Shown piece after piece: positions 1 through 64,000 of a stretch of DNA of 64,000 nucleotides. The stretch is from Loxodes magnus (taxonomy: Eukaryota; Ciliophora; Karyorelictea; Loxodida; Loxodidae): NCBI GenBank assembly GCA_946699065.1, contig CAMPDV010002442.1:1-64000 (forward strand), read 5' to 3'. The notes under the pieces are model-generated. The model was given only the letters and a program-made list of their open reading frames with translations. It made no database searches and had not been told where the DNA came from. Position 1 is the first letter of the stretch, and every line of letters begins with the position of its first letter. Made by a program: the position numbers and the translations under genes.

Positions 1-244
1 AAAGTTTGACTGACGGGCCTTCTAATTACCGACTTAATAACTATCTCTTATTTGGACCTTATTCAAGAAGACTGAAGCATTTGACTCAAGATTTTAGAAT
101 AATTTTTAATAAGAAGATTCCCCATTTGGAGAAGTTGACATGACTCATCGGACCTCTAGAATTTAACAAGAAGCATGAGAACATTTTTTAATATTAAATA
201 TTAGTATTGAAAGAGCTGCGCGCCAATGAGGTGCTACGCGCTCT
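1..244 (+). repeat. Family D short repeat, copy 1 (5' end cut by the window)
   Basis: Nearly identical to 14160-14505 from its first base, and more diverged from the reverse-strand copy at 799-1190. It is richer in G+C than its surroundings. It ends at 212-244 in a hairpin: inner stem GCGCC/GGUGC with loop AAUGA, bulge UAC, outer stem GAGC/GCUC, then CTATAAT and a T-rich run. The same kind of tail ends families A and N. A defined tail after variable sequence suits a SINE-like retroelement better than a terminal inverted repeat. Confidence 0.7.
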
Positions 245-285
245 ATAATAATTTTTATTTATTTATTATTATAATATTATTTTTT

Positions 286-770
286 AAAACCGCCATAGTT
301 GTTCGAAGGTGAACAACAAGGTCATCTTCATCAGAGGTTGGGGAAGTTAAGTACCCATAATCGATTTTATGTCTTCCTCTGCTTTGGTTTGACCTCGAGA
401 CATAAGATTCTTAGACCTTCGGCACTGGCATAATTTAAATTTAATTTAATACTGGAACTAAAAAGAAATAATATTGCGAGGTTCATCAGAGGTGGGGAAT
501 TTAAGTACCCATAATTGACACATGTCGTCCTCTGCTTTGGTGATGCAATGAGATACAATCCTGCCATGTCCTTGGACCTCCAACAAGTAGATAAGATTAC
601 GAGTATTCTAAAATTATATCAGTATTGAACATTTTTATCAGTACTGAATAATTATACCAGTATTGAACAAGGTCTACCAGTATCTGATAATTTTATCAGT
701 AACAAACATTCTTGTCAGTATGAAACATTTTTTTAAAGAGCTGCGCACCAACGAGAGTGCTACGCGCTCT
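286..770 (+). repeat. Family A short repeat, copy 1 (SINE-like, about 485 bp)
   Basis: Starts with AAACCGCCATAG and ends in the UAC-bulge hairpin (736-770). It recurs at 24825-25310 and 32471-32950. It is flanked by a 29-bp direct repeat (245-273 and 771-799) with one mismatch, which looks like a target-site duplication; part of the right copy may belong to the element's own tail. A 66-70 residue reading frame occurs in the copies, but nothing suggests a protein. I could not find convincing Pol III A and B boxes. Confidence 0.75.
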
Positions 771-798
771 ATAATTATTTTTATTTATTTATTATTAT

Positions 799-1190
799 AG
801 TGCGCTTAGTACCTCGTTATCGCGCAACTCTTTCAATGTTAATATTTAATACTAAAAAAAAATTTTCTTATACTTCACGCTAAAATTCTAATAGTTCAAA
901 GATTCACATCAGCTTCTCCAAATGGGGAATGTAATTATAAGATTATTCTCGAAACTTAAATTAAATGCTTATGTCTTCTTGAATAAGATCCAAATAAGAA
1001 TTAGTTGTCAAATCATAAATAGACCCGTCAGTCAAACTTTCATACTGTTAGCGAGAAATATCGGGAAAGTTAATCTTGTCTCTTCTGAACTTGTCCACCC
1101 TTCCTCGTGGTAGCATCTAGTGCGAGATTAATAGAAATGCAGTATAAACTGAACCAAATTGCCTAATAGTACTTAGACTGCAACCGACAT
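799..1190 (-). repeat. Family D short repeat, copy 2
   Basis: Reverse-strand, more diverged relative of the D copies at 1-244 and 14160-14505. Its tail hairpin (799-830) faces the tail of copy 1, so before A1 arrived the two D copies lay tail to tail only about 30 bp apart. The 5' end (around 1190) has drifted most. Confidence 0.6.
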
Positions 1191-2155
1191 CTATTCTATA
1201 TAATATATAATAAAATAATAATCAACCAAATAAGAAATTACTTAAAGCTATTTTTAATCATATTTTAGTTACTTTATCATTCATATCTAATTCTGCATTT
1301 CTATTCTTACGTTAATTTTCTTTTTTGTAGCAAGCTAATATTTTTTTCTCCAGTCTAAGATGCCTCTCTGAATTTAAGATTTTATCTCTTATAAAAATAA
1401 GCTTATGCTATCTTTTATATTAGTTCGCTAAACTTAATTTAAGCCATTTGATAATAAAATTTTTTCCAAATTTAAAATAAATTTATTATTTACAGGATGC
1501 ATAAATATTGACTCTTAAATTAGAAAAGAGAAGCTTCTTTAAGATTATGAAATAGATAAAAAATAAATGAAATATAACTAAAAATAATAATAGAAGCTAT
1601 ATAAAGCTTAATAATTGCGATTTAATTTGCTTTATAATACCAAACCTATATATTCTACTATCTCTATATATAACTAATTTTTTATATGCATTATAATTAA
1701 AGAAATACTCTTAGTGTTTATTTAGCTTAGCATTTATCTGCTTTAAAATTAAGACTTGAAGAGTAAAATTAAATAGTAATTTATACAGTTTGTATATTTA
1801 AATGACTGAATTAGAAATAAATAGAATTTTGAAAATTTAATTTGGAAGCTAGCAAATTAAATAATTGCTTTTAGGACTTAAAGAGCATGTTATAGTTAAA
1901 TGATAAATAGTTAAAGCAGACTTGCTTATTTTTATTGGATATGATATATATCGTAATCAGATTGCTTTTACAAAATTTAAAGGACTTGGATTGGTTAAAA
2001 ATTGTTGTTAGGTTGAGAAGACAAATGGAATCTTTCAATTTCATAATAATTTAAGGTTTTTGCTAAAATAGGTAAGGATATAAAATAGCTCCATTGTTAA
2101 ATAATTTATTTCATGCAAAAATTAATTTTCATGCTGTATAACTATTAAATTATAA
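1191..2155. other. AT-rich intergenic DNA upstream of the ABC gene
   Basis: No gene, RNA or repeat recognised. It must hold the promoter and 5' leader of the ABC transporter gene, but no motif stands out. Confidence 0.5.
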
Positions 2156-5100
2156 ATGTCAGAACTTTAAGCTCCAGTAGATTTTATGACTTCACCAGAT
2201 AACTTAGATACAAATTTGTAGTCGTAAAGAGATTAACTTAAAGACCTTAATTTGGAAAAATCTGGTTTTGACATGAAAGAAAAAGTTTAAGAAATAGAAT
2301 CTCCGTCTAAGAGGATAAAATAAAAAGCTTCTCCATTTATTAATGAGGTTGAAGAAAACGAAGGAATGTTCAACATTTTTAAAGAAACAACTTCAGGTGA
2401 AAGATTTCTTTTATTTGTTGGAACAGTATTTGCTATATGCATAGGTGCTATTACTCCACTTTTTGCAGAAACTTTTGGATAGGTTTCAAGCAGTTTAGGA
2501 CCAACGTCTACTAGATTCACCATTTACGAAGATATTAGAGATGTTTCTGTTAATCTATTTAGTATATGCTTAGTTCAACTGCTTTTCAGCTTTATTTATA
2601 CCACTTGCTTTGTTTATGTATCCGTTCAAATGTCTATAAAAATGAGAAACAAGTTTTTATAAGCTATTTTAAGCTAAGAGTAAGCATGGTTTGATAAATA
2701 GCCAGACATAAGTGGTTTAGCTACTAGATTAAATATAGACTGTGATCAAGTTTAGAAAGGTACTGGAGCTAAACTAGCTAAAATCATAACTGATTTTAGT
2801 TAAATGATTGTTGGTTTTGCATATAGTTTCTATAAAGGATGGCAACTTGCTCTTGTTCTTTCAGGTTTACTTCCTTTCTGCATCGGGGCAGGATATTGGT
2901 GGATTAAAAGACTACAAGCCACAAATAAATTGAAAAAAGAAGCGTATACGCAAGCAGGAGGATTAGCAGAAGAAGTTTTAGGTAACATAAAAACAGTAGC
3001 AGCTTTCAATGGATAACTGAAAGAATACACCAAATACGAAAATTCTCTTCAACAAGTCTTAAGTAAATCTCTTAGAAACAACTTTGTGTTTGCAATAGGA
3101 GGAGCATTATTCTTTTTCTTTTTTATACTAGTCCATTGCTTAACTTATTTTGCAGGAAGTCACTTTATTGACTTGGAATTAGAAATAAGAGGTGAAAAGT
3201 ATGATGCTGGTGTTGTTTTAGCCGTTAATCTTTGCATGATGATAGCTTGCTTTTCTCTTACAATGGGACTTCCTTGTCTTAAAGAGTTTTACGATGCACT
3301 CAGCGCTAGTAAAAATTTATATTCCATTATTAATAGAAAATCATAAATTGATTTATATACTGGAAAGATAGTATAGAAGCTCGAAGGAAGAATAGAGTTT
3401 AGAGATGTTTGCTTTAAGTATGAAAATTAAGAAAATTACGTACTAAATCATTTCAATTTGACTATTGAAGCTGGCCAAACTTTTGCTTTGTGTGGTCCAT
3501 CAGGATAAGGAAAATCAACGGTCATTTCTCTTCTATAAAGGTTTTATGACCCTAATTCAGGAGAAATCTTGTTAGATGATTAGAATATTTAACTTTTGAA
3601 TTTCTCTCACGTAAGAAATTTCATTTCCTTGGTTGGCTAAGAACCAGTACTTTTTTCAGGAACAATTGAAGATAATATTAGATTTGGTAGTTTGCAAGCA
3701 ACTGAAGAATAAATAATACTAGCAGCTTAATAAGCTTAAATTCATAGCTTTATTTTAAGCAACAAGGAGGGATATAAAACTTTTATTAATGCAGGAGGAA
3801 GTAACTTATCTGGTGGCTAAAAGTAAAGAATAGCCATTGCTAGAGCAATTGTAAAAGATCCTAAAATTCTTTTACTAGATGAGGCAACAAGTGCTTTAGA
3901 TAGAGAAGGCGAGAAAGAAGTGTAAAAAGCTATAAATTCAGTGAAATATGGAAGAACTGTTTTTATAATAGCTCATAGACTTGTAACAATTTAAAGCGCG
4001 GATAAAATAGGTGTTATAAATCAAGGAAGAATATGGCAACTTGGAACACATTAATCTTTGATGGCAGAAGAAGGTATTTATAGAAGTTTAGCAGCTGCTG
4101 ATGAAATGGCTACTAAAGAAAGAAAGAAGAAAGAGAAAAAAGTATAAGTATAACAAGATGAAATCTTTTTGCAAGAAACCAAATCTTTAACTTCTATTAA
4201 TGAGACAAATGAACAATAAAAAAATGCAATTTCAAGAAGTTTTGCTGTAATAAAAAATAAATTATGGTTTTTAGTAATAGGATGCTTAGGCGCTTGTGGC
4301 AACGGATGTGGATATCCAATGTAAGGAATGCTTATGATTTAAAGTATGGAAACTTTAAGTGAGTTCGGAGATGATTATGAGAAGAAAAATAATATGACCA
4401 GTTTGTTTTGGTTTTTGCTTGCTATATACTTACTATTAATATTTTTTACCTAAGTTAGTTGCTTTGGATCATTTAGTGAACATTTAACTGACAAGCTTCG
4501 AAGATTATCAATGCAAAGTGTTCTTTACTAAGATGTTGGATACTTTGATCATGAGAAAAATAGTTCAATCAAAGTTTGCTAGAGACTTTAAGATGATTGT
4601 GTGAAAGTAAATGGGGCTGCAGGTTAAGTTTTTGGTACAATATTTATGTCTTTATTTGCAGTTTTTGGAGGCCTTGCTGTTTGCTTTATTTTTTGCTATT
4701 GAGTTGGAATTTTAATGATAGTGAGCATTCCTATAAACGGTCTTTTCATAATTACTGCAGCTAGAATTGAGTTTTTAGGAGAAGTAGGGAATACTTCATC
4801 TTAGGAAACTTCACAAATTGCAAGTGAAGCTATAGTAAATGTCAAAACAGTAAAATCATGCAATAATGAGTAATATATTGCATAAAAGTTCGCAGAAACT
4901 CTTCAAAAAAATAGCGTTAATTCATAATATCAATCTTGCTCAAGTGGGATTGTTTTAGGAATGGCTAGATTTGTGATGTGGGGTATGTTCGCTATGTTTT
5001 TTATATTTGGAGCTTTTATTTAGAGAGATGATGAATCATTCAAATTTAAGGAAACAATGATTGCTTTAATGTCTGCTATTTTTGGATTCTTAGCTATAGG

Positions 5101-5944
5101 AGACACTCAAATTTATGCTCCAGACATGATCGGTGGAAAAACAGCTGCGGCGTCAATATGGAAAACTATTGATTAGAAACCAAAATTAACTGGATAATTA
5201 GAAAATAAACCTCAGATAACTGGAAGAATAGAATTCAGTAAAGTCGAGTTCAAATATCCTACTAGGCCTGATCAATAAATTCTAAAATCCTTTGACTTAA
5301 TTATAGATGAAAATAAAACAACAGCTTTAGTTGGCTATAGTGGAAATGGAAAATCAACTATAATTTCTTTAATTTTAAGATATTATGAAATTGAAAGTGG
5401 AACTATTATCTTCAACACTTCAAATGGACCTTAAAACTTATAAGATATCAATATATACCACTTGAGGAGTTAGATTGGACTTGTAGGATAAGAACCTGTA
5501 CTCTTCTAAGGGACAGTAGCAGACAACATTTAGTATGGAAGAGAAGGTGATATTGAAAAAATTAAGGAATGCGCTTAAATTGCTAATATCAACCTTGAAA
5601 GATGTCCTTTAGATAAAGAAGTAGGGTTGAAGGGAAGTCATGTTTCCGGAGGAGAAAAGCAAAGAATCGCTATAGCAAGAGCAATATTTGCAAATCCAAA
5701 ATTAATGCTATTAGACGAAGCAACGAGTGCACTAGATAAGGAAACGGAAATCAAGGTTTAGGAATCAATATAAGCAGCTTTTAAAAATCGCACAGTTGTA
5801 GTGATAGCTCATAGACTAAGCACAATTAAAGAAGCAGATTAGATTTGCGTTATAAACGAGGGTAAAGTTGTTGAGCAGGGGACTCATAATGCTTTACTTT
5901 CCCATGAAGGACTTTATTATCGTTTAGTCAGATCTATGGCATGA
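2156..5944 (+). CDS. ABC transporter, B subfamily, full-length (TMD-NBD-TMD-NBD)
   Basis: A membrane ATP-driven exporter of the P-glycoprotein/ABCB type, 1262 residues, the usual length for a full transporter. It reads as one uninterrupted frame if TAA and TAG are Gln, with no intron visible. TMD1 contains the family motif [19 protein letters not shown]1 has Walker A GPSGQGKST at about 447-455 (its Q is TAA), LSGGQ at 551 and [12 protein letters not shown] at 571. NBD2 has GYSGNGKST at 1060, VSGGEKQR at 1163, [12 protein letters not shown] at 1183 and the H-loop AHRLST. Residue 849 is TGA (4700-4702), at the site where relatives have the conserved Trp of the GW-L motif. Termination is also TGA (5942-5944), right after the usual GLYYRLV end. 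The start is the first in-frame ATG that leaves a typical cytosolic N-terminus. Substrate unknown. Confidence 0.95.
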
Positions 5945-6351
5945 ATTTCTAACATTTTAACTTTGAATCTTCGTTTATTATAAAAATAAAAAACAAATAA
6001 GTTAAAAATTAATAGCTAAGCCCTAATCTTTATAAGGTTAAGTGGTTTTTAATAATCTTAAGCAATCTTTCTTAATTTTATTTTATGTAGTTACTAAGAA
6101 ATATATAAATAACTCTCTTAATGATTAAGAAAATCCTTTATTCAAAGAGCTATATTAAATAAGCAAAGAATTAAATATAAAAATTAAGTAATTTATAAAC
6201 CTTACAAATTTGAACTGTATGTTTATAGTTTATAATATAGTGTATCTCTTTAAAAATATAAAGATAGAAATTAACCAAGATAATTATGAGAGATATTTAT
6301 AATTTTATTTTTTATAAATAATAAAATTAATTAAATATAATAAAATTAAAT
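5945..6351. other. AT-rich 3' flank of the ABC gene
   Basis: Holds the 3' UTR of the transporter gene and nothing else I recognise. The last stretch, 6329-6351, is the left copy of the target duplication of repeat B1. Confidence 0.5.
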
Positions 6352-6657
6352 CGATAATTGAAAAGATGGTGGGAGCTGAGAATCACCTTCATGACAACAC
6401 TTTCTGGTTTTATGGCTAGGAACAAGTTCCTTTCCTGTCGTTGAGAAAGTCCCTGGTCAGAGTTATTTTCTGAAGGGAACGCTGTCTTTGAGATTATCCG
6501 CTCTTGGTAGGGGCTTGAAGCCTGGCTGCTCATATGGAGCTCCCTAGCAGCTGTGTCTGGAGCACAACAGGATATCCCCGTTATTCCATAAAAAGAGAGC
6601 GTCGGGTCGTGCAATCGGAAAGGAGTTTCCGGTCCAAAAACTTTTTTAGTTGAAATG
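6352..6657. repeat. Family B short repeat, copy 1 (about 306 bp)
   Basis: A relatively G+C-rich block beginning near AAAAGATGGTGGGAGCTGAG and ending near GGTCCAAAAACTTTTTTAGTT. Copies lie at 47888-48189 (same orientation) and 38675-38988 (opposite, more diverged). It is flanked by a direct repeat of about 23 bp, 6329-6351 and 6658-6680, which marks insertion by target duplication. It contains an open stretch of 95 codons on the minus strand, which I do not take as a gene. Polarity is unknown, since neither end has the UAC-bulge hairpin. Confidence 0.7.
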
Positions 6658-8247
6658 AATTAAATATAATAAAATAAAATTTAGACATTTCTCTAAACAA
6701 AATAGTTAAATCTAAATTCTAAATACTAATAAATTACATATATTTATTCTTTCTATTTTAATTTAAAAATTATATAAATATTGTTATTATCTAATAAAGC
6801 TTTTTTAAATAAAATTAACTAAAATAAAAAAATTCAGTCAGATTAGTAAAAAATAATTAAGGGATGATGCTAACATTGTATTAAGAAAATCTATAAAACT
6901 TACCTATTTATAAAAATAATAAAACTATTTTTATGATTTTATTTAAACTAATATAGGATATTTTTAACTATTATTCTTAAAATAATAGCATAATATTTCT
7001 TATTAATAAAGATATTTTTAAAAATGCTAGTAAATTATAAAAGTTTTATATAGTTAAAAAAGTAAAAATTTACTAATTTAGAGTTTTAAAGATTTTTAAG
7101 AAATTAATTAGAAGAAAAGTATTAAGAGATTGTTAAAGATGTATATGTAAAGATAATCTTGTCTTAATATAAATTAAACTATTTAAATTATTAAAGCAGA
7201 TAAAAAATATTTAATAAGTTAAGAGTTTTGTCAAAAAAATGCAAGAAAATATAAACCAATTTTCTTAAATTTATAAATGCATAGATTTATTTTTCGTTAT
7301 AAAGCATAATTAAACTTTGTCAAATAAAATTATAAAAATAACTAAAAAGTTAACTTTTTAAAGAAAAATAAAGATTTAAATTTCTTTTGCTGGAAAAATG
7401 TATTAAATTAATTTTTTTTAAGTTAATCTAGAAATAGATGAAAAATAGATAAAGTAATATCTTTTTTATCAAACATTAAACAAATAAAAATAAAAATATT
7501 ATTTAAATAAAAATAACTAAAATTTTCTTCAATAATGTTATTTGTGTAAATTATTTATTTTAAAAGTAAATAAAATTTAGAACATCTTTTAAACAATTTT
7601 TAAAGAGTCTATTAATAACTTTAATTACTAGATAAAAAATAAATTTAATATTTAATCTTCTTATTAAAAAATATTATCTTAAAATTAAAAAAGTAAACTA
7701 ATTAATTAGTTTTACAGATTTAAGTTATAAAATGAATGGAATAAAATAATTAATTATTATAAAGCAAAATATAAATTAAAATAATCTTAATTAATAATTA
7801 TAAATTTAATTTCATTAAAAGTATTTTAGATATTTCTAGGTTATAATAATTTAAGTTATTTCAATAAAGATTTTATTTTATCTTAGAATATATCTAAAAT
7901 ACTACTTTTGTAATTCATTATTTAATGCAAATTTAATAGTTTCTATAAAAAATTATCTTTAAAATTGTTTAGTTATCAAATTCAATCTTTAAATAAACAT
8001 CTTTCAACCTCAGCACTTATTAGAATTTAAGTTTTATTGAAATTATTTAAATAATTAAAAAAGAATGCTTGATTAGCTATGATGAACTTTAAAAATTAAT
8101 TATTCAATTTTATCTAAAAATAAAGAAAATTGACATATAAAAATTTAAAAGCACGTAATAACTAAATAGTTATACTAATAGTTATATTTCTGTAATCTAA
8201 ATATAAAGATATTTATATAAAAATATAATCAATAACTTGTGCAGATT
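6658..8247. other. AT-rich DNA without recognised genes
   Basis: No coding signal or known repeat. The inverted repeat is already in progress at 8060, where it pairs with the last base of the window; its true left edge may lie within this stretch. Confidence 0.45.
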
Positions 8248-9194
8248 AAAAAAATGCTAGAAGGGTTCAAGAAAGGCTTTTATACCACCTCCTAAAAAGG
8301 GAAGAGAAAGTAAGAACCCTCATCTTTAACTCACACATCTTCTTCCTAGAAATAATCTTCTTCTCAAAACCTTCAAGAATAATAGACTCAACTAGGAACT
8401 TCCAGACCAACCTAAAAGATGGGACAAAAGCGCCAAAAGGCTACCCCCGATGACACCAACTGAAGAGGAAGGACCTAGAAAGGTGCTGAAGACGCAAGAA
8501 GCAGCAGCCGTGCGAGAGTTTGCGATGCCATAGTTCCAGGAAGAACAGGCATAAATTTTAGTCGCATTCGCTGACCTGAAGGAGGAAGTAAAGAGGTTAT
8601 GATTAGAGAATAGAGCTCTAAAAAATCAAGTTACTGAGCTCAAGGAATGGAAAGAAAGCTTCTGGGAAGTCTACGATCGAGATAAAAACACTTTCTTCAG
8701 GGAAATGGGATTGCTGCAGCAGAGAACAACTGTGCTTGAAGAGAACAGCAAGTAGCAACAGTAGTAAGAATTCAAAGTTAGGACAATTCAAGATCCAATG
8801 GACATAGAAGGAACTACTACATTACCGAGGAGTCCAGACAAGAAATGAATTAAGAATAAACCAAGATACTTTGTATGCAAACAAACTGGACATAAATATA
8901 GACAATGTTAGAAATTGAAATTAATTAAATAATAGTACTGGAATAGAAAATAATAAGAAAAATAATAGTACTAATTTTAGGATAAGATTAGACGAGAATT
9001 CTGTAACTAATTTTATCCGTCAGGAGGTCAAATCTACAAACCGAAGTGGTACACAATCCAAGGCTACTGAAGAAAGAGTTCTGAAGGAAGCTGGTTCTAG
9101 CCAGGTTATCAAACTAGTCCTGTGAACACGAGGTTGAAAGTCCTCCAAGTTCACTAAACTCCAATTTAAACTTTTTAATTTAATTTAGTACAAC
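8248..9194 (+). mobile_element. Element C1: ORF1-only retroelement with zinc knuckle
   Basis: Flanked by a 16-bp direct repeat with one mismatch (8232-8247, 9195-9210). The ORF starts with ATG at 8254, seven bases into the element, and shares the start FKKGFYTTS with element F. Next come a Ser/Gln/Lys-rich part, a coiled coil, DPMDIE, a knuckle VCKQTGHKYRQC whose first Cys is Phe, and QQYW (TGG). There is one apparent frameshift near 8445, in both arms. TGA codons fall at likely Trp sites. The 3' end has a GAGG/CCUC hairpin with loop UUGAAAGU, closed by GUGAAC/GUUCAC (about 9120-9153). No reverse transcriptase is present. Confidence 0.75.
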
Positions 9195-9409
9195 ATAACT
9201 TCTGCAGATTTTAGAACCTGATTTTAGGCACTATCATTAATTTATTCTTTATTTCGACTATAATTTATTGAGTTTTTTATTTTTTATTTTTTATTTATAT
9301 TAAGAAAAATAATAAAAAAATAAAATATGCATAAAGGTTTTCATTATAATTAAATCTATAAAATTTTAATTATAATAATTAATTAAAAAAGATTCACTTA
9401 AAAAAGTTA

Positions 9410-10268
9410 AAGTTAAAAAGCTTTGTTAAAGCCTTAGTAGTCAGCCATCTAACCTATTCTATCAGCTTGTCTCCATTAGTTTGTCTTGAATTTCTACTAG
9501 GCTTAGTTAGGCGGTGTAGCACTTCATTAGCGCATCATCCTTTAATCGTCTGAATAGTCTTCATCTTGCATTTAGCGTTCCTAATTATTTCTCCAAGGAT
9601 TAAGATTTTAATTAAAGAATTTTTTAAAATAAATTTTTCCGCTTTATGTTGGATATATCCTAAATAGTTTTCTAAAAATATCTTATTTATTCTTTCTTTA
9701 AATTTCGCTTAGTTAGTAGCAGTATTTTCATTGGTGTTATTTATTGCACACGTAGCATTTTATTCTTCTTTTAACCTATTATTCCTGTAACACTTATTTA
9801 ATTTAAATTTACTACTTATTTTAAATAAACGTTTATTGTTTATTTTAATTTGAGGCTTCATTTTCTATTTCCATAGGATCTGATTAATTCTGTTAAATCG
9901 AAAATAGTGTAACCTGAATTTATTATTAAATTTAAAGAATTCTTTATTCCAGTTTTTCTTCTATTTCTTATGATGATTAATATTGTTTCTCAAGTAAAGA
10001 CGTTATTAGTTTTTCTAATTTTTCTACTTTATCAGTGAGGTATCTATTTTTAAACATAAACTCTTTTAATGACTTAGATAATATTTCTATTTGAGTTTGT
10101 GTCGGAAGTTTTTTTAGTTCTGGATTTCCAAGTGGTTAATGTTCGTCGTATCAATCATATTTCTCACTTTCACTCATTGTAATTATTTCGCTTTTTTATT
10201 TTTTAAAGAATTTTGCTGTTTAAATGTTTTGTTCAAAGTTCTGTTATTTCTTAGAAGCCATTTTATAT
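9410..10268 (-). mobile_element. Element E, copy 1 (ORF1-only retroelement)
   Basis: About 850 bp, repeated at 23925-24768 and in the right arm at 61815-62645. It contains the intact ORF listed at 9524-10261 and a 3' UAC-bulge hairpin (9512-9540): inner stem GCGCU/AGUGC, loop AAUGA, as in family D. Beyond it lie about 100 bases of conserved untranslated tail (9415-9510). Confidence 0.75.
9524..10261 (-). CDS. ORF1-like coiled-coil/zinc-knuckle protein of element E1, intact
   Basis: An uninterrupted frame of 245 residues if TAA/TAG = Gln and the two internal TGA codons (10151-10153, residue 37; 9728-9730, residue 178) = Trp. It begins MASKKQQNFEQN, like element L (MAPKKQSSFDSF). A strong coiled coil follows (about 60-110), then DPMEIE, then the knuckle CYVCNKQHQWKYC with three rather than four residues before His. 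The Trp in HQW-K-Y-C aligns with the Trp in the knuckle of element L, also TGA there. The C-terminus is acidic (MQDEDYSDDQ). The stop TGA lies inside the tail hairpin. By analogy with LINE ORF1, it probably binds element RNA. The right-arm copy has small deletions and is not intact. Confidence 0.7.
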
Positions 10269-10420
10269 TATTTAAATAAGGTTATAATTACAATTAAAAG
10301 AATATAATTATTTTAATTATTTTAATTAAATTATGCCCCTAAACTTTATAGATATTATTTATTTCTTTAAATTTATTCTAGAATTTTTCTAATTTTATGT
10401 ACTATTTTAAATAATTGAAA

Positions 10421-10868
10421 TTAAAGAGGGTGGAAATGGGACCTGAGATGCACAAGGGACCTTCAGCAGGTTTAAAGGGACTTGCGATGAAGATGCAAGC
10501 CTCCGTGCTGAGAAATAAACCACAGAAAGGCTTAAATACCTTCCCTCAACAACTTGTGCATTCATCCTTGGACTTCCCAACTAAGGGACTCAATTACACC
10601 TCCTACTAACTCAGACCGAGATGCCGCCTTGGAGTGATCTCTCCACCTCTTAGGAGCTACCTAGGCAGATTGACGGTTTCTACCAGTTGAAGACGGACTG
10701 TGAGCGATATTCGCCTATAAAGCCGAGAAATGGGTCCAGGCGAGACGATAGGAAAGCCCAAAAAGACATAAGCAAGAAGAAAATATTAGTGATGATGTGC
10801 ACTTAACACACATCAGTTAGGCATCTATTAAGATAGCAGTACCTTCCTTAACACTTAATTTAATTTTA
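10421..10868. repeat. Short repeat S1 (about 447 bp)
   Basis: A G+C-rich island flanked by a long direct repeat (10392-10419 and 10869-10896) with only about two mismatches, so it inserted with a target duplication of about 28 bp. Near its end is a GATGTG/CACATC hairpin. A 64-codon frame over 10415-10609 is probably chance. The right-arm copy (61214-61663) shows it arrived before the arm duplication. Not related to A, B or D as far as I can see. Confidence 0.65.
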
Positions 10869-10896
10869 ATTTTATGTACTATTTGAAATAATTAGA

Positions 10897-11644
10897 AAAT
10901 TTTATCAAACATTTTTCTTTAATACAAGAATAAAAAATAATTTAAAATATTAAATTTTTAGTTTACTATCTATAAAAGTTTAAATAAGTAAATAAATTAA
11001 ATCTTTAAAATTGCCTTACTTTGAAATTTCATGTTTAAATTTTAAGAAAATAAAACTAAAAGAAATATTAATTATTTTAAATCACTAGCTGTGATTAAAA
11101 TAATTTAGAAATATAAAATAAATGAATTTTCATTATCGATAATAAATATCTAAAGAATATACTACTATCTTATTACATATATAAAATAGTATTTACAAAG
11201 AAAAATTAATTATTGCTATTTTTATATAATATCATTATACTAATATTTGCAAAAATTAAAAAATTATAAATCTAAAGATGCAGTTGTAAAATATAAAAAA
11301 TAAGTTATATAACAGATATAATTTGATAAGAGTTTAAAATCACTTTTATTTTATCAAGTTAAAATAAAATAAAATCTACTATTTTAATTAAAACTTTAAA
11401 ATAGTTACAAATTTAATCTTAAAATAAATTATAAGTTATTATTTTTAATGCACTTTTTACAGCTATTAATAAAATATTATCAATTTCATTATAGCTAAGT
11501 TTATTTTTAAAAGTTAAATAGAAAGATTAACATTTTTTTTCTTTATTTTGGCACTAATTTTAATTATTTTTAATGATAAAAATTGTAATAAATTTAATAA
11601 GAAATAATGATTACTTTAATAAACGTATATAATTTCTTATCTTT
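10897..11644. other. AT-rich DNA without recognised genes
   Basis: Nothing supported on either strand; the mirror stretch in the right arm (about 60440-61200) is equally empty. Confidence 0.5.
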
Positions 11645-11657
11645 AATAAAGAAATAT

Positions 11658-12620
11658 AAATAAAATGGTGCAAAGTTTCAAGAAAGGCTTCTATATCACC
11701 TCTTCCTAAGCTAAAAAGGAAGGGAGGAAGCAGGAAACCACTTCTTGGATGTCGTCTTCTTCACACCTTTAACCTTTTTCTTAATATTAACAACCTGGAA
11801 TTTAACAAGAAGAACAGAAGAAGGCTCAGAAAAGCAAGCATACTGAAACACCGACTTCACTAGAGAAGCCTAGAAAGCAGGCAAAGTCTGTTTTACACCA
11901 GGAGATGTCGGAATTTAATCCTTCTGGCCAGATGAGCATGGAACAGCTCATCCAAGTTGTACTAAATCTCCAGGAAGAGGTCAAGAGACTAAAGAAGGAC
12001 AACGACAGGCTAATGGAGAATCTGAACAAGCAAGAGGAAATCGAGAAAGACTTATGTCCTAAGAAAGGGAATTAAGTGCATTTTGGAGCATATCACAGAG
12101 TCAGAACTGATAATCCTAAAATTAGCAATAGAAACAGACGGAGCTGGACAACAAGCTTGGAGAAATAGAAGAGAAGCTACAACAGCAAATGAAACTTAAT
12201 GAGCAAAGAGGCGATCCAATGTTGATAGAGGTGATTGACAAGAAGAAGAAGGTTAAGCCAATCAAAGTAGTTAAAAGGTGCTACTATTGTAATTCAGAGA
12301 AACATCTATGAAGAAGATGTGAATAATTCCTAAATTTTAAGAACCAGTATTGGAGAAAATAGAGGAAGCAGCAAGGGTAGCAAAAGAAAATGACAACTAT
12401 AACAAAGGAAAATTAGAGAGAGACTATTCATGAACTAACTTGGAAATATTTATAGGAAGAAACCTTTGCTGAACTGAAGACATTGTTAGAGACAACAAGA
12501 ACAAATGGGTGGGAGAAGAGTAGAGACCTATAAACTTTTTTTTAATCCGGAGCAATCTGGGATCGGCATGAAGAGGTGAAAATCCTCGAAAATTGCCAAC
12601 TTAATTATTTTAATAATAAT
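11658..12620 (+). mobile_element. Element F: ORF1-only retroelement with zinc knuckle
   Basis: Flanked by the direct repeat AATAAAGAAATAT (11645-11657, 12621-12633). The ORF starts at 11665, seven bases in, with MVQSFKKGFYITSS, as in C1. A Gln/Lys-rich segment and a coiled coil (LQEEVKRLKKDNDRL) follow, then one frameshift near 12053 in both arms, more coiled coil, DPMLIE and the knuckle CYYCNSEKHL-x-RRC. The x is TGA (12309-12311); the sister element M has TGG there. A Trp 14 residues beyond the last Cys is TGG (12351-12353) and is TGA in M. The 3' tail has a GAGG/CCUC hairpin with loop UGAAAAU (about 12560-12597). Confidence 0.78.
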
Positions 12621-12633
12621 AATAAAGAAATAT

Positions 12634-14159
12634 TAAAAAATTAATTTTTCTTAGTAAAAATAATTAGATGGAATAAATAAGTATAAAGTAGTTAAATTTA
12701 TTAATTTTTTAATAAAGTTTATAATATAATATTCTTTTAATAGTTTTTTTTCAAATTTTAATAGTTTTTAATAGCTAAATAATCAACTATTTTAATAATT
12801 AATAAATTATTTAAATTCTATATTAAAATTTTTAAATATATCATTTACTTTGATTTAATCAGTTAAATTAATTAATTCCTATTCTCTTTTAATATATTTT
12901 TAATTTTCCAAAAAATTTATTTTAAGTAGTATGTTAAATTTACAATTTTTTATTATTTTATGCGAAATTCTCAAAAAATAAAAACGGTCTTTTGATATTA
13001 TTCTAATATATTTATAATCTAGAAATGTATTGAAATATTTAATATATTAGCATTATATGTAATTATTTTTAATTATTTTCATTTTCATAAAAAATCTTAA
13101 AAATTCATAATTTTCTATTTGAGAAAGACTTTAAAATAAAAAATTGCAAGAAGTTAGAAATTTTAGATGAATTGCCTTAAATTTTCTTGCTTAAAATTAT
13201 TTTTAAGTATAATTTTAAGTTTCTTAATTTTATAAAAATTTAATTAGAAATCCATTAAAATTTAATAAATCCCTTGAAATTCTAAATCATTTAAAAAGTA
13301 CAAGTAAATAAATGGGATATATGCTATTTAATTTTTCTATTTTATGTGAATTAAACTCTGTAAATGAATATAAACAAATTAGATCTGATTCTTTTTAAAA
13401 ACTTGAAGTAGCCCAAATTTTCATTAATTGTTTATTTATTGTATTTACGAAATAAATTTTAAGCTTTATTAACATAATCTATAAGATCCATCATGTTATT
13501 TAAATATTTAGCTAATCTTAAAAATTTGGAGCTTTTACTTTTAAATTTAATTATTTGCCTTAACTTATGAAAACTTTCTTAAAATTTTGTAAAAGCTATT
13601 AGTCTTTTTAAATCTCTTTGATCATGTTATAATTTAATTATTTTATTGTTAATAATAAAAATAAAATAATTAAATGTTAAGATATAAGCAATAACTAACT
13701 AATCTACTTAAAGCTTCGATAATATATATTAAAAATGATACCTATACTTATTTAAATTAATATTAATAGTAATTAATTAAATATAAAATTTATTTTTATA
13801 TTTAAAACTTTATTCCCATTATTTTATTTACGCTATTGCTTAAAAGAATAAATTTATTTATTTAATAAATACAATTTTTAGAGTTGTTAAATTTAAAGCT
13901 ATACAAATTAATAATGTTTTATATTCATTTTTATAATTATAGTAAAAGTAGCCTATTCTTCAAAGTTAAACTTATTGCTATTTATTATTTAAATTTTTGT
14001 TATTTGAAAGATGTATAAACGCTTTGTTGCTGCAATGTATTTCTAATATATTTGCTATATGCATATAATTTTATTTCATTTTCTAATTTATAAATTATTA
14101 ACTTAAATTAATTCAATTTTTACAATCAAATTCTGTTTTATTATTATCAAATCAAATGG
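12634..14159. other. AT-rich DNA without recognised genes
   Basis: No coding signal on either strand; mirrored in the right arm at about 57930-59450. Confidence 0.5.
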
Positions 14160-14505
14160 ATGACGGACGAGTCAGCCAAACTAGTAGGTAATCTGGTGCA
14201 GTTTATACTGCATTGCGAGTAATCTCGCACTAGATGGTACCACGGGGAAGGGTGGATAAGCTCTGTTGAGACGTACTTAACTTACCCCGAGGGTTCTTTC
14301 CAGCAGTATGAAAGTTTGACTGACAGGCCTTCTAATTACCGACTTAATAACTAATTATTATTTAGACTTTATTCAAGAAGACTGAAGCATTTGACTCAAA
14401 ATTTTAGAATAATTTTTAATAATAAGATTCCCCATTTGGAGAAGCTGACATGACTCATCGGACCTCTAGAATTTAACAAGAAACATGAGAAGATTTTTTA
14501 ATATT
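14160..14505 (+). repeat. Family D short repeat, copy 3, 5' part
   Basis: The most complete D 5' end, starting near TGACGGACGAGTCAGCC. It stops at TTTTTTAATATT. The rest of the element, including its tail hairpin, lies 5.7 kb away at 20228-20276, so a block has been inserted into it. Copy 1 at 1-244 shows the uninterrupted form. The right-arm partner is 57581-57929. Confidence 0.7.
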
Positions 14506-14959
14506 AATGAAGGATAAAGTATTTTATAATAAACTAATTGCTTAAGTTATAACTCCTTTTAATTAAATGTCAATAGTATTTTTACTAAAAAGTAATTCAT
14601 ACAAAGTAGGAACTAGAATTTATATTCAGAAGGTTACATTAAATTTAGTTTATAAATAGAACTATAAATATCTTAACCGATGTTAGAAAACTGCTTTTTT
14701 GATCTAATTTCAAATAAATATTTTCCTAACTGTATACCATAGAAACTATGCTAAATAATAAAATTTAGTAAATTTTGAAGTGAAGTTAAAAGTAACTCAC
14801 ATAATACTTTAAACAGATTTAACTTCATCTTAAAGGATGGTTAAATGATGGTAAAATATACCGAATTAAAATAGCTATACTCTTTATTTTATAAAGATAA
14901 GTATTTTTCTTAAAATTAGATCATTAAAATGTTAATTTTAAAGTTAAGAATCGTAATAT

Positions 14960-16581
14960 AAAAACTTCAGCACAGTCTACCTCCACCAAACGCCCGAATA
15001 AAAAGTGTATCCTCCTGAAAATCCAATTAATTTCTTGTTTGCAAATGAAAAAGTTTTATCGAAAGGTTCATTACTGCAAAAATTCTGAACTTCAAAAGGT
15101 GTTTATAAAACTCTTTATTAATTTGTTTCTATTATTATTTTTTGTATGGATATCCCGTCTCCTTGAACTCTCATTTGTGATATGCTTTCATCTTTTTATA
15201 ATTTAAATGTGATGCTTTGATTGGATGAATAAATTTTTCCTATAGGGACTCTTTAAAATAATTCCCCTTCTTAGTTTCTTAGAGTAATTTAAGTACCCTA
15301 AAGAAGCATGTATAAAAACGCAGTATCTTTATTGCATCCAGTAAAGGGACTATAAAGTCAAAAAAAGAAAGTGATTGAATCTAAAGTGTAGGCATTTGAT
15401 ATATTCAAATCAATATAATCAGTTCCATTATAATTAGGTTTCCCATTTAAATTGGTAACACTTATAATATCGCTTAATTCCTTTATCTTTACTATCTAAG
15501 AAGTGTTCTAAGGAGTGTTCTAAGTAATGTTGGAAGTATAGTTTTAGTTAATTTTTGGAGGTTAAAGATAAGCAGCTCTATACAAATAAGCATCAATGAA
15601 TTGCTTTTATAATAAATCAATTTCCTAACTTTAAAGTTATGGGAAATTATCTTAGTTAATTAGTTCTCAGATAGGTTTCATTTAATATCTAATAGGAGTG
15701 GGATTAGTCTTCACATTTTAAAACCATTTTTATTAGTCAGTTAGAGGAACAGATCCTTTTTGTATTTTAGTTTTCTTATATATTCGTGAACTAAATGTTT
15801 AACTTTAAGAAATAGCTTGATTTAAATTTTATTAGGAGTTTTCCTAATAAATTTAACTAAATCTCCAACCATTGTTAATAAATGTCTAACTAGCTGCATA
15901 GTCAATATCAATACTTTACTTTTGTAAAAACTTCATATCTTCTGCTTTAATATCATATCTTTCTTATAAGATAGCTCCGTATGTTATCTACCAAATATAG
16001 AAGCTCCCATACTTATCATATAGCTAATTTATTGTAATGTTAGGGTTAGTAGAATTTACTAATTTATATATGGATTTTTTGAAACTGCTTGTCAGATTAT
16101 GATTTTAAAAGTCTATTGATAATTAATAAGCCTCACAAGCTTATTTTACTTGTATGCTTGAAATACTATAAGCTTTAGTGTCTTCTACATATTCTTAATA
16201 CTTATCATTATAAGAAAAAGCAGAACTAAAAAAATTAAATCTTCATCATGAACTTTAAGCAACTGCATATTGCCATCCACTGAAATATTTAGAAAATTTA
16301 GTATCTCTTCATTCATAAGCACTATTAAACTATTAAACTTGGGTATCAAATGAACAAGCAGCTAAATCAACTACTCAAGCTTTATCAGGAATTAGTCAGA
16401 GTTCATCCTCAGTAGTTTATTACTACTAATAAGTGAAATCGAAAATGTTCAGTTTCAGATACTGCTCAAACGTGCTTTAATCTAGGTAACAGTTGTAAGA
16501 GTCGATTCCTTGGCTATAGAATCTGGGTAGAAATGGAACACTTTAAACGATGAAAGGCAAGATAAATATAAAATATTTCAT
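14960..16581 (-). CDS. MACPF-domain protein with jacalin-like C-terminus (left-arm copy)
   Basis: A secreted pore-forming-type protein of roughly 530 residues; the exact end is uncertain. It begins MKYFIFILPFIV, a short signal peptide. The MACPF signature region reads YGSFYIWQITYGA, followed by the family's NPTPIRYQMKPIWEL stretch. The last 150 residues have the pattern of a jacalin-like beta-prism lectin domain, ending LIGFSGGYTFYSG. It looks whole or nearly so if the code proposed for this window holds; otherwise it should be treated as a fossil. Related copies lie at 40530-42157 and 43784-44160. Role unknown: MACPF proteins serve in attack, defence or host functions in different eukaryotes. 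Confidence 0.7.
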
Positions 16582-16985
16582 TTATATAGAATACTTAAAA
16601 ATAGAGCTTAAATATATGATTTATGGTTAGCTTTTATTAGATTTATATAAATATATGAGCATAAATAATCCATACATTTAGATTAAATAATTTAATAAGA
16701 TATGATAACTTACTCAAGTATCTAAGTTAATAATTATTAATTTATGAATACTAATTATAAACTTAACTACAGTCTCTTTTAATTTACACTCTTAGTATAA
16801 ATCTCTATTTCTCTCAATTGCAAGTTTATTAGGATTTATTTATTTTAGTTAGAAAACATATCTGAGCAGGTTATTATAGATTATGCTTTAGTAATAGAGT
16901 TTAAGTAGTTTAAGAAATGCTTAGCTCTTCATTTTATTATAAATCAAATAGAATACAAATTTAACTTTGCTACTAAAAGGCTTTT
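16582..16985. other. AT-rich spacer upstream of the MACPF copy
   Basis: No gene or repeat recognised; it presumably holds the MACPF promoter. Confidence 0.4.
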
Positions 16986-17960
16986 TATCCTAAATTAGAA
17001 GAAAAGAAAGAACCATCATTACTCATATCTGTGTCTACATTTCAAAAGATGAAACTTTCTTCAAAACCCTTTAAAACTTAGTTGACCAACTTAAAGAACC
17101 TAATCTCCCTTAATCTACCAATGAGGGGATAAGATAAAATATAAAATTACTAAATAACAAACGTTGGGAATGCAAATAACTGAAGAAATTTCGTAGAAAG
17201 AACACGAATTATGTATCAGGAAGTACAGATATTCGATTCTGGAACTGAGCAATTTAATATTTCTTAACCTACACAAAGATCTCTAGCCTCCATGAAGAAG
17301 TATAGATGCTATAGTATCTTAGCCAGAAAATCTCAGAAAAGTTTAAGGAGAAAAATCAACAAGATGCGCAAGAATTAATTACTATGAACGCAAGATGGAT
17401 GCTTTCTTCTATATTTAGAATAACACAAATCTAGTCTAAGTCCATTTAAATGAACGCGTAGCCAAAATGAAAGAAGAGTTACGTTAATTAAAACAAAGGC
17501 TAAAGTAGATTAACATTATAGTATAGTAATGAATGTGAAATCTAAAGAATAATTTTTGTTAAAGAAATTATAAAGATTAAAAGAGAAAAACTTCTAATAC
17601 AGAAGAGCTCGACACTGTAGCGAAATAGTTAGAAATCATAAGAGAAAAAATGGAATTATTGAATTTAAGGACAGCAAAGGAAGAAACGAGAAGAAGTCAG
17701 ATTGTATAAAATGTATTGCAGTCTAAACGCCGCAATATATAACACCAAGAAAGATACGAAAAATCCAAGACTGGAAATGAAAGGAAGAAAATCTGGAGAA
17801 ACTCTATTTCACAAACTCTCAAAAATCAGAAATTTCAAACATTTTGAAAAACAATAGGGAGTATGAGTTACTTTTTCTGGACAGAGTTGAGATTAAATAA
17901 TGGATAACACTTATAAGTTTAATTGAATCTAAATAAATGTATTTATATTTTATATTCTAA
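16986..17960 (+). mobile_element. Element X: degenerate ORF1-like element
   Basis: Several coding-like stretches in different frames. The first carries a coiled coil (LHEEVQMLQYLSQKISEKF). The last runs through ITPRKIRKIQDWK, then TGA, then KEENLEKLYF up to about 17900. The ITP-x-K and acidic/aromatic pattern recalls the region beyond the knuckle in related elements, and TGA again sits where Trp would suit. No clean zinc knuckle is found and frameshifts are evident, so I call it a decayed member. Mirrored in the right arm at about 54170-55110. Confidence 0.5.
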
Positions 17961-18144
17961 TAGCAGACACAAAGTATCTAATTATACTGAGAAATTGAAT
18001 CAATAAATTATATAAGAGAAATAATAAAAATTCTTAGATAGTGCTAAGTATGAAGTCAATATATTAATTATTTAAAGTATCTTAAGAAAAGTAGTTACTT
18101 AATTTAGCATTTAATAATAATAATAAATGAACTTAGTGTCAAAT

Positions 18145-19700
18145 AAAAGTTTGCTATCCCTGGGCTTTCTTCCAGGTACCAGCAGACCAATTTTTTTACG
18201 TGGTAAGTCTTCCCCGACCTTTTTTGTAAGTGGATGGTTACCACTATTAATTTTCTTTGTTGCGTATTAAAAGTTTTTGTCTGTAAACTCCATTTTCAGT
18301 AATCCATAGTTTATTTAAAGCTCTTCATGTTTTCTGCTCTTCTCTTATCTGTAAATTCTTTCATTCTTTGTAGTGTCTTAGTAAGTGATTCCGTGAATAG
18401 CAATACCAACAATTTTTTATTTATTTTTCAGTGTTCTTCTTTTTAAAAATTTTATTTTCCAGTTGTTCAATTCTTTTAGTTAAATCCATACTAGCCTATT
18501 CTTAACTAGGTTTATTTTATTATAAGAAAAAATGGAAAACTTCTTGTAAAAAACCTCTTCTCAAAAGGATTCATCTTACAAGCAATAAAATATATTTTAA
18601 GTACTCCAATTGCTGTAATAAGAAAATTTCAACCTCCTAAGAACAGTTCAAGAACTAGAAAGAAAAATAGAGCACCTGATGTACAATTAATAAGAATAAA
18701 TGAAAAATTAAAATAAATAGACAGGAAACAACAAAATAGAAGAGCAGAGAAAAAATTCGACTAATTCGCAGAACTAACTGAAAGCATATTTTTGCAAAAT
18801 ATATAGGGGAATGATCCTATGGATGTGGAGAAACAGCCTGCAATAAAAGATATTCCCTATAGGAAAATACTGCGATGCTGATACTGCAAGAGACCAGGAC
18901 ACAAAGTTAGAAACTGCTTCTAATTCCAATAAAAACAGAAAGCAGAAAATTTAAAGCTATGAAGAACCATAAGTAACTATATTGCACTGTGGAAGGAAGA
19001 ATTTATAGAAGAAAGATGTACGCAGGGCATGAAATTCTAGAAGACGTGATTATAGCAGGACAAAGAAGAAATAAACAAATGCTTGGAATGAAGATTGATT
19101 GAAGCAAGATTACGAAAATAAAAAAGGGAGAACACAGCACAGATAGATATGTGCTTCAAGAAGAAGACCCAGAAGAAGACTGGAAATGGAAATTTTAACA
19201 AAACTATTAAACTTTAAAAAGTGACGAACTTGACTGATAGGTGGGACCACTATAATTAATTATTATTATTATGTATTCTAAAATTGTGTTGGAGTTTCTT
19301 CTATAATCATGCATTGAGATTATTTAAAATTTGATTATGACATTTCTCATAATTACTATTCTGTAACTAAACTACTTTTTATTAGCTAGCTTCTCAATAT
19401 TTTTAATTCGTTGTTTTAATCTTCGATGCAATTCATAAGTTCTCGAATTCGATCTCCGTAATTGAATATCATTTCATCTTATTTAGTGATCATTGCTTTC
19501 AATTTTTCAATTTAATCTTGAAGAAAGTCGTTACTCTAAATTTGTGGATTAATTGACTCAGCTGGACCTATCATTATTTTTCCTTCAGGTGAAGAGCTAG
19601 ATTCTTATTATTGTTTTTATTTTTTTAGTTCCTCTTTCGTCGCTTGCTTTCTTGCTTTCCTTATTTAGTTTTTTGAAAGACGGACCTATTATTCCATTTT
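18145..19700 (-). mobile_element. Element G: ORF1-only retroelement split by element H
   Basis: Reads on the minus strand from ATG at 19697: MEQQVRLSKNQIRKARKQ, a Gln-rich part, SSSSPEGKIMIG, a coiled coil (IRELMNCIEDQNNELKIL), then H intervenes. Beyond H the frame resumes with KRIEQLENKIF and the knuckle CWYCYSRNHLLRHC. Here the CWYC Trp is TGG (18406-18408 complement), while the later Trp residues of CKEW and KTW are TGA. Element J (44190-44960) has the same order without interruption. The 3' region has two hairpins: GUGG/CCAC with loop UAACCAU, and CCUGG/CCAGG with loop AAGAAAGC (about 18165-18250). Confidence 0.72.
18525..19255 (+). mobile_element. Element H: ORF1-only retroelement nested in G
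   Basis: Opposite orientation to G. The ORF begins at 18532 (MENFLQKTSSQKDSSYK). A coiled coil follows, then a shift of frame, FAELTESIFLQN, DPMDVE and the knuckle CWYCKRPGHKVRNC, whose Trp is TGA (18879-18881). The end has the pattern KGEHSTDRYVLQEEDPEED, shared with element I. The tail has GUGG-GA-CCAC followed by TATAATTAATT. The matching right-arm copy is 52845-53565. It inserted after G and before the arm duplication, since both arms carry it. Confidence 0.7.
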
Positions 19701-20227
19701 TTTTTAATTTAGCATTTAATAGTTAACGTAACTAATCTTGAAATCTACATACTTTATATAGGTAAGGTTTATATTATATTAGTGTTATTATAAAATGGAC
19801 ACAAATATAGTAGATCTCTCCAACAAATCCATATAACTCGTAACAGGACGTTGCCTACGGTTTTTAACTCCTTTAGATAAAAAACTAAGAATTAGCAAAG
19901 GCTATCAGGGAACTTTATTAACGAACTAATGATTTAATTAACTCTATGGAAATTTTAAAATCTGAAAACTCTTTACAAAATAGGAATTAGTTCTAAACCT
20001 TCCCCTGTAGCAAATTTAGGAAAAATTTCATAAATATAATTGACCGTAAAGAAATGTAAAATTCCAGTAACTATAAGCAATAACAACGAAATAACAAAAC
20101 TACCTAATGGAAATAGAACAATAAACTCAAATATAAGAGATTCTTTTTCAGAAAATAATGATATGCTGGTATTGAAAGCAGTCAGGTTATAAAATACACT
20201 ATCTCTCTAGTTTTAGACATTTAGATT

Positions 20228-20276
20228 AAATATTAATATTGAAAGAGCTGTGCGCCAATGAGGTGCTACGCGCTCT
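20228..20276 (+). repeat. Family D copy 3, 3' tail hairpin
   Basis: The tail missing from 14160-14505: AAATATTAATATTGAAAG, then the UAC-bulge hairpin ending GCTCTATAAT. Stem GCGCC/GGUGC, loop AAUGA. Right-arm partner 51817-51865. Confidence 0.7.
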
Positions 20277-20280
20277 ATAA

Positions 20281-22490
20281 TCATTTTTATTTATTAATTC
20301 TTTGATTTTAAAGTCAAAATTATGGAAAATTTTTATGAGAGCAGTTAAAAATTAAATCTTTGAAAGAATTGAATATTATGCTTTTAATCCATCAATTGCT
20401 TCATTTAATTGGTTTTTTATTTTATGAGTTAATTGATTATTAAAAAGATATTTATATTACTAAGAATAATTTTCTTTTATAAATAATTGAAATAATTGTG
20501 TGATTTAAATTAAAAAATAGTCATATGCATCGTAAGGTTATAATAATTAATCTATTTTATCTATTTAAAATCTGAATTAAAGAGTAATAATATATATCAA
20601 AAGAGTATGAATTTAAACTTAGGTGATTTTTTTACTTTTAATAGATCTATATTTCCTTTAGTTGGTTCATATTTTAATTTAATTTTTGTTTATGGATATG
20701 ATTTAATAATATTTTTATAAATAAATTAAAATTAAATTTCTTTTATTATTACTTAATATAAGGTAATTAGATTTATCTACAACTTTTTATTTTTATTTTA
20801 ACTTATTTCAAAATAAAGTATAAATATTAAAGATATTAGTTAAAGCAAAACTAATAAATATTTTTTATAAGCTTACAAATAATTATATTCAGAGACTATA
20901 AAATAATAAATTTTTATCTAAATTTAAGTGTTTTAAAGATAAATTGTTTTTTTTAATTATTGTTCATATTAATTTAAATTTATGAGATTTTATGACTCTT
21001 ATAAACAAACTATAAAATTTTTGGTATGTGATTCTTAAATGAACGGTCATCAATTTTATTTTTATAATCTTCTATTAAAATAATTTGAGTTTACTAAGAT
21101 TTCTATATACACTGCTCCATTCTACATCCTATTCTTTTTGATTTAAATGATTAATAATATCGAAATTCATTGCTTACGACTTCTAAATACATAAAAATCT
21201 TTAATAATCTACTTTTATAAGAATTTTACATTCGTTGCTAAATTATCAGTTTTATAATCTTTAAGAATTTCTTCTCATTTAAGAAATTATCTAGTAAAAC
21301 ATTTTATTTTTTATTTTTTTATTCAATAAATTGATTTTAATTCTTCCTAACTAAATTAGTTTAAATTATTTTTTAAAGGTAAGCACTAGAATATATTATT
21401 TACATTTTATAATTCTAATTAAAATTTTAGGAATTTATACCCTTTTATTTCTAAATATTTTGATGGAATAATTTTTAATATTTTTCTTTGACTGGAATTT
21501 ATGTAAAAAATAAATAAATTATATATAACTTATTCTCTTTTATTTATTATATAAAGCTTAGCTAATAAATTATACATAAATAGTCCTTTTTTAATTAAAA
21601 TTTTAAACAAATTCATTTACTCAAAGCATGCTAAATAATTATATAATATTTTATATATTTATTTAGATTTTACTTGTCTCTAAACTAAAACTAAAGGGAT
21701 TTTTTTAATTATGTAATATTTAGAATGTAAATTTAATTAATAAAATAAATATTCATGCTGCTATATATAAATACAAAAATTAAATAAAGTTACCACTTTT
21801 CATTCTTAAACATTCATGAATATGTATGAAGAAATATTTTAATTCTATTATCTACACTAACTTCTTTCTGAAATTAGCATTTTTAAAGGCTTTCATATAT
21901 GCTTTTTAAAAAGAAACTTTTTTATTTAATTATAATAAAAATTAAATTTCTTTAGCAAATTAAACATTATCAAGCATTTTTAATTAAATTAAGATAATTA
22001 AAACCTTTAAAATTTATTAATTGTGCAGAGTTTTTCTCATTTATTTTTTCAATTTATAAAAGTGTTTATTTAACCAAAAAAACATAATTATTTGCATAGT
22101 TAAAGTATTATCAAACTACTAGATTTATTCAAAATAGATATTCCCTATTAATCATGTATATTCATAGATTGATTTTAGTAGTTTTTTGTTTAAATCTGTT
22201 TTAGTTATTAGAAATATCAAATTGCTTTAAATTAATTTTAGCTTGTATTTTTAGGGAAACATTCCATATATTATTATTTATTCATTTTTATAAATAGAAA
22301 TATTAAGCCTTTAAAACAGAAAATTTACTTCATTTCCTGCTCTTTAGACAACAAAATTTTCTTTGCATTCATTTAATTAAATAGGAAAAATACAATTCTT
22401 TAATAAGCAAGAAAAAAGCAATAAATGCAAAAATAGAGCAATTGTAGTCAATTAGTGAACAGATTTAGCAGTCAATTTTAAATAATTAAA
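20281..22490. other. AT-rich DNA without recognised genes
   Basis: About 2.2 kb with no supported coding signal, repeat or RNA; mirrored at about 49600-51810. Confidence 0.5.
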
Positions 22491-22518
22491 TGCTAGATTT
22501 TAAATTTATTATATAAAA

Positions 22519-23205
22519 ATGCAAAAAGCTTATTCTAAACAGTATGCATCCCAATCAAATTACGATTATCAAAGCATACCCAAAGAACTCAAAGCTATGC
22601 AATAGGATAATTTTAAATTTTTAAGAAACTCATAAGAACTAGAAGGGAAAATCACTTACCTAATTTCTAACACATAAATGCTAAAGAGTGAAAATTCCAA
22701 GCCAGTCAATCTGAGAATTTAATAAATAGAATCTAATTTCAGTCAATTAGCGGAATTGGCTGAAAACTTATTTCTAAAAAATAAAACAAAAAATTACCCC
22801 ATGGATGTGGAACCAAATCTTCAACCAGCAAAAATTCCGATAGTTAAGAATAGAAAATAATGCTGATATTGCAGGAAATATGGTCACATTTTAAGATGTT
22901 GCTGAAAATTCTAATAAAAATGAAAACTCGAAAGTTTTAAGTAATGAAAATCCTTAAGCAATCCATACTACGCCCCAGAAGGTTTATTATCCAGAAAAAT
23001 ATATACATTGGAAATTAACTTTTGAAAGACATCTCATTTGCTCAATAAAGAAGAAATTTGAATATGCTTGGAATCGAACTAGATTGAAGCAAGATACCTT
23101 AAGGGCGAACAAAGTACTGCAAGATATGTATTCTAAGAAGAAGACTCAGAAGAAGATTGTAAATGGAATAGTACTTAAGACGATTTTAAACTTTAAATTT
23201 TTTGA
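22519..23205 (+). CDS. ORF1-like protein of element I, open frame with TGA as Trp
   Basis: A 228-residue frame from MQKAYSKQYASQS to the TGA at 23203. It runs: coiled-coil segments (QDNFKFLRNSQELEGKI), SQLAELAENLFL, YPMDVE, the knuckle CWYCRKYGHILRCC, then an end with STARYVFQEEDSEED. Six internal TGA codons occur. Those at CWYC (22864-22866) and about 23 residues past the knuckle align with Trp codons in sister elements. The frame between about 22960 and 23100 is uncertain: the right-arm copy differs by one base there and opens another frame (48886-49155) that also resembles the family. No reverse transcriptase lies nearby. Probably an RNA-binding ORF1 homologue. Confidence 0.55.
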
Positions 23206-23924
23206 AAAGTAGCAAACCAAATAAAGGTGAAGTCACGTTAATAAATTATGTTAAAGTGTGTCATGTTATGTTCTTATTTGAAAGTAATTAAAATATAATT
23301 CTCTTTTACATCTTTCTTAAGTTAAAGTAAGTTATTTCACAAAGAACTGAACAATTATTAAATTTTAATTAGCGTATATAATAAATTAAAAAAGATTAAC
23401 TTTTTATAATTCTATGAAAATTGCTAAATATAAGATTTCTTAAAAAAATTTAATTAAATAGAAAATACCTTACGAACAAAATTTATGATAAAGCTTTATG
23501 TTCTAAAAATAAAATTAAAATCCTATAAATCGCTAAATTAACCAATTTATAAATGAACTAATATTTTAATTGAAATTTTAATTATTTAGTTTTTTTAACT
23601 AATATTATATGATTTAAGTAAAATAAAAGTTTGAAACTCTAAAATAAACACATAAAAACGTAGTAAAAAGCACTAAGAAAAATAACTTTATTATATACTG
23701 AAATTTTAAAACTTTTTGTATATAATTTCGATTTTAGAATAATTTATTTAATGATATTTAAAATAAATAAAATCATTTAATCTAAAATTATATTAATACA
23801 AATTTTTGCAGACACTCAAAATACAATTTTATTTTATTTTTGGGAAAAATTTCTTTTACAACAGGTTTTATCTGATATCTTAAATAATGAAATAATTTTA
23901 ATAAAAAGTTAAAAGTTAAAAAGC
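23206..23924. other. AT-rich DNA following element I
   Basis: Contains a weak possible tail of element I (GGUGAAGUCAC near 23228) and otherwise nothing recognised. Confidence 0.4.
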
Positions 23925-24768
23925 TTTGTTAAAGCCATAGTAGTCAGCCATCTGACCTATTCTATCAGCTTGTCTCCATTAGTTTGTCTTGAATTCCTAC
24001 TAGGCTTAGTTAGGCGGTGTAGCACTTCATTAGTGCACCATCCTTTAATATTCTGAATAGTTTTCATCTTGCATGTAGCGTTCCTAATTATTTCTCCAAG
24101 GATTAAGATTTGAATTAAAGAATTTTTTAAAATAAATTTTTCCGCTTTATGTTGGATATATCCTAAATAGTTTTCTAAAAATATCTTATTTATTCTTTCT
24201 TTAAATTTCGCTTAGTTAGTAGAGTATTTTCATTGGTGTTATTTATTGCACACGTAGTATTTTATTCTTCTTTTAACCTATTATTCCTGTAACACTTATT
24301 TAATTTAAATTTACTACTTATTTTAAATAAATGTTTACTGTTTATTTTAATTTGAGGCTTCATTTTCTATTTCCATAGGGTCTGATTAATTCTGTTAAAT
24401 CGAAAATGGCGTAACCTGAATTTATTATTAAATTTAAAGAATTCTTTGCTCCAGTTTGTCTTCTATTTCTTATGATTATTAATATTGTTTCTCAAGTAAA
24501 GACGTTATTAGTTTTTCTAATTTTTCTACTTTATCAGTGAGGTATCTATTTTTAAACATAAACTCTTTTAATGACTTAGATAATATTTCTATTTGAGTTT
24601 GTGTCGGAAGTTTTTTTAGTTCTGGATTTCCAAGTGGTTAATGTTCGTCATATCAATTATATTTCTCACTTTCACTCATTGTAATTATTTCGCTTTTTTA
24701 TTTTTTAGAGAATTTTGCTGTTTAAATGTTTTGTTCAAAGTTATGTTATTTCTTAGAAGCCATTTTAT
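23925..24768 (-). mobile_element. Element E, copy 2 (left arm only)
   Basis: Close copy of 9410-10268, reading from ATG at 24763. It keeps TGA at the same place (YN-TGA-YDEH) and the UAC-bulge hairpin near 24015-24045. One base is missing just after the knuckle compared with E1, so the ORF is broken. The right arm lacks it, so it inserted after the arm duplication. Confidence 0.72.
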
Positions 24769-24824
24769 TTATAATATAATAATTATTAATTTACATTTTT
24801 TATATATTTTTTTTAAATTTTTTT

Positions 24825-25310
24825 AAACCGCCATAGTTGTTCGAAGGTGAACAACAAGGTCATCTTCATCAGAGGTTGGGGAAGTTAAGTACCCATAATC
24901 GACTTTATGTCTTCCTCTGCTTTGGTTTGACCTCGAGACATAAGATTCTTAGACCTTCGACACTGGCTTGACTTCGTTTATTTTTAATTCTGGAACTAAA
25001 AAGAAATAATATTGCGAGCTTCATCAGAGGTGGGGAATTTAAGTACCCATAATTGACACATGTCGTCCTCTGCTTTGGTGATGCAATGAGACGCAACTCT
25101 GCCATATCCTTAGACCTCCAGCAAGTATTAAAGATTACGAATATTCTAAAATTATATCAGTATTGAACATTTTTATCAGTACTGAATAATTATACCAGTA
25201 TTGAACAAGGTTTATCAGTATCTGATAATTTTATCAGTAACAAACATTCTTGTCAGTATGAAACATTTTTTTTTAAAGAGCTGCGCACCAATGAGAGTGC
25301 TACGCGCTCT
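24825..25310 (+). repeat. Family A short repeat, copy 2 (left arm only)
   Basis: Full-length A from AAACCGCC to GCTCTATAAT. It directly follows E2 in a T-rich stretch. The uninterrupted target is seen in the right arm near 47860-47880, so this copy postdates the arm duplication. Confidence 0.75.
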
Positions 25311-25632
25311 ATAATCAAATTTATTTATTTATACAAATTTATTATTTTTTATCAAATTTATTATTATTATTATAAATAAAAAAGTTAAAAATTAAACTAA
25401 AAGTAGAATTTGTATTTTTGAATTTATTTATTAAATATTAAAAGTTTTAATTAAAAAATAATTTAAATTACCATAAAATAATAAATAAAGAGCTAAGTTA
25501 ATTAAACTGCTAAAGAGAAAAAAATGTTAATTTTTTTTCTTTTATAAAAGTTCAATAAATATATAATTTAAAAATGCTTATTTAATATTTTTTGATATTT
25601 TATTAAAAGATAAAAAATTTTAAGGGCAATTT

Positions 25633-27957
25633 TTCTAGAAATTTATCAAATAATAAAAAAAATGTATGATAAGGCATTACTTAAAGACTTTATATTTGTA
25701 TATATAAACGAAATATTTTACACTCAGCTTAGTTTGTATTTCTTCGTAAACGTTCTTCTATTTAATAAATTTGAAATGTTTAATAAATAATTTATTTATA
25801 TCGTAGATGATCACGGAAAAAAATTAATTGCTACTTCAATTGATGTAGAAAAGATGTTTGATAGTATACATAGGAAATTACTTTTTGATCATTTAAGAAG
25901 ATTAAGGCTTCCATTAAACTTAATTCTTGCTCTAGAATCATTTTATAACAATATTGATGCTAAGTTTATTATTGATGGATATCTTACTAGATTAATAAAG
26001 ATTAAAATTGGTGATTATTGGGAAATAGTCATGGTTCTGTACTAGCAATTTTATACTATGATATTGCAAAAAGATAACCAGAAGACAATTAAAAAAATTA
26101 GGATTTAATATTAGTTCCAGATCTTTAGTTGTGCTTAGTTTTGCTGATTATTTAATAGAATTTGCAGATTTCTAAAAAATACCCAGAAACAATAAAATCA
26201 ACAGCCAATATTATTACTTGAGTAAGACTTAATATAAAAGCAAAGAAATGAGAAGTGATTTAGTTTTTTAAAAAAAGAAAAAGAAACTAAAATTAGCTTA
26301 AACATTAAAGGAATTGAAATCACATAGAAAGATTCAATTACTTATCTGGGCTATGAATTGGGTAGAAAGTATAACTTTAAATAAATTTGTGAAGAAAAGG
26401 TCTCTTCATATAGAAGTGCAATTTTGAAATCGATTGCTGTAATTTCCAAATATGGCATTTTATCTCCAATTAGATATAAGAATCTTTGTAAACTTTCATA
26501 TTATCCAAAGTAGAAAATGGAAGCAATAAAACACCTTGAGCGGTAATTTCATTAAAGGAATGATTAGAAAAATTACTAGATCACAAAGACTTATATCAAG
26601 ATTAACTTACAAATTTTCTTAATCTTCCTTTAATAATCTTTTTTTATTGATCTAAATTGACTTACATTTATCCACTCTTCGACATAAAAATTTATGTGTT
26701 TTTACTGTAAATAACTCAATTCAGCTAGGAAAATTCTAATTCAGGAATAGCCTTTTTACTTAAAAAATGCAATAATTATAACCTTTCCTACAAGAAATAT
26801 ATAGATAAAAGCATTTAAAAATATGATTTAGATATTTAAAAAACTTATGATTTCAAAGAGTTTAATAAGCATATCAATATCTAAATCTAAACAATTATTA
26901 TTCTAAGAATGCCTTTAAAGGAATGCAGTAATATCAAAAGTGAAAATATTTATTGATTAAATAGTAAGCAATTAAAATGTATTTCCAAAAATAACATACA
27001 CTAAATGCAATAGATATCTAATCCAAGAAACTATTTAAATCTATTAACTAAGGACTTTAACTAATAACTTTTAATATGAACTGATCAGCGATATATAAAA
27101 ACATAATTTAACAAACTTTGTTTATGCAGCCTAGAATTTGATACATTTGAGAACATTTTCCAATGAATCTTCATTTAGATATTTTTAGAATCTTAATAAA
27201 CACAAAATAATTAATGAAAAAGATTGAAGAAGACTAATTTTTATATGACTAAAAATATATTAATCAATAATTAAAAAAATAAGATGATTAAAGAAGATAA
27301 ATATAAAAAATATTTCATCAATAATTATTTAGAAGAATATTAAAGATTTTTAAAGTCTAGACTAAAGAAGAAATAGATCCTATTAAAAGAAACCAATAAA
27401 TAGATTTAATGAGCTAATCAAGTCCTTATCAAAATGAGAATGAAAGAGAGTTGTGATTGAAAATGCAGAAATTTTAATTAGACATAATTTACATGATTAT
27501 TTGCCAATAACTGTGCAATCATTTCTCAATTTTCAAATATTGAAACTCTTTTAGTTTTAATATTATTATTAAATAATAATAAAATTTAGAACCTAAAGAA
27601 AATATTTCAAAAAACATAATTTTTGATTATTTAAAAAAAATTCGAATAGAAAGAAACGATCTTCCTACTGATGCTGACTAAAACTTTGGTACCAGAATAC
27701 TCTACTATAAGAAATGCTCAAGAATCTTGGCAGAAATCAAATGGGATAAGATTTGAGGCATCGAGAAACGTCGATGATGAAAGATATTAGTTATTAAGAA
27801 CTCTTTAAATAGCACTCAAATCACATTCCTGTATAAGACAATATTGCTCTAGGAAATATTAGCACTAGGAGAGGCATTCAAAGAAGAAATTTAAAAAATT
27901 TAAAGTTTTCCTATAAGAATTTTGACTTTTGAGAGACTACGTGTTCTATAATTAAAC
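25633..27957 (+). mobile_element. LINE-1 of this window: reverse transcriptase part of a non-LTR retrotransposon
   Basis: RT motifs in order: SIDVEKMFDSIHRKLLF with the first catalytic-region Asp (25830-25880), HLRRLRLPLNLILALESFY, GNSHGSVLA after a frameshift (26020), SFADY in place of FADD (26140), then IKGIEITQKDSITYLGYEL (26300-26350) and an end with CLCSLEFDTFENIF, a C-terminal Cys motif like that of many LINEs. Several frameshifts separate these parts, so it is dead. No endonuclease domain precedes it here. The 3' end at about 27916-27957 (AGAAU/GUUCU stem, ACUACGUG, CTATAATTAAA) resembles the tail of families A and D. The right-arm copy stops at 46272. Confidence 0.75.
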
Positions 27958-29738
27958 TTTTAAATCCAATAGCTATTTATACGCTTTTTTATAAAAATTA
28001 AGCCTTAAAATAAAGTTAAAGAAATTTAAAATATAAATAAACATATTAAATTTAAAATATGTAATAAATTAGTAATTAAATTCACAATAAGTCAAGATAT
28101 AAGTTTCCAAGCTTATAAGCCAACTAAAATATTCAGAAAAAAAGGAAATTTATAAATTTAATATTTAATAATAGATCTATTTAGGTTATGTTAATTTTAA
28201 TAATTATTAAATATTTAAAATATAAATCAAATTTATCAAATTTTTATTCATGAGTAATTTTGAATTACATGCTTATAATTTAATCTGGATAATTTATAAA
28301 TTATAGTTTCTTATATTTTAATATTAAAGAATTTATATATTTAAATCTTATATTTTTTAATATTAAAATTTAATTTTCTATTTACTTCTAAGCTAAAATA
28401 ATGATCATTCTTTTCATTTAAAACTACTAGTTAAAAATTACAATTTTTTATATCTTTTTTAGAATTTTTAATTGTAATAAAATAAGAGTAAATTGTAAAT
28501 TTTATAAATTAAATTGAATTTAGATAAAAGGATTATTAAAAATAAATTTGCAAGAATTAGTTTTAAAATATTGAATTTTATAAATTATAAAATAAACTTA
28601 GGAAAAACTACTTTATAATGTCAAAATACTAATATCCTTATGTAGATTTAAATTATATTTTCAAGACGTGCGTTTTTACATATGCTATTCTTATTAAGAA
28701 ATTTTATCATGAAAATGCTAAATCTCAATCTCAAGTCTATTTAGTAAGAGAATGTTTATTAATTTGTTTTCTTAAATTTTCAATTATACTATTCATAAAT
28801 ATAATAAGCTTAAAATTTATTTAAATGGTGCTTATAGTTATGAATAACTTTTTTTACGTAAATCGTAATAGTTATTTTTTAATGAAGGTACAATTAATAA
28901 TCCCTTCATTATAACGTGCTCATTAAAGTTTCTTTCTGAGATAATGTCAAGTTTTTTAATTAAAATTGTAAAAAATGTTAAAATTCATTTCTTTATAAGA
29001 TTTAAGGCATAGATTCTTTGGATATTAAATTTTGGTATCATATAAAAATTTATTAGCTATAATTTTAAAATTTTCACTAAACAAAACTAGTTAGTTTTAA
29101 TTTTTCGTAGTTATATAATAATAAATAAAGAAGTTCAACTTTAATTAAAAAGTCTAACTTGATGTTCTAGATAATCTTTATAAAATCATAGGAAAATTAT
29201 CTATCTTTAAATTATACCTTTAACTTTTTAAGATAAATCTGAAATTAGTTTCCTCTTGCTGAATGCAATAAGATAAAGTATTTTCTAGATCTACAAATTT
29301 AGTTTGAAGATAAGTTTTAAGTTTAATTAATTTCCTCTAATTAATTCCAAAACTATTGCTATTTTTCTCTAGATTAATCTTCTTATTAAAACTTTCAAAG
29401 ATATGCTAAATATATCTTATTTAAATCAAGCATGCTAAGTATCAAATTATCATAGAAACTATTAAAATCTTAAATATTTTTTATAAGATAAAGCTCTTAT
29501 TTCTTTGCTAGATAAAAGCAATAATATAAATAAATAAATAAGAAGCAATTTATAAATTCTTGTTGGTTTATCTGAGTAGTAGCATAATCTATAATGCTAT
29601 CTTTATTTTATAAGAGGAAACTTATTAATGAAATTTAAAATTATGTAATAAATTATTTCAAGTATATTCTACTAAGGATAATTAGCTAAATTTATTTTGT
29701 AATTGCCTTTACAATGCAGAAATTTTAAGATCATTATA
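27958..29738. other. AT-rich DNA without recognised genes
   Basis: Start of the unique spacer between the arms. Nothing supported. Confidence 0.45.
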
Positions 29739-30569
29739 ATGAAATATCAAGCAGCTAGAGTATAAGCGATGACTGAAAAGTTTATCAGTTTATTCCCATT
29801 TCTAGAAGCTTTTAAGTAAGAACTTGTGAGCAATCTTGATTAAGAATAATTTTGCATTGGTTAATTATTAGTACTTTATTAACTATTTTAGAGTTAAATT
29901 TTCATGAATATAGATAAAATGATAGAAATAATTATAGCAACAGAGAATATAATGAAAAGATAAGCTAGCTTTCATTCATAGTTTATTGAGTAAATTCAAC
30001 TTATTTTGCAAATTTAAAATCTCGAATCATTATTTTCTTAATTTGAAAATTACTTATTACAAGATTTTAATGAAGACAATACTTAGTTAATAAGTGTTAT
30101 AAGTTCAGAATATGATGACTCATAAAAGACTACACATTGTGTCTTTCTAGAAAAATCAAAAAAAGAATATTAAGAAAAAGTAAAATCTAATGAAGAGTTT
30201 AAATAATTCAAAAAAATGAAAAGCAAATCAAGAGAAGTTAATTTGATAAGCAGAGAATATGAAAAAATTTCTGAAAATTACATTAATAAGTATATACCTT
30301 ATAATAAGCAAGAAAAAGTCAATAAAAACTAGAAAAAAAGTGGTTTAAATATGAAGCTAATAAAATCAAAGCATTAAATGAACAAGATATACTTAAAAAT
30401 GATAAAGTAATAAAAGAAATAACTAGAGTAACAATGTTTGATGGATATTGAAAATTTATAGTACTTTTAAGAATAACCATTCAAATAAAAATATGAATAG
30501 GAATTAAATGATGATATGTATAGAAAAAAGCAGAGAATCGGAGAATAAGATATGATTATGCTATAATGA
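29739..30569 (+). CDS. Unrecognised Gln/Lys-rich ORF, 276 residues
   Basis: The longest frame ending only in TGA in this part of the spacer, starting MKYQAARVQAMTEKFISLF just after a TGA and ending at TGA 30567-30569. It is mostly helical, with Leu/Ile/Gln-rich segments in the first half and charged Lys/Glu segments later (KKEYQEKVKSNEEFKQF). It uses TAA, TAG and CAA for Gln, like the ABC gene. After about residue 195 a neighbouring frame looks more protein-like (YEANKIKALNEQDIL), so there may be a frameshift and the gene may be a remnant. No family recognised. Confidence 0.35.
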
Positions 30570-31054
30570 AACTATAATATAAATGATGTCGATATTTTTA
30601 TAATTTATCATTTTTAATATTTAGCATTAAAATTTTCATACTTATATAAATATAGATTTAGATAAAATTTAATATATATGATTATCAAAATTTATTAAAT
30701 ATTTTATAATTAATATACCAACAAAATAAATCTCACTTTATTATTAATAAATTTAAAATTTAAGAGAAGCTTTTAATAGCTTTCAAATATCTAGCTTAAA
30801 GGTTCGTATTGAAATAAGCAAAAAAATGTCATCTTCCTAGATAAAAAATTAATTAAGAAATTATAAATGAGCTTAGTGTTTTCTATTCCTTTTTAGTAGG
30901 TATTTCATAAATGAAATTTTAAAATATTTTTATATGAACTAAGAGGTAAATAAATTCTACTTTAAACTTATTTATCTTAATTAGCAAATTATTTATATAG
31001 ATATGACTTAATTGCTTATTAAGATAAAATTAATAATAGAAATAAAACAAAAAA

Positions 31055-31126
31055 GCCTCCACGCGGGCTCGAACCACGGACCTTTCGCTTACTAAGCGAA
31101 TGCTCTGCCAACTGAGCCATAGAGGC
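31055..31126 (-). tRNA. tRNA-Thr (anticodon AGU)
   Basis: A complete 72-nt cloverleaf on the minus strand. Acceptor GCCTCTA pairs with the 3' strand before GGAGGC; the D arm is GGCTCAGTTGGCAGAGC; the anticodon stem TTCGC/GCGAA encloses the loop TTAGTAA (anticodon AGT); the T arm is CCGTGGTTCGAGCCCGCG-like with the GGTTCGA B box. No intron and no encoded CCA. A T6 run directly follows (31049-31054 complement), as expected for a Pol III terminator. Confidence 0.95.
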
Positions 31127-32455
31127 TTGTTAATATAAACATTGTTGAAATTATTTAAACTAATCTAAAATACTCTATAAAATCATAAAATAGCAGACTA
31201 TATATTTTTTCAACTTAAAAGAAATTATTAGTTTATTTTGCTTATTTTTTAATTCTAATATTTAGAAGCAAAGTTATATTAAAGTTAAACTGATCACATA
31301 ATGGATTTTTATATGCTTATTAATTTATTTCACCAACTAATTTAAAAAAGACCTATAAAATTGAAAATTATGAAAGATTTAGATTAAAATTTTAGTAATG
31401 TGATTTTACTACTAATAGCTTACTTTTTGAGCCTATTTTAATAACTAAAGTTAAAATAAAATTGATAAATATCTTCATTTAGATTTTTAAAGATCTCAAG
31501 CATAGCTAATATCTTTTTTAATAATTAAAATATAAAAATAAAAACTTCACCAAGTAGCATTGACTTTCTTTGAAAATGTTTATAAAGTGAAATTTTCTAA
31601 ATTTAAAATTAACTAACTAATGTAAAAAGTTCTTTAATACTAAGAATCTAATTAATAAAACTTGATATAAATGATGATATTTTTGAATTAAATTAAATTG
31701 CTTTGCAATCAGTTGAATTTTAGGCATTTTTATTAATTTTATTATATGATTGTTTTATTCTTTTCATATTCATTATAGAAGATATCTCAAATAAGATTAT
31801 TTTTATTTAATTTCAACTATTTTAATATTTTTAACTAGCGAAAATTTTTAAAGACCTCTATCCTCAAATTTTATCTCATTTAATTAGTTAATATAGATTA
31901 ATATATCTATATTATATTTTCATATAGATAATACAAATATTTATTATTTATTCCAGTTATCAATCCATTTCCTATTTCTTTTATTTTTCTTCTTCTTACT
32001 TTTATTTTATCCTAGTCATACTAATATTGCTGCAGTTCATAAAAATTGCAAATTTAACTAGAGATCTTCAATTCTCCTTCTTAATAATTTTTGATCAAAG
32101 CTTTTATATTTTAAAAATGATTTATTAGACTATTTTTAAGTATGAAAATTTAGCTAAAATAATTTTTTTTATATATTAAGATCTTTAGTAATCATATATT
32201 TTTAATCTTAGACTTACTAAATAAGATATTGCAGATTTTCACATATTTAATGTTGATCAAAGATATCTAACTCTCCACAGAGGTAGACATAAAAGCTTAA
32301 TTTGAATTGTTTTAATTATAAATATATAAGAATTATAGCAATTTTTTCAAAATTTGTATTCAGCAAATATTTCTCTGCTCCTAAATTTGTTTAACTTGTT
32401 TGTATTAATTTGAAATATCATGCTTTTATCAAAGTCTATTAAATAATAATAAATA
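31127..32455. other. AT-rich DNA without recognised genes
   Basis: No coding or RNA signal supported between the tRNA and repeat A3. Confidence 0.45.
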
Positions 32456-32470
32456 AATAAATTTGATTAT

Positions 32471-32950
32471 AGAGCGCGTAGCACTCTCGTTGGTGCGCAG
32501 CTCTTTAAAAAAAATGTTTCATACTGACAAGAATGTTTCTTACTGATAAAATTATCAGATACTGATAGACCTTGTTCAATACTGGTATAATTATTCAGTA
32601 CTGATAAAAATGTTCAATACTGATATAATTTTAGAATACTCGTAATCTTATCTACTTGCTGGAGGTCTGAGGACATGGCGGAGTTGCGTCTCATTACATC
32701 ACCAAAGCAGAGGACGACATGTGTCAATTATGGGTACTTAAATTCCCCACCTCTGATGAAGCTCGCAATATTATTTCTTTTTTGTTCCAGAATGCAATCC
32801 AAATTAAGCCAGTGCCGAAGGTCTAAGAATCTTTTGTCTCGAGGCCAAACCAGAGCAGAGGAAGATATAAAGTCGATTATGGGTACTTAACTTCCCCAAC
32901 CTCTGATGAAGATGACCTTGTTGCTCACCTTCGAACAACTATGGCGGTTT
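32471..32950 (-). repeat. Family A short repeat, copy 3
   Basis: Reverse-strand A, from its 5' end at 32950 (AAACCGCCATAG on the minus strand) to the tail hairpin at 32471-32506. The flanks share A/T-rich words, but a target duplication is not clear. Confidence 0.75.
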
Positions 32951-34700
32951 TAAAAAATAATATTTAATAAAAGTATACAATTGACATTGATCTCATCCTA
33001 TCTATAGCATCTTATCTGAAAATTTCTTTTATTATATATTAAATTTTGTTCGAGTTCTTTTTATGGTCTTCAATATTCCACACATCTATCTTATAATGTT
33101 AGATTTATTACTCCAGATTTTTAAAATATCTCATGTTATCATTCTTTGTATTATTAAAAATAAAAGCAATAGTATTGAGGATGAGCTAACATTTCTTACT
33201 ATAATCTAAATAAAAATTTTAAATTTTTAATATTTATGCAAAACTCAACAAATAGCCAATCGAGATCTATGGAGTAAAACTCGTTAAATCTTGTTTTTAT
33301 TTTAAATTGCACGCTTTGATACTTTTCTTTAACTAATAGTTATATTTTTCCTTTTTAAACACCGCACAGAATGGCTCATGAAATAGCTTCTGAAATATAA
33401 TCTTCTTTAAGAAGTAAAAAAACTCGAAAAATCTGATTAAAATTTTAAAGAGTAATAAACTGGTGTTTTGACAACTTTGAAATAAATCCTCTAACATATT
33501 TCTTATATTTTGATTATATTTCTTAGCAATGGACTATTTTATTATAACTTCATTAAAAATATTGCCAAGTTAATTACCTTCTTTAATCTTTTTATTTACT
33601 AATTGTTCAAATTTATGCTAGCATTAATAATTATATGTTTAAAAATGCTTATTTCTAAAAAGAACTTTCTAATACTCTTCTTTAAATAAAAGCTTAATTT
33701 TATTCATGTAAATTCTTTGCTCGTTACTTCATAATCGTAATAAACTTTAATAATTTCAATATTTGAAATATTGAGACATAATTGCATTATTATTATAATT
33801 TAATTATGCAAATTATTCAAATTATGCAAAATTTAAAAGTTTCTACGCTTTTAATCATGATTCTTTTACACTTTCATCTTGAAAAGTACATAATTAGCTT
33901 TTTAAATCTTTTATGGATTTCTATTAATAGGATTTTTTTTTCGCTATAGTCCTCAAAAATTCTTATAATGATCTAAATAATTCTTGATTTATTTTTTTTG
34001 TATTTATCTACTTTAATCAAAGTTTTTTGTAAATATTGGTTATTATAATTTTAGCTTCATAAAATTAGTCTTTTACAATCTTTTCCAGTAAATATTTTAT
34101 GATTATTAAATTTCTTAAAAAAGTCTACATTAAGATTACAGTTAAAAATTCCCTCAAATGTATCATATTTCTTTCTGCATAAAAAAGTTAATTGAATTAA
34201 ATTTTGATATATAGCTGATTCAGTTCGTATTAAAAAATAATACCACAAATCCTTAGTTTATAGATTGAAATAGTTTCTTGAATTATATGTCTTTTGTACG
34301 CCAATAAAAGGAAAACATTTAAACTAATTTCTATTTATTAATTTTGTTTTGTTGAGATGAATCTTATTAAAAGAGACTTTTTGCAAGAAAAGTTCCATTT
34401 TATTTAAGCCTAATATTATTAAATAATCTAATGAAAATTAATAGTCTTTAAGATATAAGCTCACTAAGACTAAGATTATTAGAATACGATATTTCTTAAA
34501 GTTAAATTTTTATTTGCTAGATTTGACTACATTTTTCATTCCTCTGTAAATTTTAGTTAAGATTTGTATATAAGTAATGTGATAGTTATTAATTGGATGG
34601 TGCTTTCAAAAATGTAAATCTCTTATACTTTAAAAGGCTAAGAAAAGTTAAATTAAGCATGAAATGCTAGGTTTTATATTTTATAAATAATAAATAAATG
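32951..34700. other. AT-rich DNA without recognised genes
   Basis: Scattered short frames only; none has coding character or homology that I recognise. Confidence 0.45.
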
Positions 34701-34704
34701 AAAT

Positions 34705-34875
34705 TATAGAGAACGTAACACCTCAATGATGCGAAGCTCTTTAATAAAGATTTTTAAAGTTAAAAAAATTCCTTGTTGAAGTCTCCCACAGTGCTAGCAT
34801 TCCCTAATGATTTTTGTCTTCTATAGGGCCGCGATCGGAATGCTAACCTAAGAGACCCTAGTATCAGGCATCTTT
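34705..34875 (-). repeat. Short repeat N (SINE-like, about 170 bp)
   Basis: On the minus strand it ends in the UAC-bulge hairpin (34707-34741; inner stem GCAUC/GGUGU, loop AUUGA), then CTATAATTTCATTTATTTATT. Upstream is a long imperfect hairpin: GTCTC (34781-34785) with GAGAC (34852-34856), and GTGCTAGCATTCC (34791-34803) with GGAATGCTAACC (34837-34848). A single copy here. Its body differs from A and D, so only the tail is shared. Confidence 0.5.
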
Positions 34876-34994
34876 CATAAAATAATGATAAAATAAGCAC
34901 AAAAAATTGTTTTTAAATTAAAAAAAAGGATAATTTTAAGTTTATAGTCTAAGAAGAGTCTTCACAGCTAATTTTCATTTGAAACCGTTCTCTT

Positions 34995-35741
34995 TCAAGT
35001 AAAGGATTGCGTAGGACTTCGTTAGTCCGTCATCCTTATCTCCCCAAGATCCATTTTTTCTTCTGGTTCTTCTTCAATTGTTATATTCCTATATTTTTGA
35101 GTTATAAAATTTCTTCCTATATATTAGTTCTGTCATTGCTAATCAAAAGCAGAAAAAATCGTCTAATATTTATTTCTTATTAATTCTTTCAATTTAAGTT
35201 TCTTTCAGCGTCTTTTTCAGCAATGATTCTTCTAGCATATATAGCACCGAATCCTTTTACGATAGAAATTAATCTTGCTTATATCTTATTATTATTATTC
35301 AGATTTAATTTTCCATTGGAATGCTGGATTACTAATTTTATGATTTTTAAATTACTGTTTGTTATTATTCTTACCTTTCTTAAAGTTGTTTTATTTGATA
35401 TTAAAATTAAGAAAATAGGAATTAAAATATTGGAGGATTCTTGAATAATTATTTATCAGTATATTTCAATTTAATTACTATTTACAATTAAATTTTATAT
35501 AAAGTTTCTTCTATGGCTGTGAATTATAGTCCAGCTATTAAATCAATTTTTCTAGTTTTCTATCCTTTATCTTTGTTATTTTAATTCGTATTGTATTTAG
35601 TTATTCGCTAATAAATTGATTATGTTAAGCTTCCTTAAATTATTTTTCTTAATCTAATTAAGGAACTTATTCTGATAGGTTTTATTATTTCTCTTATTTT
35701 TTAATAAATGAGTCAAAAGAGGATTGTTTCTTAGGTGCCAT
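34995..35741 (-). CDS. Element L: ORF1-like protein, relative of element E
   Basis: A 248-residue uninterrupted frame with TGA as Trp. It begins MAPKKQSSFDSFIKKQ like element E, is rich in Gln and Lys, then has the knuckle CYICQKNHCWKRRW (Cys-x2-Cys-x3-His) and an acidic end TIEEEPEEKMD, matching the size (245) and order of E1. Four TGA codons fall at LNW, HCW, RRW and QQW; the HCW one aligns with a TGA in E1. The hairpin at 35004-35036 (inner stem GGACU/AGUCC, loop AACGA, outer GGAU/AUCC) overlaps the 3' end of the frame. Element limits are about 34940-35745. Confidence 0.6.
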
Positions 35742-35774
35742 TTTATTATTATAATAAATATAAATACAAAATTA

Positions 35775-36650
35775 AATACTTGGTGTTCTTGCAGGTATTT
35801 CAATCTCTTTCCATTCAACTTCTAGATTTCTAGAGTGGTTAAATATAAAAAATCACATGTTTCTACACTTTTATCCTTGCATTCCATAATGTTCTTTAGG
35901 TATTTTTTCGCCTAGATAATGATTGATATCTTTATCTGTGTATTTTTCCGTTTTTTGCTGCAATATAATCTTTCTCTTTCTCTTTCTCTTTCTCTTTTTA
36001 GTTGAATTGTCTCAACTCTTTTTTCCAACTTCTTTCAGTAATTTCAGTATTCTAATTTAAATTTTTGAGTTTTCTAACATCTTTTCCATATATGCATTCG
36101 AGAGTTACAATAATACATCTCTTTGCTTCTCGTTCAGGTTTAAATCTTTAGTTATTTTCTTCTTCGATTATCACTGGTAATTTCCTTATTCTTGTAGGTC
36201 CATTTAATGCTGCAATTTTTGTTGATTTTCTTCTATTTGTTGATAAATTCTTTCTGCTTCTATTGATGTGCCATAATTAATTGTTCTGGTCTTGTGAAAT
36301 ATTTAAAATGCGTTAAGGTCTCTTTCTTAAGTTATGAGTCTCGATTCAATTTCCTCTGTAATTTCAAGTTTTTCCATCAGTCTATTATTGGCTTTCTATA
36401 TTTTTTTGACATTTTCCAGGAGGTCCAGTGTCACTTTATCAGCTAATCATAACTAGTTTGCGTTGTGATGAGACTCGAGACTTCCGAGCGCATAATACTT
36501 TTAACAAATTTCATATACTTTTCTTCAGAAGTGAGAGATTCAATTTGATGGTTGATCTTTTTGGTGCCCTTTTCCTACCTCTCTAGGATGTCTATAATTT
36601 TTGCTATTTTGGAGCCGCGAAAAATCCTGATTTGAATACTGACATATTTT
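35775..36650 (-). mobile_element. Element M: ORF1-like retroelement with zinc knuckle
   Basis: Minus strand. A coiled-coil-rich start precedes MYYCNSRMHIWKRC, close to the F knuckle CYYCNSEKHL-x-RRC, though the first Cys is Met. Its Trp is TGG (36086-36088 complement), where F has TGA. Two later Trp sites are TGA (36044-36046, 36035-36037), of which the first aligns with TGG in F. A hexanucleotide run at about 35970-35997 encodes alternating Arg-Glu. Frames shift at least once. It abuts the end of LINE-2 near 36650. Confidence 0.6.
35970..35997. repeat. (CTCTTT)n microsatellite
   Basis: About four and a half units of a pyrimidine hexanucleotide, giving an Arg-Glu run in element M on the minus strand. 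Confidence 0.8.
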
Positions 36651-36679
36651 TATTATGTAACTATATCATATTATAAAGT

Positions 36680-38650
36680 TTCAATATTTGATCTAGGTTA
36701 CTTCCTTATAGAACTCCGTTTTAGTTTAAATTTATCTTGCAAAATAACTCTCAATAAAAAAAATTAGCATCACTGATGCCATAAAACGATCTAAAGCAAG
36801 AATTAAGTTTAAGAGTAGTCTTAGTCTTCTTAAATGAGCAAATAGTATTCTTCTTGATATAGTATCGAACATTTCACTAAATCAATTAGGCTAGTTATTA
36901 CTTGCTATTAATGTGACCAATTATGATGTAAATCAATAATTTATTAGATATTTCAAATTTGTTAGGTTTTAGAGTGTTTACGAATATATCCAAATTAAGT
37001 TGGATGATAAATATTTCTATCTTAAATGTATTTATATAATTATTGAGTTACTTGCTTGTCATATATTTTTGATAAATAGATTAGTAAAAGAATGGACGTT
37101 AGTATCGTCAAGAAATCTTACATCCTTATTTAAAAATAGGAAGAATATTCATTCCTTCACTGCATTTAATACAGAAAATGTTCTGAAATATTATTGACAA
37201 AACTTGCAATTCTTCACTCACATATTTGATAAATTCCACTTTGCATTACCTATGGCTTTATTATTCGCTAATTTTTTATTATTTTTAGAATTCTCAGTCA
37301 GTGAAAAGAGGTTTATTTTAAAATTTACTTAGTTTATTTAAGATAAAAGGTTTATTTTTATATAATTCATCAATTTTTCTATTTGAAGTATCAGTTTCTT
37401 CTTAACTTAAGTTCAAATATTTATCAAAAACTGAATTCTCTCAATTTTCTATAAAATGTCATTGTTACCTAGAATTAAAATTCATTTCATTTAAAATTTT
37501 CAATCAATTAAGTTTTTCGCTTGCTTGAACATTATTTAAGGTTTTTTGCTGAGTTATTTATGTTTTTTGTTTGCTTTTTACTATTTCCAAAATTTGTGTA
37601 AAAAATGCTTATAAAATTTATTTTAACCAGATAAAGACTTGTAACTTCCTAATTATAATATCCATGTAAGCAAAAAATTCTCTAATATGTAATATTATCC
37701 TACTTTTCTTAAGTAATATTTTCAAAGAAAACTTAGTAATTTGCAATAATGTTTTGTCCAATTTTAAGATATAGTGCAGTTTCTGGATTTCAATTAATTA
37801 GATTTTAAATAAATTGGCATAAAATTTAAAAGTGTTGAGGTAAAGTTATTAAATATTAAAAATGTCCTAGAAAACACTTTACTATTAGTTTCTTGTTTGT
37901 GAATCCTATAATTTTGACATTTTCTAGAGTTAATGTCATTATTTTTCTTATCTATATCTTTTTAATTTTATTTCAAGGTAATATTTTAAGGGAAATTATC
38001 AGTATTTAATCCAGAATCTTGAATAACTAGAAAATCTGCAAAATAATTAGAATTTAATGCTAGGTTGCTAATAAATAATAATTTGCAATAGCATCAAATA
38101 TGAGTCTAAGGATGAAAAGGCTAGATTCTTAACTATTTCAAATGATTGATCCATTTGCTATTATAAAATCTGGAATTATTTAGTATTTTTATTTATTAGA
38201 GTTTAGTTATTATCATAATTAGGAAGTAAAGCATTAAGTCACCACAAAAGTAGCAGATATTTGACTGTTAAAATTTATAATACTATTGAGGTATTTATAT
38301 GCTATATCTTTATCTAAATTTTCATTTCATTCGTTGCTATAACATGAGGCAGTAAGTAAATTTACATTTTTAACATTTTCCAAATGTTAAGGAAGTTTTG
38401 AAAAATAAAGTTAATTTTTTACTAATAAGCAGTCATCCTCACATCGATTATTTGCACTTTAGAAATAAATGCGGTATTTTTCATAAACAATAGGAATATA
38501 AGTTTATTATGTTTAGATTTCGTTTATTGAAAAATATAAAAATCATTTTTTAATTTAACTGTTATATGGATACTTATTTGCTATATATAGGATTAATGCT
38601 TAATGTCCTATCTTTATTTTCCTAAAATTAAAATCTTCTAAGAAATCCTC
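36680..38650 (-). mobile_element. LINE-2 of this window: APE endonuclease and RT remnants
   Basis: Minus strand. Near 38240-38270 is a broken AP-endonuclease motif (GDL, then NALLPNYDN one frame over), and near 38000-38030 DSGLNTDNFPLK, the SDH-type end of that domain. The RT part at 36780-37240 has MFDTISRRILFAHLRRLRLLLNLILALDRF, matched by the other LINE at 25850-25950. Many frameshifts; the 3' half is missing where element M begins. The APE motif places these LINEs among the endonuclease-bearing non-LTR elements. Confidence 0.55.
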
Positions 38651-38674
38651 ATAAAGAAACGTATATATATTAAT

Positions 38675-38988
38675 TTAATTAATTTTAAGCTAAAAGAGTT
38701 TTTGGACTGCAACTTCTTGCAGTTTAACGACCCCAACACTCCCTTCATGGGATAACGGGGATATCCTGTTACTTTCGATAAGCAGCTGCCAGGGAGCTCC
38801 ATCGCTATGGGCAGCCAGGCTTCAAGCCCTTACCAGGAGTGGATAATCAAGAGGAAGGCGTTCCTTTGCAAAGGTTGACTTTGACCAGGGACTTTCTCAG
38901 CGACAGAAAAGGAACTTGTTCCTAGCCATAAAAACCAGATAGTATGATTCAGAAGGTCAATCTCAGCTCCCACCATCTTTTTAATTAT
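38675..38988. repeat. Family B short repeat, copy 2
   Basis: Opposite orientation to B1 and B3 and the most diverged of the three, with a different far end near 38695-38740. Flanked by an imperfect direct repeat of about 21 bp (38654-38674, 38989-39009), so it inserted independently. Confidence 0.65.
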
Positions 38989-39009
38989 AGAAACGCTTAT
39001 ATATTAAAT

Positions 39010-40529
39010 CCCTTTTTCATCTCTTAAATATATAAAAGTTCTCATCTACTCTTAGGGTGTTAACGATAAAACTAAATTAAAATGTAAATTCCTTTTATTG
39101 GTTATTCTAGTAATTTATTATCTATTTTAATTTTATTTATGTATTAGCTATACTTTCTTTAGTTGATTCCTCATTAATCGATATATCTCTTCCTTTCACA
39201 TTGATCATTTCATATAAGATTCTTCTTTAGTAATCTATTTTGATAAAATTTAAGGCGTATTTAAACTAAAATCGTGCATTAATTGATTGTTCTCCTATAG
39301 TATTTTATACTTAACTGTTGAAAGCTTAGATAGAGGCAAGTTCTTAATACCACATGTTTTCTTTTGAGACTTGAATTTTCAGCTTAAGTCTTGGATAAAT
39401 TTCTGATAATTGATTAGATTTCTCTTAAATTATGTTATTATTTAAAATGATTTAAAGTAAAGTCTAAATTTAATTTTGATTATACCAGCTTTAAGAAATT
39501 CTAACCAGCTAAATTTACTCTGTAAGATTGCTTATTTAACTAAATTTTATTAGTACTAAGCTTCTAAATATTAAGATTAAGTTTAAGTTTAAATTCCTTG
39601 TCTTATTGTAAAGGAACAGTTAAAGTAAGCTTATCAATTAGAAAGGTTTCACGAAACGTTTAAGTAGAGCTACATCTTAAATAGTTGGTTATTGCTCTTT
39701 AATCAGTTAGTCATAAAAGTTAACAATTTCTGTGATGTATCTTTATTTAAAGCTTGATAAGCTTTAATACTGTAGGTATTTAATTATAACTCTCTTACAG
39801 TTACTTGCATTTATCAGATTCTAATGAATTGATCCTCTCCTTCTTAGTTGTAAATTACAAATTAACTCTATAAAATTAGTATTAGTTTGCTATCTCTCTA
39901 TTTAAGATTTCAATATTGATGAAGATCCAAAATAAATCTTTAATTAGCAGCTATAACTATGTTTTCAGTATGCTTAGCAAGGCACTAAATTATATTATAG
40001 TTTATTTACCTCCAACTAAGTCTTTTAATGATTAGCATGCTATAATTTTATGAGATAAAGCGATGTGAATAAATAGCAGTTAAGATTTTGCTTTTAGTTA
40101 AATTGATACTGCAAGCATAAATTTTTAAAAGCAACTACATACTGGCTTCAAATAGAAAGAGAGCTTCCCAGTTATTTTTAAGAAGGTAATAAATTATAAA
40201 ATGAATAATTAATAAATCCATATAACTCAATGCTGCTAGTTAAGGTATATATTTTAACTTTAATACAATAACATAGACTTATATATTGACAAGAAATTTG
40301 AGAATTATATACTTTATTGTAGATATAAGATAAGCACAAAAGAAAGATATATTCTACTAAGAAAACTAGAAGGAGAGCATATAATAAGTTAATTAAATTC
40401 CTCTAAAGAATGATTAAATGTTTAAATATAATAGAATAGATTAAATAAGATAGTTATATATTATTAATTGTAAACACTACCATTTTTATTTAAAATAAGA
40501 TAAAATATTAGTTTTAGATTTAAGACTCA
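39010..40529. other. AT-rich DNA without recognised genes
   Basis: Nothing supported; it lies downstream of MACPF copy 2. Confidence 0.4.
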
Positions 40530-42157
40530 TAGTATAAAAACTTCAGCAAACTCTATCTCCAGATGTTCTAGTTAAAAAAACTCCATCCGCCTGAAAATCC
40601 AATTAAAGTCTTGTTTTAAAATATTATATTTTAGTCAAATGATTCAGAACTACAAAGAGGTTGAGTAGAAAATGGAGTTACTAAATTTCTTTGCAAACTT
40701 GTTTCTGCTGTTATTTTTTGGATAGAGTACCCATCTCCTTGAATCCTCATTGCTGTTATCTTTTCATTTTTTTACAGCTGAAAAGTGTAGTTTTCAGCAG
40801 TTGAATAGATTTTCCCTAAAGCGACTTTTTAAAATAATTACCCCCCTTAATCCCTTATAACAACTTTAGTACCCTAAAGAAACATATACTTGAAATAGTT
40901 ATCTTTATAGCAACCTGTAAATGTCGAAAGCTAACTGAAAAAGAAGGTAATTGAGTCTATATCGTAGTTACTTTACATCTGTGGATATATAAAATCACTT
41001 CCGGTCTCTTAAGGTCTTCCATTTAGATTAGTAATATTAATATTATCTTACATTTCATTTATTTTTACTACCTAAGCTTAGCTTTTAACAAAGCTGTAGT
41101 AAATTTCAGGTGTTTGAAGGTAAAATAACTCTATACTCAAAAGCATCGTAGAACTAGTCCTATAGTAAGTTAATTTATTAGCTATTTAGTTTATAAAAAT
41201 TATCTTTGTTAATTAGTTCTCATATAGGTCTTATTTAAAACCTTATGGGAGTAGGATTAGTTTTTACATTTTAATACCATTCCTATTAGTCGCTGTTAGG
41301 AATTGAACCTTTTTAGATTGAAGTAAATTTATAACTTAGACTTAAAAGTTAAAGCTAGATCAATAGATTCTTAAACGCTAGTACTTTAAGAATTTTGAGA
41401 ATCATCGTTGGTAGTTATCTTCTTATTTTTAGAATTTTATTTAGTTTTCTATTACAAAGATTCAGTGGCAGCTAAGTTAATGTTAATATTCTATTTTCTA
41501 AATATTTGTAATCTTCTATTTTTAAATCAGATCTCTCTTTTGAAACGGCACCATATGTGATCTACTAAACATAAAAGCTACCATATCTATCGAATAGCTA
41601 GTTAATAGCGATGTTAGGATCTTAAGAATCAACTAGTTAATAGACAAGATTTAATAAAGCTGCTGGTCAAGTTATGATTAAGATAATCTATAGCTATTTA
41701 GTAAGCTTCGCAAGCTTATTTCACTTCTATAGTAATGATGTTATAATTTAAAGTGTCGTCAACATTACTCTAATAATCCTTATTATTAGAAAAGGCATAT
41801 TTATCATAATTCGATGTCTTTTTCGTTTTTTCGGAATGAAGGCTGTTGATCCGCCGACAAGTTTAGCAATTTTTGCCTCTTTAAATTTAATAGCACCATA
41901 ATATTCTGAAATTTGGGCATTAAAGGAACAGGTGTCTAAATCAACTTCTTAGGCGTAATCAGGAATTAACCAGAGCTCATCTTCAGTTGTTTATTATTTC
42001 TAATAGGAGAATTCAAAATGTTCAATTTCAAAAATTCCACATATTAGCTTAAATCAGGGTGGCTACTGTGTATGTCAAGTCCTTTACCAATAAATCGTGG
42101 CAAATAAGGTACGCTTCATATGAGCTGAAAAGCGAAGAGAAGCACCAAGGATTTCAT
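40530..42157 (-). pseudogene. MACPF-domain gene copy in the spacer (diverged, fossil)
   Basis: Related along its length to the left-arm MACPF gene but clearly diverged. It starts with a signal peptide MKSLVLLFAFQLI and has recognisable MACPF and jacalin-like C-terminal parts in the same order. It appears broken, with a few breaks, though an intron cannot be excluded. It belongs to the spacer and has no mirror copy, so it separated from the arm copy before the arms formed or came from another locus. Confidence 0.55.
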
Positions 42158-43783
42158 TTATGGAAACAAAAATGAAAAGTTGAAATATGTATTTTATATA
42201 AGGTTTAATAGAAACTTGATTAATAAAAAGTAAATGACCATAAAAGTAATCTAATAGAGATTACAAAATATATTAGCTTGCTTTAGTAAATTAAATTCTT
42301 TTAGTCTTATACTTCTAATAACTTGTATTCTTTCTATTTTAATAGATATTTAATTGTTATTTTAAACTGAAATTGTAAGAACTTGAAGTTCCTAAAGTAT
42401 AGTATACTAAGCAATTAATTTGAAATATTAAATATTTATAATTATTTCCTTTATATTGTAACTTTTGGTTAGATTTAAGAAGTTATCAGATTACAGATTC
42501 TATAATTTTAGATTTATAATATAATCTTTTTTAGGATATATTAGACATTAATAGACTAGAATCTATTTCTTACATGGTCTATTCATAAAAACGCATCAAT
42601 TAATCACAACTTCAAGATATAAAAGTCTGACAGTAAAAAGAGAAATAGCATTATCTTTCTTTATCTAATAGAGATAATTTCTTTAGATCTTAAGTACTAA
42701 GTGATGTGCTTTTTTAATTATAATCATTAATAAGGAAATTATATTATAAAATTAGTAAGTCCACATTATCCTTAAGAAAGAGTTATATAAAAGAACACTT
42801 ATAAACACCTTTAAAATATAACCAAAACCAGTTTAGTATATAGACTCTAGTGCTATCAATGTCTAATATATCATCAAAATATTATATTATAAATCCTAAA
42901 TTTTAGAATAGGTAATCTATTAAGATCTTCAGATCTAATGAAAGTTTATGATATAGAAACATTTATGAAAAGAAACATTTCAAAACATAACTGGATATTA
43001 AATTGTATAAGCTTAAACTTTAAACTTAGAACTAGAAAAAACTTTAAAGGAAATAGAAAAGTAAAATAAATAATAAATTAAAAATAATTAAGTAATTAAA
43101 GAAAGATAAGGCTATTAATAAGCAAAAATTAAGCTTAATTCTAATTATTATATATGAGCCTATTTAATAAGCTAAAATAGTAAATATTTTATTTATTCTA
43201 ATATTTAAATTAAGTTTCACTCATTTATTGAATTACTTGAGATACACTAATTTAATAGATTACTAAAATTGAGTTTATAAAAGAAAATAAAAGAGCTAAG
43301 AATAATTTATATTGCTTTAATTAAATTTATGCTTAGCTTTTTATATTTTGGTTAATCTTAATTAATATAACTCTTCCCAACAAGAATTTCTCTAAATAAA
43401 TAAGAATAATTTATCTTTATCTTGCACTATTTTTCTAATCTCCCTTATTAATTATGTTATATGATTATGTTTTTGATCTATTAGAATTGTTTGCTAATAT
43501 TATTAATGAAGATAACTGATTGCTATTAGCATTGCTTTCTTTTCAATTAATTATTACTTATTTAGCTTATCTTTTGTTTATTAAAAACCACTTTTATTTA
43601 TTATTATCTATTTTTATACCGTTCTCATTAATTTATTTATATGAATTAACTAATTCTAACTTTTAACATAACTTGTAGATAGCAAATCATTATGTTTAAC
43701 TTCATTTCCAGAGGATAGATGTTGCGCATTAGTTACTACTATACTCTATATATATCTTTGATAACGAATTGGTAAGGGCTTAT
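42158..43783. other. AT-rich DNA between two divergent MACPF copies
   Basis: No gene supported. It separates two head-to-head MACPF starts and may once have held divergent promoters. Confidence 0.4.
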
Positions 43784-44160
43784 ATGAAATATTTAGTTTT
43801 TCTTCTCACTTTTCAGCTTACTTGAAATGTGTCTTATTTACCATGATTTATTTATAAATGATTTAATATTAATCCTGATTTAAGCTAATATGTGGAATTT
43901 TTTAATTTATTATTTTTGAATTCCCCTTTTAGAAATAATAAACTATTGAAGATGAACTCTAGTTAATATATGATCAAGCCTAAGAGTTGATTTAGGAGCC
44001 TGTTCGCTCTACACAAAAATTACAGAGTTTGAGGGTGCTTTTTTATTTAAAGAATAAAAATTTGCTAAAGTAGTTGGATGATCAGCAACCTTCAATTCTG
44101 CAAAAAAGACATAGAATTATGATAAATATAGATTTTCTAGTAAATAAAAGTATTAGGAAT
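43784..44160 (+). pseudogene. MACPF N-terminal fragment (fossil)
   Basis: Starts MKYLVFLLTFQL and follows the N-terminal 120 or so residues of the spacer MACPF copy closely (DLSQYVEF in both), then ends where element J's tail begins at about 44190. Truncated and broken. Confidence 0.55.
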
Positions 44161-44189
44161 ATGTTATTTTTATTATTATATATATATAT

Positions 44190-44965
44190 AAACTAAATGT
44201 AAAATGTTTTGCCTTCCCCTGGACTCTCAACCAGGTTTATGCTACCATTTTGGTTTCGTGGATGGATACCACGTCTTGTTTAGATCTATGTTTGTAAAAA
44301 TTCTTCTTTTATAAATTCCTTACTAGTTGATATAGAGTCAATTTATTTCTTTTCATCTTCTATTTTCTTCTCTTGTTTTTAGTCTTCATCAATCCTTGCA
44401 AGAATTTAATAAATGATACTTTGACTTACAATAGAAACATTTTTTAACTTATTTTCTTTCTTTAGTCTTTGGCAAAACTTTTCTTTCTAGGATTCCAATT
44501 CGTTTTAAAATTTCTGAATTTTTATCTTCATCATTATTCATATGATTTTGCTAAATAATAGGTTATTGATCTTCGACTATCATTCTATTTGTTGCCTTAA
44601 AACTTTATTAAGATTAAAGATACAGTTCTTATTCAGTCACTACTTTGTTTTATATTAACTAATTTTTAATATTATTATTTCATTATTTAGATCTTCAATT
44701 GTGTTCATAAATTCACGAATTCTTTCCCCTTGGTTAAATATTATTTCATCGAAATCCGTTATTTTTAGTTTAGTTTCTAAAATTATTCCATTGTTAATAG
44801 TACAGTTTTTCTTTACTTTTCTTCCTGTTTTGAAAGTCCCACCATCATTTTACCTTGGGAAGATGAACTAGACTCATTTTGTTTCTCTTCTTGTCTGAGT
44901 ATCTTGGCTACTTATTTTCTAGCTTAATTCCTAGAAAGTTTTAGCGACTATTCCATTTTTTTCAT
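44190..44965 (-). mobile_element. Element J: ORF1-only retroelement, uninterrupted relative of G
   Basis: Minus strand from about 44960: MEQSLKLSRNQARKQ, SSSSSQGKMMVG, a coiled coil (IREFMNTIEDLNNEI, after a frameshift), then CFYCKSKYHLLNSCKDW. The order and spacing match G without the H insertion. The Trp residues in CKDW and RRW are TGA, as in G. The tail has hairpins GUGG/CCAC with loop UAUCCAU and CCUGG/CCAGG with loop UUGAGAGU, matching the G tail with different loop bases. Confidence 0.65.
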
Positions 44966-44994
44966 TTTATTATTATTATCTACTAAAAATTTAA

Positions 44995-46130
44995 TAAATA
45001 TTACTTTCCAGGAACTTCAACCGAATTCAGTTGTCCAGTTTTTATCAAGGTTAAATTCCTCAACCATTCCTTATGTAGTTTGATAATCATTCCTCCTTCT
45101 GACTTAGGTTTCGTCTGTCTCCAATTTTTTTTGTAGACTCTATTATAAATGCAGTGTTTTATTAGATGCTACGAAGAATAGCAGAATCAGCACATCTTAT
45201 CTTCTATTTCTGTTTAAATTAAGGAAGAATAAATCTATCAAGTTTTTCCAATCTTCTTATAGTCTCAGTTCTTTCTTATTTTATTTAATTATTCTATTAA
45301 TTAATTACTTTATCACTCTTAGTTTCTTCAGTAAAAATTGGAATTTCTTTTATTAAATTATCTTAGGATAACGCCACAGTTGTTCTTCTGTTAAAAATTT
45401 ATTTTGAGTAGATTATTCCCGTAAATATGTTGTTTCTAAGGTCAGTTTTTCAATATCCATTATTAATTAGCTAATTCTCTGAAAGATTGTAAAGAATTTT
45501 ATCCTGCTTGCAAAAAAATTTTCTTCATTTTGTCGTATTATTTGATATTAATTCATTTTCCCGCTCACTTATAAAGAGTTTTTCTAGTTTCCTTATAGTC
45601 GATTACTTTGATACGATGAAGAGGATTAATGCGATTTTTACATTTTCTCTTCTGATCTTATTTAACTCTTATTTTTAATAAGTTTAGATTATTTATTGCT
45701 CTCTATTTTTCCTTTTTTATTATTAGGAGCATAATTACGATGATGGCCTTTATTACGATAGTACTCTTAATACAATATACACTATATCAGCTCACCTAAT
45801 AAGCTGTTCAACGATTCAAAGTTCATTCTATTTAAAAATAATATGATAATGAGTTTTTTGTGATTTCACTTTTAATAGATTCATCTCTGAATTAAAGTTA
45901 AGATGTTTTGCTAAATCTTCAATTTCAAGCCTTTATTAGGATCGCTTTCAAAGGTCATATTTCCTTCGACTGATTTAACCCACTTTCATAATTGGAAAGT
46001 TAATCACGTTAAGTTCACTGCCTAGCATTTGTTCGTTTCTTCCCCGTCGTCACTCCTATGTCTCTTAAAATTTTTCTCCCTCTATATATTTTCTTTCTAT
46101 ATAATGTCCCATTTTGAGTACAATATAAAT
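44995..46130 (-). mobile_element. Element K: ORF1-like remnants
   Basis: At least one ORF1 element on the minus strand: MDIEKLTLETTYLRE, then the knuckle CWFCYSSQHLIKHC (Trp = TGA, 45187-45189 complement) and a TGG Trp 8 residues later in KKNW. Further upstream (45640-46130) is a second knuckle-like piece with GHHRNY, either a separate decayed element or the start of the same one. Frameshifted. It ends close to the arm breakpoint at 46272. Confidence 0.5.
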
Positions 46131-46271
46131 TACTGAACGATTGCCATAATTTTAAGTTTTTTATTCTCATTTTTGTTTAAAATGACAGCATTATCTTACC
46201 TCTTGTATGTATCTTAAAAGTTTATAATTTTATTAGTCCCATATTTTTGAGTTATTTAAGTATAGTTTGTT

Positions 46272-47600
46272 TCAATAAATATTTTCGCTATTGATATTAC
46301 TACATTCCTTTAAAGGCATTCTTAGAATAATAATTGTTTAGATTTAGATATTGATATGCTTATTAAACTCTTTTAAATCATAAGTTTTTTAAATATCTAA
46401 ATCATATTTTTAAATTATTTTATCTATATATTTCTTGTGGAAAGGTTATATTTATTGCATTTTTAAGTAAAAAAGGCTATTCCTGAATTAGAATTTTCCT
46501 AGCTGAATGAGTTATTTACAGTAAAAACACATAAATTTTTATGTCGAAGAGTGGATAAATTGGAAGTCAATTTAGATCAATAAAAAAAGATTATTAAAGG
46601 AAGATTAAGAAAATTGTAAGGTTAATCTTGATTTAAGTCTTTGTGATCTAGTAATTTTTCTAATCATTCCTTTAATGACATTACCGCTCAAGGTGTTTTA
46701 TTGCTTCCATTTTCTACTTTGGATAATATGAAAGTTTACAAAGATTCTTATATCTAATTGGAGATAAAATGCCATATTTGGAAATTACAGCAATCGATTT
46801 CAAAATTGCACTTCTATATGAAGAGACCTTTTCTTCACAAATTTATTTAAAATTATACTTGCTACCCAATTCATAGCCCAGATAAGTAATTGAATCTTTC
46901 TATGTGATTTCAATTCCTTTAATGTTTAAGCTAATTTTAGTTTCTTTTTCTTTTTTTAAAAAACTAAATCACTTCTCATTTCTTTGCTTTTATATTAAGT
47001 CTTACTCAAGTAATAATATTGGCTGTTGATTTTATTGTTTCTGGGTATTATTTAGAAATCTGCAAATTCTATTAAATAATCAGCAAACTAAGCACAACTA
47101 AAGATCTGGAACTAATATTAAATCCTAATTTTTTTAATTGTCTTCTGGTTATCTTTTTGCAATATCATAGTATAAAAATTGCTAGTACAGAACCATGACT
47201 ATTTCCCAATAATCACCAATTTTAATCTTTATTAATCTAGTAAGATATCCATCAATAATAAACTTAGCATCAATATTGTTATAAAATGATTCTAGAGCAA
47301 GAATTAAGTTTAATGGAAGCCTTAATCTTCTTAAATGACCAAAAAGTAATTTCCTATGTATACTATCAAACATCTTTTCTACATCAATTGAAGTAGCAAT
47401 TAATTTTTTTCCGTGATCATCTACGATATAAATAAATTATTTATTAAACATTTCAAATTTATTAAATAGAAGAACGTTTACGAAGAAATACAAACTAAGC
47501 TGAGTGTAAAATATTTCGTTTATATATACAAATATAAAGTCTTTAAGTAATGCCTTATCATACATTTTTTTTATTATTTGATAAATTTCTAGAAAAATTG
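46272..47600 (-). mobile_element. LINE-1, right-arm copy (3' truncated)
   Basis: Mirror of 25633-26956. The RT part MFDSIHRKLLFGHLRRL is open over 47182-47373. The match ends at 46272, while the left copy continues 1 kb further to its own 3' end, so the duplication breakpoint fell inside this LINE. Confidence 0.75.
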
Positions 47601-47887
47601 CCCTTAAAATTTTTTATCTTTTAATAAAATATCAAAAAATATTAAATAAGCATTTTTAAATTATATATTTATTGAACTTTTATAAAGAAAAAAAATTAAC
47701 ATCTTTTTCTCTTTAGCAGTTTAATTAACTTAGCTCTTTATTATTATTTTATGGTAATTTAAATTATTTATTTTAATTAAAACTTTTAATATTTAATAAA
47801 TAAATTCAAAAATACAAATTCTACTTTTAGTTTAATTTTTAACTTTTTTATTTATAATAAATGTAAATTAATAATAATTATTAAATA

Positions 47888-48189
47888 ATTGAAAAGATGG
47901 TGGGAGCTGAGAATCACCTTCATGACAACACTTTCTGGTTTTATGGCTAGGAACAAGTTCCTTTCTTGTCGCTGAGAAAGTCCCTGGTCAGAGTCATTTT
48001 CTGAAGGGGAACACTGTCTTTGAGATTATCCGCTCTTGGTAGGGGCTTGAAGCCTGGCTGCTCATATGGAGCTCCCTAGCAGCTGTGCCTGGAGCACAAC
48101 AGGATATCCCCGTTATTCCATAAAAAGAGAGCGTCGTGTCGTGCAATCGGAAAGGAGTTTCCGGTCCAAAAACTTTTTTAGTTGAAATT
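47888..48189. repeat. Family B short repeat, copy 3 (right arm only)
   Basis: Nearly identical to B1 (6352-6657). The flanks share an A/T direct repeat of about 20 bp (47866-47885 and 48190-48210). Absent from the left arm, so it came after the duplication. Its site is almost the same as that of E2/A2 in the left arm. Confidence 0.72.
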
Positions 48190-48885
48190 TATTAATTAAT
48201 TATTATTAAATTATTTCATTATTTAAGATATCAGATAAAAATTGTTGTAAAAAGAAATTTTTCCCAAAAATAAAATGAAATTTTATTTTGAGTGTCTGCA
48301 AAAAATTTGTATTAATATAATTTCAGATTAAATGATTTTATTTATTTTAAATATCATTAAATAAATTATTCTAAAATCGAAATTATATACAAAAAGTTTT
48401 AAAATTTCAGTATATAATAAAGTTATTTTTCTTAGTGCTTTTTACTACGTTTTTTATGTGTTTATTTTAGAGTTTCAAACTTTTATTTTACTTAAATCAT
48501 ATAATATTAGTTAAAAAAACTAAATAATTAAAATATTAATTCATTTATAAATTGGTTAATTTAGCGATTTATAGGATTTTAATTTTATTTTAGAACATAA
48601 AGCTTTATCATAAATTTTGTTCGTAAGGTATTTTCTATTTAATTAAATTTTTTTAAGAAATCTTATATTTAGCAATTTTCATAAAATTATAAAAAGTTAA
48701 TCCTTTTTTAAATTTATTATATATGCTAATTAAAATTTAATAATTGTTCAGTTCTTTGTGAAATAACTTACTTTAACTTAAGAAAGATGTAAAAGAGAAT
48801 TAGATTTTAATTACTTTCAAATAAGAACATAACATGACACACTTTAACATAATTTATTAACGTGACTTCACCTTTATTTGGTTTG

Positions 48886-49577
48886 CTACTTTTCAAAAAA
48901 TTTAAAGTTTAAAATCGTCTTAAGTACTATTCCATTTACAATCTTCTTCTGAGTCTTCTTCTTAGAATACATATCTTGCAGTACTTTGTTCGCCCTTAAG
49001 GTATCTTGCTTCAATCTAGTTCGATTCCAAGCATATTCAAATTTCTTCTTTATTGAGCAAATGAGATGTCTTTCAAAAGTTAATTTCCAATGTATATATT
49101 TTTCTGGATAATAAACCTTCTGGGGCGTAGTATGGATTGCCTTAAGGATTTTCATTACTTAAAACTTTCAAGTTTTCATTTTTATTAGAATTTTCAGCAA
49201 CATCTTAAAATGTGACCATATTTCCTGCAATATCAGCATTATTTTCTATTCTTAACTATCGAATTTTGCTGGTTGAAGATTTGGTTCCACATCCATGGGG
49301 TAATTTTTTGTTTTATTTTTAGAATAAGTTTTCAGCCAATTCCGCTAATTGACTGAAATTAGATTCTATTTATTAAATTCTCAGATTGACTGGCTTGGAA
49401 TTTTCACTCTTTAGCATTTATGTGTTAGAAATTAGGTAAGTGATTTTCCCTTCTAGTTCTTATGAGTTTCTTAAAAATTTAAAATTATCCTATTGCATAG
49501 CTTTGAGCTCTTTGGGTATGCTTTGATAATCGTAATTTGATTGGGATTGCATACTGTTTAGAATAAGCTTTTTGCAT
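48886..49577 (-). mobile_element. Element I, right-arm copy
   Basis: Mirror of 22519-23205, starting at 49577. One extra base near 49139 shifts the frame relative to the left copy, opening an 89-codon frame (48886-49155) without TGA. TGA is kept at the CWYC knuckle position. Confidence 0.6.
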
Positions 49578-52393
49578 TTTTATAAAATAAATTTAAAATC
49601 TAGCATTTAATTATTTAAAATTGACTGCTAAATCTGTTCACTAATTGACTACAATTGCTCTATTTTTGCATTTATTGCTTTTTTCTTGCTTATTAAAGAA
49701 TTGTATTTTTCCTATTTAATTAAATGAATGCAAAGAAAATTTTGTTGTCTAAAGAGCAGGAAATGAAGTAAATTTCTGTTTTAAAGGCTTAATATTTCTA
49801 TTTATAAAAATGAATAAATAATAATATATGGAATGTTTCCCCTAAAAATACAAGCTAAAATTAATTAAAGCAATTTGATATTTCTAATAACTAAAACAGA
49901 TTTAAACAAAAAACTACTAAAATCAATCTATGAATATACATGATTAATAGGGAATATCTATTTTGAATAAATCTAGTAGTTTGATAATACTTTAACTATG
50001 CAAATAATTATGTTTTTTTGGTTAAATAAACACTTTTTATAAATTGAAAAAATAATGAGAAAAACTCTGCACAATTAATAAATTTTAAAGGTTTTAATTA
50101 TCTTAATTTAATTAAAAATGCTTGATAATGTTTAATTTGCTAAAGAAATTTAATTTTTATTATAATTAAATAAAAAGTTTCTTTTTAAAAAGCATATATG
50201 AAAGCCTTTAAAAATGCTAATTTCAGAAAGAAGTTAGTGTAGATAATAGAATTAAAATATTTCTTCATACATATTCATGAATGTTTAAGAATGAAAAGTG
50301 GTAACTTTATTTAATTTTTGTATTTATATATAGCAGCATGAATATTTATTTTATTAATTAAATTTACATTCTAAATATTACATAATTAAAAAAATCCCTT
50401 TAGTTTTAGTTTAGAGACAAGTAAAATCTAAATAAATATATAAAATATTATATAATTATTTAGCATGCTTTGAGTAAATGAATTTGTTTAAAATTTTAAT
50501 TAAAAAAGGGACTATTTATGTATAATTTATTAGCTAAGCTTTATATAATAAATAAAAGAGAATAAGTTATATAATTTATTTATTTTTTACATAAATTCCA
50601 GTCAAAGAAAAATATTAAAAATTATTCCATCAAAATATTTAGAAATAAAAGGGTATAAATTCCTAAAATTTTAATTAGAATTATAAAATGTAAATAATAT
50701 ATTCTAGTGCTTACCTTTAAAAAATAATTTAAACTAATTTAGTTAGGAAGAATTAAAATCAATTTATTGAATAAAAAAATAAAAAATAAAATGTTTTACT
50801 AGATAATTTCTTAAATGAGAAGAAATTCTTAAAGATTATAAAACTGATAATTTAGCAACGAATGTAAAATTCTTATAAAAGTAGATTATTAAAGATTTTT
50901 ATGTATTTAGAAGTCGTAAGCAATGAATTTCGATATTATTAATCATTTAAATCAAAAAGAATAGGATGTAGAATGGAGCAGTGTATATAGAAATCTTAGT
51001 AAACTCAAATTATTTTAATAGAAGATTATAAAAATAAAATTGATGACCGTTCATTTAAGAATCACATACCAAAAATTTTATAGTTTGTTTATAAGAGTCA
51101 TAAAATCTCATAAATTTAAATTAATATGAACAATAATTAAAAAAAACAATTTATCTTTAAAACACTTAAATTTAGATAAAAATTTATTATTTTATAGTCT
51201 CTGAATATAATTATTTGTAAGCTTATAAAAAATATTTATTAGTTTTGCTTTAACTAATATCTTTAATATTTATACTTTATTTTGAAATAAGTTAAAATAA
51301 AAATAAAAAGTTGTAGATAAATCTAATTACCTTATATTAAGTAATAATAAAAGAAATTTAATTTTAATTTATTTATAAAAATATTATTAAATCATATCCA
51401 TAAACAAAAATTAAATTAAAATATGAACCAACTAAAGGAAATATAGATCTATTAAAAGTAAAAAAATCACCTAAGTTTAAATTCATACTCTTTTGATATA
51501 TATTATTACTCTTTAATTCAGATTTTAAATAGATAAAATAGATTAATTATTATAACCTTACGATGCATATGACTATTTTTTAATTTAAATCACACAATTA
51601 TTTCAATTATTTATAAAAGAAAATTATTCTTAGTAATATAAATATCTTTTTAATAATCAATTAACTCATAAAATAAAAAACCAATTAAATGAAACAATTG
51701 ATGGATTAAAAGCATAATATTCAATTCTTTCAAAGATTTAATTTTTAACTGCTCTCATAAAAATTTTCCATTATTTTGACTTTAAAATCAAAGAATTAAT
51801 AAATAAAAATGATTATAGAGCGCGTAGCACCTCATTGGCGCACAGCTCTTTCAATATTAATATTTAATCTAAATGTCTAAAACTAGAGAGATAGTGTATT
51901 TTATAACCTGACTGCTTTCAATACCAGCATATCATTATTTTCTGAAAAAGAATCTCTTATATTTGAGTTTATTGTTCTATTTCCATTAGGTAGTTTTGTT
52001 ATTTCGTTGTTATTGCTTATAGTTACTGGAATTTTACATTTCTTTACGGTCAATTATATTTATGAATTTTTCCTAAATTTGCTACAGGGGAAGGTTTAGA
52101 ACTAATTCCTATCTTGTAAAGAGTTTTCAGATTTTAAATTTCCATAGAGTTAATTAAATCATTAGTTCGTTAATAAAGTTCCCTGATAGCCTTTGCTAAT
52201 TCTTAGTTTTTTATCTAAAGGAGTTAAAAACCGTAGGCAACGTCCTGTTACGAGTTATATGGCTTTGTTGGAGAGATCTACTAAATTTGTGTCCATTTTA
52301 TAATAACACTAATATAATATAAACCTTACCTATATAAAGTATGTAGATTTCAAGATTAGTTACGTTAACTATTAAATGCTAAATTAAAAAAAA

Positions 52394-53945
52394 ATGGAAT
52401 AATAGGTCCGTCTTTCAAAAAACTAAATAAGGAAAGCAAGAAAGCAAGCGACGAAAGAGGAACTAAAAAAATAAAAACAATAATAAGAATCTAGCTCTTC
52501 ACCTGAAGGAAAAATAATGATAGGTCCAGCTGAGTCAATTAATCCACAAATTTAGAGTAACGACTTTCTTCAAGATTAAATTGAAAATTGAAAGCAATGA
52601 TCACTAAATAAGATGAAATGATATTCAATTACGGAGATCGAATTCGAGAACTTATGGATTGCATCGAAGATTAAAACAACGAATTAAAAATATTGAGAAG
52701 CTAGCTAATAAAAAGTAGTTTAGTTACAGAATAGTAATTATGAGAAATGTCATAATCAAATTTTAAATAATCTCAATGCATTGTTAAAGAAGAAACTCCA
52801 ACACAATTTTAGAATACATAATAATAATAATTAATTATAGTGATTCCACCTATCAATAAGGTTCGTCACTTTTTAAAGTTTAATAGTTTTGTTAAAATTT
52901 CCATTTCCAGTCTTCTTCTGGGTCTTCTTCTCGAAGCACATATCTATCTGTGCTGTGTTCTCCCTTTTTTATTTTCGTAATCTTGCTTCAATCAATCTTT
53001 ATTCCAAGCATTTGTTCATTTCTTCTTTGTCCTACTATAATCACGTCTTCTAGAATTTCATGCCCTGCGTACATCTTTCTTCTATAAATTCTTCCTTCCA
53101 TAGTGCAATATAGTTACTTATGGTTCTTCATAGCTTTAAATTTTCTGCTTTCTGTTTTTATTGGAATTAGAAGCAGCTTCTAACTTTGTGTCCTGGTCTC
53201 TTGCAGTATCAGCATCGCAGTATTTTCCTATAGGGAATATCTTTTATTGCAGGCTGTTTCTCCACATCCATAGGATCATTCCCCTGTATATTTTGGAAAA
53301 ATATGCTTTCAGTTAGTTCTGCGAATTAGTCGAATTTTTTCTCTAGCTCTTCTATTTTGTTGTTTCCTGTCTATTTATTTTAATTTTTCATTTATTCTTA
53401 TTAATTGTACATCAGGTGCTCTATTTTTCTTTCTAGTTCTTGAACTGTTCTTAGGAGGTTGAAATTTTCTTATTACAGCAATTGGAGTACTTAAAATATA
53501 TTTTATTGCTTGTAAGATGAATCCTTTTGAGAAGAGGTTTTTTACAAGAAGCTTTCCATTTTTTCTTATAATAAAATAAACCTAGTTAAGATAGGCTAGT
53601 ATGGATTTAACTAAAAGAATTGAACAACTGGAAAATAAAATTTTTAAAAAGAAGAACACTGAAAAATAAATAAAAAATTGTTGGTATTGCTATTCACGGA
53701 ATCACTTACTAAGACACTGCAAAGAATGAAAGAATTTACAGATAAGAGAAGAGCAGAAAACATGAAGAGCTTTAAATAAACTATGGATTACTGAAAATGG
53801 AGTTTACAGACAAAAACTTTTAATACGCAACAAAGAAAATTAATAGTGGTAACCATCCACTTACAAAAAAGGTCGGGGAAGACTTACCACGTAAAAAATT
53901 CGTCTGCTGGTACCTGGAAGAAAGCCCAGGGATAGCAAACTTTTA
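52394..53945 (+). mobile_element. Element G with nested H, right-arm copy
   Basis: Mirror of 18145-19700, with H on the minus strand at about 52845-53565. The G knuckle CWYC is at 53679-53690 with TGG for Trp; the next Trp codons (CKEW, KTW) are TGA. The tail hairpins are well preserved at 53835-53935. Confidence 0.7.
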
Positions 53946-54169
53946 TTTGACACTAAGTTCATTTATTATTATTATTAAATGCTAAATTAAGTAACTACTT
54001 TTCTTAAGATACTTTAAATAATTAATATATTGGCTTCATACTTAGCACTATCTAAGAATTTTTATTATTTCTCTTATATAATTTATTGATTCAATTTCTC
54101 AGTATAATTAGATACTTTGTGTCTGCTATTAGAATATAAAATATAAATACATTTATTTAGATTCAATTA

Positions 54170-55110
54170 AACTTATAAGTGTTATCCATTATTTAATCTC
54201 AACTCTGTCCAGAAAAAGTAGCTCATACTCCCTATTGTTTTTCAAAATGTTTGAAATTTCTGATTTTTGAGAGTTTGTGAAATAGAGTTTCTCCAGATTT
54301 TCTTCCTTTCATTTCCAGTCTTGGATTTTTCGTATCTTTCTTGGTGTTATATATTGCGGCGTTTAGACTGCAATACATTTTATACAATCTGACTTCTTCT
54401 CGTTTTCTTCCTTTGCTGTCCTTAAATTCAATAATTCCATTTTTTCTCTTATGATTTCTAACTATTTCGCTACAGTGTCGAGCTCTTCTGTATTAGAAGT
54501 TTTTCTCTTTTAATCTTTATAATTTCTTTAACAAAAGTTATTCTTTAGATTTCACATTCATTACTATACTATAATGTTAATCTACTTTAGCCTTTGTTTT
54601 AATTAACGTAACTCGTCTTTCATTTTGGCTACGCGTTCATTTAAATGGACTTAGACTAGATTTGTGTTATTCTAAATATAGAAGAAAGCATCCATCTTGC
54701 GTTCATAGTAATTAATTCTTGCGCATCTTGTTGATTTTTCTCCTTAAACTTTCTGAGATTTTCTGGCTAAGATACTATAGCATCTATACTTCTTCATGGA
54801 GGCTAAAGATCTTTGTGCAGGTTAAGAAATATTTAATTGCTCAGTTCCAGAATCGAATATCTGTACTTCCTGATACATAATTCGTGTTCTTTCTACGAAA
54901 TTTCTTCAGTTATTTGCATTCCCAACGTTTGTTATTTAGTAATTTTATGTTTTATCTTATCCCCTCATTGGTAGATTAAGGGATATTAGGTTCTTTAAGT
55001 TGGTCAACTAAGTTTTAAAGGGTTTGAAGAAAGTTTCATCTTTTGAAATGTAGACACAGATATGAGTAATGATGGTTCTTTCTTTTCTTCTAATTTAGGA
55101 TAAAAGCCTT
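54170..55110 (-). mobile_element. Element X, right-arm copy
   Basis: Mirror of 16986-17960, equally degenerate. Confidence 0.5.
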
Positions 55111-55505
55111 TTAGTAGCAAAGTTAAATTTGTATTCTATTTGATTTATAATAAAATGAAGAGCTAAGCATTTCTTAAACTACTTAAACTCTATTACTAAA
55201 GCATAATCTATAATAACCTGCTCAGATATGTTTTCTAACTAAAATAAATAAATCCTAATAAACTTGCAATTGAGAGAAATAGAGATTTATACTAAGAGTG
55301 TAAATTAAAAGAGACTGTAGTTAAGTTTATAATTAGTATTCATAAATTAATAATTATTAACTTAGATACTTGAGTAAGTTATCATATCTTATTAAATTAT
55401 TTAATCTAAATGTATGGATTATTTATGCTCATATATTTATATAAATCTAATAAAAGCTAACCATAAATCATATATTTAAGCTCTATTTTTTAGTATTCTA
55501 TATAA

Positions 55506-57120
55506 ATGAAATATTTTATATTTATCTTGCCTTCATCGTTTAAAGTGTTCCATTTCTACCCAGATTCTATAGCCAAGGAATCGACTCTTACAACTGTTAC
55601 CTAGATTAAAGCACGTTTGAGCAGTATCTGAAACTGAACATTTTCGATTTCACTTATTAGTAGTAATAAACTACTGAGGATGAACTCTGACTAATTCCTG
55701 ATAAAGCTGAGTAGTTGATTTAGCTGCTTGTTCATTTGATACCCAAGTTTAATAGTTTAATAGTGCTTATGAATGAAGAGATTCTAAATTTTCTAAATAT
55801 TTCAGTGGATGGCAATATGCAGTTGCTTAAAGTTCATGATGAAGATTTAATTTTTTTAGTTCTGCTTTTTCTTATAATGATAAGTATTAAGAATATGTAG
55901 AAGACACTAAAGCTTATAGTATTTCAAGCATACAAGTAAAATAAGCTTGTGAGGCTTATTAATTATCAATAGACTTTTAAAATCATAATCTGACAAGCAG
56001 TTTCAAAAAATCCATATATAAATTAGTAAATTCTACTAACCCTAACATTACAATAAATTAGCTATATGATAAGTATGGGAGCTTCTATATTTGGTAGATA
56101 ACATACGGAGCTATCTTATAAGAAAGATATGATATTAAAGCAGAAGATATGAAGTTTTTACAAAAGTAAAGTATTGATATTGACTATGCAGCTAGTTAGA
56201 CATTTATATTAACAATGGTTGGAGATTTAGTTAAATTTATTAGGAAAACTCCTAATAAAATTTAAATCAAGCTATTTCTTAAAGTTAAACATTTAGTTCA
56301 CGAATATATAAGAAAACTAAAATACAAAAAGGATCTGTTCCTCTAACTGACTAATAAAAATGGTTTTAAAATGTGAAGACTAATCCCACTCCTATTAGAT
56401 ACCAAATGAAACCTATCTGAGAACTAGTTAACTAAGATAATTTCCCATAACTTTAAAGTTAGGAAATTGATTTATTATAAAAGCAATTCATTGATGCTTA
56501 TTTGTATAGAGCTGCTTATCTTTAACCTCCAAAAATTAACTAAAACTATACTTCCAACATTACTTAGAACACTCCTTAGAACACTTCTTAGATAGTAAAG
56601 ATAAAGGAATTAAGCGATATTATAAGTGTTACCAATTTAAATGGGAAACCTAATTATAATGGAACTGATTATATTGATTTGAATATATCAAATGCCTACA
56701 CTTTAGATTCAATCACTTTCTTTTTTAACTTTTAAGTTCCTTTGCTGGATGCAATAAAGATGCTGCGTTTTTATACATGTTTCTTTAGGGTACTTAAATT
56801 ACTCTAAGAAACTAAGAAGGGGAATTATTTTAAAGAGTCCCTATAGGAAAAATTTATTCATCCAATCAAAGCATCACATTTAAATTATAAAAAGACGAAA
56901 ATATAACACAAAATGAGAGTTCAAGGAGACGGTGATCCATACAAAAAATAATAATAGAAACAAATTAATAAAGAGTTTTATAAACACCTTTTGAAGTTCA
57001 GAATCTTTGCAGTAACGAACCTTTCGATAAAACTTTTTCATTTGCAAACAAGAAATTAATTGGATTTTCAGGAGGATACACTTTTTATTTGGGTATTGGG
57101 TGGAGGTAGACTGTGCTGAA
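55506..57120 (+). pseudogene. MACPF/jacalin-type gene, right-arm copy (fossil)
   Basis: Mirror of 14960-16581 with the same signal peptide start, MACPF region and jacalin-like C-terminal region. Compared with the left copy it looks broken, with several breaks. Confidence 0.6.
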
Positions 57121-57580
57121 GTTTTTATATTACGATTCTTAACTTTAAAATTAACATTTTTATGATCTAATTTTAAGAAAAATACTTATCTTTATAAAAT
57201 AAAGAGTATAACTATTTTAATTCGGTATATTTTACCATCATTTAACCATCCTTTAAGATGAAGTTAAATCTGTTTTAAAGTATTATGTGAGTTACTTTTA
57301 ACTTCACTTCAAAATTTACTAAATTTTATTATTTAGCATAGTTTCTATGGTATACAGTTAGGAAATATTTATTTGAAATTAGATAAAAAAAGCAGTTTTC
57401 TAACATCGGTTAAGATATTTATAGTTCTATTTATAAACTAAATTTAATGTAACCTTCTGAATATAAATTCTAGTTCCTACTTTGTATGAATTACTTTTTA
57501 GTAAAAATACTATTGACATTTAATTAAAAGGAGTTATAACTTAAGCAATTAGTTTATTATAAAATACTTTATCCTTCATT

Positions 57581-57929
57581 AATATTAAAAAATCTTCTTA
57601 TGTTTCTTGTTAAATTCTAGAGGTCCGATGAGTTATGTCAGCTTCTCCAAATGGGGAATCTTATTATTAAAAATTATTCTAAAATCTTGAGTCAAATGCT
57701 TCAGTCTTCTTGAATAAAGTCTAAATAATAATTAGTTATTAAGTCGGTAATTAGAAGGCCCGTCAGTCAAACTTTCATACTGCTGGAAAGAACCCTCGGG
57801 GTAAGTTAAGTACGTCTCAACAGAGCTTATCCACCCTTCCCCGTGGTAGCATCTAGTGCGAGATTACTCGCAATGCAGTATAAACTGCACTAGATTTACC
57901 TAGTAGTTTGGCTGACTCGTCCGTCATCC
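57581..57929 (-). repeat. Family D, right-arm copy, 5' part
   Basis: Mirror of 14160-14505; its tail is at 51817-51865, split off by the same 5.7-kb block. Confidence 0.7.
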
Positions 57930-59465
57930 ATTTGATTTGATAATAATAAAACAGAATTTGATTGTAAAAATTGAATTAATTTAAGTTAATAATTTATAAA
58001 TTAGAAAATGAAATAAAATTATATGCATATAGCAAATATATTAGAAATACATTGCAGCAACAAAGCGTTTATACATCTTTCAAATAACAAAAATTTAAAT
58101 AATAAATAGCAATAAGTTTAACTTTGAAGAATAGGCTACTTTTACTATAATTATAAAAATGAATATAAAACATTATTAATTTGTATAGCTTTAAATTTAA
58201 CAACTCTAAAAATTGTATTTATTAAATAAATAAATTTATTCTTTTAAGCAATAGCGTAAATAAAATAATGGGAATAAAGTTTTAAATATAAAAATAAATT
58301 TTATATTTAATTAATTACTATTAATATTAATTTAAATAAGTATAGGTATCATTTTTAATATATATTATCGAAGCTTTAAGTAGATTAGTTAGTTATTGCT
58401 TATATCTTAACATTTAATTATTTTATTTTTTATTATTAACAATAAAATAATTAAATTATAACATGATCAAAGAGATTTAAAAAGACTAATAGCTTTTACA
58501 AAATTTTAAGAAAGTTTTCATAAGTTAAGGCAAATAATTAAATTTAAAAGTAAAAGCTCCAAATTTTTAAAGATTAGCTAAATATTAAATAACATGATGG
58601 ATCTTATAGATTATGTTAATAAAGCTTAAAATTTATTTCGTAAATACAATAAATAAACAATTAATGAAAATTTGAGCTACTTCAAATTTTAAAAAGAATC
58701 AGATCTAATTTGTTTATATTCATTTACAGAGTTTAATTCACATAAAATAGAAAAATTAAATAGCATATATCCCATTTATTTACTTGTACTTTTTAAATTA
58801 TTTAGAATTTCAAGGGATTTATTAAATTTTAATGGATTTCTAATTAAATTTTTATAAAATTAAGAAACTTAAAATTATACTTAAAAATAATTTTAAGCAA
58901 GAAAATTTAAGGCAATTCATCTAAAATTTCTAACTTCTTGCAATTTTTTATTTTAAAGTCTTTCTCAAATAGAAAATTATGAATTTTTAAGATTTTTTAT
59001 GAAATGAAAATAATTAAAAATAATTACATATAATGCTAATATATTAAATATTTCAATACATTTCTAGATTATAATATATTAGAATAATATCAAAAGACCG
59101 TTTTTATTTTTGAGAATTTCGCATAAAATAATAAAAAATTGTAAATTTAACATACTACTTAAAATAAATTTTTTGGAAAATTAAAAATATATTAAAAGAG
59201 AATAGGAATTAATTAATTTAACTGATTAAATCAAAGTAAATGATATATTTAAAAATTTTAATATAGAATTTAAATAATTTATTAATTATTAAAATAGTTG
59301 ATTATTTAGCTATTAAAAACTATTAAAATTTGAAAAAAAACGATTAAAAGAATATTATATTATAAACTTTATTAAAAAATTAATAAATTTAACTACTTTA
59401 TACTTATTTATTCCATCTAATTATTTTTACTAAGAAAAATTAATTTTTTAATATTTCTTTATTAT

Positions 59466-60425
59466 TATTATTAAAATAATTAAGTTGGCAATTTTTGAGG
59501 ATTTTCACCTCTTCATGCCGATCCCAGATTGCTCCGGATTAAAAAAAAGTTTATAGGTCTCTACTCTTCTCCCACCCATTTGTTCTTGTTGTCTCTAACA
59601 ATGTCTTCAGTTCAGCAAAGGTTTCTTCCTATAAATATTTCCAAGTTAGTTCATGAATAGTCTCTCTCTAATTTTCCTTTGTTATAGTTGTCATTTTCTT
59701 TTGCTACCCTTGCTGCTTCCTCTATTTTCTCCAATACTGGTTCTTAAAATTTAGGAATTATTCACATCTTCTTCATAGATGTTTCTCTGAATTACAATAG
59801 TAGCACCTTTTAACTACTTGATTGGCTTACCTTCTTCTTCTTGTCAATCACCTCTATCAACATTGGATCACCTCTTTGCTCATTAAGTTTCATTTGCTGT
59901 TGCACCTTCTCTTCTATTTCTCCAAGCTTGTTGTCCAGCTCCGTCTGTTTCTATTGCTAATTTTAGGATTATCAGTTCTGACTCTGTGATATGCTCCAAA
60001 ATGCACTTAATTCCCTTTCTTAGGACATAAGTCTTTCTCGATTTCCTCTTGCTTGTTCAGATTCTCCATTAGCCTGTCGTTGTCCTTCTTTAGTCTCTTG
60101 ACCTCTTCCTGGAGATTTAGTACAACTTGGATGAGCTGTTCCATGCTCATCTGGCCAGAAGGATTAAATTCCGACACCTCCTGGTGTAAAACAGACTTTG
60201 CCTGCTTTCTAGGCTTCTCTAGTGAAGTCGGTGTTTCAGTATGCTTGCTTTTCTGAGCCTTCTTCTGTTCTTCTTGTTAAATTCCCAGGTTGTTAATATT
60301 AAGAAAAAGGTTAAAAGTGTGAAGAAGACGACATCCAAGAAGTGGTTTCCTGCTTCCTCCCTTCCATTTTAGCTTAGGAAGAGGGTGATATAGAAGCCTT
60401 TCTTGAAACTTTGCACCATTTTATT
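59466..60425 (-). mobile_element. Element F, right-arm copy
   Basis: Mirror of 11658-12620, starting at ATG 60419, with the same internal frameshift as the left copy. Confidence 0.72.
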
Positions 60426-61213
60426 TATATTTCTTTATTAAAGATAAGAAATTATATACGTTTATTAAAGTAATCATTATTTCTTATTAAATTTATTACA
60501 ATTTTTATCATTAAAAATAATTAAAATTAGTGCCAAAATAAAGAAAAAAAATGTTAATCTTTCTATTTAACTTTTAAAAATAAACTTAGCTATAATGAAA
60601 TTGATAATATTTTATTAATAGCTGTAAAAAGTGCATTAAAAATAATAACTTATAATTTATTTTAAGATTAAATTTGTAACTATTTTAAAGTTTTAATTAA
60701 AATAGTAGATTTTATTTTATTTTAACTTGATAAAATAAAAGTGATTTTAAACTCTTATCAAATTATATCTGTTATATAACTTATTTTTTATATTTTACAA
60801 CTGCATCTTTAGATTTATAATTTTTTAATTTTTGCAAATATTAGTATAATGATATTATATAAAAATAGCAATAATTAATTTTTCTTTGTAAATACTATTT
60901 TATATATGTAATAAGATAGTAGTATATTCTTTAGATATTTATTATCGATAATGAAAATTCATTTATTTTATATTTCTAAATTATTTTAATCACAGCTAGT
61001 GATTTAAAATAATTAATATTTCTTTTAGTTTTATTTTCTTAAAATTAAACATGAAATTTCAAAGTAAGGCAATTTTAAAGATTTAATTTATTTACTTATT
61101 TAAACTTTTATAGATAGTAAACTAAAAATTTAATATTTTAAATTATTTTTTATTCTTGTATTAAAGAAAAATGTTTGATAAATTTTCTAATTATTTCAAA
61201 TAGTACATAAAAT

Positions 61214-61663
61214 TAAAATTAAATTAAGTGTTAAGGAAGGTACTGCTATCTTAATAGATGCCTAACTGATGTGTGTTAAGTGCACATCATCACTAATATT
61301 TTCTTCTTGTTTATGTCTTTTTGGGCTTTCTTATCGTCTCGCCTGGACCCATTTCTCGGCTTATAGGCGAATATCGCCATCCAGTCCGTCTTCAACTGGT
61401 AGAAACCGTCAATCTGCCTAGGTAGCTCCTAAGAGGTGGAGAGATCACTCCAAGGTGGCATCTCGGTCTGAGTTAGTAGGAGGTGTAATTGAGTCCCTTA
61501 GTTGGGAAGTCCAAGGATGAATGCACAAGTTGTTGAGGGAAGGTATTTAAGCCTTTCTGTGGCTTATTTCTCAGCACGGGGGATTGCATCTTCATCGCAA
61601 GTCCCTTTAAACCTGCTGAAGGTCCCTTGTGCATCTCAGGTCCCATTTCCACCCTCTTTAATT
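61214..61663. repeat. Short repeat S1, right-arm copy
   Basis: Mirror of 10421-10868, with the long flanking direct repeat preserved. Confidence 0.65.
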
Positions 61664-61814
61664 TCAATTATTTAAAATAGTACATAAAATTAGAAAAATT
61701 CTAGAATAAATTTAAAGAAATAAATAATATCTATAAAGTTTAGGGGCATAATTTAATTAAAATAATTAAAATAATTATATTCTTTTAATTGTAATTATAA
61801 CCTTATTTAAATAA

Positions 61815-62645
61815 TATAAAATGGCTTCTAAGAAATAACAGAACTTTGAACAAAACATTTAAAAAATAAAAAAGCGAAATAATTACAATGAGTGAAAGTG
61901 AGAAATATGATTGATACGACGAACATTAACCACTTGGAAATCCAGAACTAAAAAAACTTCCGACACAAACTCAAATAGAAATATTATCTAAGTCATTAAA
62001 AGAGTTTATGTTTAAAAATAGATACCTCACTGATAAAGTAGAAAAATTAGAAAAACTAATAACGTCTTTACTTGAGAAACAATATTAATCATCATAAGAA
62101 ATAGAAGACAAACTGGAGCAAAGAATTCTTTAAATTTAATAATAAATTCAGGTTACACTATTTTCGATTTAACAGAATTAATCAGATCCTATGGAAATAG
62201 AAAATGAAGCCTCAAATTAAAATAAACAATAAACGTTTATTTAAAATAAGTAGTAAATTTAAATTAAATAAGTGTTACAGGAATAATAGGTTAAAAGAGA
62301 ATAAAATACTACGTGTGCAATAAATAACACCAATGAAAATACTGCTACTAACTAAGCGAAATTTAAAGAAAGAATAAATAAGATATTTTTAGAAAACTAT
62401 TTAGATATATCCAACATAAAGCGGAAAAATTTATAGAAAAAAATTCTTTAATTCAAATCTTAATCCTTGGAGAAATAATTAGGAACGCTAAATGCAAGAT
62501 GAAGACTATTCAGACGATTAAAGGATGGTGCGCTAATGAAGTGCTACACCGCCTAACTAAGCCTAGTAGAAATTCAAGACAAACTAATGGAGACAAGCTG
62601 ATAGAATAGGTTAGATGGCTGACTACTAAGGCTTTAACAAAGCTT
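61815..62645 (+). mobile_element. Element E, right-arm copy
   Basis: Mirror of 9410-10268, ATG at 61821. Small deletions near the start and before the knuckle break the frame that is intact in the left arm. The tail hairpin is at 62522-62552. Confidence 0.7.
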
Positions 62646-62867
62646 TTTAACTTTAACTTTTTTAAGTGAATCTTTTTTAATTAATTATTATAATTAAATT
62701 TTATAGATTTAATTATAATGAAAACCTTTATGCATATTTTATTTTTTTATTATTTTCTTAATATAAATAAAAAATAAAAAATAAAAAACTCAATAAATTA
62801 TAGTCGAAATAAAGAATAAATTAATGATAGTGCCTAAAATTAGGTTCTAAAAATCTGCAGAAGTTAT

Positions 62868-63812
62868 GTTGTACTAAATTAAATTAAAAAGTTTAAATTG
62901 GAGTTTAGTGAACTTGGAGGACTTTCAACCTCGTGTTCACAGGACTAGTTTGATAACCCTGGCTAGAACCAGCTTCCTTCAGAACTCTTTCTTCAGTAGC
63001 CTTGGATTGTGTACCACTTCGGTTTGTAGATTTGACCTCCTGACGGATAAAATTAGTTACAGAATTCTCGTCTAATCTTATCCTAAAATTAGTACTATTA
63101 TTTTTCTTATTATTTTCTATTCCAGTACTATTATTTAATTAATTTCAATTTCTAACATTGTCTATATTTATGTCCAGTTTGTTTGCATACAAAGTATCTT
63201 GGCTTATTCTTAATTCATTTCTTGTCTGGACTCCTCGTAATGTAGTAGTTCCTTCTATGTCCATTGATCTTGAATTGTTCCTAACTTTGAATTCTTACTA
63301 CTGTTGCTACTTGCTGTTCTCTTCAAGCACAGTTGTTCTCTGCTGCAGCAATCCCATTTCCCTGAAGAAAGTGTTTTTCTCTCGATCGTAGACTTCCCAG
63401 AAGCTTTCTTTCCATTCCTTGAGCTCAGTAACTTGATTTTTTAGAGCTCTATTCTCTAATCATAACCTCTTTACTTCCTCCTTCAGGTCAGCGAATGCGA
63501 CTAAAATTTATGCCTGTTCTTCCTGGAACTATGGCATCGCAAACTCTCGCACGGCTGCTGCTTCTTGCGTCTTCAGCACCTTTCTAGGTCCTTCCTCTTC
63601 AGTTGGTGTCATCGGGGGTAGCCTTTTGGCGCTTTTACCCCATCTTTTAGGTTGGTCTGGAAGTTCCTAGTTGAGTCTATTATTCTTGAAGGTTTTGAGA
63701 GAAGATTATTTCTAGGAAGAAGATGTATGAATTAAAGATGAGGGTTCTTACTTTCTCTTCCCTTTTTAGGAGGTGGTATAAAAGCCTTTCTTGAACCCTT
63801 CTAGCATTTTTT
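62868..63812 (-). mobile_element. Element C1, right-arm copy
   Basis: Mirror of 8248-9194, ATG at 63807, with the target duplication at 62852-62867 and 63813-63828. It shares the frameshift of the left copy, so that break predates the arms. Confidence 0.72.
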
Positions 63813-64000
63813 AATCTGCACAAGTTATTGATTATATTTTTATATAAATATCTTTATATTTAGATTACAGAAATATAACTATTAGTATAACTATTTAGTT
63901 ATTACGTGCTTTTAAATTTTTATATGTCAATTTTCTTTATTTTTAGATAAAATTGAATAATTAATTTTTAAAGTTCATCATAGCTAATCAAGCATTCTTT

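Follow-up and report, generated by a model that had tools for sequence, protein, structure and literature searches.

The karyorelict ciliates, Loxodes included, are described as using NCBI genetic code table 27, in which UGA is the sole stop codon and is also read as Trp when the poly-A tail is far enough downstream of it (PMC11441545); the karyorelict code is reported in PMC4967479 as well. For Loxodes magnus itself there is a macronuclear assembly of 706 Mbp, built from HiFi reads, and the accompanying paper gives short 3'-UTRs (mean 53 bp), a G+C content of 33.5% in coding sequence versus 18.6% in 3'-UTRs, and a depletion of both UGA and UAA over the 20 or so codons that precede the stop (PMC11441545). 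As to the tRNA, UGA decoding in Blastocrithidia and Condylostoma has been linked to a 4-bp anticodon stem, and Loxodes is listed among the carriers of a tRNA-Trp with such a stem, with Swart et al. given as the source (PMC13092985, PMC12005148).

The locus considered here lies in a 64,000-nt stretch of L. magnus DNA, positions 1 to 64,000 of contig CAMPDV010002442.1 (here C2442) of assembly GCA_946699065.1. We call this stretch the window; the genome searched was the whole assembly, 705,730,643 bp in 7843 contigs. The window contains a transporter gene with an in-frame TGA at codon 849 (Table 1). We regard it as almost certain that this TGA is a normal Trp codon in a working ABCB-type gene, read by the karyorelict code of the L. 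magnus macronuclear genome. The sequence evidence is of five kinds: TGA at Trp columns, divergence among gene copies that is silent only, a terminal TGA where one is expected, tRNA genes with 4-bp anticodon stems, and the failure of the patterns tried to detect a UCA gene.

Table 1. Coordinates of features in the window
Feature	Position	Strand	Remark
Predicted ABCB-type full ABC transporter, TAA/TAG read as Gln, internal TGA as Trp	2156..5944	+	1262 codons, closed by TGA
In-frame TGA, codon 849, read as probable Trp	4700..4702	+	
Terminal TGA (stop, codon 1263)	5942..5944	+	1242 nt downstream of codon 849
Best ABC_membrane stretch, residues 86-339	2411..3172	+	second ABC_membrane stretch also reported
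Best ABC_tran stretch, residues 430-579	3443..3892	+	second ABC_tran stretch also reported
tRNA-Thr(AGU) gene	31053-31127	-	sole Rfam match above cut-off in window

The transporter gene starts with the ATG at 2156-2158 on the plus strand, and its 1262 codons before the stop include 45 TAA, 14 TAG, 1 TGA, 9 TGG, 22 CAA and 2 CAG. The original prediction described a 1262-residue frame that is open when TAA and TAG are read as Gln, with the TGA of codon 849 as the only other interruption, and a TGA stop at the expected place. Both statements proved correct, the latter because homology to ABCB4 reaches residue 1260 of 1262 in a single HMMER stretch that begins at residue 64. The 59 TAA and TAG codons, taken as Gln as in table 27, lie in an open frame with full-length homology. 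Structures of ABCB1 and ABCB4 are matched by the product with a best E of 2.9e-209 (HMMER), and two ABC_membrane and two ABC_tran domains are found on the one chain. The G+C content is 31.8% in the gene and 20% in the 100 nt past the stop, and the last 33 codons are without TAA, TAG or TGA; in composition and in its stop-proximal codons the gene agrees with what the L. magnus paper describes (PMC11441545). From its sequence, the transporter is very probably an ordinary working ABCB-type gene.

Is codon 849 a Trp position? The TGA had been placed at a Trp conserved among ABCB proteins, and this is right with respect to the closer paralogs and one residue off with respect to mammalian ABCB1. Among paralogs in the genome, column 849 is TGG in three copies (two on C3 and one at C605:82303) and TAT, for Tyr, in two (C704 and C169). 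In the gapless HMMER alignment, inspected by eye, the mammalian ABCB1 Trp of TMD2 (YGWQLTL) is aligned with Tyr848 and the Gln that follows it with codon 849, so that the mammalian Trp precedes the putative Trp849 by one residue. Judged from these sequences, the column is not strictly a Trp column.

The question whether TGA occurs at conserved Trp columns elsewhere can be put to other genes. Taking the window gene together with four long-open paralogs (L043-L046), seven of the nine TGA codons stand at columns where another copy has TGG, namely columns 178, 249 (four times), 704 and 849; the other two are at column 244, a non-Trp column, in two near-identical paralogs. In a broken pair of relatives (L047/L049), one TGA stands at Trp column 1002 and two more fall at other positions. 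Protein kinases give a second sample. A search for PF00069 scored 136 matches among 5592 first-look candidates, and the best 20 of the 136 by score, some of them close paralogs, comprise 5093 residues with 47 TGG and 13 TGA codons. At the invariant Trp column of these best 20, which we take to be that of the DxWS stretch, there are 16 TGG, four TGA and no other codon. Two more columns with a Trp majority contribute three and one TGA, so that eight of the 13 TGA codons in the best 20 fall in three Trp columns, which together hold less than 1% of the residues; among the remaining five, two are at columns where TGG is in the minority and three at columns without TGG. With close paralogs in the sample, binomial probabilities would overstate this evidence. 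As for ABC_tran domains, TGA is present in four of the 19 matches in the genome, and TAA or TAG is found in most ABC_tran and kinase matches. The original prediction that UGA is Trp inside genes and stop at their ends, as in table 27, draws its support from these Trp-column TGA codons in ABCB paralogs and kinases, and from the silent-only divergence of the transporter copies described below. The outcome named beforehand as refuting it, an absence of TGA from conserved Trp columns in other genes, was not what we saw.

A protein search of the genome gives 51 matches to the transporter. Four are full-length with the top score: the window gene and copies on C605, C1535 and C2446. Codon 849 is TGA in all four, and all four end in TGA at the end of homology, in keeping with UGA as the stop codon of table 27. 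No difference from the window is seen in the C605 copy across the 6786 bases compared; the two may be a single locus that was assembled twice. Compared with the window, the frame has 6 changed positions in C1535 and 9 in C2446. They fall at nine distinct sites, every one of them a silent transition. About 36% of the possible transitions in the frame would be silent, and if sites are independent, nine silent sites out of nine would arise by chance about once in 10,000 times.

Decayed or broken relatives of the transporter, including several partial copies, were also seen, at C2442:66115-69896, just past the window, and at C605:80492-100632. The former lies on the minus strand, starts 2.1 kb beyond the end of the window and is represented by two pieces, L048 and L050.

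These data bear on other explanations of the TGA. One might think that an in-frame TGA marks a gene that is dying, in which UGA means only stop and codon 849 is a nonsense mutation. The neighborhood lends this some color: 25 of the 26 TGA codons of the decayed pieces L048 and L050 are scattered outside the Trp columns and column 849, and the remaining one, in L050, is at column 849 itself. Some of these TGA codons are frame effects, because the pieces overlap in different frames. The window frame, in contrast, is open over its full length, its copies differ only by the nine silent changes, and TGA also occurs at the invariant kinase Trp, so that a dying gene, an alternative raised with the original prediction, is very improbable. 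Its second alternative, a sequencing or assembly error at the codon, is more improbable still. The identical C605 copy speaks little against an error if it is the same locus assembled twice, but the C1535 and C2446 copies, each distinct from the window and from the other in silent sites and flanks, keep the TGA, and the published L. magnus assembly is from HiFi reads (PMC11441545). Might UGA849 instead encode selenocysteine? In Parduczia and Condylostoma UGA does have this use, together with a SECIS element (PMC4967479). The aligned intact paralogs, however, have Trp or Tyr at column 849 and not Cys, and at the kinase column it is Trp that TGA replaces; we give selenocysteine hardly any weight.

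If the TGA is a Trp codon, what reads it? The original prediction proposed a tRNA-Trp(UCA) gene as a check, and the patterns tried found none; found instead was a tRNA-Trp(CCA) with a 4-bp anticodon stem. A tRNA pattern with the UCA anticodon has no match in the genome, and the identical pattern with CCA has two. When either anticodon is allowed, the same two are matched, both CCA. Starting from the UCA form and allowing three mismatches, a further search yields 76 matches. Every one has CCA; 72 are on C148, three on C110 and one on C7736. A single 29-nt core is common to the 72 matches on C148: its anticodon stem has four good pairs beneath an unpaired U-C at the top. Seven of the 72 were examined whole, four in L093 and one each in L094, L097 and L098; ARAGORN calls each a tRNA-Trp(CCA), the Rfam tRNA score is 58.9 bits for each, and the U-C top pair is present in all seven. 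A tRNA-Trp(CCA) with a 4-bp anticodon stem is reportedly that described by Kachale et al. 2023 for Blastocrithidia nonstop and Condylostoma magnum. The 72 C148 matches lie within C148:155450-209574 (L093, L094, L097, L098), many of them in tandem at a repeat length of about 241 bp, and a T-run follows each copy examined whole.

The three C110 copies (L091, L092 and L095) have an anticodon stem of five pairs, and ARAGORN calls them tRNA-Trp. Each has an oddity in the T-arm: L091 has one base too many, L092 a non-standard pair and L095 an altered T-loop. Their Rfam scores are 60.4, 59.6 and 51.2 bits, as against 58.9 for the 4-bp array form, and since L091 and L092 score as well as the 4-bp form, these 5-bp copies of tRNA-Trp(CCA) may work too. 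The C7736 copy has an inner mismatch, scores 44 bits and is without an ARAGORN call.

We infer that the most likely decoder of UGA849 is the tRNA-Trp(CCA) with the 4-bp stem. The other candidate is a tRNA-Trp with the cognate UCA anticodon, from the nucleus or the mitochondrion; the reading of the code would then be right and the decoder different. Ciliate mitochondria do encode a tRNA-Trp(UCA) (PMC4967479). Absence of a tRNA-Trp(UCA) is not proved by the searches, because the patterns cover only tRNA-Trp-like sequences and a divergent UCA gene would be missed. Other patterns help little: the loosest gives 768 matches versus 1720 in a reversed control, so it is swamped by noise and uninformative, and a TTCA..GGTTCRA pattern gives two matches, neither called a tRNA by ARAGORN. 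Nothing was found in a DNA search of the genome with an approximate human tRNA-Trp sequence. Against a UCA decoder stand the two CCA matches and none with UCA from the matched pattern, and the exclusive recovery of CCA by both the either-anticodon and the three-mismatch searches. On balance we consider a UCA decoder quite unlikely.

A search of the genome for the eRF1 domain gives three matches, one on C2, which is the best, and two on C196. The C2 match resembles pelota/Dom34, to judge from its residues, and the two on C196 may be eRF1. One tentative scheme, which we would rate as somewhat unlikely, is that Trp decoding is split, with the amplified 4-bp-stem array reading both UGA and UGG, and the few 5-bp copies, with their T-arm faults, possibly fading. 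On this scheme the dosage of the tRNA versus the release factor would help to set the sense reading of UGA. The case for a special role of the Trp array is weakened because tRNA-Lys(UUU) genes are arrayed too and tandem repeats may be misassembled. Of 42,786 first-look candidates for tRNA, 63 were scored in an Rfam search, and in the 12 of 30 excised loci that were run in ARAGORN the matched gene was always tRNA-Lys(UUU). Many near-identical tRNA-Lys(UUU) genes are present on C103, C78, C158 and other contigs (L009-L038); some are regularly spaced, at 527 bp or about 1752 bp, and some adjoin tRNA-Ala(UGC). Arrayed tRNA genes look to be common in the L. magnus genome. In the article passages covered here we noticed no published report of a copy number for the tRNA-Trp array.

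How, then, would the transporter mRNA be read? UAA and UAG would be decoded as Gln throughout. UGA would mean stop close to the 3' end of the mRNA and Trp well away from it, so that UGA849, 1242 nt before the stop, would be decoded as Trp. The decoder would be the tRNA-Trp(CCA) from the array on another contig, with U27-C43 unpaired and an anticodon stem of 4 bp. Termination by 3'-end context is inferred, and is taken from the literature.

Two other parts of the window deserve mention. At 6362-6650 the AT-rich sequence is interrupted by a stretch of some 290 bp that is rich in G+C and has a T-run at its end. An 18-nt piece of this stretch recurs at 38809-38826 (minus strand) and 48046-48063 (plus strand), where 0.00 recurrences are expected. 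No Rfam family matches the stretch at E<=1, and its fold is no better than that of shuffled sequences (z -0.21); perhaps it is a dispersed repeat. At 31-1014 there is a large imperfect inverted repeat, whose arms (31-106/939-1014, 109-164/883-938 and 184-273/770-859) are 77-80% complementary, and which encloses short CAGTATTGAACA-like direct repeats at 597-708. It is similar to a foldback or MITE-type element.

What does the in-frame TGA add? It is the correct reading of a known system, and the biological news is small, because the karyorelict code and the 4-bp-stem tRNA-Trp of Loxodes are already in print. Starting from one in-frame TGA, sense UGA, terminal UGA and a probable decoding tRNA are here linked within one genome. 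For annotation, an in-frame TGA by itself is no mark of a pseudogene in the L. magnus genome.

Comparison with described systems can be made at three levels. As a protein, the predicted transporter has the two membrane and two nucleotide-binding domains of ABCB1 and ABCB4. At the level of the tRNA, the C148 array has the CCA anticodon and unpaired top stem pair of the B. nonstop and C. magnum tRNA-Trp, and the top pair of U and C is also that of Amoebophrya sp., reportedly identical to that of C. magnum (PMC13092985/PMC12005148). In contrast to B. nonstop and C. magnum, 72 matches are arrayed here on one contig and three 5-bp copies lie on another, and the reading of UGA is a prediction. At the level of the code, the window gene has what is described for Parduczia sp. 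and Loxodes under table 27, UAA and UAG as Gln and UGA as Trp inside and stop at the end, and the sequence past its stop is likewise short and AT-rich. We see no difference between the window gene and the table 27 systems; it is an instance of table 27, and very probably one that is contained in the published L. magnus assembly.
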